From the NCBI RefSeq assembly GCF_036345155.1, contig NZ_CP107772.1:1922001-1986000 (forward strand): a DNA stretch of 64,000 nucleotides. Reading direction: 5' to 3'. Source of the DNA: Streptomyces sp. NBC_00582. GTDB lineage: Bacteria > Actinomycetota > Actinomycetes > Streptomycetales > Streptomycetaceae. Position 1 is the stretch's first letter. Each line of letters opens with the position of its first letter. Made by a program: the position numbers and the translations under genes. The notes under the pieces are model-generated. The model was not told the DNA's origin, did not search any database, and saw only the letters and a list, made by a program, of their open reading frames with translations. Shown here in pieces: positions 1-64,000 of the stretch.

Positions 1-249
1 GAGGTCCGGACGACGGACTGCCTCGGCCCCTGTGACCAGGCCAACGTCATCGTGGTCCAGCCCTCCGCCGCAGGGCGCCGGGCGGGTGGGCGGCCCACCT
101 GGGTCGGCTTCGCCTCCGACGACGACTGCACCGACGAGCTCCTGGAGTGGGCACGGGCCGGCGGCCCCGGTGTGGCGGCGCCTCCGGTGACGCTGGAGCT
201 GCAGTTCATCCAGCCGCCCCGGGACGCCCGTGTCCGCAGCCGGCGCTAG
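1..249 (+). CDS. (2Fe-2S) ferredoxin-like protein, C-terminal part
   Basis: The reading frame is open from the first base and ends in TAG at 247-249, giving the last 82 residues of a protein whose start lies outside the window. The motif TDCLGPCDQANVIVVQP near the beginning, with two cysteines spaced CxxxC, resembles the second half of thioredoxin-like [2Fe-2S] ferredoxin domain proteins common in Streptomyces. Such proteins are small cytoplasmic iron-sulfur proteins of unclear role. The family assignment rests on this short motif and is an inference. The stop codon lies inside the CTAG target of the IS element that follows, so the insertion did not alter the protein. Confidence 0.7.
   Translation, partial: EVRTTDCLGPCDQANVIVVQPSAAGRRAGGRPTWVGFASDDDCTDELLEWARAGGPGVAAPPVTLELQFIQPPRDARVRSRR
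246..249. repeat. Target-site duplication CTAG, left copy of the IS5 element
   Basis: CTAG is repeated at 1356-1359 directly outside the other IS end. The TAG of the left copy is the stop codon of the upstream gene. Rejoining the flanks at one CTAG gives the inferred pre-insertion sequence with the same stop codon. Confidence 0.85.
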
Positions 250-1355
250 GGGGTGTTCGGGGTTCGGATCATGTGGTTGAGGTGATGTGCTTCAACCACA
301 TGAGCGATGCTCTGAGGTGCAGTCCTGCTTCGTAGCTCTCGGGGGACTTGTCGTAGCGGGTGGCGAGTCCGCGCCAGGTCTTGATCCTCTGGAAGCAGCG
401 CTCAACGGTGTTGCGCTGCCTGTAGAGGTACGTGTCGAAGGCGAGGGGACGACCGCCGGCCGAGCCCTTCCTGCGGCGGTTGGCGGCCTGGTCCGTCTTT
501 TCCGGGATGACTGCGGTGATCCCGCGTCTGCGCAGGTAGGCGCGGTTGTCCTTGGACGAGTAGGCCTTGTCGGCGGCCACCGCCCCGGGCCGGGTGCGGG
601 GGCGGCCACTCGGACCTGGGACACGGATCTGGTCGAGTACTGCCCGGAACTGCGGGCAGTCCGCCGTCTGGCCCGGGGTCAGCACGAGTACCAGCGGCAG
701 TCCCGCCGCGTCGACCGCGGCGTGGACCTTGCTGCTCAGTCCGCCTCTGGACCTGCCGAGCCCGGCGGCCTTTGCCCGTGCCCGGCGACGGCGCCGTGCC
801 GCGGACCGCTTCCGGTCCTCCTCCTCTGCGTCGCCCGCACCGGGTGTGGCCTGCGGCGCATCACCCGCAGGACGGGTCCCTGCTCCGGCAGCGGAACCCC
901 CTTTTCCTCGGTCAGGGCCTGTTCGAGAGCGTCCAGGGTCTCCCCGGCAACCGCCAGGCCTGCCGATTCGTGATGGGCCCGCACGATCGTGGAGTCCACA
1001 CTGACCAGTTCCAGCCCGACCCGCCCCCGTGCGGCCGCCTCGGCGATCAGACCGTCCATCAACGCCTGGAACACGCCGGCCTTCGACCAGGCGTTAAACC
1101 GCGAGTACACCGTGGACCAGGGCCCGTAGCGCTCCGGGACATCACGCCAGCCGCTGCCCGTACGGAACCTCCACAGCACCCCGTTGAACTGGTCCCGCAC
1201 CCGCAGCGGCAGCGGACCCGTCGCCGCCACCGGCAGACGAGCCTCGATCAACGCCCACTCGGCATCCGTCACATCAAAACGCGCCACTCGCGACTTCTAC
1301 CAGCCCGGACCAGCACACCACCGAGCATCAGGAAGATCCGAACTCCGAACAGCTC
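250..1355 (-). mobile_element. IS5-family insertion sequence, complete
   Basis: The element is bounded by imperfect terminal inverted repeats at 250-270 and 1335-1355, which match at 18 of 21 positions (shared core TGTTCGG.GTTCGGATC). A 4-base duplication CTAG lies immediately outside each end (246-249 and 1356-1359). It carries one transposase on the minus strand in two overlapping frames, as IS5-family elements of the IS427 type do, and that group is known to target CTAG/TA. Intact ends, an intact target duplication and a plausible frameshift signal suggest a recent, possibly active insertion. It lies between the ferredoxin-like gene and the murJ-like gene and may have displaced the original murJ upstream region. 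Confidence 0.9.
269..1287 (-). CDS. IS5-family transposase, made by -1 frameshift
   Basis: A DDE transposase is encoded in two frames. The first frame (736-1287) has the N-terminal DUF4096-like domain (MARFDVTDAEWALIEARLP) and the first catalytic Asp in VSVDSTIVRAHH. The second frame (stop at 269) has the second Asp in VAADKAYSSKDNR and the C-terminal Y-R-E-K signature (YRQRNTVERCFQRIK). Reading codons in both frames, a -1 slip at the run AAAAGGGGG (minus strand, 905 to 897) joins them. It continues as GGSAAGAGTRPAGDAPQ and gives about 339 residues. Programmed frameshifting is known for this IS group, but the exact slip codon is inferred. The sequence upstream of 685 in the second frame is open and coding-like, so the frame break is unlikely to be simple decay. 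Confidence 0.8.
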
Positions 1356-1431
1356 CTAGTGCCGCGGCAGGCAACTGGCCTGGTGGTCGGAGGAGTTGGG
1401 GGAGCGGATCTTGATGTCGTAGGTTGACCCG

Positions 1432-3084
1432 ATGGGGGCAACGACACAACAGCGGGCGGGGAAACGTTCCGGCGGTGCGGCGCGGTCGTCGGCGCTGATG
1501 GCGCTGGGCACGGTGGTGTCCCGGGCGACCGGGCTGATCCGGCAGGTGCTCCAGGGCGCCGCGCTGGGCACCGGCCTGCTGGCGACGACGTACAACACGG
1601 CGAACACCGTGCCCACCAGCCTGTACACCCTGCTGATCGGCGGCGCGCTGAACTCGGTGCTGGTGCCGCAGCTGGTGCGGGCCCGGTCCACGCACGCCGA
1701 CGGCGGGCGGGCCTACGAGCAGCGGCTGGTGACCCTCGTGGTGTCCGTGCTGGCCGTCGGGACGGCGCTGGCGGTGTGGGCGGCGCCGCAGATCGTCAGC
1801 GTGTATCTGCGCGACACCCCGGACAACCATGACGCCTATCGACTCACCGTGGTCTTCGCCCGCTTCCTGCTCCCGCAGATCTTCTTCTACGGGCTGTTCA
1901 ACATGTACGGCCAAGTCCTCAACGCCCGCGAGAGGTTCGGCGCGATGATGTGGACGCCGGTCCTCAACAACGTCGTGCTCCTCGGGGTGTTCGGGGCCTA
2001 TCTCGGGCTGATGACCGTGCCCGGGCGGGTGCAGGACATCACCGGCACCCAGGTCCGGCTGCTCGGTGTCGGGACGACCGCCGGGATCGCCGTCCAGGCG
2101 CTGGCGCTGGTGCCGTTCGCACGGGCGGCCGGGTTCCGGTTCCGGCCGCGGTTCGACTGGCGCGGCTCGGGGCTCGGTTCCGGGGTGCACGCCGCCAAGT
2201 GGACGCTGCTGTTCGTCCTGACCAACCTGGTCGCCCTGACCGTCGTCACCAACTACGCGAACGCCGCCGACCAGGCGCTGCCGGACGCCGGCGCGGGATA
2301 CACGGCGTACACCTACGCGCAGACCATCTGGATGCTGCCGCAGTCGGTGGTCACGGTGTCGCTGGTGACCGCGCTGCTGCCGCGGATGAGCCGGGCGGTG
2401 GCGGAGGGCCGGATCGCGGATCTGCGCGCCGATCTGTCCCGGGGACTGCGGGTGAGCGGGGTCGTCGTCGTGCCCGCCGCGTTCCTGTTCCTGGCGCTCG
2501 GCCCGCGGATCGCCACGCTGCTGTTCGCGCACGGGGCGGCCGACGCGGCCTCCGCCCAGCCGCTCGGGCACATGCTCCAGGCGTTCGGCCTCGGGCTGAT
2601 CCCGTTCTCGGCGCAGTATCTGCTGCTGCGCGGATTCCACGCCTTCGGGGACACCCGGACGCCGTTCCTCATGGCGGTGTGGATCGCGGCGGTGAACATC
2701 GCCCTGGCCACCGCCTGCCATCTGCTGCTGCCGGTCCGCTGGGCGGTGACCGGCATGGCCGGCGCCTACACCCTGTCCTACCTGGCCGGACTCGCCCTGA
2801 CCGCACGCCTCGTCCGCCGCCGGGTCGGCGGCCGGCTCGACGAGGGCGCCCTGCGCCGCACGTACACCCGGCTGCTGTGCGCCTCCGCCCCGGCGGCGGC
2901 CCTCGGCTGGGCGGCCGACCGGGCCTGCGGCGCTTGGCTGGGCGGCGGCACGGTCCCCACCGCGCTGGCGCTCACGGCGGGGACCGTCACCCTCGGCCTG
3001 GCCTACACGGCCCTCGCCCGGCTGCTGAAGGTCGAGGAGCTGCGACAGCTCGGCCGGCTCCGCCGAGCTGCCCTCACGGGGTGA
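1432..3084 (+). CDS. murJ: MurJ/MviN-family lipid II flippase-like membrane protein
   Basis: A 550-residue polytopic membrane protein of the MVF (MurJ/MviN) family, which moves lipid-linked peptidoglycan precursor across the cytoplasmic membrane. The N-terminus has the family pattern ALGTVVSRATGLIRQVLQGAALG followed by many hydrophobic segments, about fourteen by eye. It lacks the cytoplasmic pseudokinase extension of the large MurJ of some actinobacteria, so it may be a second, shorter paralogue. The ATG at 1432 follows only a weak Shine-Dalgarno (GTAGG). The IS element ends 76 bases upstream, so transcription may be altered. Its last 11 bases overlap the convergent sigma factor gene. Confidence 0.8.
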   Translation: MGATTQQRAGKRSGGAARSSALMALGTVVSRATGLIRQVLQGAALGTGLLATTYNTANTVPTSLYTLLIGGALNSVLVPQLVRARSTHADGGRAYEQRLVTLVVSVLAVGTALAVWAAPQIVSVYLRDTPDNHDAYRLTVVFARFLLPQIFFYGLFNMYGQVLNARERFGAMMWTPVLNNVVLLGVFGAYLGLMTVPGRVQDITGTQVRLLGVGTTAGIAVQALALVPFARAAGFRFRPRFDWRGSGLGSGVHAAKWTLLFVLTNLVALTVVTNYANAADQALPDAGAGYTAYTYAQTIWMLPQSVVTVSLVTALLPRMSRAVAEGRIADLRADLSRGLRVSGVVVVPAAFLFLALGPRIATLLFAHGAADAASAQPLGHMLQAFGLGLIPFSAQYLLLRGFHAFGDTRTPFLMAVWIAAVNIALATACHLLLPVRWAVTGMAGAYTLSYLAGLALTARLVRRRVGGRLDEGALRRTYTRLLCASAPAAALGWAADRACGAWLGGGTVPTALALTAGTVTLGLAYTALARLLKVEELRQLGRLRRAALTG

Positions 3085-3724
3085 TCTGCTCGGCGAGGGC
3101 GGCGCGGGCGCGGGCCACCCGGGAGCGGACCGTCCCCACCGGGCAGTCGCTCACCCGGGCCGCCTCCTCGTAGGGCAGCCCCAGGAGCTGTGTCAGCACG
3201 AACGCCTCCCGCCGGTCGGCGGGCAGGGCCTGAAGCAGCTCGCGCAGCACGATCCCGTCGTCGAAGCCGGGCAGCCCGCGCGGCTGGGCGAGCTCGACGA
3301 CCGGCCGCCAGTCCGGCAGGTCCGCGAGGCGCGGGCGGGTCGCGGCGTACCGGTAGCTGTCCATCACGGCCCGGCGGGCGATCGACAGCAGCCACGCCCG
3401 CGCCGAGCAGCGTCCCTCGAACCGGTGCAGACTGCCCAGCGCCCGCAGAAAGGTGTCCTGCGCCAGGTCGTCCACCGCCTGCGGGTCGGCGCACAGATGG
3501 GCGACGTACCGCAGCACGTCCCGGTGCAGGGCCCGCACGAGCTGCTCCACGGCCCCGGTGTCCCCGTGCCGGGCGGCCAGGGCGAGGGCGGTGGTGGTCT
3601 CGTCGGCGGGGGTGTCCTTGTGGGCGCGGCGGTGGGTGCCGTGCCGGGCGGACTTGGTGTGGTTCCGGGGGCTCGTGTGTTTGCCCGTCTTCGTGTCAGG
3701 AGCGCTCGTCGGAGCAGGGGGCAT
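3074..3724 (-). CDS. ECF RNA polymerase sigma factor
   Basis: A 216-residue sigma-70-family extracytoplasmic-function sigma factor that would direct RNA polymerase to a stress or envelope regulon. After a basic, low-complexity N-terminal tail of about 50 residues comes region 2 (AVDDLAQDTFLRALGSLHRF, then ARAWLLSIARRAVMDSYR) and region 4 with its helix-turn-helix (LPADRREAFVLTQLLGLPYEEAA, then CPVGTVRSRVARARAAL). The ATG at 3724 was chosen because AGAAGG stands about 10 bases upstream. The frame is open far upstream into a membrane-protein sequence with no stop between, so a fused product is possible. No anti-sigma factor of a known type adjoins it. The only neighbour is that membrane protein. 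Confidence 0.8.
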   Translation of the reverse strand: MPPAPTSAPDTKTGKHTSPRNHTKSARHGTHRRAHKDTPADETTTALALAARHGDTGAVEQLVRALHRDVLRYVAHLCADPQAVDDLAQDTFLRALGSLHRFEGRCSARAWLLSIARRAVMDSYRYAATRPRLADLPDWRPVVELAQPRGLPGFDDGIVLRELLQALPADRREAFVLTQLLGLPYEEAARVSDCPVGTVRSRVARARAALAEQITP

Positions 3725-4354
3725 CGCCGTGGATCCTTCTCGGGAGGAGGGGAAAGCGCCGTACGGTTCCGGCCGTCGTGGGACGACGGCGGTCCGCGCG
3801 GGCGGCCCCCGGGAAGTGATCGCGTGGACGAGGAGGAACGGCCTCGGCCCCGGCTGCGAACGGCCGCGCACCCCGGTGCGCGGGGGCGACGGCGGCACGG
3901 GCCGTTCGGCCGGCCACCTCAGCGGGGCCGTCAGCCACCCGGCGACGGCCCGCAGCACACGGAACCCGGCCCGCTCCCCGTGCGCCAGCCACAGCCCGCA
4001 CAGCAGGGCGGCCGCCAGATGGGCGGCGAGCATGCCGGCGTCCGATCCGTGGCCGGGTCCGGACCCCATGTGCTCCATGCCGTCCATGGCGCCGCCACCG
4101 GCGGGCGGCGCGAGGGAGAAGGCGGTGTGCAGTGCGGCCTGCGCGACGAGCGCCACGGCCGTCACCAGCGGCACACCCCGTTCGCGCCCGGTCAGACACC
4201 AGCCCGCAGCGCCCGTGACGGCGAACCCGAGCACCGGCGCCCACCGGGACAGGATGTCCCCGGACATCATGACGTGCCCCAGGGCGGCGAGCGGCACACA
4301 GACGGCCGCGAACACAGCGGCCCTCAGCACGCGCGAGAAGCACCCCGGGATCAT
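3725..4354 (-). CDS. Membrane protein in frame with the sigma factor, no stop codon of its own
   Basis: From ATG 4354 the frame reads a hydrophobic protein of about 210 residues with four to five membrane segments (for example RAAVFAAVCVPLAALGHVMM and ALLCGLWLAHGERAGFRVL). A Met/His-rich loop (MDGMEHMGSGPGHGSDAGM), suggestive of metal or copper handling, lies in the middle. The frame runs straight into the sigma factor without a stop. Normally such a membrane protein and a sigma factor are separate genes, so either a stop was lost or the two are made as a fusion of about 426 residues. The overlapping ORF in another frame here is arginine-rich and non-hydrophobic and was discarded. Function is unknown. 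A role in controlling the sigma factor is only an inference from linkage. Confidence 0.55.
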
Positions 4355-4456
4355 GGGGCCCCATCCTGGCAGCGCGCTCACGCACACCCATGGGAGCTGG
4401 GCGAATCCACAGCTCCCTCGGCCCAGCTCACAGGCTCGCGGTCCGCTCGGCACACG

Positions 4457-4494
4457 AAAAGGGCCCCCGCAGGCTCTCGCCTGCGAAGACCCTT
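4457..4494 (-). terminator. Rho-independent terminator after tRNA-Pro
   Basis: On the minus strand a strong hairpin with arms GCAGGC / GCCTGC inside a longer GGGTC...GGCCC stem ends in TTTT. It stands just downstream of the tRNA gene. Confidence 0.75.
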
Positions 4495-4501
4495 CGCTCT
4501 G

Positions 4502-4575
<74 letters not shown>

Positions 4576-4671
4576 TTGCCCGTCTGACCTGGGGTTTCCC
4601 CTGGCCGAGCGCGCATGGAAACAATACCGCACTCGGGTCGGTGGTCGCGCACCCGTTTCCGTCCGGCGCGG

Positions 4672-5028
4672 TCAGTCGGTCGGCAGGCCCAGCTCCGGGT
4701 AGGCGTCGAGGAGGCGGGGCGGGGCGGCCTGGCGCCAGGAGTCGGCGAGGATGGCGCGCAGTTCGTCCTCGTCCTCCAGTGCGGCCAGCCGGGCCCGCAC
4801 CCAGGCGAACTGCGCCTCGTGCGCGGCGATCCAGAACTTCGCGGGTTCGGCGAGGACCAGTTCGTCGCGCTCCTCCTTGGGGCAGCGCACGGCCATGGAG
4901 GTCTCGTCCTCGGGCAGGGTGGCGAACATCTTCCCCGCGACCCGGAACGTGGGCATGTTCCAGGCGACCTTCTCCGTGGTGTCCGGCAGGGCGAGGGCGA
5001 TACGGCGTACGTCTTCGGCGTCGGGCAT
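4672..5028 (-). CDS. MmcQ/YjbR-family protein
   Basis: A 118-residue cytoplasmic protein of the MmcQ/YjbR family (CyaY-like fold, sometimes annotated as DNA-binding). Diagnostic patterns are RRIALALPDTTEKVAWNMPTF at the N-terminus, the FRVAGKMFATLPED strand, and the end WIAAHEAQFAWVRARL. The full domain is present and its length is normal for the family. ATG 5028 is preceded by CGGAG. A GTG nine bases further up (5037) is the alternative start. Molecular function is not established for the family. It is followed on the minus strand only by the tRNA, so it is probably monocistronic or the last gene after the GNAT gene 30 bases upstream. Confidence 0.75.
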   Translation of the reverse strand: MPDAEDVRRIALALPDTTEKVAWNMPTFRVAGKMFATLPEDETSMAVRCPKEERDELVLAEPAKFWIAAHEAQFAWVRARLAALEDEDELRAILADSWRQAAPPRLLDAYPELGLPTD

Positions 5029-5058
5029 GCTCCGCACCGTAGCCGCTGCCTCTGACAG

Positions 5059-5586
5059 TCAGCCGCCGGCCGGGTGTTTGTAGTACAGGGTGGTGGGGCG
5101 CAGGACTCCGGCCGGGTCCGCCGCGTAGTCGGGGATCACGCCCGCCCTGGTCCAGCCGGCGGTGCGGTAGAGGTGCTCGGCGGGGCTGTCGGTCTCGGTG
5201 TCGAGGTGGAGCAGGGTGACGCCGGCGGCGCGGGCGGCCCGCTCGGCGGTGGTGAGGAGGGTGCGGCCGAGGCCCCTGCCGCGCGCCTCGCGGTGGACCA
5301 TGAGCTTGACGACTTCGGCGCGGTGGCGGCTGTTGGGCTTGTCGGGGAAGGCGAGGCCGACGGTGCCGACCACCCGGTCGCCGTCGTACGCCGCCCAGAC
5401 CGCGAGGTGTCCGGCGGCGGCGCCCTCGGCCCGCTCCCGCCACCAGGCGAGGGCCTCGGCGGTGTCCAGCGGCGCCAGGAAGCCGATCGAGGCACCGCCG
5501 TCCACGGTGTCGACGAGCAGGGCGGCCAGGTCCCCGGCCGCGCGCGCGAACCCGGAGGCGTCCAGGCGCCGTACGGTCGCGGTCAC
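5059..5586 (-). CDS. GNAT-family N-acetyltransferase
   Basis: A 175-residue acetyl-CoA-dependent acyltransferase. Motif A of the GNAT fold is clear (VVKLMVHREARGRGLGRTLL, containing the R-G-x-G-x-G/L pyrophosphate-binding loop), followed by LLHLDTETDSPAEHLYRTAGW, the usual beta5-alpha4 region. The substrate is unknown. The GTG start at 5586 overlaps the stop of the preceding XRE regulator by four bases (GTGA), so the two are translationally coupled. The acetyltransferase is a likely target of that regulator. Confidence 0.8.
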   Translation of the reverse strand: MTATVRRLDASGFARAAGDLAALLVDTVDGGASIGFLAPLDTAEALAWWRERAEGAAAGHLAVWAAYDGDRVVGTVGLAFPDKPNSRHRAEVVKLMVHREARGRGLGRTLLTTAERAARAAGVTLLHLDTETDSPAEHLYRTAGWTRAGVIPDYAADPAGVLRPTTLYYKHPAGG

Positions 5587-6164
5587 GGCAGCACCACCGC
5601 CAGCACATAGCGGACCTCGGTCTCGCCGAGGCAGCGGAACCGGGTCGGGCCCCACACCCGCAGGCGCAGGCAGTCACCCGTGTCGAGGCGGTGCTCGCGG
5701 TCCCCGTCGGTCAGGGCCAGGGCTCCCTCCAGGACCCAGATGTGCTGTTCGAGGCCGGGTACGGGCGGGCGGTCGTAGGCGAGGTCGGCGCCCGGCGCGA
5801 GCCGTCCCTCGACGAGTTCGCCGCGCAGTCCGCGGTGCGGCGGGGACACCGACCGGCGCAGGAAGCCGGCGGCGCGGTCCTGCCATACCTGCTGGTCCGC
5901 GGCCCGCACCAGCGTCGCGGGCTCGGTCTCGACCTCGCTGAGCAGCTGGGACATCGTGCGGCCGTACACCGCGCACAGGCGGTTGAGCAGCGAGGCCGTC
6001 GGGCTGGTCTCGGCCCGTTCGGCGCGGGACAGCGTCGAACGGCTCACCCCGCTGCGTTCCGCCACGTCCCCCAGGGACCAGCCGCGCTCGGCGCGCAGTT
6101 CGGCCAGGCGGGCGCCCAGTCGGGCATCGACGGCGTCCGGGGCCGCCTCCTCAGCGTGTTTCAT
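5583..6164 (-). CDS. XRE-family regulator with cupin sensor domain
   Basis: A 193-residue DNA-binding protein. An N-terminal Cro/CI helix-turn-helix (residues about 17-70, with LGDVAERSGVSRSTLSRAER) is followed by a C-terminal cupin barrel (about 110-190, HIWVLEGALALTDGD), as in small-molecule-responsive XRE-cupin repressors. It is coupled by a 4-base overlap to the acetyltransferase gene, so it probably controls that gene and itself. A 15-base perfect inverted repeat covers its start codon (see 6157-6193). The ligand is unknown. Confidence 0.8.
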   Translation of the reverse strand: MKHAEEAAPDAVDARLGARLAELRAERGWSLGDVAERSGVSRSTLSRAERAETSPTASLLNRLCAVYGRTMSQLLSEVETEPATLVRAADQQVWQDRAAGFLRRSVSPPHRGLRGELVEGRLAPGADLAYDRPPVPGLEQHIWVLEGALALTDGDREHRLDTGDCLRLRVWGPTRFRCLGETEVRYVLAVVLP

Positions 6165-6193
6165 ATCCGGGACGTTATCCCGGATATGAAACA
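6157..6193. promoter_or_regulatory. Perfect 15-bp inverted repeat over the XRE start codon
   Basis: Arms TGTTTCATATCCGGG (6157-6171) and CCCGGATATGAAACA (6179-6193) are exactly complementary around the spacer ACGTTAT. The ATG of the XRE gene (6162-6164) lies within the left arm. It is a strong candidate operator for autorepression by the XRE-cupin protein. In RNA the same sequence would form a hairpin over the start codon. Confidence 0.65.
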
Positions 6194-6210
6194 GGCGGGT
6201 TACGGGCGGC

Positions 6211-7113
6211 TCACGCCCGGGCCGCCTCCCGCAGCGCGTCCAGCACCGGCAGGATCAGCGGGTGCTCCTCGGCGCCGCGGCGTACGGCGGCGAAGACCCG
6301 GCGGGTCGGGGCGGCGCCGTCGACCGGGCGGACGACGACACCGGTGAGGTCCATGCCGCGCAGGGCCGAGCGCGGCACGAGCGCCACGCCCGCGTCGGCG
6401 GAGGCGAGCGCCACGACCGCGCGGAAGTCGTCCGAGGAGTGTTCGAGCCGGGGCTGGAATCCGGCGTTCTCGCAGGCCAGGACGACCACGTCATGGCAGG
6501 GGTTGCCGGGGTAGGGACCGATCCAGGGGTCCTTGGCCAGCTCCGCGAGGGGGACCTCCTCGGTGTCGGCGAGGCGGTGGGTGACCGGGACGACCGCGTC
6601 GAAGGGCTCGGCGTACAGCGGGACGTGCGCGAGCCGGGGGTCGTCGGCGGCCGGGGCGCCCCGGTACTCGACGGCCACGGCGACATCGACCTGCCGGTCG
6701 AGGACCATCGGCAGACTGGCGTCCCCCTCGGCGTCCTGGACGCGGATCCTTATCCCGGGCGCGCTGCGGGCGAGCCGGGCCACCGCGGGCGCCACGACCA
6801 GGGCGATCCCGGTGGCGAAGGCGGCGACGGTGACCGTGCCGGCCTCCCCGGAGCTGTAGGCGGCCAGCTCCGCCTCGGCCCGCTCCAGCTGGGCGAGGAC
6901 CGCGTGGGTGTGGTTCAGCAGGATCTCGCCGGCCGGGGTGAGCCGTACACCCTTCGCACCGCGCTCGACGAGACGGTGGCCGGTCTCCTGCTCCAGGGCG
7001 GCGAGCTGCTGGGAGACGGCGGAGGGGGTGAGATACAGCGCGGCGGCAGCCGCCGTCACGGTGCGGTGGTCGGCCACCGCACGGAGGATGTGGAGCCGCC
7101 GCGCCTCGATCAT
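6211..7113 (-). CDS. LysR-family transcriptional regulator
   Basis: A 300-residue LysR-type regulator. The winged helix-turn-helix occupies residues 1-60 (HILRAVADHRTVTAAAAALY, then LTPSAVSQQLAALEQETG), and a periplasmic-binding-protein-like effector domain follows from about residue 90 (GTVTVAAFATGIALVVAPAV). The length is typical. It is transcribed in the same direction as kbl upstream (ends 7145) and the XRE gene downstream, with 31 and 46 bases between them. No divergent partner is present to suggest a target. The effector cannot be read from the sequence. Confidence 0.85.
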   Translation of the reverse strand: MIEARRLHILRAVADHRTVTAAAAALYLTPSAVSQQLAALEQETGHRLVERGAKGVRLTPAGEILLNHTHAVLAQLERAEAELAAYSSGEAGTVTVAAFATGIALVVAPAVARLARSAPGIRIRVQDAEGDASLPMVLDRQVDVAVAVEYRGAPAADDPRLAHVPLYAEPFDAVVPVTHRLADTEEVPLAELAKDPWIGPYPGNPCHDVVVLACENAGFQPRLEHSSDDFRAVVALASADAGVALVPRSALRGMDLTGVVVRPVDGAAPTRRVFAAVRRGAEEHPLILPVLDALREAARA

Positions 7114-7144
7114 GGGATCGATTATCGCAATATGTCGGGGGCCC

Positions 7145-8338
7145 TCAGCCCTCCAGTTCCGCGCGGGCCGCGACGAAGGCGTCCACCGCGCGGTGCACGT
7201 CGTCCGTGGAGTGCGCGGCCGAGAGCTGGACGCGGATCCGGGCCCGGTCCTGCGGGACGACCGGGTAGGAGAAGCCGATCACGTATACCCCGCGCTCCAG
7301 CAGGAGTTCGGCCATCCGGCCCGCCTTCGCCGCGTCGCCGATCATCACGGGCGCGATGGCGTGGTCGCCGGGGAGGATGTCGAAGCCCTCCTCGGTCATC
7401 CGGCGCCGGAACAGCGCGGTGTTCTCCCTCAGCCGCACGCGCAGGTCGTCGGCGGACTCCAGCAGGTCGAGGACCTTCAGGGAGGCGGCCGCGATCACCG
7501 GGGCGAGGGTGTTGGAGAACAGGTACGGGCGGGAGCGCTGGCGGAGCAGGGCGACGATCTCCGCGCGGGCCGCGACATAGCCGCCGGAGGCCCCGCCGAG
7601 CGCCTTGCCGAGGGTGCCGGTGATGATGTCGACGCGGTCCATCACGCCGTGCAGCTCGGGGGTGCCGCGGCCGCCGGGGCCGACGAAGCCGACGGCGTGC
7701 GAGTCGTCGACCATCACCATCGCGTCGTAGCGGTCGGCGAGGTCGCAGATCTCGCGCAGCGGCGCCACATAGCCGTCCATGGAGAAGACGCCGTCGGTGA
7801 CGACGAGCCGACGGCGGGCGTCGGACGCCTCCTTCAACTGCCGCTCCAGGTCCTCCAGATCACGGTTGGCGTACCGGAAGCGGCGGGCCTTGGACAGCCG
7901 GATGCCGTCGATGATCGAGGCGTGGTTGAGGGCGTCGGAGATCACCGCGTCCTCGGGGCCGAGCAGTGTCTCGAAGACACCGCCGTTGGCGTCGAAGCAG
8001 GAGGAGTACAGGATCGTGTCCTCCTGGCCGAGGAACGCCGACAGCCTGGCCTCCAGCTCCTTGTGGACCTCCTGCGTACCGCAGATGAAGCGCACGGACG
8101 CCATGCCGTAGCCCCAGCGGTCCAGCGCCGCGTGGGCGGCGGCCACGACCTCGGGGTGGTCGGCGAGACCGAGGTAGTTGTTGGCGCAGAAGTTGAGGAC
8201 CTCGCCGGGGCGGCCGCCGGCCGTGACCGCGACGGTCGCGGACTGCGGGGTGCCGATGACCCGCTCGGGCTTGTGCAGTCCGGCGGCGCGGATCTCGTCG
8301 AGGGTGGCGCGCAGGTCGTCGCGCACGGAGTCGAACAT
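7145..8338 (-). CDS. kbl: Glycine C-acetyltransferase (2-amino-3-ketobutyrate CoA ligase)
   Basis: A 397-residue PLP-dependent alpha-oxoamine synthase that cleaves 2-amino-3-oxobutyrate with CoA to glycine and acetyl-CoA. The PLP lysine lies in [18 protein letters not shown]. The glycine-rich and substrate residues [15 protein letters not shown] and [15 protein letters not shown] are typical of Kbl. ATG 8338 has a good Shine-Dalgarno (AGGAG) eight bases upstream. It lies 28 bases after tdh, and together they form the two-step threonine degradation pathway to glycine. Confidence 0.93.
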
Positions 8339-8366
8339 GGCAGAACTCCTAGGAGAAGCGGGTGAC

Positions 8367-9395
8367 TTACGCGGTCCAGTCGAGGATGACCTTGCCACCG
8401 CGGCCACTCGCCGCGTCGGCGAACGCCGCCTCGAAGTCGCGGTACCCGTACCGACCGGTGATCACGGGGGCGAGGTCGAGGCCGCCCTCCAGCAGGACCG
8501 ACATCGCGTACCAGGTCTCGAACATCTCCCGGCCGTAGATGCCCTTGAGGGTGATCATCGAGGTGACGATCCGGGCCCAGTCGACCGGGAACTCCTCGGC
8601 CGGCAGCCCGAGCATGGCGATGCGGCCGCCGTGGGTCATGTTGGCGATCATGTCGCGCAGGGCCTCGGGGCGGCCGGACATCTCCAGGCCGATGTCGAAG
8701 CCCTCGCGCAGCCCGAGTTCACGCTGGCCGTCGGCGATGGAGGAGCCGGAGACGTCGAGGGCGAGGGTCGCGCCGATCTTGCGGGCGAGTTCCAGGCGCT
8801 CCTCGCTCACGTCGGTGACCATGACGTTGCGGGCGCCGGCGTGCCGGGCGACGGCGGCGGCCATCAGCCCGATGGGTCCCGCGCCGGTGATCAGCACGTC
8901 CTCCCCGACCAGCGGGAACGACAGCGCGGTGTGCACGGCGTTGCCGAACGGGTCGAAGATCGCGGCCACGTCGAGGTCCACGGGGACCCGGTGCACCCAC
9001 ACGTTCGACGCGGGCAGTACGACGTACTCCGCGAAGGCCCCGTCGCGGCCGACGCCGAGGCCGACGGTGGCCCGGCACAGATGGCGGCGCCCGGCGAGAC
9101 AGTTGCGGCACTTGCCGCACACCAGATGGCCCTCGCCGCTCACCCGGTCGCCGACGGCGATGTCGGTGACGTCCCGCCCGGTCCCGACGACCTCGCCGAC
9201 GAACTCGTGGCCGAGGACCAGCGGGGTGCCGATGGTCTGCTGCGCCCAGCCGTCCCAGGCCCGGATGTGCAGATCGGTGCCGCAGATACCGGTCCGCTGC
9301 ACCTTGATCAGTACGTCACCGGGGCCGGCCTCGGGCTCCGGGACGTCCCGGAGCCACAGCCCGGGCTCCGCCTTCTCCTTGACCAGCGCCTTCAA
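8367..9395 (-). CDS. tdh: L-threonine 3-dehydrogenase
   Basis: A 342-residue zinc-dependent medium-chain dehydrogenase that oxidises L-threonine to 2-amino-3-oxobutyrate with NAD+, which Kbl then uses. The catalytic-zinc region is [12 protein letters not shown]...GHEFVGEV, the structural-zinc cysteines are in [15 protein letters not shown], and the Rossmann loop is [11 protein letters not shown]. The TTG start at 9395 was chosen because AGGAG lies eight bases upstream and the length then matches E. coli Tdh (341). The longer open frame further upstream is arginine- and proline-rich and not coding. Confidence 0.92.
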
Positions 9396-9579
9396 GCTGC
9401 GGCTCCTGTGGTGAGGCCCGGGAGGCGCACGGGCAGGCCGCGGCGCCCCGCTGCCGGGGAGGGGGTGGATTCGCTGAGCAATCTGCCGTACGCCACCGGC
9501 CCCGGTCCATCGAGCTTTTCTTAAGCGGAGCAACAGCTTTCCTTCACGCCCCGATCTTGGACGGCGCCGACACACCCGG

Positions 9580-10140
9580 TTAGGCCGGTGGAGTGCCCGC
9601 CTCCAGGCGTACGACGAGGTCGGCGGCGGTCGCCTTGATGGTGTCCAGGCCGGTCGTGCCCCAGCGTCGGGGGGCGAGGTCGGCGGCGCAGACCGTGCCG
9701 AGGACCGTGCCGGTCGAGTCGATGAGCGGGGCGCCGAGATAGGACCGGACGCCGTACTCGTCGACGACCGGGTTGCCCGCGAAACGCGGGTAGTCACCGA
9801 CGTCCTCCAGGACCAGCGCCTTGCGCCGGACGACGACGTGCGGGCAGTAGCCGTACGCGCGCGGCAGCCGCCGGCCCACCTCGGGCTTGCCGCCCCGGGC
9901 CGCCTCTCCCCCCGCCGGGGTGTGCAGCCCCGCGAAGAACTGCCCTTCCTCCCGGGGGAAGTTGACCATGGCGTAGGAGGCTCCGGTCAGCTCGGCGAGA
10001 CGCTCGGCGAAGGAGTCCAGGGCGGGCTCCGGCCACTCCCCGAGGCCGAGTCGGCGCAGCCTCAGGGTGCGGGCGGGGGCGTCCCTGTCCTCCGGGGTGA
10101 GCAGCAGACGACCGGCCGGGCGGGGCGGGTCGTAGCTCAT
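9580..10140 (-). CDS. GAF-domain protein next to the conservon
   Basis: A 186-residue protein that is essentially one GAF domain (about residues 45-180). Motifs include [43 protein letters not shown] and [28 protein letters not shown] domains bind small ligands or chromophores. No output domain is attached, so it probably signals by protein contact. It stands 112 bases downstream of cvnD in the same direction, and GAF-only genes do accompany some Streptomyces conservons. A link to the conservon is inferred from position. Confidence 0.75.
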
Positions 10141-10252
10141 GGGCGTGCTCCGGGCGGGCGGGCTCCGTGCGGTCGGTCGCGGTCCCGGGAGACGTCGGGT
10201 GCGTCGGGGACGTCGTACGGCATGTGCGGCTCCATGACGTGGGGTGCGGGGG

Positions 10253-10912
10253 TCACATGGTGGCGCCGCGGCTCGGCTGGGGTGCCGCCGGTGCGTGGGC
10301 GATGAGATGGCGGACGAGGGTGAGCAGGGTCTGCACGCCGGAGGCGGAGATCCGGGCGTCGCAGCGCACGACGGGGATGGCCGGGTCCAGGTCGATGGCG
10401 GCGCGCACCTCGTCGGGGTCGTAGCGGTGGGAGCCGTCGAACTCGTTGATCGCGACGATGAAGCCGAGGCCGCGTTCCTCGAAGAAGTCGACGGCCGCGA
10501 AGCACTCCTCCAGGCGGCGGGTGTCGGCGAGGACGACCGCGCCGAGGGCGCCCTCGGACAGCTCGTCCCACATGAACCAGAACCGTTCCTGGCCTGGTGT
10601 GCCGAACAGGTACAGCACATGCTGCGGGTCCAGGCTGATCCGGCCGAAGTCCATGGCGACGGTCGTCTCGACCTTGTTCTCGATGCCGTCGAGGTTGTCG
10701 GTCGCCGCGCCGACCGTGGTGAGCAGCTCCTCCGTGCTGAGCGGGGCGATCTCGCTCACGGCGCCGACGAAGGTGGTCTTGCCGACTCCGAAGCCGCCCG
10801 CGACGAGGATCTTCAGGGCGGTCGGGAAGGGGTCGGCGCGGCCGTCGTCGTAGCGCTCGTACGTCTGTCGCGAGTCGTACGCGCCGCTCTCAGAGCTGTC
10901 GTCGTAGTCCAT
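10253..10912 (-). CDS. cvnD: Conservon small GTPase (CvnD)
   Basis: A 219-residue Ras-like GTP-binding protein. It has the P-loop GGFGVGKTTFVGAVSE, switch region DFGRISLD, DTPGQERF-equivalent LFGTPGQERFWFMW, and the base-recognition motif NEFD. In conservons, CvnD forms a membrane-associated complex with CvnA, B and C that is compared to eukaryotic G-protein receptors. Its first 23 bases overlap cvnC, so translation is coupled. The partner LC7/roadblock protein CvnB could serve as its GTPase-activating factor, by analogy with MglA/MglB. Confidence 0.9.
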   Translation of the reverse strand: MDYDDSSESGAYDSRQTYERYDDGRADPFPTALKILVAGGFGVGKTTFVGAVSEIAPLSTEELLTTVGAATDNLDGIENKVETTVAMDFGRISLDPQHVLYLFGTPGQERFWFMWDELSEGALGAVVLADTRRLEECFAAVDFFEERGLGFIVAINEFDGSHRYDPDEVRAAIDLDPAIPVVRCDARISASGVQTLLTLVRHLIAHAPAAPQPSRGATM

Positions 10913-11267
10913 CGAGCACTGCCTCCAGTAGGGCCCGGTCGGTGGGGTTGTGGTGGAACTCGGGGGGCTTGGTGGTCAGGGCCCCGCAGTCGACGAGGTC
11001 CGACAGGAGGACCTTGGTGACCGCCGCCGGCAATTTCAGGTGCGCGGCGACCTCGGCGACCGGGACGGGGGCCCGGCACAGGTCGAGGGCCTGTGTGTGC
11101 TCGGGGCCGAGGTAGCCGAGGGGTCTCGCGCCGGTGGCCATCACCTGGGACATGAGGTCGAGGGCGACGGTGGGCTCGGTGCGCCCGTTGCTGACCGTGA
11201 AGGGGCGCACCAGCCGTCCGGCCGCGTCGTCGAGCCAGGGCTCGTCGCCGGCCGCCGCCACCCTCAA
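10890..11267 (-). CDS. cvnC: Conservon DUF742 protein (CvnC)
   Basis: A 125-residue DUF742 protein with a winged-helix-like fold. Typical segments are VRPFTVSNGRTEPT at the N-terminus, EHTQALDLCRAPVPVAEVAAHL in the middle, and VLLSDLVDCGALTTKPP near the end. The start is TTG at 11267, sharing the four bases TTGA with the stop of cvnB, and the gene overlaps cvnD at its end. CvnC is a component of the CvnA-D signalling complex. Its biochemical role is not known. Confidence 0.88.
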   Translation of the reverse strand: MRVAAAGDEPWLDDAAGRLVRPFTVSNGRTEPTVALDLMSQVMATGARPLGYLGPEHTQALDLCRAPVPVAEVAAHLKLPAAVTKVLLSDLVDCGALTTKPPEFHHNPTDRALLEAVLDGLRRQL

Positions 11268-11698
11268 GTTCCCGTCACCGACGCATCGACGGCGTGCTGC
11301 CGGGGCGCGGTCGTCAGATACGGCCGCACGCTCTTGACGAGCATCGCCATCTCGTAGCCGAGCACGGCGGCGTCGGCCTCCCGGCCGGCGAGCACGGCGA
11401 GGCAGGTCCCGGAACCGGCGGTGGTGACGAACAGCAGCGTCGCGTCGAGTTCGACGACGACCTGCCGTACGTCCCCGCCGTCGCCGAAGCGGACGCCCGC
11501 GCTGCGGCCGAGGGAGTACAGGCCGGAGGCCAGGGCGGCCATGTGGTCGGCGCTGTCGGCGTCGAGGCCGTGGACCGACTTCACCAGCCCGTCGCAGGAG
11601 AGCAGCACGGCGCTGGTGGTGTGCGGTACGCGCTGCACGAGGCCGCTCATCAGCCAGTCGAGATCGGATACCTGGCCGGTCGGCGCATCGCTCGCCAT
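11264..11698 (-). CDS. cvnB: Conservon roadblock/LC7 protein (CvnB)
   Basis: A 144-residue roadblock/LC7-domain protein. The domain runs from LDWLMSGLVQRVPHTTSAVLL through VKSVHGLDADSADHMAALA to GSCLAVLAGREAD-like sequence (GSGTCLAVLAGREADAAV). In other bacteria, LC7 proteins such as MglB stimulate the paired small GTPase, so CvnB is the probable regulator of CvnD. ATG 11698 matches the family start. The long open frame upstream is proline/arginine-rich and was rejected. Confidence 0.9.
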   Translation of the reverse strand: MASDAPTGQVSDLDWLMSGLVQRVPHTTSAVLLSCDGLVKSVHGLDADSADHMAALASGLYSLGRSAGVRFGDGGDVRQVVVELDATLLFVTTAGSGTCLAVLAGREADAAVLGYEMAMLVKSVRPYLTTAPRQHAVDASVTGT

Positions 11699-11757
11699 GG
11701 TGGATCGACTCCTTGGGGTACGAAGGTCTGCGGGAGCGCTGGGGGTGGGGGAACCGC

Positions 11758-14700
11758 TCATCCGGCGGGGGCGCTCCCGTCGTGCCGGGGGTTCGGCTGT
11801 TCGGAACCGGAACCGGGTCCCTGCGGGGCCCCGGCCCCGTCGGTCATCCGCAGGGGGCTTCCGGGTGCCGTCCGGGCGGCGGGGTGCCGGGGGTGCGCGG
11901 GGCCCGGTGCCGGGGGCGCGGCCGGGGGGCGGGAATCCGGTGGGGCGACGGGGTCGGACGCCTGGTAGGAGCCGTGCTGCAGGGGCTCCCACTCCGGGAA
12001 CGGCACGGCGGACTCCAGCACCTCCGCCTCCAGGCTCTGCTGCGCCTCGGCGAGACCGATCCCGCGCTGGAACGCGGCCATCAGACCGGGATCGTGGGCG
12101 GCGGGCTGCTCGGCGTCCGGACGGGGCGCCGGGCCGCCGCGCAGCTGGGGCGCGATGTGCTCCTGGGCGCGGCGCCGGGGCAGCTGGGGCTTGCCCATGG
12201 TCCCGCGGACGGGTCCGTTGCGCGGCACGGGTGCCAGGCCGGCGTTCTCCTCCACAACAGCCCGCTCGGCCCGCCGGATACCGGGCACGGCCTCGGCGGG
12301 GTTGGGCCGCTCGTGCCGGGCTCCTCGGACGGGCAGGGGCGCGGGTCCGGCCGCCCCGTGCCCCGCCGCGGCCATCGCGTCGCCGGCCGACGGCCCGCCC
12401 ACTCCTCGGACGGGCAGGGGCGCGGGTCCGGCCGCCCCGTGCCCCGCCGCGGCCGCCGCGTCGCCGACCGACGGCCCGCCCACTCCTCGGACGGGCAGGG
12501 GCGCGGGTCCAGCCGGCCCGTGCCCCGCCGCGGCCATCGCGTCGCCGACCGACGGCCCGCCCACTCCTCGGACGGGCAGGGGCGCGGGTCCAGCCGGCCC
12601 GTGCCCCGCCGCGACCGCCGCGTCGCCGACCGACGGCCCGCCCACTCCTCGGACGGGCAGGGGCGCGGGTCCAGCCGGCCCGTGCCCCGCCGCGGCCATC
12701 GCGTCGCCGACCGACGGCCCGCCCGGGGCACCGGCAGCCGCAGCCGAGCCGGGACTCCTGCCCTGGTCGGACAGGGACCGGAGCCGCGCGGTCAGCGCGG
12801 ACCCACCCACGTCACCGGTGTCCGTCGACCACGCGGAGGCGCCGGAGACGTTCGCGCCGTCACCGGCTGCGCCGTCACGCGGCACCACGGGGGCAGTCGA
12901 CGAACCCGCACCGCCGCCGGAGCCGAAACGCCCCGGCGAGGTCCCCTCCCCCACCGCTGCGGCATCGCGCGGGGCGGGCGACGGGCTCGACCCGGCGGTG
13001 GAAGCGAAACGGCCCTGAGCCGTCGCTCCGGTCTCGGCGGACGTGGCCCCGGCGCGGGTCGCCTCGGTGGTGGGCCGGGGGCGTGGGGAGTCGGTCGCGG
13101 CGGGACCGGAGGGCAGGCGGGTCGGTACCCGGGAGCCGGTCGGGTCGGAGGTGCTCCGCGCGTCCGGTGCGGTGAACGGGTGCCCGGCGGGCGTGCCGTC
13201 GGTCTGCGGTCGCGAGGACACCGACGGACGATCCGTGCCACCCCACGCCCGTGTCTGCGCCCGCGCCTGCGCCGGGGACGGCGCCGGTCGCCGGGCCGTG
13301 CCCTCCGCCGCCGACGGCGCGGTGCTCGGCACCGGCGGTCGCACGGCGCCCGTGCCCTGCCCTTGCGGGGTGAGCGGCTGCCTCCCCGTGCCTCGGGCCC
13401 GGCCCTGCGGCAGGGCGGGCGGGTTGTCCGCGCCCCTCGTGCCGGAGACGGGCCCGAACGGGGCGGGGCCTCGGGCCGGGGCCGCCGGTGCCGGTCCCCG
13501 GTCGCTCCGGGCGGAGCCCTCGGCGGTGTCCTGGGGGAACGGGTCCCGGGCCGGTACGACCGCCCCGGCGGGGCCCCCGAGCACGGCCTGCGGGACGACG
13601 AGGACGGCCTGGACGCCGCCGTAGATGTTGGACTGGAGACGGACCCGGATGCCGTGCCTGCGGGCGAGCTGGGAGACGACGAACAGGCCGATGCGGCCGT
13701 CGGCCAGCAGGCGGCCGACGTTGACCTGGTCGGGGTCGGCGAGCAGGGCGTTCATCCGGGCCTGCTCCTCGACGGGCATCCCGAGCCCCCGGTCCTCGAC
13801 CTCGACGGCGAGCCCGGAGGTGACGAGGTTGGCGCGCAGCAGCACCTGGGTGTGCGGAGCGGAGAACACCGTGGCGTTCTCGACGAGTTCGGCGAGGAGA
13901 TGGATGACGTCGGCGACGGCGTGCCCGCGCAGCTCCCCGTCGATCGGCGGGACGAGCTTGACCCGCGCGTACTGCTCGACCTCGGCGATGGCGGAGCGCA
14001 GCACCTCGGTCATGGGGACGGGGTTGCTCCACTGCCGCCGTGAGACGGCCCCGCCGAGGACGGCGAGGTTCTCGGCGTGGCGGCGGATGCGGGTGGCGAG
14101 GTGGTCGACGTGGAAGAGGCCCTTGAGCAGCTCGGGGTCCTCGATCTCGTTCTCCAGCTCGTCGAGGATCGAGATCTCCCGGTGCACGAGGGACTGGAGC
14201 CGCCGCGCGAGATTGACGAAGACCTCGAGCTTCTGCTCGCTGCCCGCCTGACTGGACAACTGGGAGGCCTGGACGACGGCGGTGACGGCGCCCTCGTGCG
14301 CACGGGCGAGGTCGGCGGCGAGCAGCTCGAAGTCGTCGGCGTCCGCCGGCGGCGCGCCGCGCCCCTTGCGCCGGTCCGGCACCTCGCCGCGGCGGAGCGT
14401 CTCCACGAGCGCGCGCAGGTCGGCCTCGCCGCGCGCGTTGCTGCGGCGCAGGGCGGCGATGCGGTCGCTGACGGAGCGGGCGGCGCGGTCGGCGGCGACG
14501 GCCGCGACGAGGATGCCGACGCCGGTGACCGCCACCGCGCCCGCCAGGACGGCCCACAGGACCGGTCCGGGACGGGTGCCGGTGGAGCGCACGGTGAACA
14601 GGACGACCGCGCAGGCGCTGAGCGCGACCGCGGTCGGCGGCAGTACGGCGAGCCGCAGCAACTGGGGCCGTATGTGCGTCTCGGCCGGTGCGGGTGCGGT

Positions 14701-14775
14701 GCGGGCTACCGGTCGCCCGTGCCGTCCGCCCTCACGGCGGTCTGCACGTGCGGACGGTGCGCGGAGGTGAGACAT
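11758..14775 (-). CDS. cvnA: Conservon sensor-kinase-like protein (CvnA) with repeat-containing tail
   Basis: A membrane sensor of about 1005 residues. Two transmembrane helices near the N-terminus (about 38-62 and 72-95, LLRLAVLPPTAVALSACAVV and ILVAAVAAD) are followed by a coiled linker and a GHKL ATPase domain. The ATPase has an N-box HLLAELVENATVFSAP (about residue 305), a G1 box VEVEDRGLGM and a G2 region GRIGLFVVSQLARRHGIRVRL. Past residue 400 the protein is a long Pro/Ala/Gly-rich, presumably disordered cytoplasmic tail that includes five copies of a 27-residue repeat (12319-12723). ATG 14775 is preceded by GAGGA five bases away. GTG 14814 is the alternative. It is the first gene of the conservon operon. 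Confidence 0.88.
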   Translation of the reverse strand: MSHLRAPSARADRREGGRHGRPVARTAPAPAETHIRPQLLRLAVLPPTAVALSACAVVLFTVRSTGTRPGPVLWAVLAGAVAVTGVGILVAAVAADRAARSVSDRIAALRRSNARGEADLRALVETLRRGEVPDRRKGRGAPPADADDFELLAADLARAHEGAVTAVVQASQLSSQAGSEQKLEVFVNLARRLQSLVHREISILDELENEIEDPELLKGLFHVDHLATRIRRHAENLAVLGGAVSRRQWSNPVPMTEVLRSAIAEVEQYARVKLVPPIDGELRGHAVADVIHLLAELVENATVFSAPHTQVLLRANLVTSGLAVEVEDRGLGMPVEEQARMNALLADPDQVNVGRLLADGRIGLFVVSQLARRHGIRVRLQSNIYGGVQAVLVVPQAVLGGPAGAVVPARDPFPQDTAEGSARSDRGPAPAAPARGPAPFGPVSGTRGADNPPALPQGRARGTGRQPLTPQGQGTGAVRPPVPSTAPSAAEGTARRPAPSPAQARAQTRAWGGTDRPSVSSRPQTDGTPAGHPFTAPDARSTSDPTGSRVPTRLPSGPAATDSPRPRPTTEATRAGATSAETGATAQGRFASTAGSSPSPAPRDAAAVGEGTSPGRFGSGGGAGSSTAPVVPRDGAAGDGANVSGASAWSTDTGDVGGSALTARLRSLSDQGRSPGSAAAAGAPGGPSVGDAMAAAGHGPAGPAPLPVRGVGGPSVGDAAVAAGHGPAGPAPLPVRGVGGPSVGDAMAAAGHGPAGPAPLPVRGVGGPSVGDAAAAAGHGAAGPAPLPVRGVGGPSAGDAMAAAGHGAAGPAPLPVRGARHERPNPAEAVPGIRRAERAVVEENAGLAPVPRNGPVRGTMGKPQLPRRRAQEHIAPQLRGGPAPRPDAEQPAAHDPGLMAAFQRGIGLAEAQQSLEAEVLESAVPFPEWEPLQHGSYQASDPVAPPDSRPPAAPPAPGPAHPRHPAARTAPGSPLRMTDGAGAPQGPGSGSEQPNPRHDGSAPAG
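12319..12723 (-). repeat. Five 81-bp tandem repeats inside cvnA
   Basis: Copies begin near 12319, 12400, 12481, 12562 and 12643, exactly 81 bases apart, and are nearly identical. Each encodes 27 residues of the form GGPSVGDAMAAAGHG followed by PAGPAPLPVRGV. Differences are mostly single substitutions (Val/Ala, Pro/Ala). Keeping a multiple of three bases preserves the frame whatever the copy number. Confidence 0.95.
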
Positions 14776-14985
14776 CGGTGTCCTCGTACTGTGTCCGTGG
14801 GCCTGGTCGGCCACTCACAGTAGTTGCCTCCGCATCATGTGCGGTGGGCAGTTGACAAACTCCCCCGGGGAGCGTCCCGCTCTGGTATGAGGCGTCGCAC
14901 GGCAGTCCGATGACCCGGCGTCCGACGGGAAACAGTCGAGAAAGAAATCGATCAGACCTGGTCATTGCCGCTCTCGAGCAAACAG

Positions 14986-15020
14986 CGAGGGGCGACGAGC
15001 CTTTCGCTCCTCGCCCCTCG
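14986..15020. terminator. Hairpin in the 374-base gap between the MBL gene and cvnA
   Basis: Arms CGAGGGGCGACGAGC and GCTCCTCGCCCCTCG match at 14 of 15 positions around a 5-base loop. It lies 130 bases downstream of the metallo-hydrolase gene and about 210 bases upstream of cvnA, so it could end the former transcript. No T-run follows. The rest of the gap (14776-15149) should hold the cvnA promoter, but no clear motif was recognised. Confidence 0.5.
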
Positions 15021-15149
15021 CCCTGAGTCGCGGCGCACGCTTCCGGTTCATCCGCCGAGCCCTCTCCGAGCCTCGTCCCGGTCGGAGCTCCGCTCACTCT
15101 CCGTATCCACTTTGGCCTTGGCTCGAAGGGCGCTCCGGCGCCGTTCCGG

Positions 15150-16367
15150 TCAGCCCGCCGGAACCGCTTCGGGGGCCTCGCCGCCCTCGGCGGCGCCCTT
15201 GCCGGTCTCGGGCCCGACGGTCGGCCTGCCCGGCTCCGCCGGGAGCCAGGGGCGGGCGATCGGGCGGGAGACAGCCGTCCACCAGGCGTCCGCGGGGAGC
15301 TCGGCCGTGACCTCGAAGGGCTCACCGGGGCGGGGGGTCGCGACGGACTGGCCGGCCGCCTCGCCGGCGTCCTTGGTCCACTGCCCGGGCTCCGCCCACG
15401 CGTGCGTGGCGAGGTTGAAGGTGCCCCAGTGGATCGGCAGGAGGACTCCGCCCGGCTCGCCGCCCTGGAGGTCGAGGTGGGCCCGCACGCCCTCCTGCGG
15501 GGTCATGTGGATGTCCGGCCAGAAGTCGGAGTACGCGCCGATCTGGATCATCGTCGCGTCGAACGGGCCGTGGTCGGCGCCGATCTCCTTGAAGCCGTCG
15601 AAATAGCCGGTGTCGCCGCTGTGGTAGACGCGGTGCTCCTCGCCGGCGACCACCCAGGAGGCCCACAGGGTGTGCTGGGTGTTGCGCAGGCCGCGGCCGC
15701 AGAAGTGGCGGGCCGGGGTCGCCGTGAGGGTGAGTCCGCCGACCTTGGTCGCCTCGTGCCAGTCCAGCTCGCGCAGCCGGTCCGCCGACACGCCCCAGTA
15801 CTCCAGATGGGCGCCGACGCCGAGCGGCACCGCGAAGAGGGTGTCCGTGCCGGCCAGCGCCTTGATCGTGGGCATGTCCAGGTGGTCGTAGTGGTCGTGG
15901 GAGATCACGACGACGTCGACCGGCCCCAGCGCCTCCAGCGGCAGCGGTACCGGGTGCAGTCGCTTGGGCCCGGCGAAGGAGAACGGGGAGCAGCGCTCGC
16001 CCCAGACGGGGTCGAACAGCACCCGGTGCCCGTCGATCTCCGCGAGGACGCTGGAATGGCCCATCCAGGTCACCCTGAGGCCCGTGGCGGGCGGCTTGGC
16101 GAGGTCGGCGAGGGTCGTGGGGTGCACCGGGACCGTGCCGGAGGGGGCGCGGCGGGGCCGCTGCTCCTTGTCGAAGTAGACCTTGGCGAGGTCCAGCGCC
16201 GAAGCCGAGGGACGGATACGGGCGGGGCCGCCGGGGTTCTGGAAGACCCCGTCCTTGAAGTGGGGCGATCTGCGGATGCGCGCCATGCGCTCACCGCTCG
16301 GGTCCGCGCCGAAGCCCTCGGGCTGCAGTGCGCGGAGCCCGGAGCTCAGGGAACGGAAACCGGACAC
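15150..16367 (-). CDS. MBL-fold metallo-hydrolase (NAPE-PLD/UlaG-like)
   Basis: A 405-residue metallo-beta-lactamase-fold enzyme. The metal site VISHDHYDHLDMPT (HxHxDH), a later His in TPARHFCGRG, and YHSGDTGYFDGF supply the zinc ligands. The segment VTWMGHSSVLAEIDGHRVLFDPVW is characteristic of the NAPE-phospholipase D/UlaG-like branch. No signal peptide is evident, so it is probably cytoplasmic, acting on a phospholipid or phosphodiester. The substrate is unknown. The GTG start at 16367 has GGAGG five to eight bases upstream. It is divergent from the amino-acid dehydrogenase gene, with 137 bases between. Confidence 0.82.
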   Translation of the reverse strand: MSGFRSLSSGLRALQPEGFGADPSGERMARIRRSPHFKDGVFQNPGGPARIRPSASALDLAKVYFDKEQRPRRAPSGTVPVHPTTLADLAKPPATGLRVTWMGHSSVLAEIDGHRVLFDPVWGERCSPFSFAGPKRLHPVPLPLEALGPVDVVVISHDHYDHLDMPTIKALAGTDTLFAVPLGVGAHLEYWGVSADRLRELDWHEATKVGGLTLTATPARHFCGRGLRNTQHTLWASWVVAGEEHRVYHSGDTGYFDGFKEIGADHGPFDATMIQIGAYSDFWPDIHMTPQEGVRAHLDLQGGEPGGVLLPIHWGTFNLATHAWAEPGQWTKDAGEAAGQSVATPRPGEPFEVTAELPADAWWTAVSRPIARPWLPAEPGRPTVGPETGKGAAEGGEAPEAVPAG

Positions 16368-16426
16368 GGTACCTCCAGGTGGAGTCGCTGAGGCATTCCA
16401 TTATGGTCGCCCCCTCCGACAGCGCG

Positions 16427-16475
16427 TTGACAGCCCGCGCCCCGGCTCCCGATACTGACCCACTGTTCAGTAGTG
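16427..16475 (+). promoter_or_regulatory. Promoter and probable TetR operator for the dehydrogenase gene
   Basis: A -35 box TTGACA (16427-16432), an 18-base spacer and a -10 box GATACT (16451-16456) fit a vegetative (HrdB-type) promoter. Immediately after comes the dyad CCACTGTTCAGTAGTGG (16459-16475), containing ACTGTTCAGT, which resembles TetR-family operators. The TetR gene downstream is the natural candidate ligand-responsive repressor. ATG 16505 follows with GAGGAG in front. Confidence 0.55.
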
Positions 16476-16504
16476 GTCCGTCCCTGTCCGTCCGAGGAGT
16501 CCCC

Positions 16505-17686
16505 ATGTCCGCCGCCCCCCTGTTGTCCCTCACCTGGACGGACGACGTCACCGGCCGCCGTGGCTTCCTGGTCGTCGACCGGCTGGTGCGCGGGGTGTGC
16601 AGCGGCGGTCTGCGGATGCGGGAGGGCTGCACCCTGGAGGAGGTGACGGGCCTCGCGCGCGGGATGAGCCTGAAGGAGGCGCTGCACTACGACCCCGAGG
16701 CCCGGTACGTCCCGCTGGGCGGGGCCAAGGGGGGCATCGACTGCGATCCCCGGGACCCGCGGGCGTACGGCCTGCTGGTGCGCTTCCTGCGGGCGGTACG
16801 GCCGTACGTGGAGAGCTGCTGGACCACCGGCGAGGACCTGGGGCTGAGCCAGGACCTGGTGGACCGGGCGGTCGCCGAGGTGGGGCTGGTCTCCTCGGTG
16901 CAGGCGGTCCATCCGCTGCTCGACGACGAGGCGGCGGCCCGCGCGCGGCTGGCGGACGCCTTCGCGGTCGAGGTGGACGGCATCGGGCTGGACGAGCTGG
17001 TCGGCGGCTGCGGGGTCGCCGAGTCGGTGCTGACCGCCCTGGACCGGGCCGGGGTGCCGTACCCGGGGACGCGGGTCGCGCTCCAGGGGCTCGGCACCAT
17101 GGGCGGCGCGACGGCGCGCTTCCTCACGCGCGCGGGGCTGACCGTCGTGGCCGTCGCCGACGTCAAGGGCACGATCGCCCACCCGGACGGGCTGGACGTG
17201 GAGGCGCTGCTCGCCGCGCGGGACGCCCACGGCACGGTGGACCGCTCGGTGCTGCGGCCCGGCGACCGCGAACTGCCGGGCGACGCCTGGCTGTCGGCCG
17301 ACGCGGAGGTGCTGGTGCCGGCGGCGGTGTCGTACGCGATCGGCGCGGGGGAGCAGGAGAGGATCACGGCCCGCTGGATCGCCGAGGCGGCCAACATGCC
17401 GGTGCTGCCGGAGGCGGAGGCGTCGCTGCACGCGCGCGGGGTGACGGTCCTGCCGGACGTGGTGGTCAACTCCGGGACGAACGCCTGGTGGTGGTGGACG
17501 CTGTTCGGGGACGTCGGGGCGGACGCGGACGAGGCGTTCGCGTACACCCGGCGTGCGATGCGGGCGCTGGTGGAGCTGGTCCTGGCGCGTGCCGAGGCGG
17601 ACGGGACGACGCCCCGGGCCGCCGCGCACGCGGTCGCGGCGGAGCGGCTGCCGGTGATCACGGAGCGGTTCGGCAGCCATCGCTGA
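16505..17686 (+). CDS. Glu/Leu/Phe/Val dehydrogenase family protein
   Basis: A 393-residue amino-acid dehydrogenase catalysing NAD(P)-dependent oxidative deamination. The substrate site lysine lies in VPLGGAKGGIDCDPRDP. The N-terminal dimerisation domain runs to about residue 160, and the Rossmann domain begins at VALQGLGTMGGATARFL. WIAEAANMPVLPEAEASL and VVNSGTNAWWWWTLF resemble the adenine/active-site region of the family. Branched-chain versus glutamate preference cannot be read with certainty. GAGGAG precedes ATG 16505. A TetR gene follows 67 bases downstream in the same direction. Confidence 0.85.
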   Translation: MSAAPLLSLTWTDDVTGRRGFLVVDRLVRGVCSGGLRMREGCTLEEVTGLARGMSLKEALHYDPEARYVPLGGAKGGIDCDPRDPRAYGLLVRFLRAVRPYVESCWTTGEDLGLSQDLVDRAVAEVGLVSSVQAVHPLLDDEAAARARLADAFAVEVDGIGLDELVGGCGVAESVLTALDRAGVPYPGTRVALQGLGTMGGATARFLTRAGLTVVAVADVKGTIAHPDGLDVEALLAARDAHGTVDRSVLRPGDRELPGDAWLSADAEVLVPAAVSYAIGAGEQERITARWIAEAANMPVLPEAEASLHARGVTVLPDVVVNSGTNAWWWWTLFGDVGADADEAFAYTRRAMRALVELVLARAEADGTTPRAAAHAVAAERLPVITERFGSHR

Positions 17687-17753
17687 CGCGTCGGCGCAGG
17701 TCGAGCGGGCCGTGCCCCTCGGTGCCGCGGCGGCCGCTGTGTAGGGTGACGGC

Positions 17754-18371
17754 GTGGCGAGGGTCCGGTTGAGCGTGGCCGAGCGGCGTGAGGAGCTGCT
17801 GCGGGCCGCCATCGAGCAGATCGAGGCGCGGGGCGTGGCGGCGGTCAGGATCGCCGACGTGGCCGCGGCGCTCGGTGTGAGCAACGCGCTGGTCCTCTAC
17901 CACTTCTCGACCAAGGAGAAGCTGGTCGCCGCCGCCTTCGCGTACGCCGCCGAGGACGACCTGGCTCATCTGCGCAAGCTGCTGGGCCGCCGGACGAGCG
18001 CGCTGCGCCGGCTGCGGGCGGCCGTGCGCTGGTACGCGCCCACCGGCCAGGCCAAGGGCTGGCGGCTGTGGATCGAGGGCTGGGCGGTGTCCCTGCGCGA
18101 GCCCGCGCTGCGGGAGGTCGCCCGGGACCTCGACCGAGCGTGGAAGGCCGCCCTCGCCGAGGTGATCGCCGAGGGGGTGGAGGCGGGCGAGTTCACCTGT
18201 CCCGACCCCACCGGCACGGCCCTGCGCCTGACGGCCCTCCTGGACGGCCTGGCCGTACAGCTCACGTCGTACGACGGCACGGTGTCGCGGGCACGGGCGC
18301 AGGAGTGGGTGGAGGAGGCGCTGGCACGGGAGCTGTCGGCCCGTCCGGACGGCGCGGACGAGGCCCCTTGA
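17754..18371 (+). CDS. TetR/AcrR-family regulator
   Basis: A 205-residue repressor. The N-terminal helix-turn-helix spans about residues 10-55 (ELLRAAIEQIEARGVAAVRI, then DVAAALGVSNALVLYHFSTK), and the C-terminal ligand-binding domain includes LTALLDGLAVQLTSYDGTVS. The arrangement resembles BetI-like TetR_C_6 proteins. The GTG start at 17754 lies in GGCGTGGCG. It is probably co-transcribed with the dehydrogenase upstream and may bind the dyad at 16459-16475. The ligand is unknown. Confidence 0.85.
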   Translation: MARVRLSVAERREELLRAAIEQIEARGVAAVRIADVAAALGVSNALVLYHFSTKEKLVAAAFAYAAEDDLAHLRKLLGRRTSALRRLRAAVRWYAPTGQAKGWRLWIEGWAVSLREPALREVARDLDRAWKAALAEVIAEGVEAGEFTCPDPTGTALRLTALLDGLAVQLTSYDGTVSRARAQEWVEEALARELSARPDGADEAP

Positions 18372-18401
18372 GCGCCGGGGCCCGCCGCCTTCGTCCCCGC
18401 C

Positions 18402-19220
18402 TCACGCCACCGAGGCGATCCGCATCCTGATGTCCTCGGGCGACAGCGCGCCCTTCGCCGTCACATGGTCCCCGGACGACTCCCCGCGCAGCCGTCGCCC
18501 GATCCACGGCACGAGGTACTCCCGCGCCCAGTGCACGTCGTCCCGCCGCACCTCCAGGGTGCCCCTCGGCGGCAGCGGCGGCCATGCCTGTTCCGGGTCC
18601 GCCGGCACCTGGAGCCCGAGTGCCTGCCCGGCCCGCAGCGCCACGCGCGTGTGCCCCTCGGGAGACAGATGCAGCCGGTCGTCGTCCCAGGCCCGCCGGT
18701 CCTGCACGGACTTCAGGGACCACAGGTCGATCACCGGGCACCCGTACCGGTCGGCGACGGCCCGCACATGCCCGTTGTAGGTGGCGATCTTCCCGCGCAG
18801 GTGCTTGAGCACGGGGACGCCCCGGGTGTCGAAGCCGGTCGTCACCATGACCGTGCCGGCGACGGCGGTCAGCGCGGCGATCGCGCGCTCGAAGCGCTCG
18901 GCGACCTCGTCGGGGTCGGTGCCGGGACGGATGATGTCGTTGCCGCCCGCGCAGAAGGAGACCAGGTCCGGCGCGAGTTCGACGGCCCGCGGAAGCTGGT
19001 CCTCCACGATCTGGTCGAGCAGTTTTCCGCGCACCGCCAGGTTGGTGTACTCGAAGTCGCCCTCGGGCCGCCGGTCCGCGAGCAGTACCGCGAACCGGTC
19101 GGCCCAGCCGACGAACGCCCCGTCGGGGCCGGGGTCGCCGACGCCCTCGGTGAAGCTGTCCCCCACCGCCACGTACGACCCGATCACTGATCTGTTGTCA
19201 CTCTTCGAATCGTCTGCCAC
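18402..19220 (-). CDS. SGNH/GDSL-family hydrolase
   Basis: A 272-residue lipase/esterase-like hydrolase. Block I (YVAVGDSFTEGVGDPGPDG) carries the nucleophilic Ser, block III is FCAGGNDIIRP (GxND), and block V is DDRLHLSPEGHTRVA with the catalytic Asp and His. No signal peptide is seen, so it is presumably cytoplasmic. The substrate is not predictable. The GTG at 19220 gives the best full-length domain but lacks a well-placed Shine-Dalgarno. A short ORF with a good one overlaps it (see 19198-19230). Confidence 0.82.
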   Translation of the reverse strand: MADDSKSDNRSVIGSYVAVGDSFTEGVGDPGPDGAFVGWADRFAVLLADRRPEGDFEYTNLAVRGKLLDQIVEDQLPRAVELAPDLVSFCAGGNDIIRPGTDPDEVAERFERAIAALTAVAGTVMVTTGFDTRGVPVLKHLRGKIATYNGHVRAVADRYGCPVIDLWSLKSVQDRRAWDDDRLHLSPEGHTRVALRAGQALGLQVPADPEQAWPPLPPRGTLEVRRDDVHWAREYLVPWIGRRLRGESSGDHVTAKGALSPEDIRMRIASVA

Positions 19221-19230
19221 AGCCGTTCAT
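19198..19230 (-). other. Possible 10-codon leader ORF overlapping the hydrolase start
   Basis: ATG 19230 is preceded by GGAAGGGG about five bases upstream, encodes MNGCGRRFEE and stops at 19198, spanning the GTG (19220) of the hydrolase. It could be a coupling or attenuating leader peptide, or a chance ORF. Confidence 0.25.
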
Positions 19231-19313
19231 GATTCCCCTTCCAATGTGACCTACGCGACCGTAGGAAAGGGTTGACGGACGGTGAGATAAGCCACTCCTA
19301 AAGAATTGGCCAA

Positions 19314-20027
19314 TCAGGGAATAGGCGACCACACCCGGAAGTTCCGGATCCGGAAATGGCTCCAGGTGGTGCGGAACGCGAAGTGCCCCCGGGTGTACGG
19401 CTCCGGGTCCGTGTAGTCGAAGACGAGCCGCCCGTTGTTCCACCAGCGCTGGGTGGAGCCGTCGGACTCGATCCGGACGTGGTTCGGTTCGTTCGCCACG
19501 AGCAGCGGCTCGGTGTAGTCGCGGATCAGCGGCCGTACGCCCGCCTCGCCGACGTAGCGGCGCAGCCGGGTGGTGGTGTTGGTGTTGGCGCCGTAGCCCA
19601 CGTAGTACGTCTTCAGGTAGTCGTACTCGGCGAGGGCGCCGCCGCGCGGGGTGGCGAAGAGGTCGTCCGGGGAGCGGACGTCGACGGCGTTCCAGAAGTT
19701 GTTGAGGTCGGAGACACGGTCGTTGACGCCGCCCGCGGAGACGGGTGTGGCGACGTATTCGAGGACGTACGGCCCTGTGAGGGGCCGCTTGAACCAGAGG
19801 GTCGCCCCGGCGGGCACGTCGACCTCCAGAGTCCCGTGCGTGGCCGTGACGGTCCCGCCGCGCTCGAGTTCCACGGCCCACTGGCCGAGGCCGTGGCAGA
19901 AGTCGTCGCGGGCGATCAGCCGGCGGTGGCGGTACCCCGTGCCGGGGGCGGCGGTCGCCGCCGGGCCGAGGGCGGCGAGGGCGGCGCCCGCCGCCAGTGC
20001 TCCGAATGCTCTACGCGTGGTCGTCAC
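19314..20027 (-). CDS. Secreted DUF6250-type protein beside rhamnogalacturonan lyase
   Basis: A 237-residue exported protein. The N-terminus MTTTRRAFGALAAGAALAAL with the signal-like segment and an A-x-A site (TAAPG) indicates Tat or Sec export. The mature part is a beta-sandwich lectin/lyase-like domain (FKRPLTGPYVLEYVATPVSA, GYGANTNTTTRLRRYVGE, NHVRIESDGSTQRWWNNGRL), matching what I recall of DUF6250 proteins near pectin-degrading genes. It overlaps the end of the PL11 gene by 17 bases, so it is its translationally coupled partner. A role in binding or trimming rhamnogalacturonan is inferred. Confidence 0.65.
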   Translation of the reverse strand: MTTTRRAFGALAAGAALAALGPAATAAPGTGYRHRRLIARDDFCHGLGQWAVELERGGTVTATHGTLEVDVPAGATLWFKRPLTGPYVLEYVATPVSAGGVNDRVSDLNNFWNAVDVRSPDDLFATPRGGALAEYDYLKTYYVGYGANTNTTTRLRRYVGEAGVRPLIRDYTEPLLVANEPNHVRIESDGSTQRWWNNGRLVFDYTDPEPYTRGHFAFRTTWSHFRIRNFRVWSPIP

Positions 20028-21924
20028 GTCGATCGGCTCCTTGGGTGGTGGTGAGGGCGGGCCGGGGGATCCGGCGGGTCTCGGTGCCGAGGTAGTAGTC
20101 GGTGTACGTCGACTGCAGATAGCCGCGGACGGTCCAGCCGAGGCGGTACGCGGGGTTCTGGGCGAGGGTGTAGACGCGGGTGTCGGTGGGCTCGGTCGTG
20201 GTGTACAGGCGCAGGGCGGTGTGGTCGGCGGTCTCGGCGAGGATCTCCTCGCGCCAGTCGCCGATCAGGTCGCCGTAGAAGGGGGTGGCGTTGCGGGCGC
20301 CGGAGACGACCCCGGACGGGTCGAAGAGGGTGGCGCTGGTCGCGGTCGCCGGGTCCCACTTCTCCACGCGCGTGAAGTCCAGCAGTTCCGCCGTCTTGTC
20401 GCCGTCCCACCAGAGACGGAAGTTGACGCTGGGCGTGGTGGTGGAGACCTTGCCGTCCCGGACGTTGAAGACGCCCGCGCCGGGCCGGGTCACGTCGGCC
20501 GTGGACGTCCAGTACTCGTAGCCGCGGTGGCCGGGATCGATGTCGGCGGCGTTGCCCCGGCCGACGTCGAGGTCGGCGTCGCTCACCGGATCGGCCGGGT
20601 GGGTGCCGGTCACGAGCCGCTCGCCGGTGTCGGCGTCGTAGTAGTACCAGGGGAAGTTCGACACGATGCCGAGTTCCGACTGCTGGATGGCGAAGCCCTC
20701 CAGACCGGGCCGGTCGGGGTCGAGGTCGGCGATGTCGAAGCGGTCGCCGTGGATGGCCCCGGCGACGACGTAACGCAGGGTGCCGTCGCTGTTCACGACG
20801 TAGTTGCCGTCGGCGATCTCGTCCCTGCCGTCGCCGTCGACGTCCACCGTGCGGATCTGGTGGAAGCCGGTGGCGCCGCTCGCCGGGTCGACGACGTACT
20901 TCCAACGGCGGGTCAGCTCCGTGCCGTCGTAGTCCCAGGTCTGGAACAGCACCCGGAAGGAACCGCGTTTCGCGCCGACCCGCGTGACCAGCTTCGTGAC
21001 CAGGCTGGGGTGTACGCCGTCGAGGTACGCGATGCCGAAGTGGCCGCCGGAGGGGCCGTCGGCGACGAAGTCGTCGGGGACGGGCTGCCGGGTGCGCTCG
21101 GTGCCCGTCGCGCCGTCGATCACGGACACGAACTGGCGCGCGGGCGAGGCGGCGGTGACCTGGCCGCCGTCGGCGAAGGTGGTCCCGGCGGCCGTGTGCA
21201 CCAGCACCTCCGCCCTGCCGTCGCCGTCGAGGTCGTAGACCGTGACGTTGTCGTCGTTGCGGTAGCCGCCGATCGCCGTGGAGCCGCTGATCGCCGCGGG
21301 CGCCGGGTCGTTGGCGCCGTTCCCGCCGACCTGCGTGTGGGATCCGGGCCCGAGGTCGACCCGCCACAGCCGCTCGCCGGTGAGGGTGTACGCCTCCAGC
21401 AGGTCCGGCCGGTCGCGCGTCTGCGACAGGCGGCTGACGACGAGCTCGTACCGTCCGTCGCCGTCGAGGTCGCCGGGCCAGGCGTGCTGGACGGTGTAGC
21501 CGTCGGCGGCGGCGAGCGGGATCTCGGCGTAACCGCCGGCGAGGACCAGGGCGGGCGCACCGGCCTTCCGCTCCCGGCCGTCGACAACCGCGCGCACGGT
21601 GTACGTCCCCGTGCCCGGGGTGGTGTCGCGGTAGGTGGTCGACCTCCGCAGCGGCGTGCGGTTCAGCCGCCGGCCGTTCTTGTACACGTCGAAGGCGATC
21701 GCGTCGCCGTGACGGGCGTACTCGGTGCCCAGCAGACGCCAGCTCAGGAAGGTGCTCCTGCCGTCCTCGGACGGTACGGCGACCAGGCCGCGGTCCAGAT
21801 TCTCGACGATGCGGCGCGGGGTGTCCTCGGCGGCCGCCTGTCCCGCGGGGGCACAGAGCAGGCCGGCGAGCAGCTGTGCGGCGGTGACGGCGACGGTTCT
21901 TCGTAGAAAGCGCTTGCCCTTCAT
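20011..21924 (-). CDS. Secreted rhamnogalacturonan lyase (PL11 family)
   Basis: A 637-residue exported polysaccharide lyase that cleaves the rhamnogalacturonan-I backbone of pectin by beta-elimination. A signal peptide (RRTVAVTAAQLLAGLLCAPAG) is followed by RIVENLDRGLVAVPSEDGRS and the eight-bladed propeller with repeated calcium-binding DGDGR loops (DLDGDGRYELV, DLDGDGRAEVL, DVDGDGRDEIA). PFYGDLIGDWREEIL near the C-terminus is diagnostic of PL11. The length is normal for the catalytic unit without an added binding module. ATG 21924 is the likely start. GTG nine bases upstream is possible. Confidence 0.9.
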   Translation of the reverse strand: MKGKRFLRRTVAVTAAQLLAGLLCAPAGQAAAEDTPRRIVENLDRGLVAVPSEDGRSTFLSWRLLGTEYARHGDAIAFDVYKNGRRLNRTPLRRSTTYRDTTPGTGTYTVRAVVDGRERKAGAPALVLAGGYAEIPLAAADGYTVQHAWPGDLDGDGRYELVVSRLSQTRDRPDLLEAYTLTGERLWRVDLGPGSHTQVGGNGANDPAPAAISGSTAIGGYRNDDNVTVYDLDGDGRAEVLVHTAAGTTFADGGQVTAASPARQFVSVIDGATGTERTRQPVPDDFVADGPSGGHFGIAYLDGVHPSLVTKLVTRVGAKRGSFRVLFQTWDYDGTELTRRWKYVVDPASGATGFHQIRTVDVDGDGRDEIADGNYVVNSDGTLRYVVAGAIHGDRFDIADLDPDRPGLEGFAIQQSELGIVSNFPWYYYDADTGERLVTGTHPADPVSDADLDVGRGNAADIDPGHRGYEYWTSTADVTRPGAGVFNVRDGKVSTTTPSVNFRLWWDGDKTAELLDFTRVEKWDPATATSATLFDPSGVVSGARNATPFYGDLIGDWREEILAETADHTALRLYTTTEPTDTRVYTLAQNPAYRLGWTVRGYLQSTYTDYYLGTETRRIPRPALTTTQGADRRDDHA

Positions 21925-22013
21925 GGTGATCACTGTGGCCCCACCCTGTCCCGGCTGTCGACGGTGCGAAAAGGGATGCCACAAGACCGCAATACGACGA
22001 TCATGAACACGCA

Positions 22014-22054
22014 AAGCGAAGGCCGGCCCCGGGGATCGGGGTCCGGCCTTCGCC
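22014..22054 (-). terminator. Hairpin terminator of the M23 peptidase gene
   Basis: Arms GCGAAGGCCGGCCCC (22016-22030) and GGGTCCGGCCTTCGC (22038-22052) match at 14 of 15 positions, 56 bases past the M23 stop codon. A short T-run follows on the minus strand. Confidence 0.7.
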
Positions 22055-22107
22055 CTGCGTGTCAGGCGTGCGTGTCAGGCGTGCTCGACGGTCGTCGTCG
22101 GCGGGGG

Positions 22108-23079
22108 TCAGCCGACGGCGACGCCGTGGGAGCGGAGGTAGGCGACGGGGTCCACGTCGGAGCCGTAGTTCGGCGTGGTGCGGATCTCGAAGTGCAGGTG
22201 CGGGCCGGTCACGTTGCCGGTGGCGCCGGAGAGACCGATCTGCTGCCCGGCGGTCACGGTCTGACCGGCCGAGACCGAGAGCTGGGAGAGGTGGGCGTAC
22301 TGGGCGTAGTAGCCGTCGTTGAGCTTGATGACGACCTGGTTGCCGTACGCCCCGCCCCAGCCGGCGGAGACGACCGTGCCCGCGGCTATGGCCTTGAGGG
22401 AGGTGCCGGTCGGGACGACGAAGTCGACGCCCGTGTGGTAGCCGCTGGACCACATGCTGCCGGCCACCTTGTAGCCGGTGCCGACGGTCGCGCCGGAGAC
22501 GGGAAGGGTGTAACCGCCGACGGTGCTCGTGCCGCTCTCCGCGGCCTGGGCGGCCGTGTTCGAGGAGGACGAGGACGACGGGGACGCCTTCGCGTCGGAG
22601 GACTTCGAGGTCGACGGCTGCGCGGACTGCGACGCCTTGGAGGACCGCGTCGCGGACGAGCCGGACGACGAACCGGTGCTCGCGGCCTTCTTTCCGATCG
22701 ACAGCTCGAGGCCGGGGTGGATCAGCGAGGGGTTGCCGCCGACGGCCTCGCGGTTGTCCGCGTAGAGCTTCTGCCAGCCGCCGCGCACCCGCTGCTCGTC
22801 GGCGATCCTGGCGAGGTAGTCGCCCGCCCGCACGGTGTAGGTCTTCGTGCTCGCGGCGGCGGACTTCCGCGACACGGGAGCGGCCTGTACGGCGTTCTCG
22901 GCGACCGATCCGGAAACGGCCTGAGCGGCCGACCGGGAAACGGACTGCGGGGTGGCCGCGTGGGCGCCGGTGGCCCCCATCAGCGGGAGGGCGAGTGCGG
23001 CCCCGCCGGTTCCGGCGACGGCGATGGAGCGGGTGAAACGCTGGGTCTTCGGGCGGCGGTGCTTACCCTTCGCGGGCAT
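22108..23079 (-). CDS. Secreted LysM / M23 peptidoglycan endopeptidase
   Basis: A 323-residue cell-wall hydrolase. It has an export signal (RFTRSIAVAGTGGAALALPL, then MGATGAHA), a LysM peptidoglycan-binding domain (about residues 79-130, YTVRAGDYLARIADEQRV), a Ser-rich linker and a C-terminal M23 zinc peptidase domain. The domain has ligands H and D in SGYHTGVDFVV and the HxH motif in GPHLHFEIRT, so it should be active on peptide crosslinks. It acts outside the membrane during growth or germination. The leader carries a c-di-AMP-type riboswitch (23092-23252), as is known for Streptomyces Rpf-like and M23 hydrolases. A terminator follows at 22014-22054. Confidence 0.92.
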   Translation of the reverse strand: MPAKGKHRRPKTQRFTRSIAVAGTGGAALALPLMGATGAHAATPQSVSRSAAQAVSGSVAENAVQAAPVSRKSAAASTKTYTVRAGDYLARIADEQRVRGGWQKLYADNREAVGGNPSLIHPGLELSIGKKAASTGSSSGSSATRSSKASQSAQPSTSKSSDAKASPSSSSSSNTAAQAAESGTSTVGGYTLPVSGATVGTGYKVAGSMWSSGYHTGVDFVVPTGTSLKAIAAGTVVSAGWGGAYGNQVVIKLNDGYYAQYAHLSQLSVSAGQTVTAGQQIGLSGATGNVTGPHLHFEIRTTPNYGSDVDPVAYLRSHGVAVG

Positions 23080-23091
23080 GGCGAATTCCTC

Positions 23092-23252
23092 TCCGGCGCC
23101 TACGAGGTGAGCTGTCGGGTGCGGACTGGAGATGTCCGGCCGCGACGGGTCGCGGCTTTACCCCGAGCCTGTTCCGGAGACCGGACCAGGCGGTTGTGCC
23201 TGTGGGTCCCCCGCTCCTGCCGTGCACGGGTGAGTGTGCGGATTCCGGACGG
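23092..23252 (-). promoter_or_regulatory. ydaO-type c-di-AMP riboswitch in the M23 leader
   Basis: Read on the minus strand just upstream of the gene, the leader has blocks I recognise from actinobacterial ydaO leaders. They are GGAGCGGGGGACCCA, then GGGGTAAAGCCGCG, a GCCGCGACCCGTCGCGGC hairpin, and the 3' signature CCCGACAGCTCACCTCGTAG. The element ends about 15 bases before the ribosome-binding region (GAGAGGAATTCGCC-ATG). c-di-AMP binding is known to turn such hydrolase genes off. The boundaries are approximate. Confidence 0.8.
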
Positions 23253-23546
23253 CGGCAGGATTCGGCGTCCGTCCGGATGGGTCTGGAACGTAAGCGACCC
23301 GGACGCACGGGAACAAGCAGTGGTTGCCCTGTTCCCGCCTTTCTCTTGATCCGCTGTGCGAATTCCCAGTGACGCTGCGTGCAACAGCCACGGGAGAATT
23401 CACCCAACGCCCGGGAAAGGCCCTTTGATTACGTGAACATGACGGGCGACGCAGGGTCACGGATATGACCCTGCTCACGTGACAGCCCTCCAGGATTCCT
23501 TATTCCAGAGCTAGTTGTAACGAAGGATCCAATTCGGACAGAACCC
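23253..23546. other. Rest of the 467-base gap between alpha-galactosidase and M23 genes
   Basis: No gene is supported here. It must contain the promoter for the riboswitch-controlled M23 transcript. A perfect 9-bp dyad, GCAGGGTCA (23451-23459) / TGACCCTGC (23466-23474), lies about 75 bases past the alpha-galactosidase stop and may be its terminator stem or an operator. Confidence 0.5.
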
Positions 23547-25652
23547 TCAGATCCGACGCAGACGGATAACCGTCGCATCAAGGTCACCGCGCAGCGCGGT
23601 CCGCAGCCCGTGGTGCAACAGCACGGCACCCCGGTGCACTTCGCCCGTTTCGCGGCATTCGTACGACGCCGCCGGGTCGAGGCCGCGCAGCCGCAGCGCC
23701 GGGACCGGCTCGCCGTAGCGCTGGGCCTGGAGCCAGGCGAGGACGACGGTCTCGTCGCCGCGGACGTACTGCACGGCACTCAGCCCGCCCGCCGGGGGGC
23801 GCAGCCGGTACTGGTCGCCGTGCTGCACAAGGGGCCGGATCTCCTTGTAGAGGTCCACCCATCGGCGGGCCTCGGTGAGCTCCTCCTCGGTCCACTCGGA
23901 GAGGTCGCCGCCGACGCCGAGCACCCCGGCCATGGCGCTGACGAACCGGAAGCGCAGCGAGCTCACCCGGCCGTTGAGCTGGGCGTTGGGGCTGTCCGTG
24001 ACCCAGGCGGCCATCACGCGCGCGGGATGGATCTGGCTGAAGCCGTGCTGGATGTCGAGCCGGTCGAGAGGGTCGGTGTTGTCGGAGGTCCACACCTGGT
24101 CGGTGCGGGCGAGGATACCGAGGTCGATCCGTCCGCCGCCGCCCGAGCAGGACTCGAAGGCCACGCCCGGGTGGGCCGCCCGCAGCCGGTCCAGGAGGCC
24201 GTACAGGGCGCGGACGTGGTCGACCCACAGGCGCTGCGGGTAAGGGTCGTCGGGCCAGCCGGCGTCGGTGAAGCAGCGGTTGAAGTCCCACTTGACGTAG
24301 TCGACGGGCGCACTGGAGAGCAGGCCGTCGAGCCGCTCCCAGAGGTACTCCTGGACGTCCTCGCGCGCGAGGTTCAGCATGAGCTGATTGCGGAACTCCG
24401 TCCGCTTTCGTCCCGGTTGGAACTGGACCCAGTCGGGGTGCGCCCGGTACAGATCGCTGTCCGGGTTGACCATCTCGGGCTCGACCCAGATGCCGAACTG
24501 CATGCCGAGCGCGTGCACGTGGTCGGCGAGCGGCTTGAGGCCGTTCGGGAAGCGGTCCGGGTTGGGCCACCAGTCGCCGAGGCCGGCGTGGTCGCCGGTG
24601 CGGGCGCCGAACCAGCCGTCGTCGACGACGAACAGTTCCACGCCGATCGCCGCGGCCCGTCGGGCGAGGGTGGCCTGCTGCTCCTCGGAGATGTCGAAGA
24701 AGGTGGCCTCCCAGGAGTTGAACAGCACCGGCCGGTCCCGCTCGGCGTCCGGGATCACATGGGCGCGCTGGTAGGCGTGCCAGGCGCGGCTGGCGCCGCC
24801 GAAACCGCCGTCGGTCCACAGGCCGGCGAACAGGGGCGTGGTGAAGGACTCCCCCTGCGCGAGCCGCAGCAGACCGGAGTCGTCGTGTCCCGCGCCGCCG
24901 GTGATCTGCACGCGCGCGTCGGGGAGTTGGGCGACGGCGATGCGCCAGGAGCCGGACCAGCCGAGGGCACAGCCGTAGACCTCTCCGCGCTCCTCGGTCG
25001 CGTCGGTGTCCAGGGCGACCCAGGGCAGGTACTGGTGGCCGGTGTGGCCGCGCCGGCTGCCGATGATCTTCTCGCCGTAGGTCAGCGGGGCCCGGACCAG
25101 CCGGGACTCGGCGGCCCAGCGGCCGTGCAGATGGGACAGCCGCCAGTCGTCGCGCTCGGGCAGGGTCCAGGTGGCGGAGTCGGCGCGCAACAGCTCCAGC
25201 GGCTCCTCGCCCTCGTTGAGCAGGGTCGTCCAGCGCTCCAGGACGTCGCCGCGCATCCGGTAGTGCAGGGTGATCAGGAGGGCGCCGTCCCGGAAGCGCA
25301 GCCGCAGCTCGGCGCCCGGGTCGTCGCCGTCCTGGATCTCGTACGCCTCGAAGGTCCACTCGGTGCCGCGGCTCCCGGCGCCGGTGCGCACGGACAGGGC
25401 GGGGCGGACGAAGCGGGGACCGCCCTCCACCGGGTACTCCTCATGGCCGTCCAGGGCGGCCTCGAAGGACGCGCGGCCCTGGTACGGGACGGCCACGAGG
25501 GCCTCCGCGTCGGCGAGCGCGATCCTCGGGCCCCAGTGCAGGTGCACCAGTTCGTCGGCGTCGGTGAGGTGGAGGGCATAGCTGCTCGCCGGCCCCGAAA
25601 GGAGCCAGGTACGGCCAGCCTCGGCGATCTCGGGCTTCACGGTCTCGGGCAT
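23547..25652 (-). CDS. Alpha-galactosidase (GH36)
   Basis: A 701-residue family 36 glycoside hydrolase that removes terminal alpha-galactosyl residues. The N-terminal beta-sandwich is followed by a (beta/alpha)8 barrel. The nucleophile Asp lies in VDYVKWDFNRCFTD, the acid/base Asp in QVWTSDNTDPLDR, and the substrate-binding stretches are VVDDGWFGAR and ESCSGGGGRIDLGIL. No signal peptide is seen, so it is probably cytoplasmic and acts on imported oligosaccharides. ATG 25652 is preceded by GGGGG. An upstream in-frame start 33 bases earlier is less likely. It is divergent from the tyrosine-phosphatase gene. Confidence 0.9.
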   Translation of the reverse strand: MPETVKPEIAEAGRTWLLSGPASSYALHLTDADELVHLHWGPRIALADAEALVAVPYQGRASFEAALDGHEEYPVEGGPRFVRPALSVRTGAGSRGTEWTFEAYEIQDGDDPGAELRLRFRDGALLITLHYRMRGDVLERWTTLLNEGEEPLELLRADSATWTLPERDDWRLSHLHGRWAAESRLVRAPLTYGEKIIGSRRGHTGHQYLPWVALDTDATEERGEVYGCALGWSGSWRIAVAQLPDARVQITGGAGHDDSGLLRLAQGESFTTPLFAGLWTDGGFGGASRAWHAYQRAHVIPDAERDRPVLFNSWEATFFDISEEQQATLARRAAAIGVELFVVDDGWFGARTGDHAGLGDWWPNPDRFPNGLKPLADHVHALGMQFGIWVEPEMVNPDSDLYRAHPDWVQFQPGRKRTEFRNQLMLNLAREDVQEYLWERLDGLLSSAPVDYVKWDFNRCFTDAGWPDDPYPQRLWVDHVRALYGLLDRLRAAHPGVAFESCSGGGGRIDLGILARTDQVWTSDNTDPLDRLDIQHGFSQIHPARVMAAWVTDSPNAQLNGRVSSLRFRFVSAMAGVLGVGGDLSEWTEEELTEARRWVDLYKEIRPLVQHGDQYRLRPPAGGLSAVQYVRGDETVVLAWLQAQRYGEPVPALRLRGLDPAASYECRETGEVHRGAVLLHHGLRTALRGDLDATVIRLRRI

Positions 25653-25727
25653 CAAACCCCCACTGATTCGAACAGGTGCGATCAAGCCTCAACATCATCA
25701 GGTGCGCGCGGCCCACCCGGCAACGCC

Positions 25728-25780
25728 TGTGGACAAACCGTTCACCTGGGGAGACGGAGGATTCGTCCGGCTGTGGACAA
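25728..25780. promoter_or_regulatory. Two DnaA-box-like 9-mers in a direct repeat
   Basis: TGTGGACAA occurs at 25728-25736 and 25772-25780, 44 bases apart, each followed by a similar CCGTT. Its complement TTGTCCACA is the preferred Streptomyces DnaA box. They sit between the divergent alpha-galactosidase and phosphatase genes. Confidence 0.45.
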
Positions 25781-25870
25781 CCCGTTGCCCGGGGAATCCA
25801 TGTCGTATGGTCGAATCGGTCCCGTCGGCCACCGAGCCGCGCCGGCGGAGCCCGACCGGGAGGGAACCCC

Positions 25871-26668
25871 GTGACGCAGCAGATCCCGTCGACCGAGCCC
25901 GAGCTGGCAGGCGTCCGCAACTTCCGTGACGTGGGCGGCCTGCCCACCGCGGACGGACGGCGGGTGCGGCACGGCGTGCTGTTCCGCAGCGGCCATCTCG
26001 CGCACGCCACCGACGAGGACGCCGCGTTCCTGTCCTCCCTCGGCCTGCACACCGTCTTCGACTTCCGCAACGCGGCGGACCAGAAGCTGGAGGGCCCGGA
26101 CGTCGAGCTGCCGGGGGTGCGCAATGTGAACCTTCCGCTGTCCGACCCGGCCGACGGGGCGGAGTTCTGGAAGATGGTCCGCGACGGGGACACGGCCCAG
26201 CTGCGCACCCTTCTGGGCGACGGAAAGGCGGCCGGCCGGATGATCGCCTCCTACCGCACGATCATCAAGGGGCGCACGGCCGAGCACTCGCGCGTGCTGC
26301 ACTCGCTCGCCGAGGACAGCGTCCCGGCGCTGATGCACTGCGCGGCCGGCAAGGACCGCGCCGGTCTGTCCGTCGCGGTGACGCTGCTCGCCGTGGGGGT
26401 GGAGCGCGAGGCGATCCTCGCGGACTATCTGGAGTCCAACGCCAAGCACCGCCGCTACAAGGTCCGGCGGGGCGGTTCGGCGGACACCGCGTACACCCCC
26501 GAGGTGATGGAGCTGCTCAGCCCCCTCTTCGACGCCCGTGAGGAGTACCTCGCGGCGGCGCTGGAGACCATCGACGAGACCTGGGGCGGGGTCGACGCCT
26601 ATCTGGAGAAGGGTCTGCGGCTGGCCCCGCAGACCCGGGAACGGCTGCGCGAGCGGCTGCTCGACTGA
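25871..26668 (+). CDS. Tyrosine-protein phosphatase (IphP/PTP-like)
   Basis: A 265-residue cysteine phosphatase. The active-site P-loop is MHCAAGKDRAGLSVAV (HCx5R). The N-terminal VRNFRDVGGLPTADGRRVRHG, then LFRSGHL is the signature of the IphP-like family, members of which act on phosphotyrosine or phosphoinositides. No membrane segment is present. GTG 25871 has GGGAGG eight bases upstream. It ends 20 bases before the convergent DUF6126 gene. The substrate is not known. Confidence 0.87.
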   Translation: MTQQIPSTEPELAGVRNFRDVGGLPTADGRRVRHGVLFRSGHLAHATDEDAAFLSSLGLHTVFDFRNAADQKLEGPDVELPGVRNVNLPLSDPADGAEFWKMVRDGDTAQLRTLLGDGKAAGRMIASYRTIIKGRTAEHSRVLHSLAEDSVPALMHCAAGKDRAGLSVAVTLLAVGVEREAILADYLESNAKHRRYKVRRGGSADTAYTPEVMELLSPLFDAREEYLAAALETIDETWGGVDAYLEKGLRLAPQTRERLRERLLD

Positions 26669-26687
26669 GGCCGCTCCCCCGGGGGCC

Positions 26688-26810
26688 CTACTGGTTGGCC
26701 CCCACCTCGAACAGCAGCCAGATGAACGCCGCGAGGACGTGCCCCACCGCGATGTAGATGATCAGCCGGATCCACAGGCTGCGCGGAAACCGTTCCTCCA
26801 TGTCGGTCAT
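26688..26810 (-). CDS. Small membrane peptide (DUF6126-like), last gene of the hopanoid block
   Basis: A 40-residue protein with a single transmembrane helix (RLIIYIAVGHVLAAFIWLLF) after an acidic-basic N-terminus MTDMEERFPRS. It matches my recollection of DUF6126, a Streptomyces family of tiny membrane proteins coupled to XRE regulators. Its ATG overlaps the stop of the XRE gene (ATGA at 26807-26810), so it is produced with that protein. Position suggests a membrane partner or sensor for the regulator, or a helper of hopanoid enzymes. Function is unknown. Confidence 0.75.
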   Translation of the reverse strand: MTDMEERFPRSLWIRLIIYIAVGHVLAAFIWLLFEVGANQ

Positions 26811-27421
26811 GACGTCTCTCCAGGGGTGGGGCCCAGGCACAGCGCGGCCGTGGGACTCTGCAGCAGGGTGTGGACGAAGAGCAGGTCGACCCCGTCGGGG
26901 TCCTGCGCGGCGAGGCGGTGCGGGGTCAGCGAGTCGAAGTGCGCGCTGTCCCCGGGGCCGAGCAGATGCGCGGTGTCCCCGAGGCGCAGCCGCAGCCGCC
27001 CGCGCAGGACGTGCAGCCACTCCTCCCCCGGGTGCACCCGCACGATGTCGCCCTGCGAGCCGTGCGGGACATGCACCCGCAGGGCCTGCATCCCGCGCCC
27101 GGACGCACCGGCCTGCCAGTACGTCCAGCCGCCCGCACGGGTGGGTTCCATCCGGTCGGCGCGGACCACGGCGTCCCGGTCGGCGACCGTCTCGCCGAGC
27201 AGTTCCGAGACCGTCGTACCGTAGACCCGGGCGAGCGCGAGCAGCATCGGCAGCGAGGGCTGCCGTCCGCCGGTCTCCAGCCGGGAGAGGTGGGCGGGCG
27301 AGAGCCCGGCCGCGCGGGCGGCGGCCTCCAGCGTGAGGGCCGCCCCGCGGCGCAGGGACCGGAGCTGCGGCGCGACGGCCGGCAGGTCGTCCGGAGCGGA
27401 CGGGGAGTCGGGCGAACTCAT
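26807..27421 (-). CDS. XRE-family regulator with cupin domain, at the end of the hopanoid block
   Basis: A 204-residue DNA-binding protein. It has an N-terminal Cro/CI helix-turn-helix (about residues 18-75, AARAAGLSPAHLSRLETGGRQ) and a C-terminal cupin domain (about 125-200, VHPGEEWLHVLRGRLRLRLGD). It is followed by the coupled DUF6126 gene. Equivalent regulators stand at the same place beside hopanoid genes of other streptomycetes as I recall (S. coelicolor SCO6770). A dyad 21 bases upstream (27442-27476) is its probable operator. It may sense a lipid or isoprenoid intermediate, which is speculative. Confidence 0.82.
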   Translation of the reverse strand: MSSPDSPSAPDDLPAVAPQLRSLRRGAALTLEAAARAAGLSPAHLSRLETGGRQPSLPMLLALARVYGTTVSELLGETVADRDAVVRADRMEPTRAGGWTYWQAGASGRGMQALRVHVPHGSQGDIVRVHPGEEWLHVLRGRLRLRLGDTAHLLGPGDSAHFDSLTPHRLAAQDPDGVDLLFVHTLLQSPTAALCLGPTPGETS

Positions 27422-27441
27422 ACGTCCATTCAGCCGGACCC

Positions 27442-27476
27442 TTGCCTCTGGGGCAAATTTCTTGCCCCAGAGACAA
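27442..27476. promoter_or_regulatory. 15-bp inverted repeat upstream of the XRE-cupin gene
   Basis: TTGCCTCTGGGGCAA (27442-27456) and TTGCCCCAGAGACAA (27462-27476) are complementary at 14 of 15 positions around the spacer ATTTC. Each arm itself contains TTGCC...GGCAA-type symmetry. It lies between the aminotransferase stop and the XRE start, suggesting an internal autoregulated promoter. Confidence 0.6.
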
Positions 27477-27496
27477 AAAGCGCGCGGGGGGACGGT

Positions 27497-28882
27497 CTAG
27501 CGGTTGGCCACGGCCTGCTTGATCAGGGTCTTGCCGAAGTCCCACATCAGGCCGTTCCCGCCGTGCGCGTCGTCCATCACCTCGGTGAAGGCGTCGACGA
27601 ACCGGTCCACGTCCCGCTCGTCGACCACCAGCGGCGGGATCAGCTTGATCACCTCCAGGTGGTCGCCGGAGACCTGGGTGAGGATCCGGTGCCGCTGGAG
27701 CAGAGGTACGACCACCATCTGGGCGAAGAGCCCCTTGCGGGCTGTCTGCAGCATCGTCCACCGGCTGCGCAGCCTCAGCGACTTCGGCCTGCCGAACTCG
27801 ATGCCGATCATCAGGCCCCGGCCCCGGACGTCGGCGAGGAGCTCGTACGTCCCGGTCAGGGCCGCCAGCCGGGACTTCAGCCGGTCGCCCATAAGGCGCG
27901 CGTGGGCGACGATCTGCTCGTTCTCCATGACGGACAGGGTCGCGAGGCCCGCCGCCATCGCCTGGGCGTTGGAGCCGAAGCTCGCCGAGTGGACCAGGAC
28001 GCGGTCGATCGACGCGTAGACCTTCTTGAAGATCCAGTCCTTGCCTACGGTCGCGCCGACCGGCACATAGCCGCCGGAGAGCGCCTTGGCCACACACACC
28101 AGGTCCGGTTCGACGCCGTCCTCGTGCTGGTAGGCGTAGAAGTCGCCGGTCCGGCCGAGGCCGGTCTGCACCTCGTCGGCGATGAGCAGCGCCTTGTGCC
28201 GGTGGAGCAGTTCCTGGGCGGCGCGCAGATAGCCCGGTGGGGCCTCGTGCACCCCCTTGCCCTGGATCGGCTCCACGATCAGGGCGGCGACGTCGCCCTT
28301 CTTCAGCTCCCGCGCCAGGGCGTCGAGATCGCCGAGCGGCACGGCGGTGTCGGGCAGCAGCGGGGCGAACCCTTCGCGGAAGCCGTCCTCGCCGTTGACC
28401 GACAGCGAGCCGGTGGTCAGGCCGTGGAAGGCGTGGTCGCAGTAGAGGATCCTGGGCCTGCCGGTGGCCCGCCGGGCGAACTTCAGGGCGGTCTCCACCG
28501 CCTCCGTGCCGCTGTTGCCGAAGAACACGCGGTCCAGATGGGGGCTGTGGGCGAGGAGCCGTTCCGCGAGGAGTCCCGGGAGCGGCTGGCAGTCGAAGCG
28601 GGTGAGGTCGGCGAGGGAGGCGTCGAGGACGTCGTGCAGCGCCTTGCGGACGACGGGGTGGTGGCGGCCGAGGCCCATCACCCCGAACCCGGCGAGCATG
28701 TCCAGATGGTCGTTGCCGTCGGCGTCCCAGAAGTGGGCGCCCTCGGCCCGCTCGTAGACCTTGTCGAAGCCGATGGTGTGCAGCATGCGCGGGAGCTGGT
28801 GGTTGAGGTACTTCGCGTGCAGCTCGTAGCGCTCGGCTCCGCGCTCGGCCAGGAGGGCGCCGAGGTCGAACTCCTTGGTCAT
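27497..28882 (-). CDS. hpnO: Class III aminotransferase of hopanoid biosynthesis
   Basis: A 461-residue PLP enzyme. The PLP lysine lies in [18 protein letters not shown], the cofactor Asp in [19 protein letters not shown], and the phosphate-binding region is [18 protein letters not shown]. Placed directly after dxs, with a 4-base overlap, at the end of the hopanoid enzymes, it should convert the ribosylhopane-derived aldehyde to 35-aminobacteriohopanetriol, the role shown for HpnO in other bacteria. The substrate is assigned from context; sequence alone only gives an acetylornithine/ornithine-type aminotransferase. Confidence 0.85.
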
Positions 28883-30780
28883 GCGTGTTTCTCCTTCACT
28901 GGCCCGTCGGCCTCCCTGAGCGCCAGGCTCGCGCCGATCCGCCCGGCGATCTCGACCGGCGTGAGACCGATGTCGGCGAGCACCTCACCGCGTTTGGCGT
29001 GCGCGAGGAACTGCTCCGGGATGCCGAACCGCCTTACGGGCACGTCGACTTCGGCGTCCCCCAGGGCGAGTGCCACCGCCGAACCGACGCCCGCCGCACG
29101 GCTGTTGTCCTCCACGACCGCCACCAGTCGGTGCCCGGCGGCCAGCACGGGCAGCGCGGGGTCGACGGGCTTGACCCAACGGGGGTCCACCACCGTGCAG
29201 TTGATGCCCCGGGACTCCAGCAGCCCGGCGGCCTGGAGGCACACCGGCGCCATGACGCCCACGGCGACCAGCAGCACCTCGGCCGCCTCCGTCCGGTGCA
29301 GCACGTCCATGCCGCCCACCTTGTCGACCGCCGGGATCCGCGGTCCGACCGACTCCTTGGGGAAGCGGACCAGGGTCGGCGCGTCGTCCACCGCGACCGC
29401 CTCGCGCAGCTGGGCGCGCAACTGATCGGCGTCGCGCGGGGCGGCGATCCTGAGCCCCGGCACGACCTGGAGCACCGACATGTCCCACATGCCGTTGTGG
29501 GAGGCGCCGTCGACGCCGGTGACCCCGGCCCGGTCCAGGACGAACGTCACCCCGCACCGGTGCAGCGCCACGTCCATCAGCAGCTGGTCGAAGGCACGGT
29601 TGAGGAAGGTGGCGTAGACGGCGACGACGGGATGCAGCCCGCCGGTGGCGAGGCCGGCCGCGCTGACGGCGGCGTGCTGCTCGGCGATGCCGACGTCCCA
29701 CACCCGGTCCGGGAACCGCTCGGCGAAGGCGCCGAGGCCCACCGGGTGCAGCATGGCCGCCGTGATCGCCACGACGTCGTCGCGCTCCTCGCCGATGCGG
29801 ACGATCTCGTCGCCGAACACGGACGTCCAGGAGGGGCCGCCGGAGGGCGCGAGCGGGGCGCAGGTGAGGGGGTCCATCGCGCCGACGGTGTGGAAGTGGT
29901 CCTCCTCGTGCGCGACCGCCGGCTCGTAGCCGCGCCCCTTCTCGGTCAGGCAGTGCACGAGCACCGGCCCGTGGAACCGCTTGGCGCGCCGCAGCGCGGA
30001 CTCGACGGCCCCGATGTCGTGCCCGTCGATCGGCCCGACGTACTTCAGCCCGAGGTCCTCGAACATGCCCTGCGGGGCGAAGGCGTCCTTGAAGCCCTTC
30101 TTCGCGCCGTGCAGCGACTCGTACACCGTGGACCCGACGACCGGGGTCCGCAGCAGGACGTCCTTCCCCCAGGCCAGGACCTTTTCGTAGCCGTCGGTGG
30201 TGCGCAGGGTCGCCAGATGGTTGGCGAGCCCGCCGATGGTCGGGGCGTAGGAGCGCTCGTTGTCGTTGACGACGATGATCAGCGGCCGGTCCTTGGCGGC
30301 CGCGATGTTGTTCAGCGCCTCCCAGGCCATGCCGCCGGTGAGCGCGCCGTCGCCGATGACCGCGACCACATGGCCCTTCTCTCCCCGCACCTGACGGGCC
30401 TTGGCGAGCCCGTCGGCCCAGCCGAGGGCGGTGGAGGCATGGCTGTTCTCGATGACGTCGTGCTCGGACTCCTCACGGGACGGGTAGCCGGACAGACCGC
30501 CCTTCCCGCGCAGCTTGGAGAAGTCCTGACGTCCCGTCAGCAGCTTGTGTACGTAACTCTGATGGCCGGTGTCCCACAGGATGCGGTCGACCGGCGACTC
30601 GAAGACGCGGTGCAGCGCGACGGTGAGTTCCACCACCCCCAGGTTGGGCCCGAGGTGTCCGCCGGTCCTGGCGACCGCGTGCACCAGGAAGTCCCTGATC
30701 TCTTCGGACAGTTCACCGAGCTCCGGCCCGGACAGCGCCCTCAGGTCGCGTGGTTGCCGGATGTTCTCCAGGATCGTCAC
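28879..30780 (-). CDS. dxs: 1-deoxy-D-xylulose-5-phosphate synthase
   Basis: A 633-residue thiamine-diphosphate enzyme that condenses pyruvate and glyceraldehyde 3-phosphate, the first step of the MEP isoprenoid pathway. The ThDP/Mg motif is [18 protein letters not shown]...NDNERS. The transketolase-type pyrimidine domain ([19 protein letters not shown]) and a C-terminal domain are complete. Its start lies 37 bases after ispG and its end overlaps the aminotransferase. Streptomycetes usually carry another dxs elsewhere, so this copy is probably dedicated to hopanoid precursor supply. Confidence 0.93.
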
Positions 30781-30817
30781 GATCGGGCCCCCTTAGGTCC
30801 GTGCGGTTCCGTGCTGT

Positions 30818-31975
30818 TCAGCTCACGGTGACGGCCGGCTCCCCCGCCGCTACGCCGTCCCCCTCCATCCGCTCGGCGATCTTCATCGCCTCCTCGATGA
30901 GGGTCTCCACGATCTTCGACTCGGGGACGGTCTTGACGACCTCGCCCTTGACGAAGATCTGGCCCTTGCCGTTGCCGGAGGCGACCCCGAGGTCGGCCTC
31001 GCGGGCCTCGCCGGGGCCGTTCACGACGCAGCCCATGACGGCGACCCGCAGCGGGACCTCCATGCCCTCCAGACCGGCGGTGACCTCGTCGGCCAGCTTG
31101 TAGACGTCGACCTGGGCGCGGCCGCAGGACGGGCAGGAGACGATCTCCAGGCGCCGTTGGCGCAGGTTCAGCGACTCCAGGATCTGGATGCCGACCTTGA
31201 CCTCCTCGGCGGGCGGCGCGCTCAGCGAGACCCTGATGGTGTCGCCGATGCCCTCCGAGAGGAGCGCGCCGAAGGCGACCGCCGACTTGATCGTGCCCTG
31301 GAAGGCCGGCCCCGCCTCGGTGACGCCGAGGTGGAGGGGATAGTCGCACTGCGCGGCGAGCCGGCGGTACGCCTCGATCATCACGACCGGGTCGTTGTGC
31401 TTGACCGAGATCTTGATGTCCCGGAAGTCGTGCTCCTCGAAGAGGGACGCCTCCCACAGGGCGGACTCGACCAGCGCCTCGGGGGTGGCCTTGCCGTACT
31501 TCTGGAGCAGACGGCGGTCCAGCGAACCGGCGTTCACACCGATGCGGATCGGCGTGCCGTGGTCCTTCGCCGCCTTCGCGATCTCCCGGACCTTGTCGTC
31601 GAACTGCTTGATGTTCCCCGGGTTCACGCGGACCGCCGCACAGCCCGCCTCGATCGCCGCGAAGACGTACTTCGGCTGGAAGTGGATGTCCGCGATCACC
31701 GGGATCTGCGACTTGCGGGCGATCGTCGCGAGCGCGTCCGCGTCGTCCTGCGTCGGACAGGCCACCCGGACGATCTGGCAGCCCGACGCGGTCAGCTCGG
31801 CGATCTGCTGCAGCGTCGCGCCGATGTCCGACGTACGGGTCGTCGTCATGGACTGCACCGAGACCGGGGCCCCGCCCCCGACCGCCACCGGTCCGACCTG
31901 GATCCGCCGCGACACACGCCGCGCGGCGACCGGCCGGGCCGGTACCTCGGGAACGCCCAGAGGGACGGCGGTCAC
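30818..31975 (-). CDS. ispG: 4-hydroxy-3-methylbut-2-enyl-diphosphate synthase
   Basis: A 385-residue [4Fe-4S] enzyme of the MEP pathway (GcpE/IspG) that reduces MEcPP to HMBPP. A TIM-barrel domain starts with [20 protein letters not shown]. The C-terminal iron-sulfur domain has the cluster cysteines in SCPSCGRAQ and [12 protein letters not shown]. It follows hpnH by four bases and precedes dxs. Probably a second genomic copy reserved for the hopanoid operon. Confidence 0.94.
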
Positions 31976-31979
31976 GCCC

Positions 31980-33002
31980 TCACTCCCGGTTCCCGGAGAC
32001 CGTCTCGCGCATCGCGCGCAGCGACTCCTTGAGCGAGCCCATGGTGGCGAGGACGGCGGTGGGCTCGTAGCCGCAGTGCGCCATGCAGTTGGCGCAGCGC
32101 GGGTCCTTGCCGCGGCCGTACTTGTCCCAGTCGGTCTTCTCGATCAGTTCGCGGTACGTCGGCACGTATCCGTCGCTCATCAGGTAGCAGGGGCGCTGCC
32201 AGCCGAAGAGCGAGTAGTTCGGGATCGCCCACGCGGTGCACGGGAAGTCGACCTTGCCCTCCAGGAAGTCCAGGAAGAGCGGGGAGTGGTTGAGCCGCCA
32301 CTTGCTCCGGTTGCCGCCCGCGAAGGCCTTCTTGAACAGCTCGCGGGTCTGCTCCACGCCGAGGAAGTGCTCCTGGTCGGGCGCCTTCTCGTAGGCGTAG
32401 GCGGGCGAGATCATCATCTCGTCGACCTTGAGGTCGTCGTTGAGGAAGTTGAGCACCTCGACGATGGTCTGCGGGGTGTCGGTGTTGAAGAAGGTCGAGT
32501 TGGTGGTGACCCGGAAGCCGCGCCGCTTGGCCTCCTTGATCGCCGCCACCGCCTCGTCGAACACGCCCTCCTTGGCCACCGACTCGTCGTGCCGCTCGCG
32601 CAGCCCGTCGATGTGCACCGCGAAGGCGAAGTACGGCGAGGGCTTGAACCTGTCCATCTTCTTGCGCAGCAGCATGGCGTTGGTGCAGAGGAAGACGTAC
32701 TTCCTGCGCGCCACCAACTGCCGGACGATCTCGTCGATGTGAGGGTGCATCAGGGGTTCGCCGCCCGCGATGGACACCATCGGCGCGCCGGACTCCAGCA
32801 CCGCTCCGACGGCCTGGGCGACCGGCATGCGCTGCTTGAGCACCCCCGCCGGGTGCTGGATCTTGCCGCAGCCCTCGCACTTCAGGTTGCAGGCGAAGAG
32901 GGGTTCCAGCTCCACGATCAGGGGGAACTTGTCCCGCTTGCGGAGCTTCTGTTCAGCCAGATATGTAGCGACCTTGATGGACTGGCGCAGCGGCATGGCC
33001 AT
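31980..33002 (-). CDS. hpnH: Adenosyl-hopene transferase (radical SAM)
   Basis: A 340-residue radical-SAM enzyme that adds the 5'-deoxyadenosyl group to hopene (diploptene) to give adenosylhopane. The cluster motif is [12 protein letters not shown] (CxxxCxxC), GGEPLMHP is the SAM-binding GGE motif, and the C-terminal SPASM-like/HpnH region has [18 protein letters not shown] 33002 was chosen because GGAGGTGA lies six bases upstream. A GTG at 33011 overlaps that ribosome site and is less likely. The hpnG stop lies inside the same Shine-Dalgarno. Confidence 0.93.
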
Positions 33003-33007
33003 TCGGC

Positions 33008-33649
33008 TCACCTCCGGGGGAGCAGCACATTACGGTGCCATTCGAAGAATGCAGGCAGGACGGAACGGAGGACGCGGAAAGCCGATATTCCACCGCGCAC
33101 CGTGCCGATCCGGACGAGTTCATGTTCTGGAGCGTCCACGACCACCCGGACGGCCGCAACCGGGCGCCCGTCCGCGCGCACGGCGCTCAGGAGCGTGGCG
33201 GCCGACTCCATGTCGACGGCGATCGCTCCGGTCGCCAGCAGATCGGCCCGTTCATGACCGCGTACGACGTGGTCGGAGCCGGTGAGGGGGCCGGTGTGGA
33301 CGGTGCGGCCGGGAAGGGTGCGCACGAGTTCCTTGACGAGCAGTTCGGTGCCCACGCAGGGCACGGTGCCGCGCGGGTCGCGGGTCTCCTCGGCGACGAC
33401 CAGGTCGCCTGGGTGCATCCCGGGCGCGAGCCCCGCGCAGAAGCCCGTGGCCAGGACGACCGCCCCGGCCAGCACCGGGTCGGCGAGGACCCGGGTGACG
33501 GACCGTTCGGCGGCCTTCGGACCCATGCCGGTGCGCAGGACGGTGACGGGCCCGCCGGCCCCGCTGCGGTCGCCCATGCGCAGGGCGAGGTGCTCGATGC
33601 CGAGGGCGCAGGCGATCAGCAGCGGGGCCGGGACGGGCTGCGTGCTCAT
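33008..33649 (-). CDS. hpnG: Adenosylhopane nucleosidase/phosphorylase
   Basis: A 213-residue protein of the purine-nucleoside phosphorylase/MTAN superfamily that removes adenine from adenosylhopane to give ribosylhopane. Visible features are LLIACALGIEHLALRMG at the N-terminus, the glycine-rich VLRTGMGPKAA, LATGFCAGLAPGMHPGDLVV, and the catalytic AIAVDMESAA motif. GGGGAG precedes ATG 33649, which starts one base after the shc stop. It is shorter than average for the superfamily but complete in motifs. Confidence 0.9.
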   Translation of the reverse strand: MSTQPVPAPLLIACALGIEHLALRMGDRSGAGGPVTVLRTGMGPKAAERSVTRVLADPVLAGAVVLATGFCAGLAPGMHPGDLVVAEETRDPRGTVPCVGTELLVKELVRTLPGRTVHTGPLTGSDHVVRGHERADLLATGAIAVDMESAATLLSAVRADGRPVAAVRVVVDAPEHELVRIGTVRGGISAFRVLRSVLPAFFEWHRNVLLPRR

Positions 33650-33650
33650 T

Positions 33651-35981
33651 TCAGCTCCCCTTGACCTCTGCGGGAGCGGCCTCGGAGACAACGGCCTCGA
33701 CGGAAGCGGCCCCGGCGGGAACGGTCCCGGCGTGAGCCGTCTCGACGGGCACGGTCCCGACAGGAACAGCCCCCGCGTGAGCCGTCTCGACGGGAACGGT
33801 CCCGACAGGAACGGCCCCCGCGTGAGCCGTCTCGACGGGAACGGTCCCGACAGGAACGGCCCCCGCGTGAGCCGTCTCGACGGGCACGCTCCCGACAGGA
33901 ACGGCCCCCGCGTGAGCCGTCTCGACGGGAACGGCCCCCGCGTGAGCGGTCTCGGCCGGCACGCTCCCGGCGGGAACCGCCCCGGCGGAGGGCTTCTCGG
34001 CGAACGGCTCCCCGTGGACGTACCGGCCGAGCGCGGTCAGTGGGAAGACCTGCCGGTAGAGGTGGTAGTTGATGGAGAAGTCCCAGGGGAAGCCGGTGCC
34101 GGTGAAGTAGGGCTCGTCCCAGGAGCCGTCCTCCCGCTGGGTCCGGGCCAGCCAGGCGACACCCCGCTCGACGGCGGCGGAGTCCCGCTCCCCCGCCGCC
34201 AGCAGGGCCATCAGCGCCCAGGCCGTCTGGGAGGCCGTCGAGGCGCCCCGGCCGCTCCAGCGCGCCGCGTCCCGGTAGGAGCGCAGGTCCTCGCCCCAGC
34301 CGCCGTCGTCGTTCTGGACCCGCTCCAGCCAGGCCACCGCCCGGCGGATCGCGGGGTGGCGGGCGGGCAGTCCGGCCGCGGTCAGCGCGGGCACCACCGA
34401 CCCGGTGCCGTAGACGTAGTTGACGCCCCAGCGCCCGAACCACGAGCCGTCCGGCTCCTGTTCGGCGAGCAGCCAGCGAATGCCGCGCCGGGTGCGCGGG
34501 TCGTGGGAGAGGCCCTCGACGGCGAGCATCTCCACGACGTGCGCGGTGACATCGGCCGACGGGGGGTCGATGACCTCGCCGAAGTCGCAGAACGGCAGCC
34601 GGTTGGGGAACGGGCTGGTGTTGTCGACGTCGAAGGCGCCCCAGGCCCCGTTGCGCGACTGCATGCCGAGGTTCCAGCGCACCCCGCGCCCGATCGCCTT
34701 CTCCACCCGCTCGGGGTCGTGATGGCGGACCCGGCGCAGCGCGAGGACGACCTCGGCGGTGTCGTCGATGTCCGGGTAGTTGTCGTTGTGGAACTCGAAG
34801 GCCCAGCCGCCCGGCGGGAGTTGGGGTCGGCGCACGGACCAGTCACCGGGCCGGACGATCTGTTCGCCGAGCATCCAGTCGGCGGCCTTGACGAGCTGGG
34901 GGTGGTCGGCGGGCAGCCCGGCGTCGGCGAGCGCGATCGTCGCGAGGCAGGTGTCCCACACCGGGGACTGACAGGCCTCGATCATCCGGGCGCCGTCCTC
35001 ACGCCACACGGCGTAACGATCCAGCGACTTCAGGCCCTCGCGCATCACGGGGTGTTCGAGGTCGTAGCCGAGCAGATGCAGGGCGATCACCGAGTAGACG
35101 GCCGGTGGCTGGATGCCGCCCCAGCAGCCGTCGTTCTCCTGCCGCTCGATGATCCAGCGGGCGGCGGAGTTCAGGGCGGCCCTGCGCAGCCGGCGCACCG
35201 CGACCGTGCGATAGCCGCGCACGACCTTGTCGAGCCGCTGGAAGAGACCGTCCCAGGTGTTCACCGGGGCGAGCGGACGCGGCGGATTGGGCAGGGCGGG
35301 GTCGGTGTGCAGCTCGTCGAGCGGGAACGGCGCCGGGCGCACCGGACGCTTCGCGGAGACGACGGTGAGCGGGACGATGGTCTGCCGGGCCCAGCAGCCG
35401 AAGTTGTAGATGCTGAGCGGGAACCACTTGGGGAAGTACAGGAGCTCCGGCGGGAGTTCGGGCAGGTCCTCCCACTTCCACCAGCCGAACAGGGCCAGCC
35501 AGATCCGGGTGAAGACCCGGGCGGCGGCGATGCCGCCCTGCGCGCGGACCCACTCCGAGGCCTTCGCCATGTGGGGCGCTGTGGGGTCGTCACCGGCCAG
35601 GCGCAGGGCGACGTACGCCTCGATGGTGGCGGAGAGTTCGGGCGGGCCGCCGTAGAAGGTGGCCCAGGTGCCGTCCGCGCGCTGCTCGCCGCGGACGAAG
35701 CGGGCGGCGGCCTGGGTGGTGGCCTCGTCGCGGATGCCCAGGAACTGGCGGAGCAGCAGGTCCTCGGCGTCCATGGTGACGTTCGTCTCGAGGTCGCCCT
35801 TCCACCAGCCCTCGGGGTCCTGACGGGCGAGCAGGAAGTCGGTGGCGCGCCGCACCGCGCGCTCGGCGGCTTCTGGTACCCCGGCCGCCACGGGAACGGT
35901 GATGTCGGTGTCGGTGTCGCTGGCCGCGGCCGCCCGGGGCGGCAGGGCCGCCCCGGTGCTTCCGTCGGTCGTCGCTGTCAT
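33651..35981 (-). CDS. shc: Squalene-hopene cyclase with a repeated C-terminal extension
   Basis: A 776-residue monotopic membrane enzyme that cyclises squalene to hopene and hopanol. The catalytic acid motif is PDIDDTAEVVLAL. Several QW repeats are visible (QEPDGSWFGRWGVNYVYGT, QNDDGGWGED, QREDGSWDEP), and the normal C-terminus is GFPWDFSINYHLYRQVFPLT followed by ALGRY. After that point about 115 extra residues made of GTVPVETAHAGAVPV-type repeats follow, whereas family members usually end near residue 650-680. ATG 35981 has AAGGGGAAG upstream. hpnG follows directly. Confidence 0.94.
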   Translation of the reverse strand: MTATTDGSTGAALPPRAAAASDTDTDITVPVAAGVPEAAERAVRRATDFLLARQDPEGWWKGDLETNVTMDAEDLLLRQFLGIRDEATTQAAARFVRGEQRADGTWATFYGGPPELSATIEAYVALRLAGDDPTAPHMAKASEWVRAQGGIAAARVFTRIWLALFGWWKWEDLPELPPELLYFPKWFPLSIYNFGCWARQTIVPLTVVSAKRPVRPAPFPLDELHTDPALPNPPRPLAPVNTWDGLFQRLDKVVRGYRTVAVRRLRRAALNSAARWIIERQENDGCWGGIQPPAVYSVIALHLLGYDLEHPVMREGLKSLDRYAVWREDGARMIEACQSPVWDTCLATIALADAGLPADHPQLVKAADWMLGEQIVRPGDWSVRRPQLPPGGWAFEFHNDNYPDIDDTAEVVLALRRVRHHDPERVEKAIGRGVRWNLGMQSRNGAWGAFDVDNTSPFPNRLPFCDFGEVIDPPSADVTAHVVEMLAVEGLSHDPRTRRGIRWLLAEQEPDGSWFGRWGVNYVYGTGSVVPALTAAGLPARHPAIRRAVAWLERVQNDDGGWGEDLRSYRDAARWSGRGASTASQTAWALMALLAAGERDSAAVERGVAWLARTQREDGSWDEPYFTGTGFPWDFSINYHLYRQVFPLTALGRYVHGEPFAEKPSAGAVPAGSVPAETAHAGAVPVETAHAGAVPVGSVPVETAHAGAVPVGTVPVETAHAGAVPVGTVPVETAHAGAVPVGTVPVETAHAGTVPAGAASVEAVVSEAAPAEVKGS
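33732..33986 (-). repeat. 45-bp tandem repeats at the 3' end of shc
   Basis: The word GTGAGCCGTCTCGACGGG recurs at 33732, 33777, 33822, 33867 and 33912, exactly 45 bases apart, followed by a 30-base partial unit at 33942 (GTGAGCGGTCTCGG). Each unit encodes 15 residues (VETAHAGAVPVGTVP). The frame is preserved throughout. The copies are nearly identical, which implies recent expansion. Confidence 0.95.
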
Positions 35982-36099
35982 GGCTTCCCCTTCGTGCAGT
36001 CGTGCGCGTCGTGCTGCTGTGGGAACGCCGTCGGCCGGTGCGCATCTCGCCTCGCTGCACCGGCCGGCGACTACGCGAGGGCTATTCGACCGATAGTGA

Positions 36100-37239
36100 T
36101 CATCTCTTTCGTACGACGACGAAGTCGGCGAGCGCCGTGAACCGGTCCCGCACCTGCTCGGGCATGTCGACGGCGTTCAGGGCCTCGAGGGCGACGGTGT
36201 GCTGACGGCGGGCCTCCTCGGCGGTCCAGTCGCGGCCGCCCGCCTCCTCGATGAGCGCGGCGCGGGCCGCGAACTCCTCCTCGGAGAAGGTCGCGAAGTC
36301 GCTGCTCTTGGCGTCGGCGGCGAGGATCTCGCCGAGCTGCTCGGAGGCGGGGCCGCCCGCCGCGAGCGCCGCCACGACCGGCAGGGACTTCTTGCGCTGG
36401 CGCAGGTCGCTCCAGGTCTGCTTGCCGGTGGAGACCGGGTCGCCCCAGATGCCGAGGAGGTCGTCGACGGCCTGGAAGGCCAGGCCGAGGTGGTAGCCGT
36501 ACTTCTCCAGGGTGTCGGCGGTGCGCTCGTCCGCGCCGCCGAGCACGGCGCCGATGGAGCTGGCGCAGGCCAGCAGGGCGCCGGTCTTGTTGCCCTCCAT
36601 CTCCAGGCACTCCTCGACGCTGACGCGGTCGCGGTGCTCGTAGGAGATGTCCTGGGCCTGGCCGTCGATCAGGGCGCGGGTGGCGGTGGTCAGCCGGCGG
36701 GTGGCGCGGCCGGCCTCGGCGGTGCCGAGTTCGAGGAGGATCTCGTTGGCGAGGGCGAACAGGGCGTCGCCGACCAGGATCGCCTGGGCGGGGCCGTGCA
36801 CCTTCCAGACGGTGTCGCGGTGGCGGCGCTGCTCGTCGCCGTCCATCAGGTCGTCGTGCAGGAGCGAGAAGTTGTGGACCAGCTCCACCGCGACCGCGCC
36901 GGGCACCCCGGTCTCGGGGGCGGCGCCGGTGACCTCGGCGGAGAGCACCGCGAGGGCGGGGCGCACGGCCTTGCCGCCGTCGCCGTCGGTCGGGTTGCCC
37001 TGGGCGTCGATCCAGCCGAAGTGGTAGGCGGCGACCGTGTCCATGGGCGGCGCGAGTCGGTCGACGGCCGCCCGGAGCACCGGAGTGGCCAGGGTGCGGC
37101 CGTGCTCCAGGAGCGCGGTCACGTCCACCGCGGTCCTGCGAGCGGCCGGCGAGGCCGGTGGCACAGTGGGCACAGTTTCTCCTCTTGTTGCGGTACCGGA
37201 GGGGGTGCGGGGGTGTGCCGAGCCGTGCTGATCGAGCAT
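36100..37239 (-). CDS. Polyprenyl (farnesyl-type) diphosphate synthase
   Basis: A 379-residue trans-prenyltransferase. The first Asp-rich motif is LLHDDLMDGDEQRR and the second is AFQAVDDLLGIWGD. The conserved lysine/arginine region is GKAVRPALAVLSAE. In this operon it should make the FPP used by HpnD, although chain length cannot be read with certainty. The ATG at 37239 overlaps the hpnE stop (TGATG). An internal GTG about 22 codons further on (before PTVPPASPAARR) is an alternative. A basic, low-complexity N-terminus of about 35 residues precedes the domain. Confidence 0.85.
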   Translation of the reverse strand: MLDQHGSAHPRTPSGTATRGETVPTVPPASPAARRTAVDVTALLEHGRTLATPVLRAAVDRLAPPMDTVAAYHFGWIDAQGNPTDGDGGKAVRPALAVLSAEVTGAAPETGVPGAVAVELVHNFSLLHDDLMDGDEQRRHRDTVWKVHGPAQAILVGDALFALANEILLELGTAEAGRATRRLTTATRALIDGQAQDISYEHRDRVSVEECLEMEGNKTGALLACASSIGAVLGGADERTADTLEKYGYHLGLAFQAVDDLLGIWGDPVSTGKQTWSDLRQRKKSLPVVAALAAGGPASEQLGEILAADAKSSDFATFSEEEFAARAALIEEAGGRDWTAEEARRQHTVALEALNAVDMPEQVRDRFTALADFVVVRKR

Positions 37240-38639
37240 CAGGCCGCCTCCTCGAACGCGAAGAGCCGGTGGGGTCGGGGCCGGCCGAGGGCGCCGAGCG
37301 CGGCGTCCGCCGCGCTCACGCCGCTGCGGACCGCACTCTCCATGGTCGCGGGCCACCCTGTGGCGGTCCACGCACCGGCCAGGTACAGGCCGGGGGCTTG
37401 GGTGCGGGCGCCGGGACGCAGCCGCCCGACGCCGGGGGTGGGAGCGAAGGTCGCCGTGCGCTCCCGGGTGACGAAGAAGTCCCTCACTCCTGCGCCCCGG
37501 GTGCGGGGCAGCAGCCGTTCGAGCTCGGGAAGATAGCGGGCGCGCAGGTCGGAGACGGGGAGGTCGATCTCGTCCCGCGCCGCGGACTGGGACAGCGCGA
37601 GGTACTGGCCCTCGCGCAGCCCGGAGGCGTCGGTGCGGTCGAACACCCACTGCACGGGGGTGCCGAGCGCGGCGAGGAAGGGGGCGTCCAGCACCGCCCG
37701 GTCGTAGACGACATGGACGTTGAGGATGGGGGCGGTGCCGATCTCCAGCAGCCGTTCGGGGGCGTCGAGAGCGCCGGGCGGCAGCAGGTCGTGGGTCTCA
37801 CGCTGCGGTACGGCGAGGACGACGGCGTCGGCGGTGAGCCTCTCGCCGGGCACCTGGACGCTCCAGCGGCCGTCCTCCGCCGGGGAGACGGCGGTGACGC
37901 GGGTACGGACCTCGGTGCGCACGCCCGCGGAGTCGAGCGCCTTGCGGGCCAGCCGGTCGTGGAGGTCGCCGAGGGGGACCTGGGCCCAGCCGATGTCGGC
38001 GGCGCCCGGGTCGGACAGCAGACCGGTCTTGAACACCATCGCGGCGAGTGCCAGCGAGGCCTCGCCCGCGACCGCGTTGAGGGTGGCGACCCCGACCAGG
38101 TCCCACAGGGCCTCGACGGCGCGCGCGGACTGGCCGTGCGCGGTCAGCCAGCTGCCGAAGTCCTGCGTGTCCAGCGCCGGGTCGGCGAGGTCGAGCCTCT
38201 GGAGGGCGAGCGCGGCCCGGCCCACCCGGGCGCGGTCGGCGAGGGAGAGGTGCGGGTAGGTCGCGAGGCTGCGCCCGAGGTGCAGGGGGACCGGGAGCGC
38301 GTCGCGGCGCAGCCTGCCGAGTCTGCGCCCCTTGGGCCTCGCGACATCGACAACGGGCACGTCGAGACGATTTTGCAGGGGCGCGAGCGCCGCCCCGTCG
38401 ATGCGGTCGAGGAACCAGCGGTAGGCGGTGCAGCAGCGCAGATAGACATGCTGGCCGTTGTCGACGGTCAGGTCGCCGCGCCGGAAGGAGAAGGCCAGAC
38501 CGCCGAGGCGGGGCCGGCCCTCCAGCAGGGTGACGCGCACGCCCGCGTCGGCGAGCGCGAGCGCGGCGGTGACACCGGCGAGTCCGCCGCCGACGACGAC
38601 CGCGTGCCGTCCGTCGGCAGCCTGCCGTTCGTCGCTCAT
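37239..38639 (-). CDS. hpnE: Hydroxysqualene dehydroxylase
   Basis: A 466-residue FAD-dependent amine-oxidase-fold enzyme that reduces hydroxysqualene to squalene. The dinucleotide-binding loop is HAVVVGGGLAGVTAALALADAG followed by [10 protein letters not shown]. The C-terminal FAD motif is GLYLAGAWTATGWPATMESAV. The gene is coupled on both sides. Its ATG overlaps the stop of a 56-codon ORF (ATGA) and its stop overlaps the prenyl synthase start. HpnC-D-E together convert two FPP to squalene. Confidence 0.91.
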   Translation of the reverse strand: MSDERQAADGRHAVVVGGGLAGVTAALALADAGVRVTLLEGRPRLGGLAFSFRRGDLTVDNGQHVYLRCCTAYRWFLDRIDGAALAPLQNRLDVPVVDVARPKGRRLGRLRRDALPVPLHLGRSLATYPHLSLADRARVGRAALALQRLDLADPALDTQDFGSWLTAHGQSARAVEALWDLVGVATLNAVAGEASLALAAMVFKTGLLSDPGAADIGWAQVPLGDLHDRLARKALDSAGVRTEVRTRVTAVSPAEDGRWSVQVPGERLTADAVVLAVPQRETHDLLPPGALDAPERLLEIGTAPILNVHVVYDRAVLDAPFLAALGTPVQWVFDRTDASGLREGQYLALSQSAARDEIDLPVSDLRARYLPELERLLPRTRGAGVRDFFVTRERTATFAPTPGVGRLRPGARTQAPGLYLAGAWTATGWPATMESAVRSGVSAADAALGALGRPRPHRLFAFEEAA

Positions 38640-38806
38640 CGCGCACCCTCCCCTGCCGCCCTGCCGTGGTAGGTGAACTCTGCACGGCGGGCGGTCGCAC
38701 TCAGGGACGCCGCGCCGCAGCGGAGGGTTGCGTGCCGCTTTTCCTCGGTTCCTGCGGGTTCTCCGGCGGCATCACCCTGACCCACGGTGTCGCCCACGGT
38801 CCCCAT
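38636..38806 (-). CDS. Small 56-residue protein between hpnD and hpnE
   Basis: The gap between hpnD and hpnE is exactly filled by an ORF with ATG 38806 overlapping the hpnD stop (TGATG) and a TGA overlapping the hpnE start (ATGA, 38636-38639). The product is soluble, with a Gly/Ala-rich N-terminus (MGTVGDTVGQGDAAGEPAG) and a basic core (EKRHATLRCGAASLSATARR, then AEFTYHGR). It may be the Streptomyces family I recall as DUF6380, but this is not certain. Double translational coupling argues that it is real. The role is unknown; an accessory factor for squalene synthesis, or merely a coupling device, are both possible. Confidence 0.65.
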   Translation of the reverse strand: MGTVGDTVGQGDAAGEPAGTEEKRHATLRCGAASLSATARRAEFTYHGRAAGEGAR

Positions 38807-39756
38807 CAGGGGTGCCTCCTGACGGTCTGTCGCGAGACGTGCCGGGCGTCCAGGCCCGACAGGCCGCGTACGGCGACGTAGGCCTTCTCCCGGCCCGGGA
38901 GCGAGACGCGGCCGCGCAGCACGGCGCCGGGGTCGCGTTCGATGCGGTCCAGGAGGCGGCGGTAGATGCCGGCCATGGCGGCGACGCAGGCGCCGCTGCG
39001 CCGGTCGAGCAGCGGCAGCAGCCGGTAGCCCTCGGCGAACAGGGCGCGGGCCCGGCGCACCTCGAAGTGCACGAGCCCCGCGAAGTCGGAGCCCTCCGGC
39101 GGTACCGGCCCGTCGAACCCGGCCGAGCAGCCGAACTTGGCGAGGTCGTCGGCGGGCAGATAGGTGCGGCCGCCGGCCGCGTCCTCGCGGACGTCCCGGA
39201 GGATGTTCGTCAACTGGAGCGCGAGCCCGAGCGTGTCGGCGTACTCCGGCGCGCGTTCCGCACCGCGCGCCCCGGGTTCCGTACCGAACACGCCGAGCGA
39301 GAGGCGTCCGATGGCGCCCGCAACACAGCGGCAGTACGCCTTCAGGTCGTCCCAGGTCTCGTAGGTCTCGCCGCGTACGTCCATCAGGACGCCGTCGATG
39401 AGTTCGTCCAGGCCCCCCAGCGGGACCGGGAAGACACCGGCGGTGTGGGCGAGGGCGACCGCGACGGGGTCGGTGTCGTCCTCGTCGACCTCGCCCTCGC
39501 GGACCCGGGCGAGCAGCGCGCGGGTGTCCTCGAGGCGGGTGATCTTGACCTTGTCGTCCAGGGCGCCGTCGCCGATGTCGTCGACGCGGCGGGAGAACGC
39601 GTACAGCGCCGACATCGCGCGGCGCTTGGGTGTGGGCAGCAGCCGGATCCCGTAGGCGAAGTTACGGGCCTGCTGTCCGGTGACGGCCTCGCAGTAGCTG
39701 TAGGCGGCGAGTACCGGTGCGGACACGTGCGGTGACGACTCCACGGTCCGGATCAC
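38806..39756 (-). CDS. hpnD: Presqualene diphosphate synthase
   Basis: A 316-residue trans-isoprenyl diphosphate synthase (squalene/phytoene synthase family) that couples two FPP to presqualene diphosphate. The first Asp-rich motif is FSRRVDDIGDGALDD and the second is LQLTNILRDVREDAAGGRTY followed by LP. YCRCVAGAIGRLSLGVFG is also typical. The GTG start at 39756 shares GTGA with the hpnC stop. Together with HpnC and HpnE it replaces eukaryote-type squalene synthase. Confidence 0.91.
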   Translation of the reverse strand: MIRTVESSPHVSAPVLAAYSYCEAVTGQQARNFAYGIRLLPTPKRRAMSALYAFSRRVDDIGDGALDDKVKITRLEDTRALLARVREGEVDEDDTDPVAVALAHTAGVFPVPLGGLDELIDGVLMDVRGETYETWDDLKAYCRCVAGAIGRLSLGVFGTEPGARGAERAPEYADTLGLALQLTNILRDVREDAAGGRTYLPADDLAKFGCSAGFDGPVPPEGSDFAGLVHFEVRRARALFAEGYRLLPLLDRRSGACVAAMAGIYRRLLDRIERDPGAVLRGRVSLPGREKAYVAVRGLSGLDARHVSRQTVRRHP

Positions 39757-40661
39757 CCCTCTCCTCGCAGGGTCACGCCCACCTCGCGCAGCAACCGGAG
39801 CTTGCCGGGCTTGGGCGGGCCGGGAAGTACGTCGTGTCCTGCGGCGGCGATCGCGTGGATCGCCGCCCTTCCCCCCGCGACGAACCCGGCGAGCAGCAGC
39901 CTCAGTCTGCCGTGGACGCTACCCACGAGGGGGGCGCCTTCATTCAGCAGATCGCGGGCGCGTTGCGCCTCGTACGCGACCAGGGCGCGTACGGAGGCGC
40001 TCGCCGTGGGTGCGGCGAGGTCCGCCTCCCGCACATGGAAGCGCCTCATGTCGGCGGCGGGCAGGTAGACGCGGTCGCGGCCTAGGTCCTCGGCCACGTC
40101 CTGCAGGTGTTCGACGATCTGCAGTGCGGTGCAGATCGCGTCGGAGCGGCGGATCCGCTCGGGGGTCGAGACGCCGGTGACGGCGAGGACGAGACGGCCG
40201 ACCGGGTTGGCGGACAGCTCGCAGTAGGCGAGGAGGTCGTCGTAGGTCTCGTAGCGCTGGACGAGCTGGTCCTGGCGGTTGGCGGCGATCAGGCCGAGGA
40301 ACGGCTCGGGGGTGAGGGAGTGACGGCGGACCGTGGGCAGCAGGGCGCGCAGCAGCGGGTGGCGGGGCGCTTCGGAGGTCTCGAAGACGCGGCGCAGGTC
40401 GGCCTCGAAGGCGTCGAGGAGGAGCAGGCGGTCCTCGGCGTCGGCGGCCGGGACGCCGAGGAGGGCGGCGTCGGCGCCGCCGGGGGCGAGGTCGCCGTCA
40501 CCGATGTCGTCGACGAGGCGGGCGAAGCCGTAGACGGCCATGAGGTCCTCGCGCCAGGCCCGGGGCAGGAAGAACGGCGCCACCGGGAAGTTCTCGTCCG
40601 CGGCCTTGTCGAGGATGCCGCGCTCCGGGCCGTCGGTGCGGGGCACGGCAGGCGCCGTCAT
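39753..40661 (-). CDS. hpnC: Hydroxysqualene synthase
   Basis: A 302-residue squalene/phytoene-synthase-family enzyme that converts presqualene diphosphate to hydroxysqualene. Motifs are FARLVDDIGDGDLAPGG (first Asp-rich region), YCELSANPVGRLVLAVTGV and LQIVEHLQDVAEDLGRDRVY then LP (second). It is the first gene of the hopanoid operon. ATG 40661 was chosen over an in-frame upstream start since MTAPAVPRTDGPERGILDKA matches the usual HpnC N-terminus. Confidence 0.91.
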   Translation of the reverse strand: MTAPAVPRTDGPERGILDKAADENFPVAPFFLPRAWREDLMAVYGFARLVDDIGDGDLAPGGADAALLGVPAADAEDRLLLLDAFEADLRRVFETSEAPRHPLLRALLPTVRRHSLTPEPFLGLIAANRQDQLVQRYETYDDLLAYCELSANPVGRLVLAVTGVSTPERIRRSDAICTALQIVEHLQDVAEDLGRDRVYLPAADMRRFHVREADLAAPTASASVRALVAYEAQRARDLLNEGAPLVGSVHGRLRLLLAGFVAGGRAAIHAIAAAGHDVLPGPPKPGKLRLLREVGVTLRGEG

Positions 40662-41022
40662 CGTCCACGACCCGGGGCAGGGACGGCACATGCTGCGTTG
40701 AGCTGGGGAGTTTCCGTAGCCATTGCCGTCACATCTCCCGTTCTACACCGCCGACCCAAGACACACTATTTCGGACACGCCGCCCGGCCGTCCGCACGGC
40801 AGCCCCGACCGAGGGTGTCGCGCATTATCGCCCCACTTGACGCGTTTCGGGAGCTGTCACAGCTTACGTTGTACAACGCGTCGAGGTTCGCGCGGGTGTC
40901 CCGCAGATCACAACAACACACCGATTGACGCCAAGATTCCTACGCCGCGCAGGAGTTGACGTTTCCTTTGCAGACGCGGGGCCCCACCGGTCAGTTCCGG
41001 CAGGGCCCGGGTCCGTCCGGGG
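40662..41022 (-). promoter_or_regulatory. 361-base upstream region of the hopanoid operon, with two adjacent palindromes
   Basis: This gap separates the hopanoid operon start from the end of the ABC exporter gene and must hold the operon promoter. Two perfect palindromes stand side by side: AGCTGTCACAGCT (40852-40864) and CGTTGTACAACG (40867-40878), about 200 bases upstream of hpnC. They are candidate regulator sites. No sigma-factor motif was recognised with confidence. No coding potential is seen. Confidence 0.5.
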
Positions 41023-41802
41023 TTACTTGCCCGTGAACTTCTCGTACTCCTTGAGGACCTCTTCGGTCGGTCCGTCCAGGCGCAGTTCGCCGCGTTCCAG
41101 CCACAGGACGCGGTCGCAGGTGTCGCGGATCGACTTGTTGCTGTGGCTGACCAGAAACACCGTGCCCGCGTGCTTGCGCAGCTCCCGGATGCGTTCCTCG
41201 GAGCGCTTCTGGAACTTGCGGTCGCCGGTGGCCAGGGCCTCGTCGATCATCAGGACGTCGTGGTCCTTGGCGGCGGCGATGGAGAACCGCAGCCGGGCCG
41301 CCATGCCGGAGGAGTAGGTGCGCATCGGCAGGGTGATGAAGTCGCCCTTCTCGTTGATGCCGGAGAAGTCGACGATCTCCTGGTAGCGCTCCTTGATCTG
41401 CTCCCGGGACATGCCCATGGCGAGGCCGCCGAGGATGACGTTGCGCTCGCCGGTGAGGTCGTTCATCAGGGCCGCGTTGACGCCGAGCAGCGAGGGCTGG
41501 CCGTCGGTGTAGACCTTGCCGCTCTCCGGCGGCAGCAGTCCGGCGATGGCGCGCAGCAGCGTGGACTTGCCGGAGCCGTTGGAGCCGATCAGACCGATGG
41601 CCTCGCCCCGGTAGGCGACGAAGGAGACGCCCCGTACGGCGTGCACCTTGCGCACGCCGCGTTCCTCGCCGCGCTTGACGATCCGGCTGAGGGCGGCGGT
41701 GGCGCTGCCCTTGCCGGTCTTGGCGCCGTTGACGCGGTAGACGATGTGCACGTCGTCGGCGATGACGGTGGGGATCCGCTGCCCGGGTACCTGGTCAGCC
41801 AC
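41023..41802 (-). CDS. ABC exporter ATPase (polysaccharide/teichoic-acid type)
   Basis: A 259-residue ATP-binding subunit of the TagH/Wzt class. Walker A is GSNGSGKSTLLRAI, the signature-type region is YSSGMAARLRFSIAAAKD, Walker B is VLMIDEALATGD, and the H-loop is LVSHSNKSIRD. There is no C-terminal carbohydrate-binding domain, as in TagH-like short forms. It overlaps the permease gene by eight bases and should energise export of the polymer made by the upstream genes. Confidence 0.88.
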   Translation of the reverse strand: MADQVPGQRIPTVIADDVHIVYRVNGAKTGKGSATAALSRIVKRGEERGVRKVHAVRGVSFVAYRGEAIGLIGSNGSGKSTLLRAIAGLLPPESGKVYTDGQPSLLGVNAALMNDLTGERNVILGGLAMGMSREQIKERYQEIVDFSGINEKGDFITLPMRTYSSGMAARLRFSIAAAKDHDVLMIDEALATGDRKFQKRSEERIRELRKHAGTVFLVSHSNKSIRDTCDRVLWLERGELRLDGPTEEVLKEYEKFTGK

Positions 41803-42724
41803 GGCCGTACCTCTCCTCCGCCTTCCAGAAGTACAGGAAGCCGCCGACCGCGAGCAGCACGGCCCAGCCGCCGGCGACGGCCCAGACGTGGTCGGGGAGG
41901 TTCTCGGCGCCGTACTCCTCGATGAGCGCGAAGCGCATGAGGTCCATGTAGATCGCGGCCGGGTTCCACTGCAGGACGTTGGCCACCCACTGCGGCTTGT
42001 CGGCGAGGAAGACGGGGATGGAGAACATCACGCCGGAGGCGTACATCCAGGTCCGCATCACGAACGGCATGAGCTGGGCGAGGTCGGGGGTCTTCGCTCC
42101 GGCCCGGGCGAAGATCAGCGCCAGTCCGGTGTTGAAGGCGAACTGCAGGACCAGCACCGGCACGATCAGCGCCCAGGAGGCGTCCGGATAGCTGCCGAAG
42201 CCGATCACGACGACGAACATCACCAGCATCGAGTACAGCAGCTGCTGGAGCTGCTGGAGCGCGAAGGAGATCGGCAGGGAGGCGCGCGGGAAGTGCAGCG
42301 CGCGCACCAGACCGAGGTTGCCGGAGATCGCCCGGACCCCGCTCATCACGGAGCTCTGGGTGAAGGTGAACACGAAGACGCCCGTGACCAGGAACGGGAT
42401 GTACACGTCCTTGGACATGCCGCGGCTGGCGTTGAGCAGCACACCGAAGATCATGAAGTACACGAACGCGTTCAGCAGCGGGGTCGCCACCTGCCACAGC
42501 TGGCCGAGCTTGGCCTGGCTGTACTGCGCGGTCAGCTTCGCCCGGGAGAACGCCAGGATGAAGTGCCGGCGTCCCCAGAGCTGGCGGACGTACTCCCGCA
42601 CCGCGGGACGGGCGCCGCTCACGGCCAGCCCGTACTTGGCGGCGAGCTGTGCGGCCGTGAGGCCCTGGTCGGGCGACGGAGGTGCACTCACCGCGACTCC
42701 GCCGTCATGCGTTGTCTCACTCAC
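41795..42724 (-). CDS. ABC exporter permease (TagG/Wzm type)
   Basis: A 309-residue ABC-2 type transporter with about six transmembrane helices (for example LLNAFVYFMIFGVLLNASRG, SMLVMFVVVIGFGSYPDA, WALIVPVLVLQFAFNTGLAL). The FTQSSVMSGVRAISGNLGLVR loop and the amphipathic start of the membrane domain are typical of lipid-linked polysaccharide exporters. GTG 42724 is taken as the start. GTG 42754 is also in frame, and neither has a strong ribosome site. It pairs with the ATPase that follows. Confidence 0.85.
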   Translation of the reverse strand: MSETTHDGGVAVSAPPSPDQGLTAAQLAAKYGLAVSGARPAVREYVRQLWGRRHFILAFSRAKLTAQYSQAKLGQLWQVATPLLNAFVYFMIFGVLLNASRGMSKDVYIPFLVTGVFVFTFTQSSVMSGVRAISGNLGLVRALHFPRASLPISFALQQLQQLLYSMLVMFVVVIGFGSYPDASWALIVPVLVLQFAFNTGLALIFARAGAKTPDLAQLMPFVMRTWMYASGVMFSIPVFLADKPQWVANVLQWNPAAIYMDLMRFALIEEYGAENLPDHVWAVAGGWAVLLAVGGFLYFWKAEERYGRG

Positions 42725-42821
42725 AAGTAGGAAACTTTCGTCTTCGCGATGCACAGCCTTGACGGGGCTGGCATGAGCCGGGGACTCGCGGTGCGGCCGG
42801 GAGCCCTCTGGGACGAGCTTG

Positions 42822-43703
42822 TCAGATGACCGGGGGGCGGCCCAGTCGGGTCAGCCGCCACACCGTACGCCACTTCATGGGCCTGCGCGGCCCGCACGGT
42901 GTGGTCCAGCCTTCCCGGAAACCGCCGAGCCACGCCTTCAGCGCGGACCGCGAGGGCCGCCGGGCCAGGGTCAGCAGCAGCCACACCCCGAGATAGACGG
43001 GGACCAGCACGGCGGGCAGATTGCGCCGGGCCAGCCAGACCCGGTTGCGGGCCACCATGCGGTGGTAGACCGCGTGCCGCGAGGGGGCGGTCGTGGGGTG
43101 GTACAGCACCATGTCGGACCGGTAGTCGATCATCCAGCCCGCGTCGAGGGCCCGCCACGCCAGGTCCGTCTCCTCGTGGGCGTAGAAGAACTCGTCCGGC
43201 AGTCCGCCCACCTCCGCGAAGACCTTCGTACGGACGGCGTTGGCGCCGCCGAGGAAGGTGGTGACCCGGGAGGAGCGCATCGGGTCGGAGGCCCGCAGCC
43301 GCGGGACGTGCCGGCGCTGGGTGACGCCGGTGTCCGGGTCGGCGATGCGGAAGCTGACGATGCCGAGCCGCGGGTCGGCCTCGAAGGCCCGCCGGCACAG
43401 TTCGGCGGTGTCGTGGTGGGCCAGCAGGCCGTCGTCGTCCAGGAAGAGCAGGACGTCGACGTCCCGGCCGGCGGGGCCGAAGGCCTCGATGCCGACGTTG
43501 CGGCCGCCGGGGATGCCCAGGTTCTCGGGCAGCTCGACCGTGCGCACGCCCTCGGGGACGTCCGGGACGGGCGAGCCGTTGCCGACCACGACGACCCGGA
43601 CCGGGTCGCCGTCCTGCTTGGCGACCGAGTCGATCAGGGCCCTGAGCTCGTCGGGGCGGTTGCCCATGGTGATGATCACCGCCCCGACCTTCAGGCCGCT
43701 CAC
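42822..43703 (-). CDS. Family 2 glycosyltransferase
   Basis: A 293-residue GT-A fold glycosyltransferase. The nucleotide-binding N-terminus KVGAVIITMGNRPDELRALI, the metal-binding DDD in VLLFLDDDGLLAHHD, and the acceptor region FFYAHEETDLAWRALDAGW (ED motif region) are plain. A hydrophobic stretch near the C-terminus (LPAVLVPVYLGVWLLLTLA) suggests membrane attachment. It starts with GTG 43703 sharing GTGA with the stop of the CDP-alcohol phosphotransferase gene. It resembles rhamnosyl- or galactofuranosyl-type transferases. The donor sugar is unknown. Confidence 0.87.
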   Translation of the reverse strand: MSGLKVGAVIITMGNRPDELRALIDSVAKQDGDPVRVVVVGNGSPVPDVPEGVRTVELPENLGIPGGRNVGIEAFGPAGRDVDVLLFLDDDGLLAHHDTAELCRRAFEADPRLGIVSFRIADPDTGVTQRRHVPRLRASDPMRSSRVTTFLGGANAVRTKVFAEVGGLPDEFFYAHEETDLAWRALDAGWMIDYRSDMVLYHPTTAPSRHAVYHRMVARNRVWLARRNLPAVLVPVYLGVWLLLTLARRPSRSALKAWLGGFREGWTTPCGPRRPMKWRTVWRLTRLGRPPVI

Positions 43704-44479
43704 TTGAGCCTGCTCGACGCGAGGATCGACACCAGGTGCAGCAGGGTCTGGAGCACGGCGATGCCCGCGAGGACGGCGACGCCGAGCCGGGTGAGGAAGA
43801 GGTCGCCGCGGATCTGGTCGACGACCGCCAGGGCCAGGATCAGCAGGGACGCCTCGATGCCGAGGATCAGCCGGTGGAACTTCAGCGCGGCGGCGGCCCG
43901 GCGGGCCAGCGCCATGCCGGAGGAGCGCATCTCGGCGGCGGCCTCCTGGACCGGCGGCTTGCCGGTCTGGTGGCGGGCGACGCCGACCAGGTCGGTCTCG
44001 GCCTTGATCAGGATCGCGCCGAGCGCGGCCAGGGTGCCGAGGAAGGCCCACAGCCAGTCGATCCGGCCGCTGCCCCACAGGTCGGCGGCGCGCAGCCCGA
44101 GGCCGACCAGCACGGCGGCGTCGGTCAGGTACGCGCCGACGCGGTCGAGGTAGACCCCGTTCAGCGAGTACATCTTCTTCCAGCGCGCGATCTCACCGTC
44201 GACGCAGTCCAGCAGCAGGTAGAGCTGGACGCAGAGCACGCCGAGGACGGCGCCCGGGATCCCCGGCACGAGCAGTGCCGGGGCCGAGAGCACGCCGAAG
44301 ACGGTCATCAGGTACGTGAGCTGGTTGGGCGTGACCCTGGTGTTGACCAGGTAGCGGTCCACCCGCAGGGACACCTCACGCATGTAGAGGCGTCCCATCC
44401 AGTGCTCACCGCTGCGCCGGTCCTTCACCCCCGGGGGGTGGACGACCGGTCTGAGTTCAGCTACCGATGGCCTTGACAT
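43700..44479 (-). CDS. CDP-alcohol phosphotransferase (small)
   Basis: A 259-residue integral membrane enzyme. The family signature is LLLDCVDGEIARWKKMYSLN followed by GVYLDRVGAYLTD (DxxDGxxAR...GxxxDxxxD). Six membrane helices can be drawn. It transfers a phospho-alcohol from a CDP-activated donor to an acceptor alcohol. It overlaps the dehydrogenase-like gene by 23 bases. It is one of two such enzymes in this operon, which implies at least one phosphodiester-linked polyol product. Confidence 0.87.
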   Translation of the reverse strand: MSRPSVAELRPVVHPPGVKDRRSGEHWMGRLYMREVSLRVDRYLVNTRVTPNQLTYLMTVFGVLSAPALLVPGIPGAVLGVLCVQLYLLLDCVDGEIARWKKMYSLNGVYLDRVGAYLTDAAVLVGLGLRAADLWGSGRIDWLWAFLGTLAALGAILIKAETDLVGVARHQTGKPPVQEAAAEMRSSGMALARRAAAALKFHRLILGIEASLLILALAVVDQIRGDLFLTRLGVAVLAGIAVLQTLLHLVSILASSRLK

Positions 44480-45518
44480 AGTCGGCGTAGACGTCCTTGA
44501 TCTGTTCGGTCTTGAGGTCGAGGTGTTCGAGGATCGTGTAGCGGCCCGGCCGGGTCTCGGGGGCGAACTCCACCACGCGGACGAACTCGTCCACGGTGAA
44601 GCCGATCTCCTCCGGCAGTACCGGCAGTCCGTGGCGCCGGAGCACCTCCGCCATGTACACCGCCTCCTCGTGGGCTCCGCGGAGGTACATCGCGAAGGCG
44701 GCGCCGAGGCCGCACTGCTCGCCGTGGGCGGCGGCGCGCTTGGGGAAGAGCAGGTCGAAGGCGTGGTTGATCTCGTGGCAGGCGCCGGAGGACGGGCGGG
44801 AGTCGCCCGACACCGACATGGCGATACCGCTGAGGACCAGCGCCTCGGCCAGTACCTGGAGGAAGCCGGTGTCGCCGATGCCGCCGGGGTGGCGCAGCAC
44901 CGCCTCGCCGGCCTGGCGGGCGATCGCGGCGGCGAGGCCGTCGATCTTCTCGCCCTTGACGCGGTGGGCGAGCTCCCAGTCCGCGATGGCCGAGATGTTC
45001 GACACCGCGTCGCCGATGCCGGCGCGCACGAACCGCACCGGGGCCTCGCGGATGACGTCCAGGTCGATCACGACGGCGATCGGGTTGGGCACCCCGTAGG
45101 AGCCGCGGCCCGCGTCGTTGTCGAGGGTGGCGACCGGGGAGCACAGGCCGTCGTGCGCGAGGTTCGTGGGCACGGCGACCAGGGGGAGGCCGACCCGTGC
45201 CGCGGCGAACTTGGCGCAGTCGATGATCTTGCCGCCGCCGAGGCCCACCACGGCGTCGTAGTGGCCGGCCTTTATGTCGCCGGCCAGCCGGACCGCGTCG
45301 TCGAGGGTGCCGCCGCCGACCTCGTACCAGGTGGCGCCGGGCAGCAGGGGCGTGAGCCGCTCGCGCAGCCGGGAGCCCGAGCCGCCGCTGACGGCGACGG
45401 CGAGCTTGCCGGAGTGCGAGATGCGCTCGTCGGCGAGGACGCATCCGAGGTCGTCGAGGGCACCCGGGCGGATGTCGACGACGACCGGTGACGGGATGAG
45501 CCGGGTCAGTACTGGCAC
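44457..45518 (-). CDS. Glycerol-1-phosphate dehydrogenase-like protein
   Basis: A 353-residue protein of the iron-containing alcohol dehydrogenase/dehydroquinate synthase superfamily, closest in pattern to AraM/EgsA (NAD(P)-dependent sn-glycerol-1-phosphate dehydrogenase). Cofactor-binding VVGLGGGKIIDCAKFAAARV, VPTNLAHDGLCSPVAT and the metal ligands in SGACHEINHAFD and HGEQCGLGAAFAMYL are present. It should reduce a keto-triose phosphate or a related polyol phosphate. The GTG start at 45518 overlaps the nucleotidyltransferase end by 13 bases. The archaeal-type stereochemistry is an inference from family only. Confidence 0.75.
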   Translation of the reverse strand: MPVLTRLIPSPVVVDIRPGALDDLGCVLADERISHSGKLAVAVSGGSGSRLRERLTPLLPGATWYEVGGGTLDDAVRLAGDIKAGHYDAVVGLGGGKIIDCAKFAAARVGLPLVAVPTNLAHDGLCSPVATLDNDAGRGSYGVPNPIAVVIDLDVIREAPVRFVRAGIGDAVSNISAIADWELAHRVKGEKIDGLAAAIARQAGEAVLRHPGGIGDTGFLQVLAEALVLSGIAMSVSGDSRPSSGACHEINHAFDLLFPKRAAAHGEQCGLGAAFAMYLRGAHEEAVYMAEVLRRHGLPVLPEEIGFTVDEFVRVVEFAPETRPGRYTILEHLDLKTEQIKDVYADYVKAIGS

Positions 45519-46258
45519 GCGATCTCCCGTCCGCGGGCGAGGTCGTCGTGGTTGTCGATCTCGACCCACTTGACGTCGCCGATCGGCGCCGCGTCGATGG
45601 TGAAGCCCGCGTCGACGAGGTGCTGGTAACCGTGCTCGTAGAACTGCTGCGGGTCGGTCTCCCACACGGCCTTCAGCGCGTCGGCCAGTTCCTCGGCGGC
45701 GGTGCCCTCGATGAGCGTGACACCGATGTACTCGCCGGTGGCCTCGGCGGGGTCCATCAGCTTGGTGATCCTCTGGACACCCAGGTCGGGGTCGACGACG
45801 ACCTTCATCTCCTCGTCCGCGAGGGGCTTCACGGTGTCCACGGCCAGAATGATCCGCTTGGCCTCGTCGCGCGCCGCGAGCAGGGTCTTCTCGACGGAGA
45901 CCGGGTGCACGGTGTCGCCGTTGGCGAGGATCACGCCGTCCTTGAGTGCGTCACGGGCGCACCACAGGGAGTAGGCGTTGTTCCACTCCTCGGCCTTGTC
46001 GTTGTCGATCAGGGTGAGCTTGAGGCCGTACGTGGCCTCCAGGGCCTCCTTGCGCGCGTACACGGCCTCCTTGCGGTAGCCGACGACGACCGCGACCTGG
46101 GTCAGCCCGATCTCGGCGAAGTTGCCGAGGGTCAGGTCCAGGACCGTGGGCTCGCCCTCTATGCCCGCGGGCCCCACCGGCACCAGCGCCTTGGGCAGGC
46201 TGTCGGTGTAGGGGCGCAGACGCCGTCCGGCGCCGGCCGCCAGCACGAGGCCGATCAT
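45506..46258 (-). CDS. Sugar/polyol-phosphate nucleotidyltransferase
   Basis: A 250-residue nucleotidyltransferase. The N-terminal signature is GLVLAAGAGRRLRPYTDSLP followed by KALVPVG. VILANGDTVHP holds the metal-binding Asp, and IGDVKWVEIDNHDDL is the C-terminal metal region. It would activate a phosphorylated sugar or polyol, most probably with CTP, since two CDP-alcohol transferases flank it. It shares ATGA with the stop of the upstream DUF5941 gene. The nucleotide preference is inferred from context only. Confidence 0.82.
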   Translation of the reverse strand: MIGLVLAAGAGRRLRPYTDSLPKALVPVGPAGIEGEPTVLDLTLGNFAEIGLTQVAVVVGYRKEAVYARKEALEATYGLKLTLIDNDKAEEWNNAYSLWCARDALKDGVILANGDTVHPVSVEKTLLAARDEAKRIILAVDTVKPLADEEMKVVVDPDLGVQRITKLMDPAEATGEYIGVTLIEGTAAEELADALKAVWETDPQQFYEHGYQHLVDAGFTIDAAPIGDVKWVEIDNHDDLARGREIACQY

Positions 46259-48054
46259 GCGGGTTCTCCTTCGTCGTGTACGGCGGGGGCCCCTGCGGAC
46301 ACCCAGAAGCGGATGCTCTCGACGAGCACCACGAGGGCGACGGCCACGGCCAGGACCGTGAGCGCGACCTCGAACTGCGGGGCGGTGAGCAGCGCGGCCA
46401 GCACCGCGACGAGCAGTGTCCGCCCCTCCTGCCCCCCTACGGCGCGCACCAGCCAGGCCGGCGGCGCTCCGGCGTTGCCGCGGATGCGGTACACCGTGTC
46501 GTAGTGATGGTAGGCGACGGCGGCCACCAGCCCGAAAGCCGCGGGAAGGGCTCCGTTCACCCCGGATTTCGCCGCGAGGATCAGCACGGTGAGGTACTCG
46601 CCGGCCCGGAAGAGCGGGGGGACGAGCCAGTCGAGGGCGCCCTTGAGGGGCTGGGACAGCGCGAGGCCGGAGGTGACGGCGTAGACGACCGCGCCGACGA
46701 CAGCCGCCCCGGTGCCGCCGGACAGGACGTTCGCGAGGAGGGCGACGAAGCCGACCGCCGCCGACAGGACGGGAGAGTTCGGGTAGAAGCGGGTGTTCGG
46801 GCTGCGCCACTTCCCCACGAAGGCGGCCAGCGGGCCGTTGTCCGCGAGGTCCGCCAGCGCCTGCGCCGCCCGGTCGGTGCGCCTGGCCTTGCGGGTCACC
46901 GAGCGCAGCACCCGCCCGGCCGTGGTGTAGGTCGCCGCGAAGGCGCAGCCGACGAGGAGCGCGTAGAAGGTGACGCGGGGGGTCGTCGCGGCCGTCAGGA
47001 CGGCGATCATGGCCCATCGTTCGCCGATGGGCAGGACTATCATCCGCCGCAGCCAGACCGTCCAGCCGACGCTGTCGAGCTTGTCGGAGAGGGCGGCGGT
47101 GGGGCTGGTGTTGGCGGTGGCGTCGTGGTTGGCCTCGTTGAAGGAGAAGTCGACCACGTGCCGGCAGGTCTGAAGGATCATCGCGCCGAGCGCGAGGGCC
47201 CAGACGTCGTCGCCGCCGCGGGCCGCTCCGAGGGCGAGGCCGGCGTAGTAGGCGTACTCCTTGATCCGGTCGAAGGTGGCGTCGAGCCAGGCGCCGAGCG
47301 TGGAGTACTGCAGGGAGTAGCGGGCGAGCTGGCCGTCGGTGCAGTCCAGGACGAAGGACGCGATGAGCAGGACGCCGGCCGCGACGAACCCGCCCCGGGT
47401 GCCGGTGGCCGCGCACGCCGCCGCGATCAGCGCGGTGATCAGGGAGGCGGTGGTGACCTGGTTGGGGGTCAGGCCCCGGCGGGCGCACCAGCGGGCGATG
47501 TAGCGGGAGTACGGGCTGACGCAGAAGGTGGTGAAGAAGCCGTCGCGGGCCTTCACGGCCGACTTCAGACGTACGGCCTCGTCGTCGACGGAGGCGACGG
47601 CCTGCCGTGCCTCGTTGCGGGCCTGGGGGTCGGCGGGGACCTCGGCGACCAGGCTGCCCAGCTCGGGGCGGTGGACGCCCTCGCCGTCGGTGTCGAGGGC
47701 GGTGACGACACGGTCGGCGAGGCTGTCCACGGCGAGGGCGGTGCCGCCGCTCGCGGAGTTCTCGTGGGCCAGCGCGCGGGTCAGGGCCGGCCGGCCCGCC
47801 GCCTGCGCGGTGAGGGCGCCCGGGATCGCGGCGAGCGGGAAGCGCGGGTCGGTGAGCCCGAGGCGCAGGGCGTGCACATGACCGACGAAGCCGGCGTCGA
47901 CGAGGGCGACCCGTTCCCGGGCCGGCACCTCGGCCAGCAGCTCCGCGGTGTCGGCGGCGTCGGCGGCCTGCCGGACGTCGAAGCCGAGGGAGCGCAGGTC
48001 GCCCTCGATCGACGATCCGGGGACCGGCTGACCGGTGAGGATGGCGGTCGGCAA
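46255..48054 (-). CDS. CDP-alcohol phosphotransferase with DUF5941-like C-terminus
   Basis: A 599-residue membrane protein in three parts. The N-terminal soluble domain (about residues 1-180) has no motif I recognise. A CDP-alcohol phosphotransferase domain (about 190-420) carries the signature VLDCTDGQLARYSLQYSTLG followed by AWLDATFDRIKEY. The C-terminal multi-helix region (about 430-590) resembles DUF5941. In other actinobacteria similar N-terminal fusions make inositol-phosphate lipids. The TTG start at 48054 has GGGAG eight bases upstream. It is the first gene of the exporter-linked operon. Confidence 0.8.
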   Translation of the reverse strand: MPTAILTGQPVPGSSIEGDLRSLGFDVRQAADAADTAELLAEVPARERVALVDAGFVGHVHALRLGLTDPRFPLAAIPGALTAQAAGRPALTRALAHENSASGGTALAVDSLADRVVTALDTDGEGVHRPELGSLVAEVPADPQARNEARQAVASVDDEAVRLKSAVKARDGFFTTFCVSPYSRYIARWCARRGLTPNQVTTASLITALIAAACAATGTRGGFVAAGVLLIASFVLDCTDGQLARYSLQYSTLGAWLDATFDRIKEYAYYAGLALGAARGGDDVWALALGAMILQTCRHVVDFSFNEANHDATANTSPTAALSDKLDSVGWTVWLRRMIVLPIGERWAMIAVLTAATTPRVTFYALLVGCAFAATYTTAGRVLRSVTRKARRTDRAAQALADLADNGPLAAFVGKWRSPNTRFYPNSPVLSAAVGFVALLANVLSGGTGAAVVGAVVYAVTSGLALSQPLKGALDWLVPPLFRAGEYLTVLILAAKSGVNGALPAAFGLVAAVAYHHYDTVYRIRGNAGAPPAWLVRAVGGQEGRTLLVAVLAALLTAPQFEVALTVLAVAVALVVLVESIRFWVSAGAPAVHDEGEPA

Positions 48055-48366
48055 CCGAACTCACTCCCTGGGTCCCGACGCGTCCGCGCCGGTCGTGTAC
48101 ACGATGGAGGCGCCCTCGGCCTGCCCCGGTCGGGGCCGGGCGGGCGGCATGTCGGCAGAGGCTATCGGATGCCGGGAAGGCCGTGTTCACCGGCCGTTCA
48201 GCTCCGATCAACGCGGTTCGGCGGCACGGTGCGAACCGGCCTTTGCCGAGATCATCATCATCGATCGGCGGCCCGCCCCACAAACCGCGGGGTCCTCGGC
48301 ACGCGACCGGGCAGGACATCGGGGGCATTACGGGCGGCGCGGGGCCTCGACATAGGGTGGGCGGCC
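48055..48366. other. 312-base divergent intergenic region
   Basis: It separates the minus-strand polymer operon from plus-strand galE and should hold both promoters. Apart from a short ATCATCATCATCGATCG stretch near 48250 I see no clear promoter, operator or gene. Confidence 0.5.
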
Positions 48367-49356
48367 ATGACGTGGCTGATCACCGGCGGAGCCGGATACA
48401 TAGGGGCCCATGTGGCGCGGGCCATGACGGGCGCCGGGGAGCGCGTCGTCGTCCTGGACGACCTCTCGGCCGGGGTCCCGGCCCGGCTGCCCGCGGACGT
48501 GGAGCTGGTGCGGGGCTCGTCGCTGGACGCCGCCCTGCTCAAGGAGGTCCTGGCCGGGCACACGGTGACCGGAGTGGTGCACCTGGCCGCGCACAAGCAG
48601 GTCGCCGAGTCGGTGGCGCGGCCCACCCGCTACTACCGGGAGAACGTCGGCGGTCTGGCGACGCTCCTGGAGGCGGTGGCCGAGGCGGGGGTGCGGCGGT
48701 TCGTGTTCTCCTCGTCCGCGGCCGTGTACGGCAATCCCGACGTGGACCTCATCACGGAGGACACCCCCTGCGCCCCGGTGAACCCCTACGGCGAGACCAA
48801 GCTCGCCGGTGAGTGGCTGGTGCGGGCGGCCGGGCGGGCGCACGGCTTCTCCACGACGTGTCTGCGCTACTTCAACGTGGCCGGCGCCGCGGAGCCGGAG
48901 CTGGCCGACACCGGGGTGTTCAACATCGTGCCGATGGTCTTCGACCGGCTGACCCGCGACGAGGCCCCGCGGATCTTCGGCGACGACTACCCGACGCCGG
49001 ACGGCACCTGTGTACGGGACTACATCCATGTCGCCGACCTCGCCGAGGCGCATCTCGCGGCGGCCCGCCGGCCCGCCGGCGACGGGGACGACCTCACCGT
49101 GAACATCGGGCGCGGGGAGGGGGTCTCGGTGCGCGAGCTGGTCACGCTGATCGGCGAGGTGACGGGCGACGGGCGGCCCGCGGTCGTCGAGGGGCGCCGC
49201 CCGGGGGACGCGCCGCGCGCGGTCGCCTCGGCGGAGCGGGCCGCACGGGAGCTCGGCTGGACGGCCCGGCGCGGGGTGCGCGAGATGGTGGAGTCGGCCT
49301 GGCAGGGCTGGCGGCTCCACCGGGGCCGAGCGGCCGAGCGGCCGAGCACCCACTGA
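48367..49356 (+). CDS. galE: UDP-glucose 4-epimerase
   Basis: A 329-residue short-chain dehydrogenase-fold epimerase interconverting UDP-glucose and UDP-galactose. NAD-binding is by WLITGGAGYIGAHVARAM, the catalytic triad is FVFSSSAAVYGNP and the YxxxK of NPYGETKLAGEW, and RYFNVAGA and CVRDYIHVADLA are family hallmarks. Divergence from the polymer operon suggests it may supply UDP-galactose or a related sugar for the glycosyltransferase. A strong terminator hairpin follows its stop codon by three bases. Confidence 0.9.
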   Translation: MTWLITGGAGYIGAHVARAMTGAGERVVVLDDLSAGVPARLPADVELVRGSSLDAALLKEVLAGHTVTGVVHLAAHKQVAESVARPTRYYRENVGGLATLLEAVAEAGVRRFVFSSSAAVYGNPDVDLITEDTPCAPVNPYGETKLAGEWLVRAAGRAHGFSTTCLRYFNVAGAAEPELADTGVFNIVPMVFDRLTRDEAPRIFGDDYPTPDGTCVRDYIHVADLAEAHLAAARRPAGDGDDLTVNIGRGEGVSVRELVTLIGEVTGDGRPAVVEGRRPGDAPRAVASAERAARELGWTARRGVREMVESAWQGWRLHRGRAAERPSTH

Positions 49357-49359
49357 GGC

Positions 49360-49396
49360 TGCCCTGACCTGCGGTTCGTTTGCGCAGGTCAGGGCA
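49360..49396 (+). terminator. Terminator hairpin after galE
   Basis: Perfect 14-bp arms TGCCCTGACCTGCG (49360-49373) and CGCAGGTCAGGGCA (49383-49396) enclose a 9-base loop. No long T-run follows, as is common in Streptomyces. Confidence 0.75.
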
Positions 49397-49484
49397 CATG
49401 ACAACGGTGTTCAGTGCCGCGTTGCCGGATACCCCCCACCCGTAGTTCACTGTGATCCCGGGCGACCACAGGAGGGTGCTTCCC

Positions 49485-50426
49485 ATGGGGGCTGGGCACG
49501 ACCACGGCCACGGACACACGCACGCGCCGGCCACCGGTACGGCCGCGGCGGCGTACCGCGGCAGACTGCGCGTGGCGCTGGCGATCACGCTCGGCGTCAT
49601 GGTGGTCGAGATCGTCGGCGGACTCCTCGCGGACTCCCTCGCGCTGATCGCGGACGCGGCGCACATGGCGACGGACGCGCTGGGCCTCGGCATGGCGCTG
49701 CTCGCCATCCACTTCGCGAACCGCCCGGCGAGCACCAACCGCACCTTCGGCTACGCCCGCGCCGAGATCCTGGCCGCGCTCGCCAACTGTCTGCTGCTGC
49801 TCGGGGTCGGCGGATACGTCCTGTACGAGGCGGTGCAGCGGTTCGTCACACCGGCCGGCACCGAGGGCGGGCTGATGATCTGGTTCGGCGCCATCGGCCT
49901 GGTCGCGAACATGATCTCGCTCACGCTGCTGATGCGCGGCCAGGCGGAGAGCCTGAACGTGCGCGGGGCGTTCCTGGAGGTGGCGGCGGACGCGCTGGGC
50001 TCGGTCGCGGTGCTGATCTCGGCCGTGGTGATCCTGACCACCGGCTGGGAGTACGCCGACCCGATCGCCTCGCTGGTGATCGGTCTGATGATCGTGCCGC
50101 GCACGGTGAAGCTGCTGCGCGAGACGCTCGACGTGCTGCTGGAGGCGGCGCCGAAGGACGTCGACATGGCGGAGGTGCGGGCCCATATCGTCGCGCTGGA
50201 CGGGGTGGAGGACGTGCACGATCTGCACGCCTGGACGATCACCTCGGGGATGCCGGTGCTGTCGGCGCACGTGGTGGTGCGCTCGGACGTGCTGAACGCG
50301 ATCGGCCACGAGAAGATGCTGCACGAGTTGCAGGGCTGCCTCGGCGACCACTTCGACGTGGAGCACTGCACGTTCCAGCTCGAGCCGGTCGGCCACGCGG
50401 AGCACGAGGCACGGCTGTGCCACTGA
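49485..50426 (+). CDS. Cation diffusion facilitator (Zn/Co/Cd exporter)
   Basis: A 313-residue CDF transporter exchanging metal for protons at the membrane. The N-terminus is His-rich (GHDHGHGHTH). Six helices are seen, with the metal site formed by HMATD-type motif in IADAAHMATDALGLG (helix 2) and VAADALGSVAVL (helix 5). The C-terminal cytoplasmic domain (HDLHAWTITSGMPVLSAHVV) is complete. AGGAGG stands about nine bases before ATG 49485. Confidence 0.9.
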   Translation: MGAGHDHGHGHTHAPATGTAAAAYRGRLRVALAITLGVMVVEIVGGLLADSLALIADAAHMATDALGLGMALLAIHFANRPASTNRTFGYARAEILAALANCLLLLGVGGYVLYEAVQRFVTPAGTEGGLMIWFGAIGLVANMISLTLLMRGQAESLNVRGAFLEVAADALGSVAVLISAVVILTTGWEYADPIASLVIGLMIVPRTVKLLRETLDVLLEAAPKDVDMAEVRAHIVALDGVEDVHDLHAWTITSGMPVLSAHVVVRSDVLNAIGHEKMLHELQGCLGDHFDVEHCTFQLEPVGHAEHEARLCH

Positions 50427-50623
50427 GCCGGTGACGCGGCGCCGCCGCACAGCCCCGGCGATTCGCACAGCCGTTCAGGACGGTTCCTCGCCCGGGCCTC
50501 CGGGCAAGATCACCCGGGGACCCGCCGCCGTGCGCGGGACGGGCGCGGCGTTCGTGTGAAGCGCCGGGCGGGCCGGGCGCGTGCGGCAGACTGGGGACGC
50601 GAGGACCGATGCTAAGGATGGGT

Positions 50624-51217
50624 ATGCCGATCACACCTGCCACCGCTGCGCACAGCTCGTCGAGCGGCACCACGGAAGCGATCTTGCTGGAACTGGTCGA
50701 CGAGGACGGCGTGACGATCGGCACCGAGGAGAAGCTCGCGGCCCACCAGCCGCCGGGCCGGCTGCACCGCGCGTTCTCCGTGTTCCTCTTCGACGAGCGG
50801 GGCCGGCTGCTGCTCCAGCAGCGGGCACTCGGCAAGTACCACTCCCCCGGTGTGTGGTCCAACACCTGCTGCGGTCACCCCTACCCCGGCGAGGCGCCGT
50901 TCGCGGCGGCCGCGCGGCGCACGTTCGAGGAGCTCGGGGTGTCCCCGTCGCTGATGGCGGAGGCGGGCACGGTCCGCTACAACCACCCGGACCCGGCGTC
51001 GGGCCTGGTGGAGCAGGAGTACAACCACCTCTTCGTCGGGATGGTGCAGTCGCCGCTGCGGCCGGACCCGGAGGAGGTCGGCGACACGGCGTTCGTGACA
51101 CCCGACGAGCTGACCGAGCGGCACGCGAAGGACACCTTCTCCGCGTGGTTCATGACCGTGCTGGACGCGGCCCGGCCCGCGGTGCGGGAGCTGACGGGGC
51201 CGTCGGCCGGCTGGTGA
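50624..51217 (+). CDS. idi: Isopentenyl-diphosphate delta-isomerase, type 1
   Basis: A 197-residue Nudix-fold enzyme interconverting IPP and DMAPP. The active-site cysteine lies in NTCCGHPYPGE and the metal/acid residues in LVEQEYNHLFVG. The Nudix-like helix AARRTFEELG is also visible. ATG 50624 is preferred, with AAGGAT seven bases upstream. ATG 50609 and 50618 are in frame too. Though not in the hopanoid operon it balances the precursor pools that HpnC-D need. Confidence 0.93.
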   Translation: MPITPATAAHSSSSGTTEAILLELVDEDGVTIGTEEKLAAHQPPGRLHRAFSVFLFDERGRLLLQQRALGKYHSPGVWSNTCCGHPYPGEAPFAAAARRTFEELGVSPSLMAEAGTVRYNHPDPASGLVEQEYNHLFVGMVQSPLRPDPEEVGDTAFVTPDELTERHAKDTFSAWFMTVLDAARPAVRELTGPSAGW

Positions 51218-51220
51218 GCC

Positions 51221-51739
51221 TCAGGGCGTCCGCAGCGGTTTGAGCGGCAGGGCGGCCCAGATCACCTTGCCGCCGCCAAAGGTGTGCTCGACGTCGCACA
51301 CCCCGCCCGCCTCCCGGGTGATCTCCCGCACCAGGAGCAGCCCGCGGCCGTTGGTCTCCTCGTGGTCGGCCTCCAGGGCCGTCGGGCGGTAGGGGTGGTT
51401 GTCCTCGACGGCCACCCGCACCCACTCTTCGCCGACGGCCACCTCCACGGCGAGCGTCGGCGACAGCAGCGCCGCGTGCCGGACGGCGTTGGTGACCAGT
51501 TCCGAGACGATCAGCAGGAGCCCCTGGACCAGGTCCTCCGAGACGGGCACGCCCTGGCGGAACAGCAGGTCCCGTACGGCGTGCCGGGCCTGGGGCACCG
51601 AGGCGTCCACGGCGGGTGCGGTGAACCGCCAGACGCCTTCGTAGGGCAGCGGCGGCCGCTCGGGGTCCGCCGCGGACTCGACAGGGGCGTCCGCGCCGCC
51701 CTCTGGGCGTGGGTCGGGCCCGCGCCCGTGGTTGTCCAT
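51221..51739 (-). CDS. Anti-sigma-like ATP-binding protein (HATPase_c)
   Basis: A 172-residue GHKL-fold protein of the RsbW/SpoIIAB-like group that is very common in Streptomyces. The N-box is LIVSELVTNAVRHAA, G1 is VAVEDNHPYRP and G2 NGRGLLLVREITREAGG. Such proteins bind anti-sigma antagonists or act as serine kinases. The N-terminal 35 residues are Pro/Gly-rich. GAGGGTGG lies upstream of ATG 51739. It is convergent with idi, with three bases between stops. The target is unknown. Confidence 0.82.
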   Translation of the reverse strand: MDNHGRGPDPRPEGGADAPVESAADPERPPLPYEGVWRFTAPAVDASVPQARHAVRDLLFRQGVPVSEDLVQGLLLIVSELVTNAVRHAALLSPTLAVEVAVGEEWVRVAVEDNHPYRPTALEADHEETNGRGLLLVREITREAGGVCDVEHTFGGGKVIWAALPLKPLRTP

Positions 51740-52009
51740 CGTCCGGTCGCCACCCTCGCGCTCGATTGTCACCACACGTCGAGTGTTGGGAACGAGCTGT
51801 GCCGCCCCGCGGGACTGACCAGAAGTCAGCGATTATCGAACGTTTCCGACCGTCTCCGCCCGGGGCGGTCGTGGGCGTGACCGTTCCTGATCCGACGGTG
51901 CCGTTTTCGCGCACTCTTCGGGTTGTACGGGTTCGGCGACCCCCTCGCCCGTTTCGTCCCCGGAGGCCGCCGTGACCGGGCCGGGCCCGCGGACGCTAGC
52001 ATCCGGGCC

Positions 52010-52762
52010 ATGGAGCCCGAACTGCTGCACGGCGTCACCGACGGGGTCGCCACCGTCGTCCTGCACCATCCGGCGAAGCGCAACGCCATGACCGCCGCGA
52101 TGTGGGCCGCGCTGCCCCCGCTGCTGGAGGCGCTGGCCGCCGATCCGGCGGTGCGTGCGCTGGTGCTGACGGGCGCGGGCGGCACGTTCTGCGCGGGCGC
52201 CGACATCTCCACCCTCCAGGGGTCGCCGGAGGAGGCGCAGACGCTGGCCGTGCGCGCGGAGGAGGCCCTCGCGGCGTTCCCGAAGCCGACGCTGGCGGCC
52301 GTGAAGGGGCACTGCGTGGGCGGGGGCGCGCAGCTCGCGGCGGCCTGCGACCTGCGGTTCGCCGAGGAGGGCGCGCTGTTCGGGGTGACGCCCGCGAATC
52401 TCGGGATCGTCTATCCGTCCACGGCCACCCGCCGGCTGGTCGCGCTGGTCGGTCCGGCGACCGCCAAGTACCTCCTGTTCTCGGGTGAGTTGATCGACAC
52501 CGAGCGGGCGCTGCGCACCGGTCTGGTCGACGAGGTGCTGCCCTCGGACGAACTCGACAAGCGGGTCGCCGAGTTCACGCGCATCCTGGTGACGCGCTCC
52601 CAGCTCACCCAGGCCGCCGCGAAGGAGTTCGCGAACGGCCGCACCGACCGGGACGCCCACTGGGCCGCCCAGGCCCGCGCGAGCGGTGAGACCGCGGAAG
52701 GCGTCACGGCCTTCCTGGAGCGCCGGGAGGCGCGCTTCACCTGGACCGTCACGCCAGGATGA
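52010..52762 (+). CDS. Enoyl-CoA hydratase/isomerase family protein
   Basis: A 250-residue crotonase-fold enzyme. The CoA-binding and oxyanion-hole segments are KRNAMTAAMW, GTFCAGADISTLQG and GHCVGGGAQLAAACDLRFA. An acidic residue in the catalytic region appears in TPANLGIVYPSTA rather than the standard two-Glu hydratase pattern, so isomerase or other acyl-CoA chemistry is possible. The last 14 bases overlap the convergent DJ-1 gene. The start ATG 52010 follows GCATCCGGGCC without a strong ribosome site. Confidence 0.82.
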   Translation: MEPELLHGVTDGVATVVLHHPAKRNAMTAAMWAALPPLLEALAADPAVRALVLTGAGGTFCAGADISTLQGSPEEAQTLAVRAEEALAAFPKPTLAAVKGHCVGGGAQLAAACDLRFAEEGALFGVTPANLGIVYPSTATRRLVALVGPATAKYLLFSGELIDTERALRTGLVDEVLPSDELDKRVAEFTRILVTRSQLTQAAAKEFANGRTDRDAHWAAQARASGETAEGVTAFLERREARFTWTVTPG

Positions 52763-53384
52763 ACCGGCTGCGGGCCCGCAGGGCGTCGACGAGGTGCAAG
52801 GGCGCCTTGTGCGGGGCGCCGGCGTCGTAGGGCGGCTGCGGGTCGTACTCCGTGGCGAGCTGTACGGCCCGTGCGTGGTCGTCGCCCGCGATCCGGCCGA
52901 GCAGGGCGAGCCCCATGTCGATGCCGGAGGAGACACCGGCCGCGGTGACGTACTTGCCGTCGAACACGACCCGCTCGCCGGTGGGTTCGGCGCCGAACGC
53001 GGTGAGCTGCTCCAGGGCCAGCCAGTGCGAGGTGGCGCGGCGGCCCCGCAGGAGTCCGGCGGCGGCCAGCAGCAGGGAGCCGGTGCACACGGAGGTCGTC
53101 CAGGTGCTGGTCGCGTCCGCGGCGCGCAGCCACTCCGCGAGCGGCTCGTGGCCCATCAGATCGCTCTGCCCCGGGCCGCCCGCGACCACCACGACATCCG
53201 GGCGCGGTACGTCGCCCAGCGCCCGCTCGGCGACGACCGCGAGACTCCCCCGGTCGGCGCGGACGGGACCGGGCCGCAGGGACACGAACACGGTCTCCGC
53301 GCCGGGGGCCCGGGCGAGGACCTCGTAGGGGCCCACGGCGTCCAGGGCGGTGAACCGGTCGTAGACGACGATCGCGATCTGCAT
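52749..53384 (-). CDS. DJ-1/PfpI-family protein (isonitrile-hydratase-like)
   Basis: A 211-residue class I glutamine-amidotransferase-like protein. The nucleophile elbow is TTSVCTGSLLLAAAG, with the conserved Cys, and the preceding PDVVVVAGGPGQSDLM and following TAAGVSSGIDMGLALL resemble isonitrile hydratase and ThiJ-like enzymes. Length is normal. It is downstream of the GlxA-type regulator in the same direction with 48 bases between, so they are probably co-transcribed. The true substrate is unknown. Confidence 0.82.
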   Translation of the reverse strand: MQIAIVVYDRFTALDAVGPYEVLARAPGAETVFVSLRPGPVRADRGSLAVVAERALGDVPRPDVVVVAGGPGQSDLMGHEPLAEWLRAADATSTWTTSVCTGSLLLAAAGLLRGRRATSHWLALEQLTAFGAEPTGERVVFDGKYVTAAGVSSGIDMGLALLGRIAGDDHARAVQLATEYDPQPPYDAGAPHKAPLHLVDALRARSRFILA

Positions 53385-53432
53385 CGGGGTCCTCTCATGG
53401 TGGGTTCGGGGTGGTGGTGGCTGCGCGGGGAT

Positions 53433-54392
53433 TCACCTGGGGGTTGCCGGGCGGAAGCGGCGGCGGTATTCCGCGGGGGCCGTGCCCAGGGCCTTGACGA
53501 AGGCGCGGCGCATGGCCTCGGGGGTGCCGTAGCCGCTGGCGCGGGAGATCTCCTCGACGCCGTCGGCGCTGTCCTCCAGGAGACGGCGGGCGTGTTCGAG
53601 GCGGACCCGGTCGACGTAACGGCCGGGCGTGATGCCGGTGTCGGTCCGGAACGCGCGGGCGAAATGGCGGGGCGAGAGCCGGGCACGGGCGGCGAGCGCC
53701 CCCACGCTCAGATCGGCGGCGGGGTGCTCGGTGATCCACTGCTGGACCTCCCTGAGCGGCTCGCGCCGGGCCGTCTGGGCGGCGAGCTGGGCGCTGAACT
53801 GGGCCTGGTTGCCGGGCCTGCGCAGGAAGACGACCAGATGGCGGGCGACGGCCAGCGCCGCGTCCCGGCCGAGGTCCTCCTCGACCAGGGCGAGCGCCAG
53901 GTCGATGCCGGAGGTGACGCCCGCCGAGGTGTAGACGTGACCGTCGCGGACGTAGATCGGATCGGGCTCGACCCGGACGGCTGGATGATCGCGGGCGAGG
54001 GTGTCGCAGTAGGCCCAGTGGGTCGTCACCCGCCGCCCGTCGAGCAACCCGGCCGCGGCCAGCCGGATCGCGCCGGTGCACACCGACACCAGGCGCTCCG
54101 CGCGCGGGGCGTGGGCGCGCAGCCAGTCGGTGAGCTCCGGGAGGTCCCGGCGGGTCCCCCGGCCGCCCGGCACCACGAGGGTGTGCGGGACACGCGCCCG
54201 CGTGAGGGCCTCGTCCGGGACGAGCGTGAGCCCGCTGGAGGTGCGGACCGGGGAACCGTCCAGGGAGGCCGTGCGGACACGGTAGGAGCCCGGTGTGTGG
54301 CGCTCGGCTCCCGTGAAGACCTCCAGGGGGCCGGTGACGTCCAGGCTCTGGACGTCGTCGAACAGGACGACGAGGACGGTTCGCTGCGCCAT
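53433..54392 (-). CDS. GlxA-family AraC-type regulator
   Basis: A 319-residue regulator. A DJ-1/PfpI-like N-terminal domain (about residues 5-185; VSVCTGAIRLAAAGLLDGR holds the elbow cysteine) is joined to an AraC DNA-binding domain (about 215-315; VGALAARARLSPRHFARAFR and AFVKALGTAPAEYRRRFRP). The N-terminus probably senses a metabolite. The likely target is the adjacent DJ-1 enzyme gene. ATG 54392 gives the usual MAQRTVLVVLFDDVQSLDV. Confidence 0.87.
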   Translation of the reverse strand: MAQRTVLVVLFDDVQSLDVTGPLEVFTGAERHTPGSYRVRTASLDGSPVRTSSGLTLVPDEALTRARVPHTLVVPGGRGTRRDLPELTDWLRAHAPRAERLVSVCTGAIRLAAAGLLDGRRVTTHWAYCDTLARDHPAVRVEPDPIYVRDGHVYTSAGVTSGIDLALALVEEDLGRDAALAVARHLVVFLRRPGNQAQFSAQLAAQTARREPLREVQQWITEHPAADLSVGALAARARLSPRHFARAFRTDTGITPGRYVDRVRLEHARRLLEDSADGVEEISRASGYGTPEAMRRAFVKALGTAPAEYRRRFRPATPR

Positions 54393-54556
54393 GCACACGA
54401 TTCTTCGCCGACCGGCCGAGGGCGGCAAGGACGAGTTCCCCACCTTTCCTGCCATGGTGCGGGCGGCATGACCGCGCCCGGCCGAGGTACTCGGAGCACC
54501 CCGGCCGTGAGGCCGGGTGAGGAAAGGCACAGAGAAAACAGAGGAAGGGGAAGTTC

Positions 54557-54688
54557 GTGTTCCGTGCGATCGCTGACGTCCTGCGGCAGATCGGTGGTGC
54601 CGTCGCCACCGTCGTGACGCTGCCCTTCCGGGCGCTGGCCCGGCTCTTCGGCGGTGCCTCGGGCAGCGCGAGGAGCCGCAGGGCCTGA
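54557..54688 (+). CDS. LPFR-motif small protein
   Basis: A 43-residue protein from GTG 54557 (GAGGAAGGGG nine to eighteen bases upstream) to TGA 54688. It reads as an amphipathic helix [19 protein letters not shown], then [14 protein letters not shown], and a basic tail SARSRRA. This matches the pattern of a Streptomyces small-protein family that I recall being named for the LPFR motif. It is alone on the plus strand, 79 bases before tex. A membrane-surface or regulatory role is only a guess. Confidence 0.75.
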
Positions 54689-54767
54689 TGTCGCGCCCTG
54701 GGCCACGACTGTCGGTGCCACCTGCCACAATTGCCGCGCAACCTCAGTGGAGAAGGCGGTACGGGTC

Positions 54768-57164
54768 GTGACCACACCCCTCGTAGGGTCCATCGAAGGC
54801 AGGATCGCCGAGGAGCTCGGCGTACGGGAACGGCAGGTCAAGGCCGCCGTGGAGCTGCTGGACGGCGGCTCGACGGTGCCCTTCATCGCCCGCTACCGCA
54901 AGGAAGCGACCGAGATGCTCGACGACGCGCAGCTGCGCACGATCGAGGAGCGGCTGCGCTATCTGCGGGAGCTGGAGGAGCGGCGGACGGCGATCCTGGA
55001 GTCGGTGCGCGAGCAGGGCAAGCTCACCGAGGCCCTGGAGGCGCAGATCCGCGGTGCCGAGACGAAGGCGCGCCTGGAGGACATCTACCTGCCGTACAAG
55101 CCCAAGCGGCGCACCAAGGCGCAGATCGCCCGCGAGGCGGGTCTGGAGCCGCTGGCCGAGGGCCTGCTCGGGGATCCGGGCGTGGAGCCGCTCGCGGCGG
55201 CGGCCGCGTTCGTCGACGCCGACAAGGGCGTCGCCGATCCGCAGGCCGCGCTGGAGGGCGCGCGGGCGATCCTGACCGAACGCTTCTCGGAGGACGCGGA
55301 CCTGATCGGCGAGCTGCGCGAGCGGATGTGGGTGCGCGGCCGTCTCGCCGCGAAGGTCCGCGACGGCAAGGAGGAGGCGGGCGCGAAGTTCGCCGACTAC
55401 TTCGACTTCGCCGAGCCGTTCACCGAGCTGCCCTCGCACCGGATCCTGGCGCTGCTGCGCGGTGAGAAGGAGGAGGTCCTCGACCTCGTCCTGGAGCCGG
55501 AGGAGCCCACGGAGGGTCCCTCGTCGTACGAGGGGATCGTCGCGTCGCGGTTCGGCATCGCCGAGCGCGGGCGGCCGGGCGACAAGTGGCTGACGGACAC
55601 CGTGCGCTGGGCCTGGCGGACCCGCATCCTCGTCCACCTGGGCATCGACCTGCGGCTGCGGCTGCGGACGGCCGCCGAGGACGAGGCGGTCAACGTGTTC
55701 GCGGCGAACCTGCGCGACCTGCTGCTCGCGGCGCCGGCCGGCACGCGCGCGACGCTGGGTCTGGACCCCGGTTTCCGTACGGGGGTGAAGGTGGCCGTGG
55801 TCGACGCGACCGGCAAGGTCGTCGCGACGGACGTCATCTACCCGCACGTCCCCGCGAACAAGTGGGACGAGGCGCTCGCGAAGCTGGCGCGGCTGGCGAA
55901 GGAGCACGCGGTCGACCTGGTCGCGATCGGCAACGGCACGGCGTCCCGGGAGACCGACAAGCTCGCCGGCGAGCTGATCACCAGGCACCCGGAGCTGAAG
56001 CTCACCAAGGTGATGGTGTCCGAGGCGGGCGCCTCGGTGTACTCGGCGTCCGCGTTCGCCTCGCAGGAGCTGCCCGACATGGACGTCTCGCTGCGCGGCG
56101 CGGTCTCCATCGCGCGCCGGCTGCAGGACCCGCTCGCCGAGCTGGTGAAGATCGACCCGAAGTCGATCGGCGTCGGCCAGTACCAGCACGACCTGTCCGA
56201 GGTGAAGCTGTCGCGTTCGCTGGACGCGGTGGTGGAGGACTGTGTGAACGGCGTCGGCGTGGACGTCAACACGGCCTCGGCGCCGCTGCTCGCCCGGGTC
56301 TCCGGGATCACCTCCGGTCTCGCCGAGAACATCGTGGCGCACCGGGACGCCAACGGGCCGTTCACGTCGCGTACGGAGCTGAAGAAGGTGCCGCGGCTCG
56401 GCCCCAAGGCGTACGAGCAGTGTGCGGGCTTCCTGCGGATCCGCGGCGGCTCCGACCCGCTGGACGCCTCCAGCGTGCACCCCGAGGCGTATCCCGTGGT
56501 CCGGCGGATGGTGAAGACCTCCGGCCAGGAGGTGGCCTCCCTCATCGGCAACACGGGGGCGCTGCGCTCGCTGCGGCCGGCGGACTTCGTGGACGACACC
56601 TTCGGTCTGCCGACCGTGACCGACATCCTCAAGGAGCTGGAGAAGCCGGGACGCGACCCGCGGCCCGCCTTCAAGACGGCCAGCTTCAAGGAGGGCGTGG
56701 AGAAGATCTCCGACCTCGCGCCCGGGATGGTCCTGGAGGGCGTCGTGACGAACGTGGCGGCCTTCGGGGCGTTCATCGACGTCGGCGTCCACCAGGACGG
56801 GCTGGCGCATGTCTCGGCGCTGTCGAAGACGTTCGTCAAGGACCCGCGGGACGTGGTCAAGCCGGGTGACATCGTCAAGGTGAAGGTCCTCGACGTCGAC
56901 ATCCCGCGCAAGCGGATCTCGCTCACCCTCCGCCTGGACGACGAGGCGGCACCCCAGGGCCAGGACCGCTCCTCCGGCGGGGGCCGCCCCCAGCGGGGCG
57001 GCGGACGCCCGCCGCAGCAGCGCCAGCAGGGCGACCGCCGCGGCGGCAACGGGGGCCAGCGCGGCGGCGCCGGCACCCGCCAGACCCCGCCCCCGGCCAA
57101 CAGCGCGATGGCCGACGCCCTACGCCGAGCGGGCCTCCTGGACCCGAAGAAGGGCCGCAGCTGA
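54768..57164 (+). CDS. tex: Tex-family RNA-binding transcription accessory protein
   Basis: A 798-residue nucleic-acid-binding protein. The N-terminal helical domain has [21 protein letters not shown] YqgF/RNase H-like domain follows near residue 330 ([20 protein letters not shown]), then helix-hairpin-helix motifs ([17 protein letters not shown]) and a C-terminal S1 RNA-binding domain ([20 protein letters not shown]). A Gly/Arg-rich tail after residue 740 is unlike most Tex proteins and may strengthen RNA binding. The GTG at 54768 has GGAGAAGG upstream. GTG 54747 is the alternative. Tex is linked to transcription and RNA handling. Confidence 0.92.
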
Positions 57165-57227
57165 GAGAGGCGCTGAACGGGCCCTGGTGTCTTGCCGGGG
57201 CCCGCCCGCCGGGGCGAAGCCCCGAAA

Positions 57228-57268
57228 GGGGCGCGGGGAACCGCGCGACCAGCCACAACGCACCCGCA
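57228..57268. repeat. Dispersed Streptomyces intergenic repeat, copy 1
   Basis: GGGGCGCGGGGAACCGCGCG followed by ACCAGCCACAACGCACCCGCA. It is about 85 percent identical to 63719-63759. Both copies are in convergent intergenic spaces. The preceding CGGGGC-GAA-GCCCCG hairpin (57210-57224) may end tex. Confidence 0.7.
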
Positions 57269-57322
57269 CCCGCACCCGCATCCGACGAACCGCGGCCGCC
57301 GCGCCCCGCTCCGGCCCAGCGC

Positions 57323-58963
57323 CTAGCGTTCCGTCACCTTGCCGGAGGCCACCTCCAGCCGGCGCGTCACCTGGACCGCGTCCAGCATGCGCCGGTCGTG
57401 GGTGACCAGCAGGAGCGTGCCCTCATAGGCGTCGAGGGCGGACTCCAGCTGTTCGATGGCCGGGAGGTCGAGATGGTTCGTGGGCTCGTCGAGGACGAGG
57501 AGGTTGACGCCGCGCCCCTGGAGGAGGGCCAGGGCGGAGCGGGTGCGTTCCCCGGGTGACAGGGTGGCCGCCGGACGCAGGACGTGGTCCGATTTCAGAC
57601 CGAACTTGGCCAGCAGGGTGCGCACTTCGACCGGTTCGGTGTCGGGTACGGCCGCGCAGAAGGCGTCCAGCAGGGACTCCGAGCCGTGGAACAGCTTGCG
57701 CGCCTGGTCGACCTCGCCGACCAGGACCCCCGATCCGAGCGCCGCGTGCCCCGCGTCCAGCGGCACGCGTCCCAGCAGCGCGCCGAGCAGCGTCGACTTG
57801 CCCGCCCCGTTCGCGCCGGTGACCGCGACCCGGTCCGCCCAGTCGATCTGCAGTGTCACCGGACCGAAGGTGAAGTCCCCCCGCCGTACCTCCGCCTCCC
57901 GCAGCGTGGCCACGACCGCGCCGGAGCGCGGGGCCGAGGCGATCTCCATCCGCAGATCCCACTCCTTGCGGGGCTCCTCGACGACCTCCAGCCGTTCGAT
58001 CATGCGCTGGGTCTGCCGTGCCTTCGCGGCCTGCTTCTCGCTGGCCTCGCTGCGGAACTTGCGGCCGATCTTGTCGTTGTCGTTGCTCGCCTTGCGGCGG
58101 GCGTTCTTCACGCCCTTGTCCATCCAGGAACGCTGCATCTGCGCGCGGTCCTGGAGCGCGGCGCGCTTGTCGGCGTACTCCTCGTAGTCCTCGCGCGCGT
58201 GCCGGCGGGCCACGTCCCGCTCCTCCAGATAGGCGTCGTAGCCGCCGCCGTAGAGGTTGATCCGCTGCTGGGCGAGGTCGAGTTCGAGGACCTTGGTGAC
58301 GGTGCGTGTGAGGAACTCGCGGTCGTGGCTGACGACGACGGTGCCCGCGCGCAGCCCGGTCACGAAGCGTTCGAGCCGCTCCAGGCCGTCGAGGTCGAGG
58401 TCGTTGGTGGGCTCGTCGAGGAGGAAGACGTCGTAGCGGGACAGCAGCAGCGAGGCGAGGCCCGCGCGGGCGGCCTGGCCGCCGGACAGGGCCGTCATCG
58501 GCTGGTCCAGGCCCACGCCGAGGCCCAGGGAGCCGGCGATCTCCTCGGCGCGTTCGTCGAGGTCCGCGCCGCCGAGGTCCAGCCAGCGCTCCAGGCTCGT
58601 CGCGTACGCGTCGTCCGCCCCCGGTGCGCCGTCCACCAGGGCCTGGGTCGCCTCGTCCATGGTCCGCTGGGCCTCGGCGACCCCGGTGCGGCGGGCGAGG
58701 AACTCCCGGACGGACTCGCCGGGGCGGCGCTCCGGCTCCTGGGGCAGATGGCCGACGGTCGCCGTGGGCGGGGAGAGCCTGAGCTCGCCCTGCTCGGGCG
58801 CGACGAGCCCGGCGAGCAGCCTGAGCAGCGTGGACTTGCCCGCGCCGTTGGCACCGACCAGCCCGATCACGTCACCGGGCGCGACGACGAGGTCCAGCCC
58901 GGAGAAGAGGGAGCGGTCGCCGTGTCCGGCGGCGAGGTTCTTGACGACGAGGGTGGCGGTCAC
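57323..58963 (-). CDS. ABC-F family ATPase
   Basis: A 546-residue soluble protein with two ABC domains and no membrane part. The first domain has Walker A GLVGANGAGKSTLLRLLAGL, signature LSGGQAARAGLASLLLSRYD and LLDEPTNDLDLDGL. The second has VTGANGAGKSTLLGALLG, LSPGERTRSALALL and VLDEPTNHLDLPA. A charged linker (DYEEYADKRAALQDRAQMQR) joins them. ABC-F proteins act on ribosomes in translation or antibiotic protection. Which role applies cannot be read here. The GTG start 58963 is 91 bases from the divergent oxidase gene. Confidence 0.88.
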   Translation of the reverse strand: MTATLVVKNLAAGHGDRSLFSGLDLVVAPGDVIGLVGANGAGKSTLLRLLAGLVAPEQGELRLSPPTATVGHLPQEPERRPGESVREFLARRTGVAEAQRTMDEATQALVDGAPGADDAYATSLERWLDLGGADLDERAEEIAGSLGLGVGLDQPMTALSGGQAARAGLASLLLSRYDVFLLDEPTNDLDLDGLERLERFVTGLRAGTVVVSHDREFLTRTVTKVLELDLAQQRINLYGGGYDAYLEERDVARRHAREDYEEYADKRAALQDRAQMQRSWMDKGVKNARRKASNDNDKIGRKFRSEASEKQAAKARQTQRMIERLEVVEEPRKEWDLRMEIASAPRSGAVVATLREAEVRRGDFTFGPVTLQIDWADRVAVTGANGAGKSTLLGALLGRVPLDAGHAALGSGVLVGEVDQARKLFHGSESLLDAFCAAVPDTEPVEVRTLLAKFGLKSDHVLRPAATLSPGERTRSALALLQGRGVNLLVLDEPTNHLDLPAIEQLESALDAYEGTLLLVTHDRRMLDAVQVTRRLEVASGKVTER

Positions 58964-59054
58964 AGGTCGTAGATCCTAGTGGCCCCGGGGAGGACCGGGC
59001 TCCCGGGTATCGGCGCTCTCGCCGTACCCCCCTCCCCTCGGCTACCGTCCGCCC

Positions 59055-60023
59055 GTGGACAGTCGTGGGCAGGACGAGGTGGTCGTGATCGGCGGCGGGG
59101 TCATCGGGCTGACGACCGCCCTGGTCCTCGCCGAGCGCGGCCGGCGGGTGCGGGTGTGGACGCGGGACCCGGTGGAGCGCACCACCTCGGCCGTGGCCGG
59201 TGCGCTGTGGTGGCCGTACCACATCGAGCCGATGGCGTCGGCGCGGCGCTGGGCGCTGCGCTCGCTGGAGGTGTACGCGGAGCTGGCCGAGCGGCCCGGG
59301 GAGACCGGGGTGCGGCTGGCCGACGGGGTGATGGGTGACACGGACCTCGCGGACGTCGAGAGCTGGGCCGCGGACCGGCTGCCCGTGCTGCGCCGGGCCA
59401 CCGAGGAGGAGTACGGGGCGGGGCCGGCCGTCTGGGCGCGGCTGCCGCTGATCGACATGGCGGTGCATCTGCCGTGGCTGCGGGAGCGGCTGCGGCGGGC
59501 GGGCGGCTCGGTCGAGGAGCGTACGGCGACCGAGCCGGCCGAGGCCGCGGCGCCGGTCGTCGTCAACTGCACGGGCCTGGGCGCACGGGAACTGGTCGGC
59601 GACCTGTCGGTGCGGCCCCAGCGGGGCCAGCTCGTCGTCGTGGAGAACCCCGGCATCGACACCTGGATCGTCTCCGCCGGCCGGGACGGCGCGCCCGCGT
59701 ATCTCTTCCCGCAGCCGGGACGACTGCTGCTGGGCGGTACGGCCGAGGACGACGCCTGGTCGATGGACCCGGACCCGGCGGTCGCCGAGGGGATCGTACG
59801 GCGCTGTGCGGAGCTGCGCCCCGAGGTCGCCGGGGCACGGATCCTGGACCACCGGGTGGGCCTGCGCCCGGTGCGGCCCGCGGTGCGGCTGGAGCGGACG
59901 ACGCTGCCGGACGGACGGCTCCTGGTGCACCACTACGGCCACGGCGGCGCGGGCGTGACGGTGGCCTGGGGTTGCGCGGAGGAGGCGGCCACCTTGGCCA
60001 CCCCCTCGACTGCGACGCCCTAG
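59055..60023 (+). CDS. D-amino-acid oxidase-like FAD enzyme
   Basis: A 322-residue FAD-dependent oxidoreductase of the DAO family. The dinucleotide-binding motif is VVVIGGGVIGLTTALVLAER. AGALWWPYHIEPM and the C-terminal VHHYGHGGAGVTVAWGCAEE match D-amino-acid oxidase, and LPDGRLLVHHYGHGG includes the flavin loop. The GTG start 59055 gives normal length. The stop TAG (60021-60023) is inside the CTAG duplicated by the IS701 insertion. The substrate is likely a neutral D-amino acid by family only. Confidence 0.85.
   Translation: MDSRGQDEVVVIGGGVIGLTTALVLAERGRRVRVWTRDPVERTTSAVAGALWWPYHIEPMASARRWALRSLEVYAELAERPGETGVRLADGVMGDTDLADVESWAADRLPVLRRATEEEYGAGPAVWARLPLIDMAVHLPWLRERLRRAGGSVEERTATEPAEAAAPVVVNCTGLGARELVGDLSVRPQRGQLVVVENPGIDTWIVSAGRDGAPAYLFPQPGRLLLGGTAEDDAWSMDPDPAVAEGIVRRCAELRPEVAGARILDHRVGLRPVRPAVRLERTTLPDGRLLVHHYGHGGAGVTVAWGCAEEAATLATPSTATP
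60020..60023. repeat. Target-site duplication CTAG, left copy of the IS701 element
   Basis: CTAG recurs at 63714-63717 just outside the other end. TAG here is the stop codon of the oxidase gene, so the coding sequence is unaffected. Confidence 0.85.
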
Positions 60024-60134
60024 TAGGGCCTGGTCAGGTTCGTATGGGGGTGGGTATGTCGCGGTGGCAGGTGGGGCAGGCACCGTTCCAGGTGGCGAGG
60101 AGTGTCTGGAGGTCGCGGACGACCTGGTAGAGGC

Positions 60135-61093
60135 TCAGGCCTGCACGGCGTCTTTTGGGTCTCGTGCCAGTCGTTGCAGGGTGCAGAAGGCGTGGGCGGC
60201 GGAGACGAGGGTGACGTGGTGGTGCCAGCCGTTCCAGGTGCGGCCCTCGAAGTGGGCAAGTCCCAGGGCCTGTTTCATCTCGCGGTAGTCGTGCTCGATG
60301 CGCCAGCGCAGCTTGGCCAGCCGCACCAAAGTGGCCAGCGGCATCCCGGAGGGCAGGTCTGAGAGCCAGAACTGCACCGGTTCGGGTTCAGTGGCGGGCC
60401 ACTCGGCCAGCAGCCAGCATTCGGGCAGTTCAGGACCGTCGCTGGTCTTGCGGACGCCTCGTCCGGCGGGTCGCACGCGTAGCGCCACGAACCGCGAGTA
60501 CATGCGTTTGAAGGCGCTGATCGACTTGCCGGGCCGGGAGCCTTCCCTCCAGGACACCGGCCTGGCAGCTGCCCGCCCGGCTGCGATGACCCGCTCTTTC
60601 ATGGTCTGCGCAGGCTCGGGGTACTGCATTGCCGGTGGCCGGCCAGTGCCCGCGTAAGCGGGCTGGACGGGCCGGGCATCGGCCGGATGAGCGGTGTGGC
60701 GGGAGGAAATGCCCACCACATAGGGCAGGTTGCGTTCTTCCAGGCCGTGGCGGAAAGCGGCGGCATCCCCGTAACCGGCGTCCGTGACGACCAGGGGAAT
60801 GTCGATGCCCCACGACCGGGTCTCGTCGATCATGTCCAGGGCCAGCTGCCACTTCTCCACATGCCCCACCCGGTCGGGGATGCCGCAGCGGGTGCGGCGG
60901 GCGACCTTGTCCGGGTCCGCCTCCGCAGAGGCCGGATCCCAGGACGCGGGCAGGAACAGTCGCCAGTTCACCGCAGCCGAGGCATGATCCCGGGCCAGAT
61001 GCAGCGACACCCCGACCTGGCATTTGGTGACCTTGCCCGCGGTGCCGGTGTACTGCCGCGACACACACGCCGAGGCGTCCCCGTCCTTCAAGA
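60135..61093 (-). CDS. IS701 transposase, 3' exon
   Basis: The C-terminal part of the transposase (319 codons after joining). It starts with the end of the disrupted codon (TC), then LKDGDASACVSRQYTGTAGK. It carries the second catalytic Asp in VVTDAGYGDAAAFRHGLEER and the Glu region WRIEHDYREMKQALGLAHFEGRTW. The exon ends at 60135. Upstream of 61093 the frame is lost into the intron. Alone it cannot make an active transposase because the first catalytic Asp is in the 5' exon; splicing is required. Confidence 0.85.
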
Positions 61094-61156
61094 GTTGGGT
61101 CGGGGACGGGACGCCATGCACCCTCTCGGGTGTCGGTTTTCCCATCCCCGCCCGCC

Positions 61157-61191
61157 GAACCGGACGTGCCCGTTGGCCGAGCATCCGGCTC
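61157..61191 (-). ncRNA. Group II intron domain V
   Basis: On the minus strand GAGCCGGATGC pairs with GCACGTCCGGTTC around a loop, with the catalytic AGC near the 5' base of the stem (GAGCCG). This is the most conserved part of group II intron RNA. Confidence 0.8.
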
Positions 61192-61209
61192 TCCACGTGA
61201 TCCGATGGA

Positions 61210-62739
61210 TCAGGCGAGGTATTCACTGACCTGACCGACGAAGGCCACATCGTCGTGGCTGGTCCGGCGGAAGCGAGCCCCGCGTGGATCGACCTCGTCG
61301 ATGTTGTAGGGCGTGCTGATCTGCGCTCCGCGGAAGCGGTAGCGTTCGACCTTCATCTTCGCCGGGTTGTAGAGAACGATCCCGCCCTCTGCGATGCTGT
61401 CCGCTGGGAAATATCGGCGTCGCATCTGTTTCCAGGTCATGCGGGGGTGCTTGCGGCGAATCCAGAGATTCATTCTCCGCCACGCGTACCAGCCGAGGTA
61501 CGAGAACGTCTTCTTCGAGACGCCGTAGCGGAAATAGGCTGCCCAGCCCCGAAGAACCGGGTTGACCGCCCGCAGCACCTCCTCCAACGAGAGCGAGGTC
61601 ATACCACGCCCCGTCAACTTCTTGATCTTGTGCATCACCGATGCCAAAGCCTGCTTGGCCGGAATGGTGAGCACAACACGACGACCTCCGCCCCAGGGCC
61701 TGCGCTGGATGTGGAAGCCCAGGAAGACGAACCCGTCGTCGATGTGTGTGATGTGGGTCTTCTCGTCCGAAAGGGTCATCTTCAGCCTGTTGGCCAGCAG
61801 CACACCGATCTCCGTCTTCAGTGCTTCAGCCTCTTCCCTCGTGCCGTGCACAAGCACTACGAAGTCATCGGCGTAACGCACCAGCCGGAAGTTCGGCAGT
61901 CCCTTGCGACGCCGATGCTGCCGACGCCAGGCCGGGGTCATCTCGATGTCCCAGATCCGCGAGAAATGCCGGTCCAGGACGGAGAGATAGATGTTCGCCA
62001 ACAGCGGTGAGACGACTCCTCCTTGCGGAGTTCCGGTGAGGGACTCCGCGAATCCACCCTGCAATTCGACAACTCCGGTCCGCAGAAACGCGCTGACCAG
62101 CCGCAGAACCTTGCGGTCCTTGACGCGCTCGGCCACCAGGTCCATTAGGACGTGGTGATCGACGTTGTCGAAGCAAGCCTTGATGTCGCCCTCGATGACC
62201 CACTCGTAGTTCGACGGCTTACTGGTGAAGTGGTGGATCTCGGCGATGGCATCCTGAGCCCGACGTCCAGGCCGGTATCCGTAACTGGATGGATAGAAAT
62301 CGGTTTCGAAGATCGGTTCCAGGACCAGCTTGAGAGCCATCTGCGCCACCCGGTCGCGCAGAGTCGGGATACCCAAGTAACGAACCTTTCCGTTCTTCTT
62401 GGGAATCACCGCCTGCTTGACCGGAAGCGCCGTGAAAGACCCGTCCTTGAGCGAAGAGCGAAGCTCCTCCAGGAACGGAATCAATCCATGACGTTCCTCG
62501 ACGTGATAACGGGTGACCCCATCCACGCCCGCTGTCCTGGCACCCCGGTTGCCAGAGACCCGTTCCCAGGCCACCAATAATGTGGCCTGATCACAGATCA
62601 AGTTGAATACATCATCGAACCGGCGATCCGGTTCGGCCCTTGCCCATCGGTGCAGCTTGATCTGGTGATCGAGTACCCGTCGCTCAGCCGTCATACTGCC
62701 CGGCCAAGTTGTTGTCGACGGCACGTCGTTATTCAACAA
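61210..62739 (-). CDS. Group II intron reverse transcriptase/maturase
   Basis: A 509-residue intron-encoded protein needed for splicing and mobility. Reverse-transcriptase blocks are visible: VIPKKNGKVRYLGIPTLRDR, YPSSYGYRPGRRAQDAI, GTPQGGVVSPLLANIYL, and the catalytic FRLVRYADDFVVLVHG (YADD). Maturase domain X follows (LEEVLRAVNPVLRGWAAYFR). No C-terminal HNH endonuclease motif follows; the tail is short. TTG 62739 has GGGGAGGAACG upstream and gives full length. ATG 62694 is an alternative. Intact motifs suggest an active enzyme. Confidence 0.92.
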   Translation of the reverse strand: MLNNDVPSTTTWPGSMTAERRVLDHQIKLHRWARAEPDRRFDDVFNLICDQATLLVAWERVSGNRGARTAGVDGVTRYHVEERHGLIPFLEELRSSLKDGSFTALPVKQAVIPKKNGKVRYLGIPTLRDRVAQMALKLVLEPIFETDFYPSSYGYRPGRRAQDAIAEIHHFTSKPSNYEWVIEGDIKACFDNVDHHVLMDLVAERVKDRKVLRLVSAFLRTGVVELQGGFAESLTGTPQGGVVSPLLANIYLSVLDRHFSRIWDIEMTPAWRRQHRRRKGLPNFRLVRYADDFVVLVHGTREEAEALKTEIGVLLANRLKMTLSDEKTHITHIDDGFVFLGFHIQRRPWGGGRRVVLTIPAKQALASVMHKIKKLTGRGMTSLSLEEVLRAVNPVLRGWAAYFRYGVSKKTFSYLGWYAWRRMNLWIRRKHPRMTWKQMRRRYFPADSIAEGGIVLYNPAKMKVERYRFRGAQISTPYNIDEVDPRGARFRRTSHDDVAFVGQVSEYLA

Positions 62740-63341
62740 CGTTCCTCCCCGACAGCAGTCCTGCTGCTATCACGCTGCCGCCCTTTCCCGTGTGACCGGC
62801 TTTCCCGGCCTCTGAGTACTACGGCGACTCCGCCACGATCTGGCGTCATCAGCGGGCATTGCGCCTGCCCGCCGCCCGGCCGGCTGCCGGACGGGGAGGG
62901 CGATGCCAGATCGCTTCCCACGTTCACTGAGAATCTTTGCGACGGCTTCGGTGCCCGGCTTTACCCCGGCAGCATCGCCACGGACCGCATATCGCAGGAT
63001 TGGTCCGGGCCTCCCGACGTGCCACAAGCTAAGGACGTCAGGAGAGGAGAGGCCACCGGATAGAGCACTCTCCAGCACTGCAGCGCGGTCCATCCACCAG
63101 ATTTGGCAGACCGCTGACGACTCACGGGGCTTCAACCACCGGTTCAGTTTCCTTGCACCCATTCCGTCTTCGCTTGCGGGCACGAACCATCTGGTGGTCT
63201 CGGTTCGCCCCTACGTTGTCGAGGCCGCTTCCAGCTTCACCCCAACCCAGGGTTCCGCCTGCCTCCAGCTTCAGCCAGTCACTGCGATGACCAGCGGCGG
63301 GTTCTCCCTCCCGCTCGATTCCTCAGCGCCTCGTGGCGCAC

Positions 63342-63648
63342 AACCGGTGTCGTCGACGATCAACGCCTCCGCCCCGATCGCCTCCTGCATTCTCCAGGCC
63401 GTCCGGGCCCGCACATGCGCCGGATCCCACGGGCTCGTCGTCACAAAGTGGGCCAGGGCCTGCCGGTTGCCGTCCTCACCGAGGCGGGCCGCCATCGGCT
63501 CCACCGACTTGCGCCGGCCGTCCAGTAGCAGCCCGCGCACATACGCCTGCCCCCACCGCCGCTGGTCCGCACGGAAGAACCCGTCGAACAACTCCGCAGC
63601 GAATGCCTCCAGGTCCTCCCGGACCCCGGCCATCTCCTCAGGTGTCAC
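63342..63648 (-). CDS. IS701 transposase, 5' exon
   Basis: The N-terminal part of the transposase. From GTG 63648 (or ATG 63633) it reads EEMAGVREDLEAFAAELFDG, then RADQRRWGQAYVRGLLLDGR, and ends at the catalytic Asp motif AEALIVDDTG. The intron interrupts the next codon (F). With the 3' exon the product is 416 or 421 residues, normal for the family. In the unspliced RNA translation runs on to a stop at 63271, giving only a short dead product. Confidence 0.82.
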
Positions 63649-63718
63649 ACCACCCCAACGACCCTCATGGGCCAGCAGACACTCCACCCACGAGTGAAGA
63701 TGACCAAGCCCTACTAGG

Positions 63719-63759
63719 GGGGCGCGGGAAACTGCGCGACACGCCACAACGAACCCGCA
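63719..63759. repeat. Dispersed Streptomyces intergenic repeat, copy 2
   Basis: GGGGCGCGGGAAACTGCGCG followed by ACACGCCACAACGAACCCGCA, near-identical to 57228-57268. It lies directly after the right CTAG of the IS701 element, in the space between the oxidase gene and the next convergent gene. Confidence 0.7.
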
Positions 63760-63784
63760 GCCGGCCGACCACACGCACCGGCCC

Positions 63785-64000
63785 CTACGGAATCCGGTAC
63801 GCCCCGCGCGGCGCACGGACACCGTCCAACGGACCGGAGCCGGCCCCGCCCTGCGCAGACCCGGAGGTCGCCGCCGCAAACGCGGCGCTGCCTCCCACGA
63901 ACGGCACCCTGGCCGACGTGCGAGCCAGATCCACGCTCAGCGCGGGCGTATCGGCAGGCGGATCGATGAGGTCCTTGTCGGTGCCCGCGACGATCAGCGC
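63785..64000 (-). CDS. Unidentified protein, C-terminal 71 residues
   Basis: The minus-strand frame is open from the window edge to TAG at 63785-63787, with codon use typical of this genome (G or C in most third positions). The visible sequence begins ALIVAGTDKDLIDPPADTPA, continues SVDLARTSARVPFVGG, and ends in a Gly/Ala/Ser-rich tail (PRGAYRIP). No family was recognised. The gene is convergent with the D-amino-acid oxidase. Only the C-terminus is inside the window, so no function is proposed. Confidence 0.5.
   Translation of the reverse strand, partial: ALIVAGTDKDLIDPPADTPALSVDLARTSARVPFVGGSAAFAAATSGSAQGGAGSGPLDGVRAPRGAYRIP

Follow-up and report, generated by a model that had tools for sequence, protein, structure and literature searches.

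A group II intron lineage of Actinomycetes that very probably homes, guided by RNA, to acidic active-site motifs in transposition proteins

The DNA analyzed here, a 64,000-nucleotide stretch from Streptomyces sp. NBC_00582 (the window), encodes a transposase whose reading frame breaks off shortly after an Asp-Asp pair and resumes 2248 nt away, on the far side of a group II intron. This arrangement raises the questions of (i) whether the intron can be removed such that the transposase of its host insertion sequence (IS) is restored; and (ii) whether its position beside an acidic motif is incidental to one IS or reflects target selection by the intron. The features on which the argument depends are the following.

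61094..63341, minus strand: group II intron, 2248 nt, GTGCG...CCAAC; placed by the Rfam end, a second copy, and conserved junctions in relatives
61094..61193, minus strand: domains V and VI (RF00029, 45.1 bits)
61210..62739, minus strand: intron-encoded reverse transcriptase/maturase (IEP), 509 aa, with RYADDF and GIIM; from the open reading frame and profiles
60024..63713, minus strand: IS701-family IS carrying the intron; terminal inverted repeats agreeing at 12 of their first 13 bases (TAGGGCYTGGTCA), CTAG on both sides, NF033540 transposase
60020..60023, no strand: left target-site duplication CTAG, from flank comparison
63714..63717, no strand: right target-site duplication CTAG, from flank comparison
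63342..63687, minus strand: transposase 5′ exon, starting at GTG 63685-63687 or ATG 63631-63633 and ending ...IVDDTG plus T; from DDE_5, NF033540 positions 1-91, and the frame
60135..61093, minus strand: transposase 3′ exon, TC plus LKDGDASACV..., stop included; from NF033540 positions 94-363 and DDE_5
63349..63354, minus strand: IBS2, GACGAC, the Asp-Asp codons, exon −13 to −8; from aligned sites
63116..63121, minus strand: EBS2, GUCGUC, intron nt 221-226, 6/6 pairs with IBS2; from aligned sites
63342..63349, minus strand: IBS1, CACCGGTT, exon −8 to −1, base −8 being also counted in IBS2; from aligned sites
63054..63061, minus strand: EBS1, AUCCGGUG, intron nt 281-288, 7/8 pairs with IBS1; from aligned sites
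62961..62961, minus strand: EBS3, A, intron nt 381, pairs with T at +1 (61093); complementary in 16/16 introns

Boundaries of the intron and the frame of its host

The element was found to have the characters of a group II intron, including domains V and VI, the end motif, an IEP with reverse transcriptase and maturase domains, and EBS1/EBS2 pairing. Group II introns carry GUGYG at the 5′ end and AY at the 3′ end; the termini GTGCG and CCAAC agree with this motif, and a preliminary description of the locus had likewise read a GUGYG start and an AC end. When the covariance model was applied, the domain V-VI match to RF00029 (45.1 bits; gathering score 40) was found to have 61094 as its final base, the same base that had been proposed as the last of the intron. 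Together with the EBS1, EBS2, and EBS3 pairings, this leaves the earlier placement of the intron at 61094-63341 exact to the base. The 3′ splice site is fixed with the same precision, since EBS3 was complementary to the +1 base in 16/16 rows with both ends known (T in 3, C in 2, and A in 11; two row pairs being near-copies), while a scan over the first 620 nt found no other column above 11/16. Nor is the junction a product of chance, as it is seen again in the other intron copy of the genome and in relatives. The eight-base IBS1-like match reported earlier was narrowed to a run of six Watson-Crick pairs that is broken by a mismatch at −2 and followed by one more pair at −1. By eye, EBS1 seems to sit in a hairpin loop, with compensatory stem changes in some relatives.

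The complementarity of intron nt 381 to the +1 base is a mark of subgroup IIB. The IEP, which begins with TTG, was matched by RVT_1 and GIIM only when scanned with Pfam at E ≤ 0.001, with no endonuclease domain detected, and scored 369.7 bits against TIGR04416 (cut-off 300); its best solved relatives were a maturase reverse transcriptase (6me0) and LtrA. This lack of an endonuclease domain is a property of RmInt1-like class D introns. Overall, these characters suggest a group IIB-like intron that is mobile and probably active and that lacks an endonuclease domain.

The host was assigned to the IS701 family by its transposase profile, its terminal inverted repeats, and the short target duplication CTAG. 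On NF033540, the 5′ piece covered positions 1-91 (98.2 bits alone) and the 3′ piece, from its second residue, positions 94-363 (303.7 bits; cut-off 150), with the junction codon and a Leu between them. The profile resumes in register across the intron, which was inserted after IVDDTG in phase 1, and the earlier claim that exact joining restores the frame is borne out. The proposed nesting of an intron within an IS was also supported by the profiles, boundaries, and guide pairing, while the length of 416 residues given for the product holds for the ATG start at 63631-63633, the GTG at 63685-63687 giving 434. In the unspliced transcript, the exon frame meets a stop inside the intron, its open frame ending at 63271, and the transposase therefore needs the predicted splicing. 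The preliminary statement that the IS is dead unless the intron splices was upheld to that extent; however, by the parallel of RmInt1, the "dependence" of the IS on its intron may mostly mean that the IS is silenced. Splicing is predicted at the bases listed above and would restore the transposase. A DNA search of the genome with both IS halves detected no other IS copies, the only matches being short and weak. Movement of the IS together with its intron was also considered and is unsupported, with no further IS copy in the genome at the sensitivity used. Elsewhere in the window, a c-di-AMP (ydaO) riboswitch was detected at 23084-23242 on the minus strand (54.9 bits).

The second copy and the relatives of the intron

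The genome (11.1 Mb, two contigs) holds a second copy of the intron (locus L006), which differs at 15 alignment columns over 2248 nt and interrupts a different IS701 transposase at the corresponding codon. Directly upstream of the intron, 19 consecutive exon bases are common to both hosts, as are 2 directly downstream; the host exons are identical at 219/318 and 535/807 nucleotides, and their second exons are 29% identical as protein. On these alignments, the intron has moved recently between two hosts that now lie in one genome. When the genome was scanned with the IS701 profile, 12 places were identified: two above the cut-off, which are the second exons of the intron-carrying copies, two that are the first exons of the same copies, and eight pieces, none spanning more than about 101 profile positions. 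No terminal repeats of the second host IS were found in L006 at the threshold used. A broken IS701 transposase fragment lies near the second copy (G000:C1:2664496-2665046; profile 2-102 and 99-184, intron absent between), and the motif GAYGAYACNGG was not found in the loci of this fragment. On the 10.79-Mb contig, both intron copies lie to the left of dnaA (at 5.44 Mb) in minus-strand orientation. Replication of such chromosomes starts at dnaA; if it does so here, the sense strand of both copies would be the lagging-strand template, although this amounts to two cases only. The lagging-strand template is the preferred entry of RmInt1 (PMC5894124).

Relatives of the intron were collected at no fewer than 79 loci in named genomes. 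The genus survey covered 392 genomes, 49 of which (own included) had a match at E ≤ 1e-30, the best match being less than 70% identical in 34 of the 49; the class survey covered 394 genomes, with a match at 1e-60 in nine, own included. In the families of three genomes so found, 2/35, 9/341, and 1/3 genomes had a match, those three being counted again. Plasmids contributed 101 records at any similarity, including 19 whose best place was at least 80% identical. Close relatives were selected blind to the exon by an intron similarity of at least 74% at the 5′ end, giving 25 entries with the window included, of which 22 were distinct. The following rules were applied to the counts: (i) L016, L017, and L021 duplicate L138, L139, and L137, and the flanks of L048, L134, and L135 duplicate those of L122, L027, and L014, and these duplicates were dropped; (ii) L040 and L097, identical in the 3′ tree, were counted once; (iii) L120, a 91-nt match of the distant lineage, was left out of the 22; (iv) L014 and L135, which lack the first bases of the intron, were counted at the 3′ end only; and (v) the distant L112 and L129 were left out of the 3′ junctions, and L117, with five exon bases, out of the control described below. 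L096 forms a long branch in the 5′ tree, and the sequence used for it contains the start of another intron, such that the place of L096 was not relied on. Several of the related loci are fragments or have broken hosts; host frames were broken near the intron, for example, in L018 and L128 (upstream) and in L093, L014, and L133 (downstream).

Target choice and its relationship to the codons

Alignment of the 22 distinct 5′ junctions of the close Actinomycete relatives revealed GAYGA at exon −13 to −9 in every one (GACGA in 18 and GATGA in 4), compared with 0/16 junctions of distant lineages used as the control. On this control, the broader proposal of GAYGA reading by all actinobacterial group II introns was rejected; some of the distant junctions are antisense. 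The register common to the 22 was Asp-[Asp/Glu]-x-x plus one base, in hosts assigned by profile on representatives as IS701 (5), IstB (11), IS630 (5), and TniB (1). At 17 further distinct 3′ junctions that lack a 5′ junction, the 3′ exons continued the same protein kinds as judged by eye (L133 on six residues). With a slash marking the intron, the host junctions read: (i) VDDTG/F in IS701 (profile 1-91 and 94-363); (ii) CIDELG/Y in the IS21 helper ATPase IstB (1-161 and 164-231); (iii) CLDEFG/P and CVDEKS/Q in IS630 (1-152 and 154-297 for CVDEKS/Q); and (iv) VDEIH/N in a TniB-like ATPase, with PF05621 on the 5′ side and no match on the 3′ side. We take the acids at these junctions to be the DDE catalytic Asp of the transposases and the Walker B pair of IstB and TniB. 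The IstB exon was found to align with the solved IS5376 IstB through IDE(L/M)G.

The guide elements differed in how far they varied among these introns. EBS2 holds UCGUC in 20/22, the exceptions being UCAUC (L015) and UUGUC (L142); UCGUC pairs with GACGA by Watson-Crick pairs and with GATGA via one G-U, and by eye was present at the aligned place in 0/17 distant rows. EBS1 varied, being AUCCGGUG in the four aligned IS701 introns; AUCCGA (3), AGCCGA (3), AACCGA (1), AGCCUA (1), or AGCCAA (1) in nine IstB introns; and GUCCGA in two introns of the IS630a type, where exon −1 is C instead of T. EBS1 scored best on its own target class for IS701 (13.8 versus at most 9.3) and IS630b (9.7 versus at most 8.3), and narrowly so for IS630a (11.0 versus 10.8). 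The IstB introns scored higher on IS701 exons than on their own (11.4 versus 10.3), as did the IstB-variant and TniB introns (11.8 versus 9.0 and 6.0). EBS1 of the TniB intron misfits its own exon (6/16), EBS1 pairing in the IS630b introns is partial (best scores 8, 10, and 10 out of 16), and the EBS1 alignment is poor for L125 (8) and L142 (7, or 10 after a shift). A blind column scan for EBS1 with exon permutation gave mild results for −6 to −1 (14/200) and −7 to −1 (15/200) and failed for −8 to −1 (128/200), perhaps owing to the single target type shared by many rows; the view of aligned sites and the EBS3 scan are more telling than this blind scan.

The non-Watson-Crick pairs were sorted by codon position. 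Across the core (−13 to −9 and −6 to −1) of the 16 introns with an alignable EBS1, non-Watson-Crick pairs were detected at 19/48 third positions and 0/128 first or second positions (Fisher 8e-13); this P value and those below are nominal, because rows share ancestry (the window and L006, and L138 and L139, are near-copies). Positions −7 and −8 had first been left out as outside the six-base core, and once they are included the contrast is no longer absolute (31/64 versus 12/144, nominal 3e-10), −7 being a first codon position that is unpaired in 12/16 introns. For all 22 introns the counts were 28/66 versus 14/176 in the core and 46/88 versus 26/198 with −7 and −8 added (nominal 1e-11). Such a pattern is expected if what lasts in the target is the protein motif, though third-position mismatches could simply reflect variable bases in a conserved motif.

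Movement between host families was also apparent. Introns that are 99% identical (1427/1440 and 747/754) were identified in two genomes belonging to one genus, one inside IstB and the other inside TniB, and the TniB intron looks like a recent off-target move that kept the EBS2 part of the target. With six target labels, seven changes were counted on the 5′ tree and nine on the 3′ tree; with the IstB variants merged into IstB, there were five and six. Independent target switches are thus few, as target types cluster on the trees.

Both EBS2 and the insertion sites differ in the distant introns, yet several of these introns lie within transposases, including IS3 at WVADI/T (profile 173-223 and 224-272), ISAzo13 at KWNKIE/H (261-310 and 311-360), ISL3, IS5, and, in antisense, the ID/E codons of IS630; the residues at these sites are presumably catalytic. 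Several loci showed further arrangements. In a twintron of Streptomyces alanosinicus (L023:4868-7015), the outer reverse transcriptase is interrupted in frame by an inner group II intron at RYADDF/VVMV, and the outer intron is itself in an IS630 active-site motif. In another Streptomyces (L024:2775-2961), a different inner intron seems to start at the YADD motif in the IEP of the outer one (RF01999 match at 2844-2961). The genome of the window has a third, diverged intron copy (L007:3460-6495) at an IS110-like GIDWAEDH/HDVV motif identified by eye; its 30-residue 5′ piece had no profile match, and another transposase open reading frame lies inside the intron. Lastly, in L104, L106, L110, L115, and L126 a lineage is repeatedly antisense at a TRYDK-like motif that by eye resembles an IS5-type transposase; splicing could not restore the gene there.

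Explanations, known systems, and biological meaning

The boundaries, the guide pairing, the covariation of EBS3, and the recurrent insertion at the motif are established at the level of sequence. The reading that we strongly favor is that an actinomycete intron lineage homes, guided by its RNA, to the acidic motif at the active site of transposition proteins. EBS2 (GUCGUC) would pair with GAY GAN, i.e., Asp-Asp or Asp-Glu codons, EBS1 with the following two codons plus one base, and EBS3 with exon base +1. One guide could serve many insertion sequences because catalytic need fixes most of the paired first and second codon positions and EBS2 tolerates GAT via G-U. Small changes in EBS1 and EBS3, or a tolerated mismatch, would then move the lineage among IS701, IS630, IstB, and TniB genes, and until the intron splices the IS would make no full transposase. 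In effect, an RNA-guided retroelement would be reading an acidic active-site codon pair.

Three other explanations were weighed against motif reading. An ordinary, RmInt1-like intron nested in an IS could home to one IS701 sequence, its location in the active site being incidental and its relatives representing unrelated retargeting; introns in transposase genes (PMC4238363, PMC5894124) and EBS retargeting in Thermosynechococcus elongatus (PMC2882425) are indeed both known. However, this does not sit well with an acidic-pair register that is the same in 22/22 junctions versus 0/16 distant ones, with four profile-supported host families, and with a nearly constant EBS2, and we consider it quite improbable. 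The clustering of target types on the trees would agree with vertical inheritance, i.e., one ancient entry into an ancestral IS followed by an intron that tracked each IS family, but this is contradicted by both pairs of 99% identical introns in different hosts, one within a single genome and the other within a single genus. IS701, IS630, IstB, and TniB are moreover unrelated or very distant proteins, and so single ancient entry is hardly credible.

The remaining alternative holds that the intron is a dead relic whose IEP or ribozyme no longer works, such that the IS is simply inactivated. The IS was found in a single copy in the genome at the sensitivity used, and related loci include fragments and broken hosts, which would fit a relic; counter to this, the 509-aa IEP is intact, domain V exceeds the Rfam threshold, EBS1, EBS2, and EBS3 all pair, a recent 99% copy is present, and both exons are open. 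We regard the relic as unlikely and retain motif reading by a probably functional intron.

Comparison with known systems, drawn from the accessible text of the cited papers, places the intron nearest to RmInt1, a IIB3/class D intron in the ISRm2011-2 transposase gene of Sinorhizobium meliloti (PMC3123198, PMC4238363, PMC5894124). The two are alike in having a reverse transcriptase/maturase without an endonuclease domain, a transposase-gene host, IBS2 at −13 to −9, and EBS3-IBS3 pairing in the IIB manner (same sources). Correct exon ligation by RmInt1 is reported to be below 1%, and it is regarded as a brake on its IS (PMC4238363). They differ in that GATGAG is read by EBS1 in RmInt1, whereas the intron of the window reads the acidic codons by EBS2, and in that the hosts stated for RmInt1 are ISRm2011-2, close relatives, and ectopic oxidoreductase genes rather than several transposition families (PMC5894124). 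When the published IBS letters of RmInt1 (PMC3123198) were located on pSymA of S. meliloti, they were found to read LVFIDE/TWTKTN in an IS630 transposase. Among the RmInt1-type sites there (L160-L163), three were uninterrupted and one was followed by GTGTG; the open frame of one uninterrupted copy scored 145.1 bits as IS630, while its 38-residue part before the site gave no match alone. RmInt1 would thus appear to be a second, separate system that reads the same kind of motif with EBS1.

The TeI introns of T. elongatus (CL/IIB1) also show EBS divergence toward new targets and have entered other mobile elements as well as introns; they differ in an IEP with an endonuclease domain (TeI4h) and many intergenic sites, and an active-site motif is not described in the accessible text (PMC2882425). 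Inteins and homing-endonuclease group I introns similarly favor conserved, functional positions in their host proteins (PMC2814812), although they are targeted by a protein endonuclease and not by an RNA guide. Unlike these elements, group II introns had no preference for conserved sites in one survey, so far as its accessible text states (PMC2814812). Group II introns in transposase genes are already known (PMC4238363, PMC5894124), so that nesting in an IS alone is not new; the reading of a motif across protein families is. No paper describing active-site codon targeting by group II introns was found in searches of an open-access library, which is weak evidence, as subscription papers lie outside that scope.

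A wider proposal, to which we give an even chance, is that IS-dwelling group II introns are a general class that homes to catalytic motifs as the RNA-guided counterpart of inteins, with separate lineages reading active-site acid codons (by EBS2 here, by EBS1 in RmInt1, and others at IS3, ISAzo13, ISL3, and IS110 motifs and at YADD of reverse transcriptases). If true, this class would gain durable targets in unrelated transposons and act as a natural brake on transposition. For the lineage described here, catalytic-acid codons were picked repeatedly across several transposition families, with mismatches mostly at degenerate positions of the code. Motif reading would explain how one intron persists on insertion sequences that turn over rapidly, and suggests a natural, RNA-guided control of transposition.
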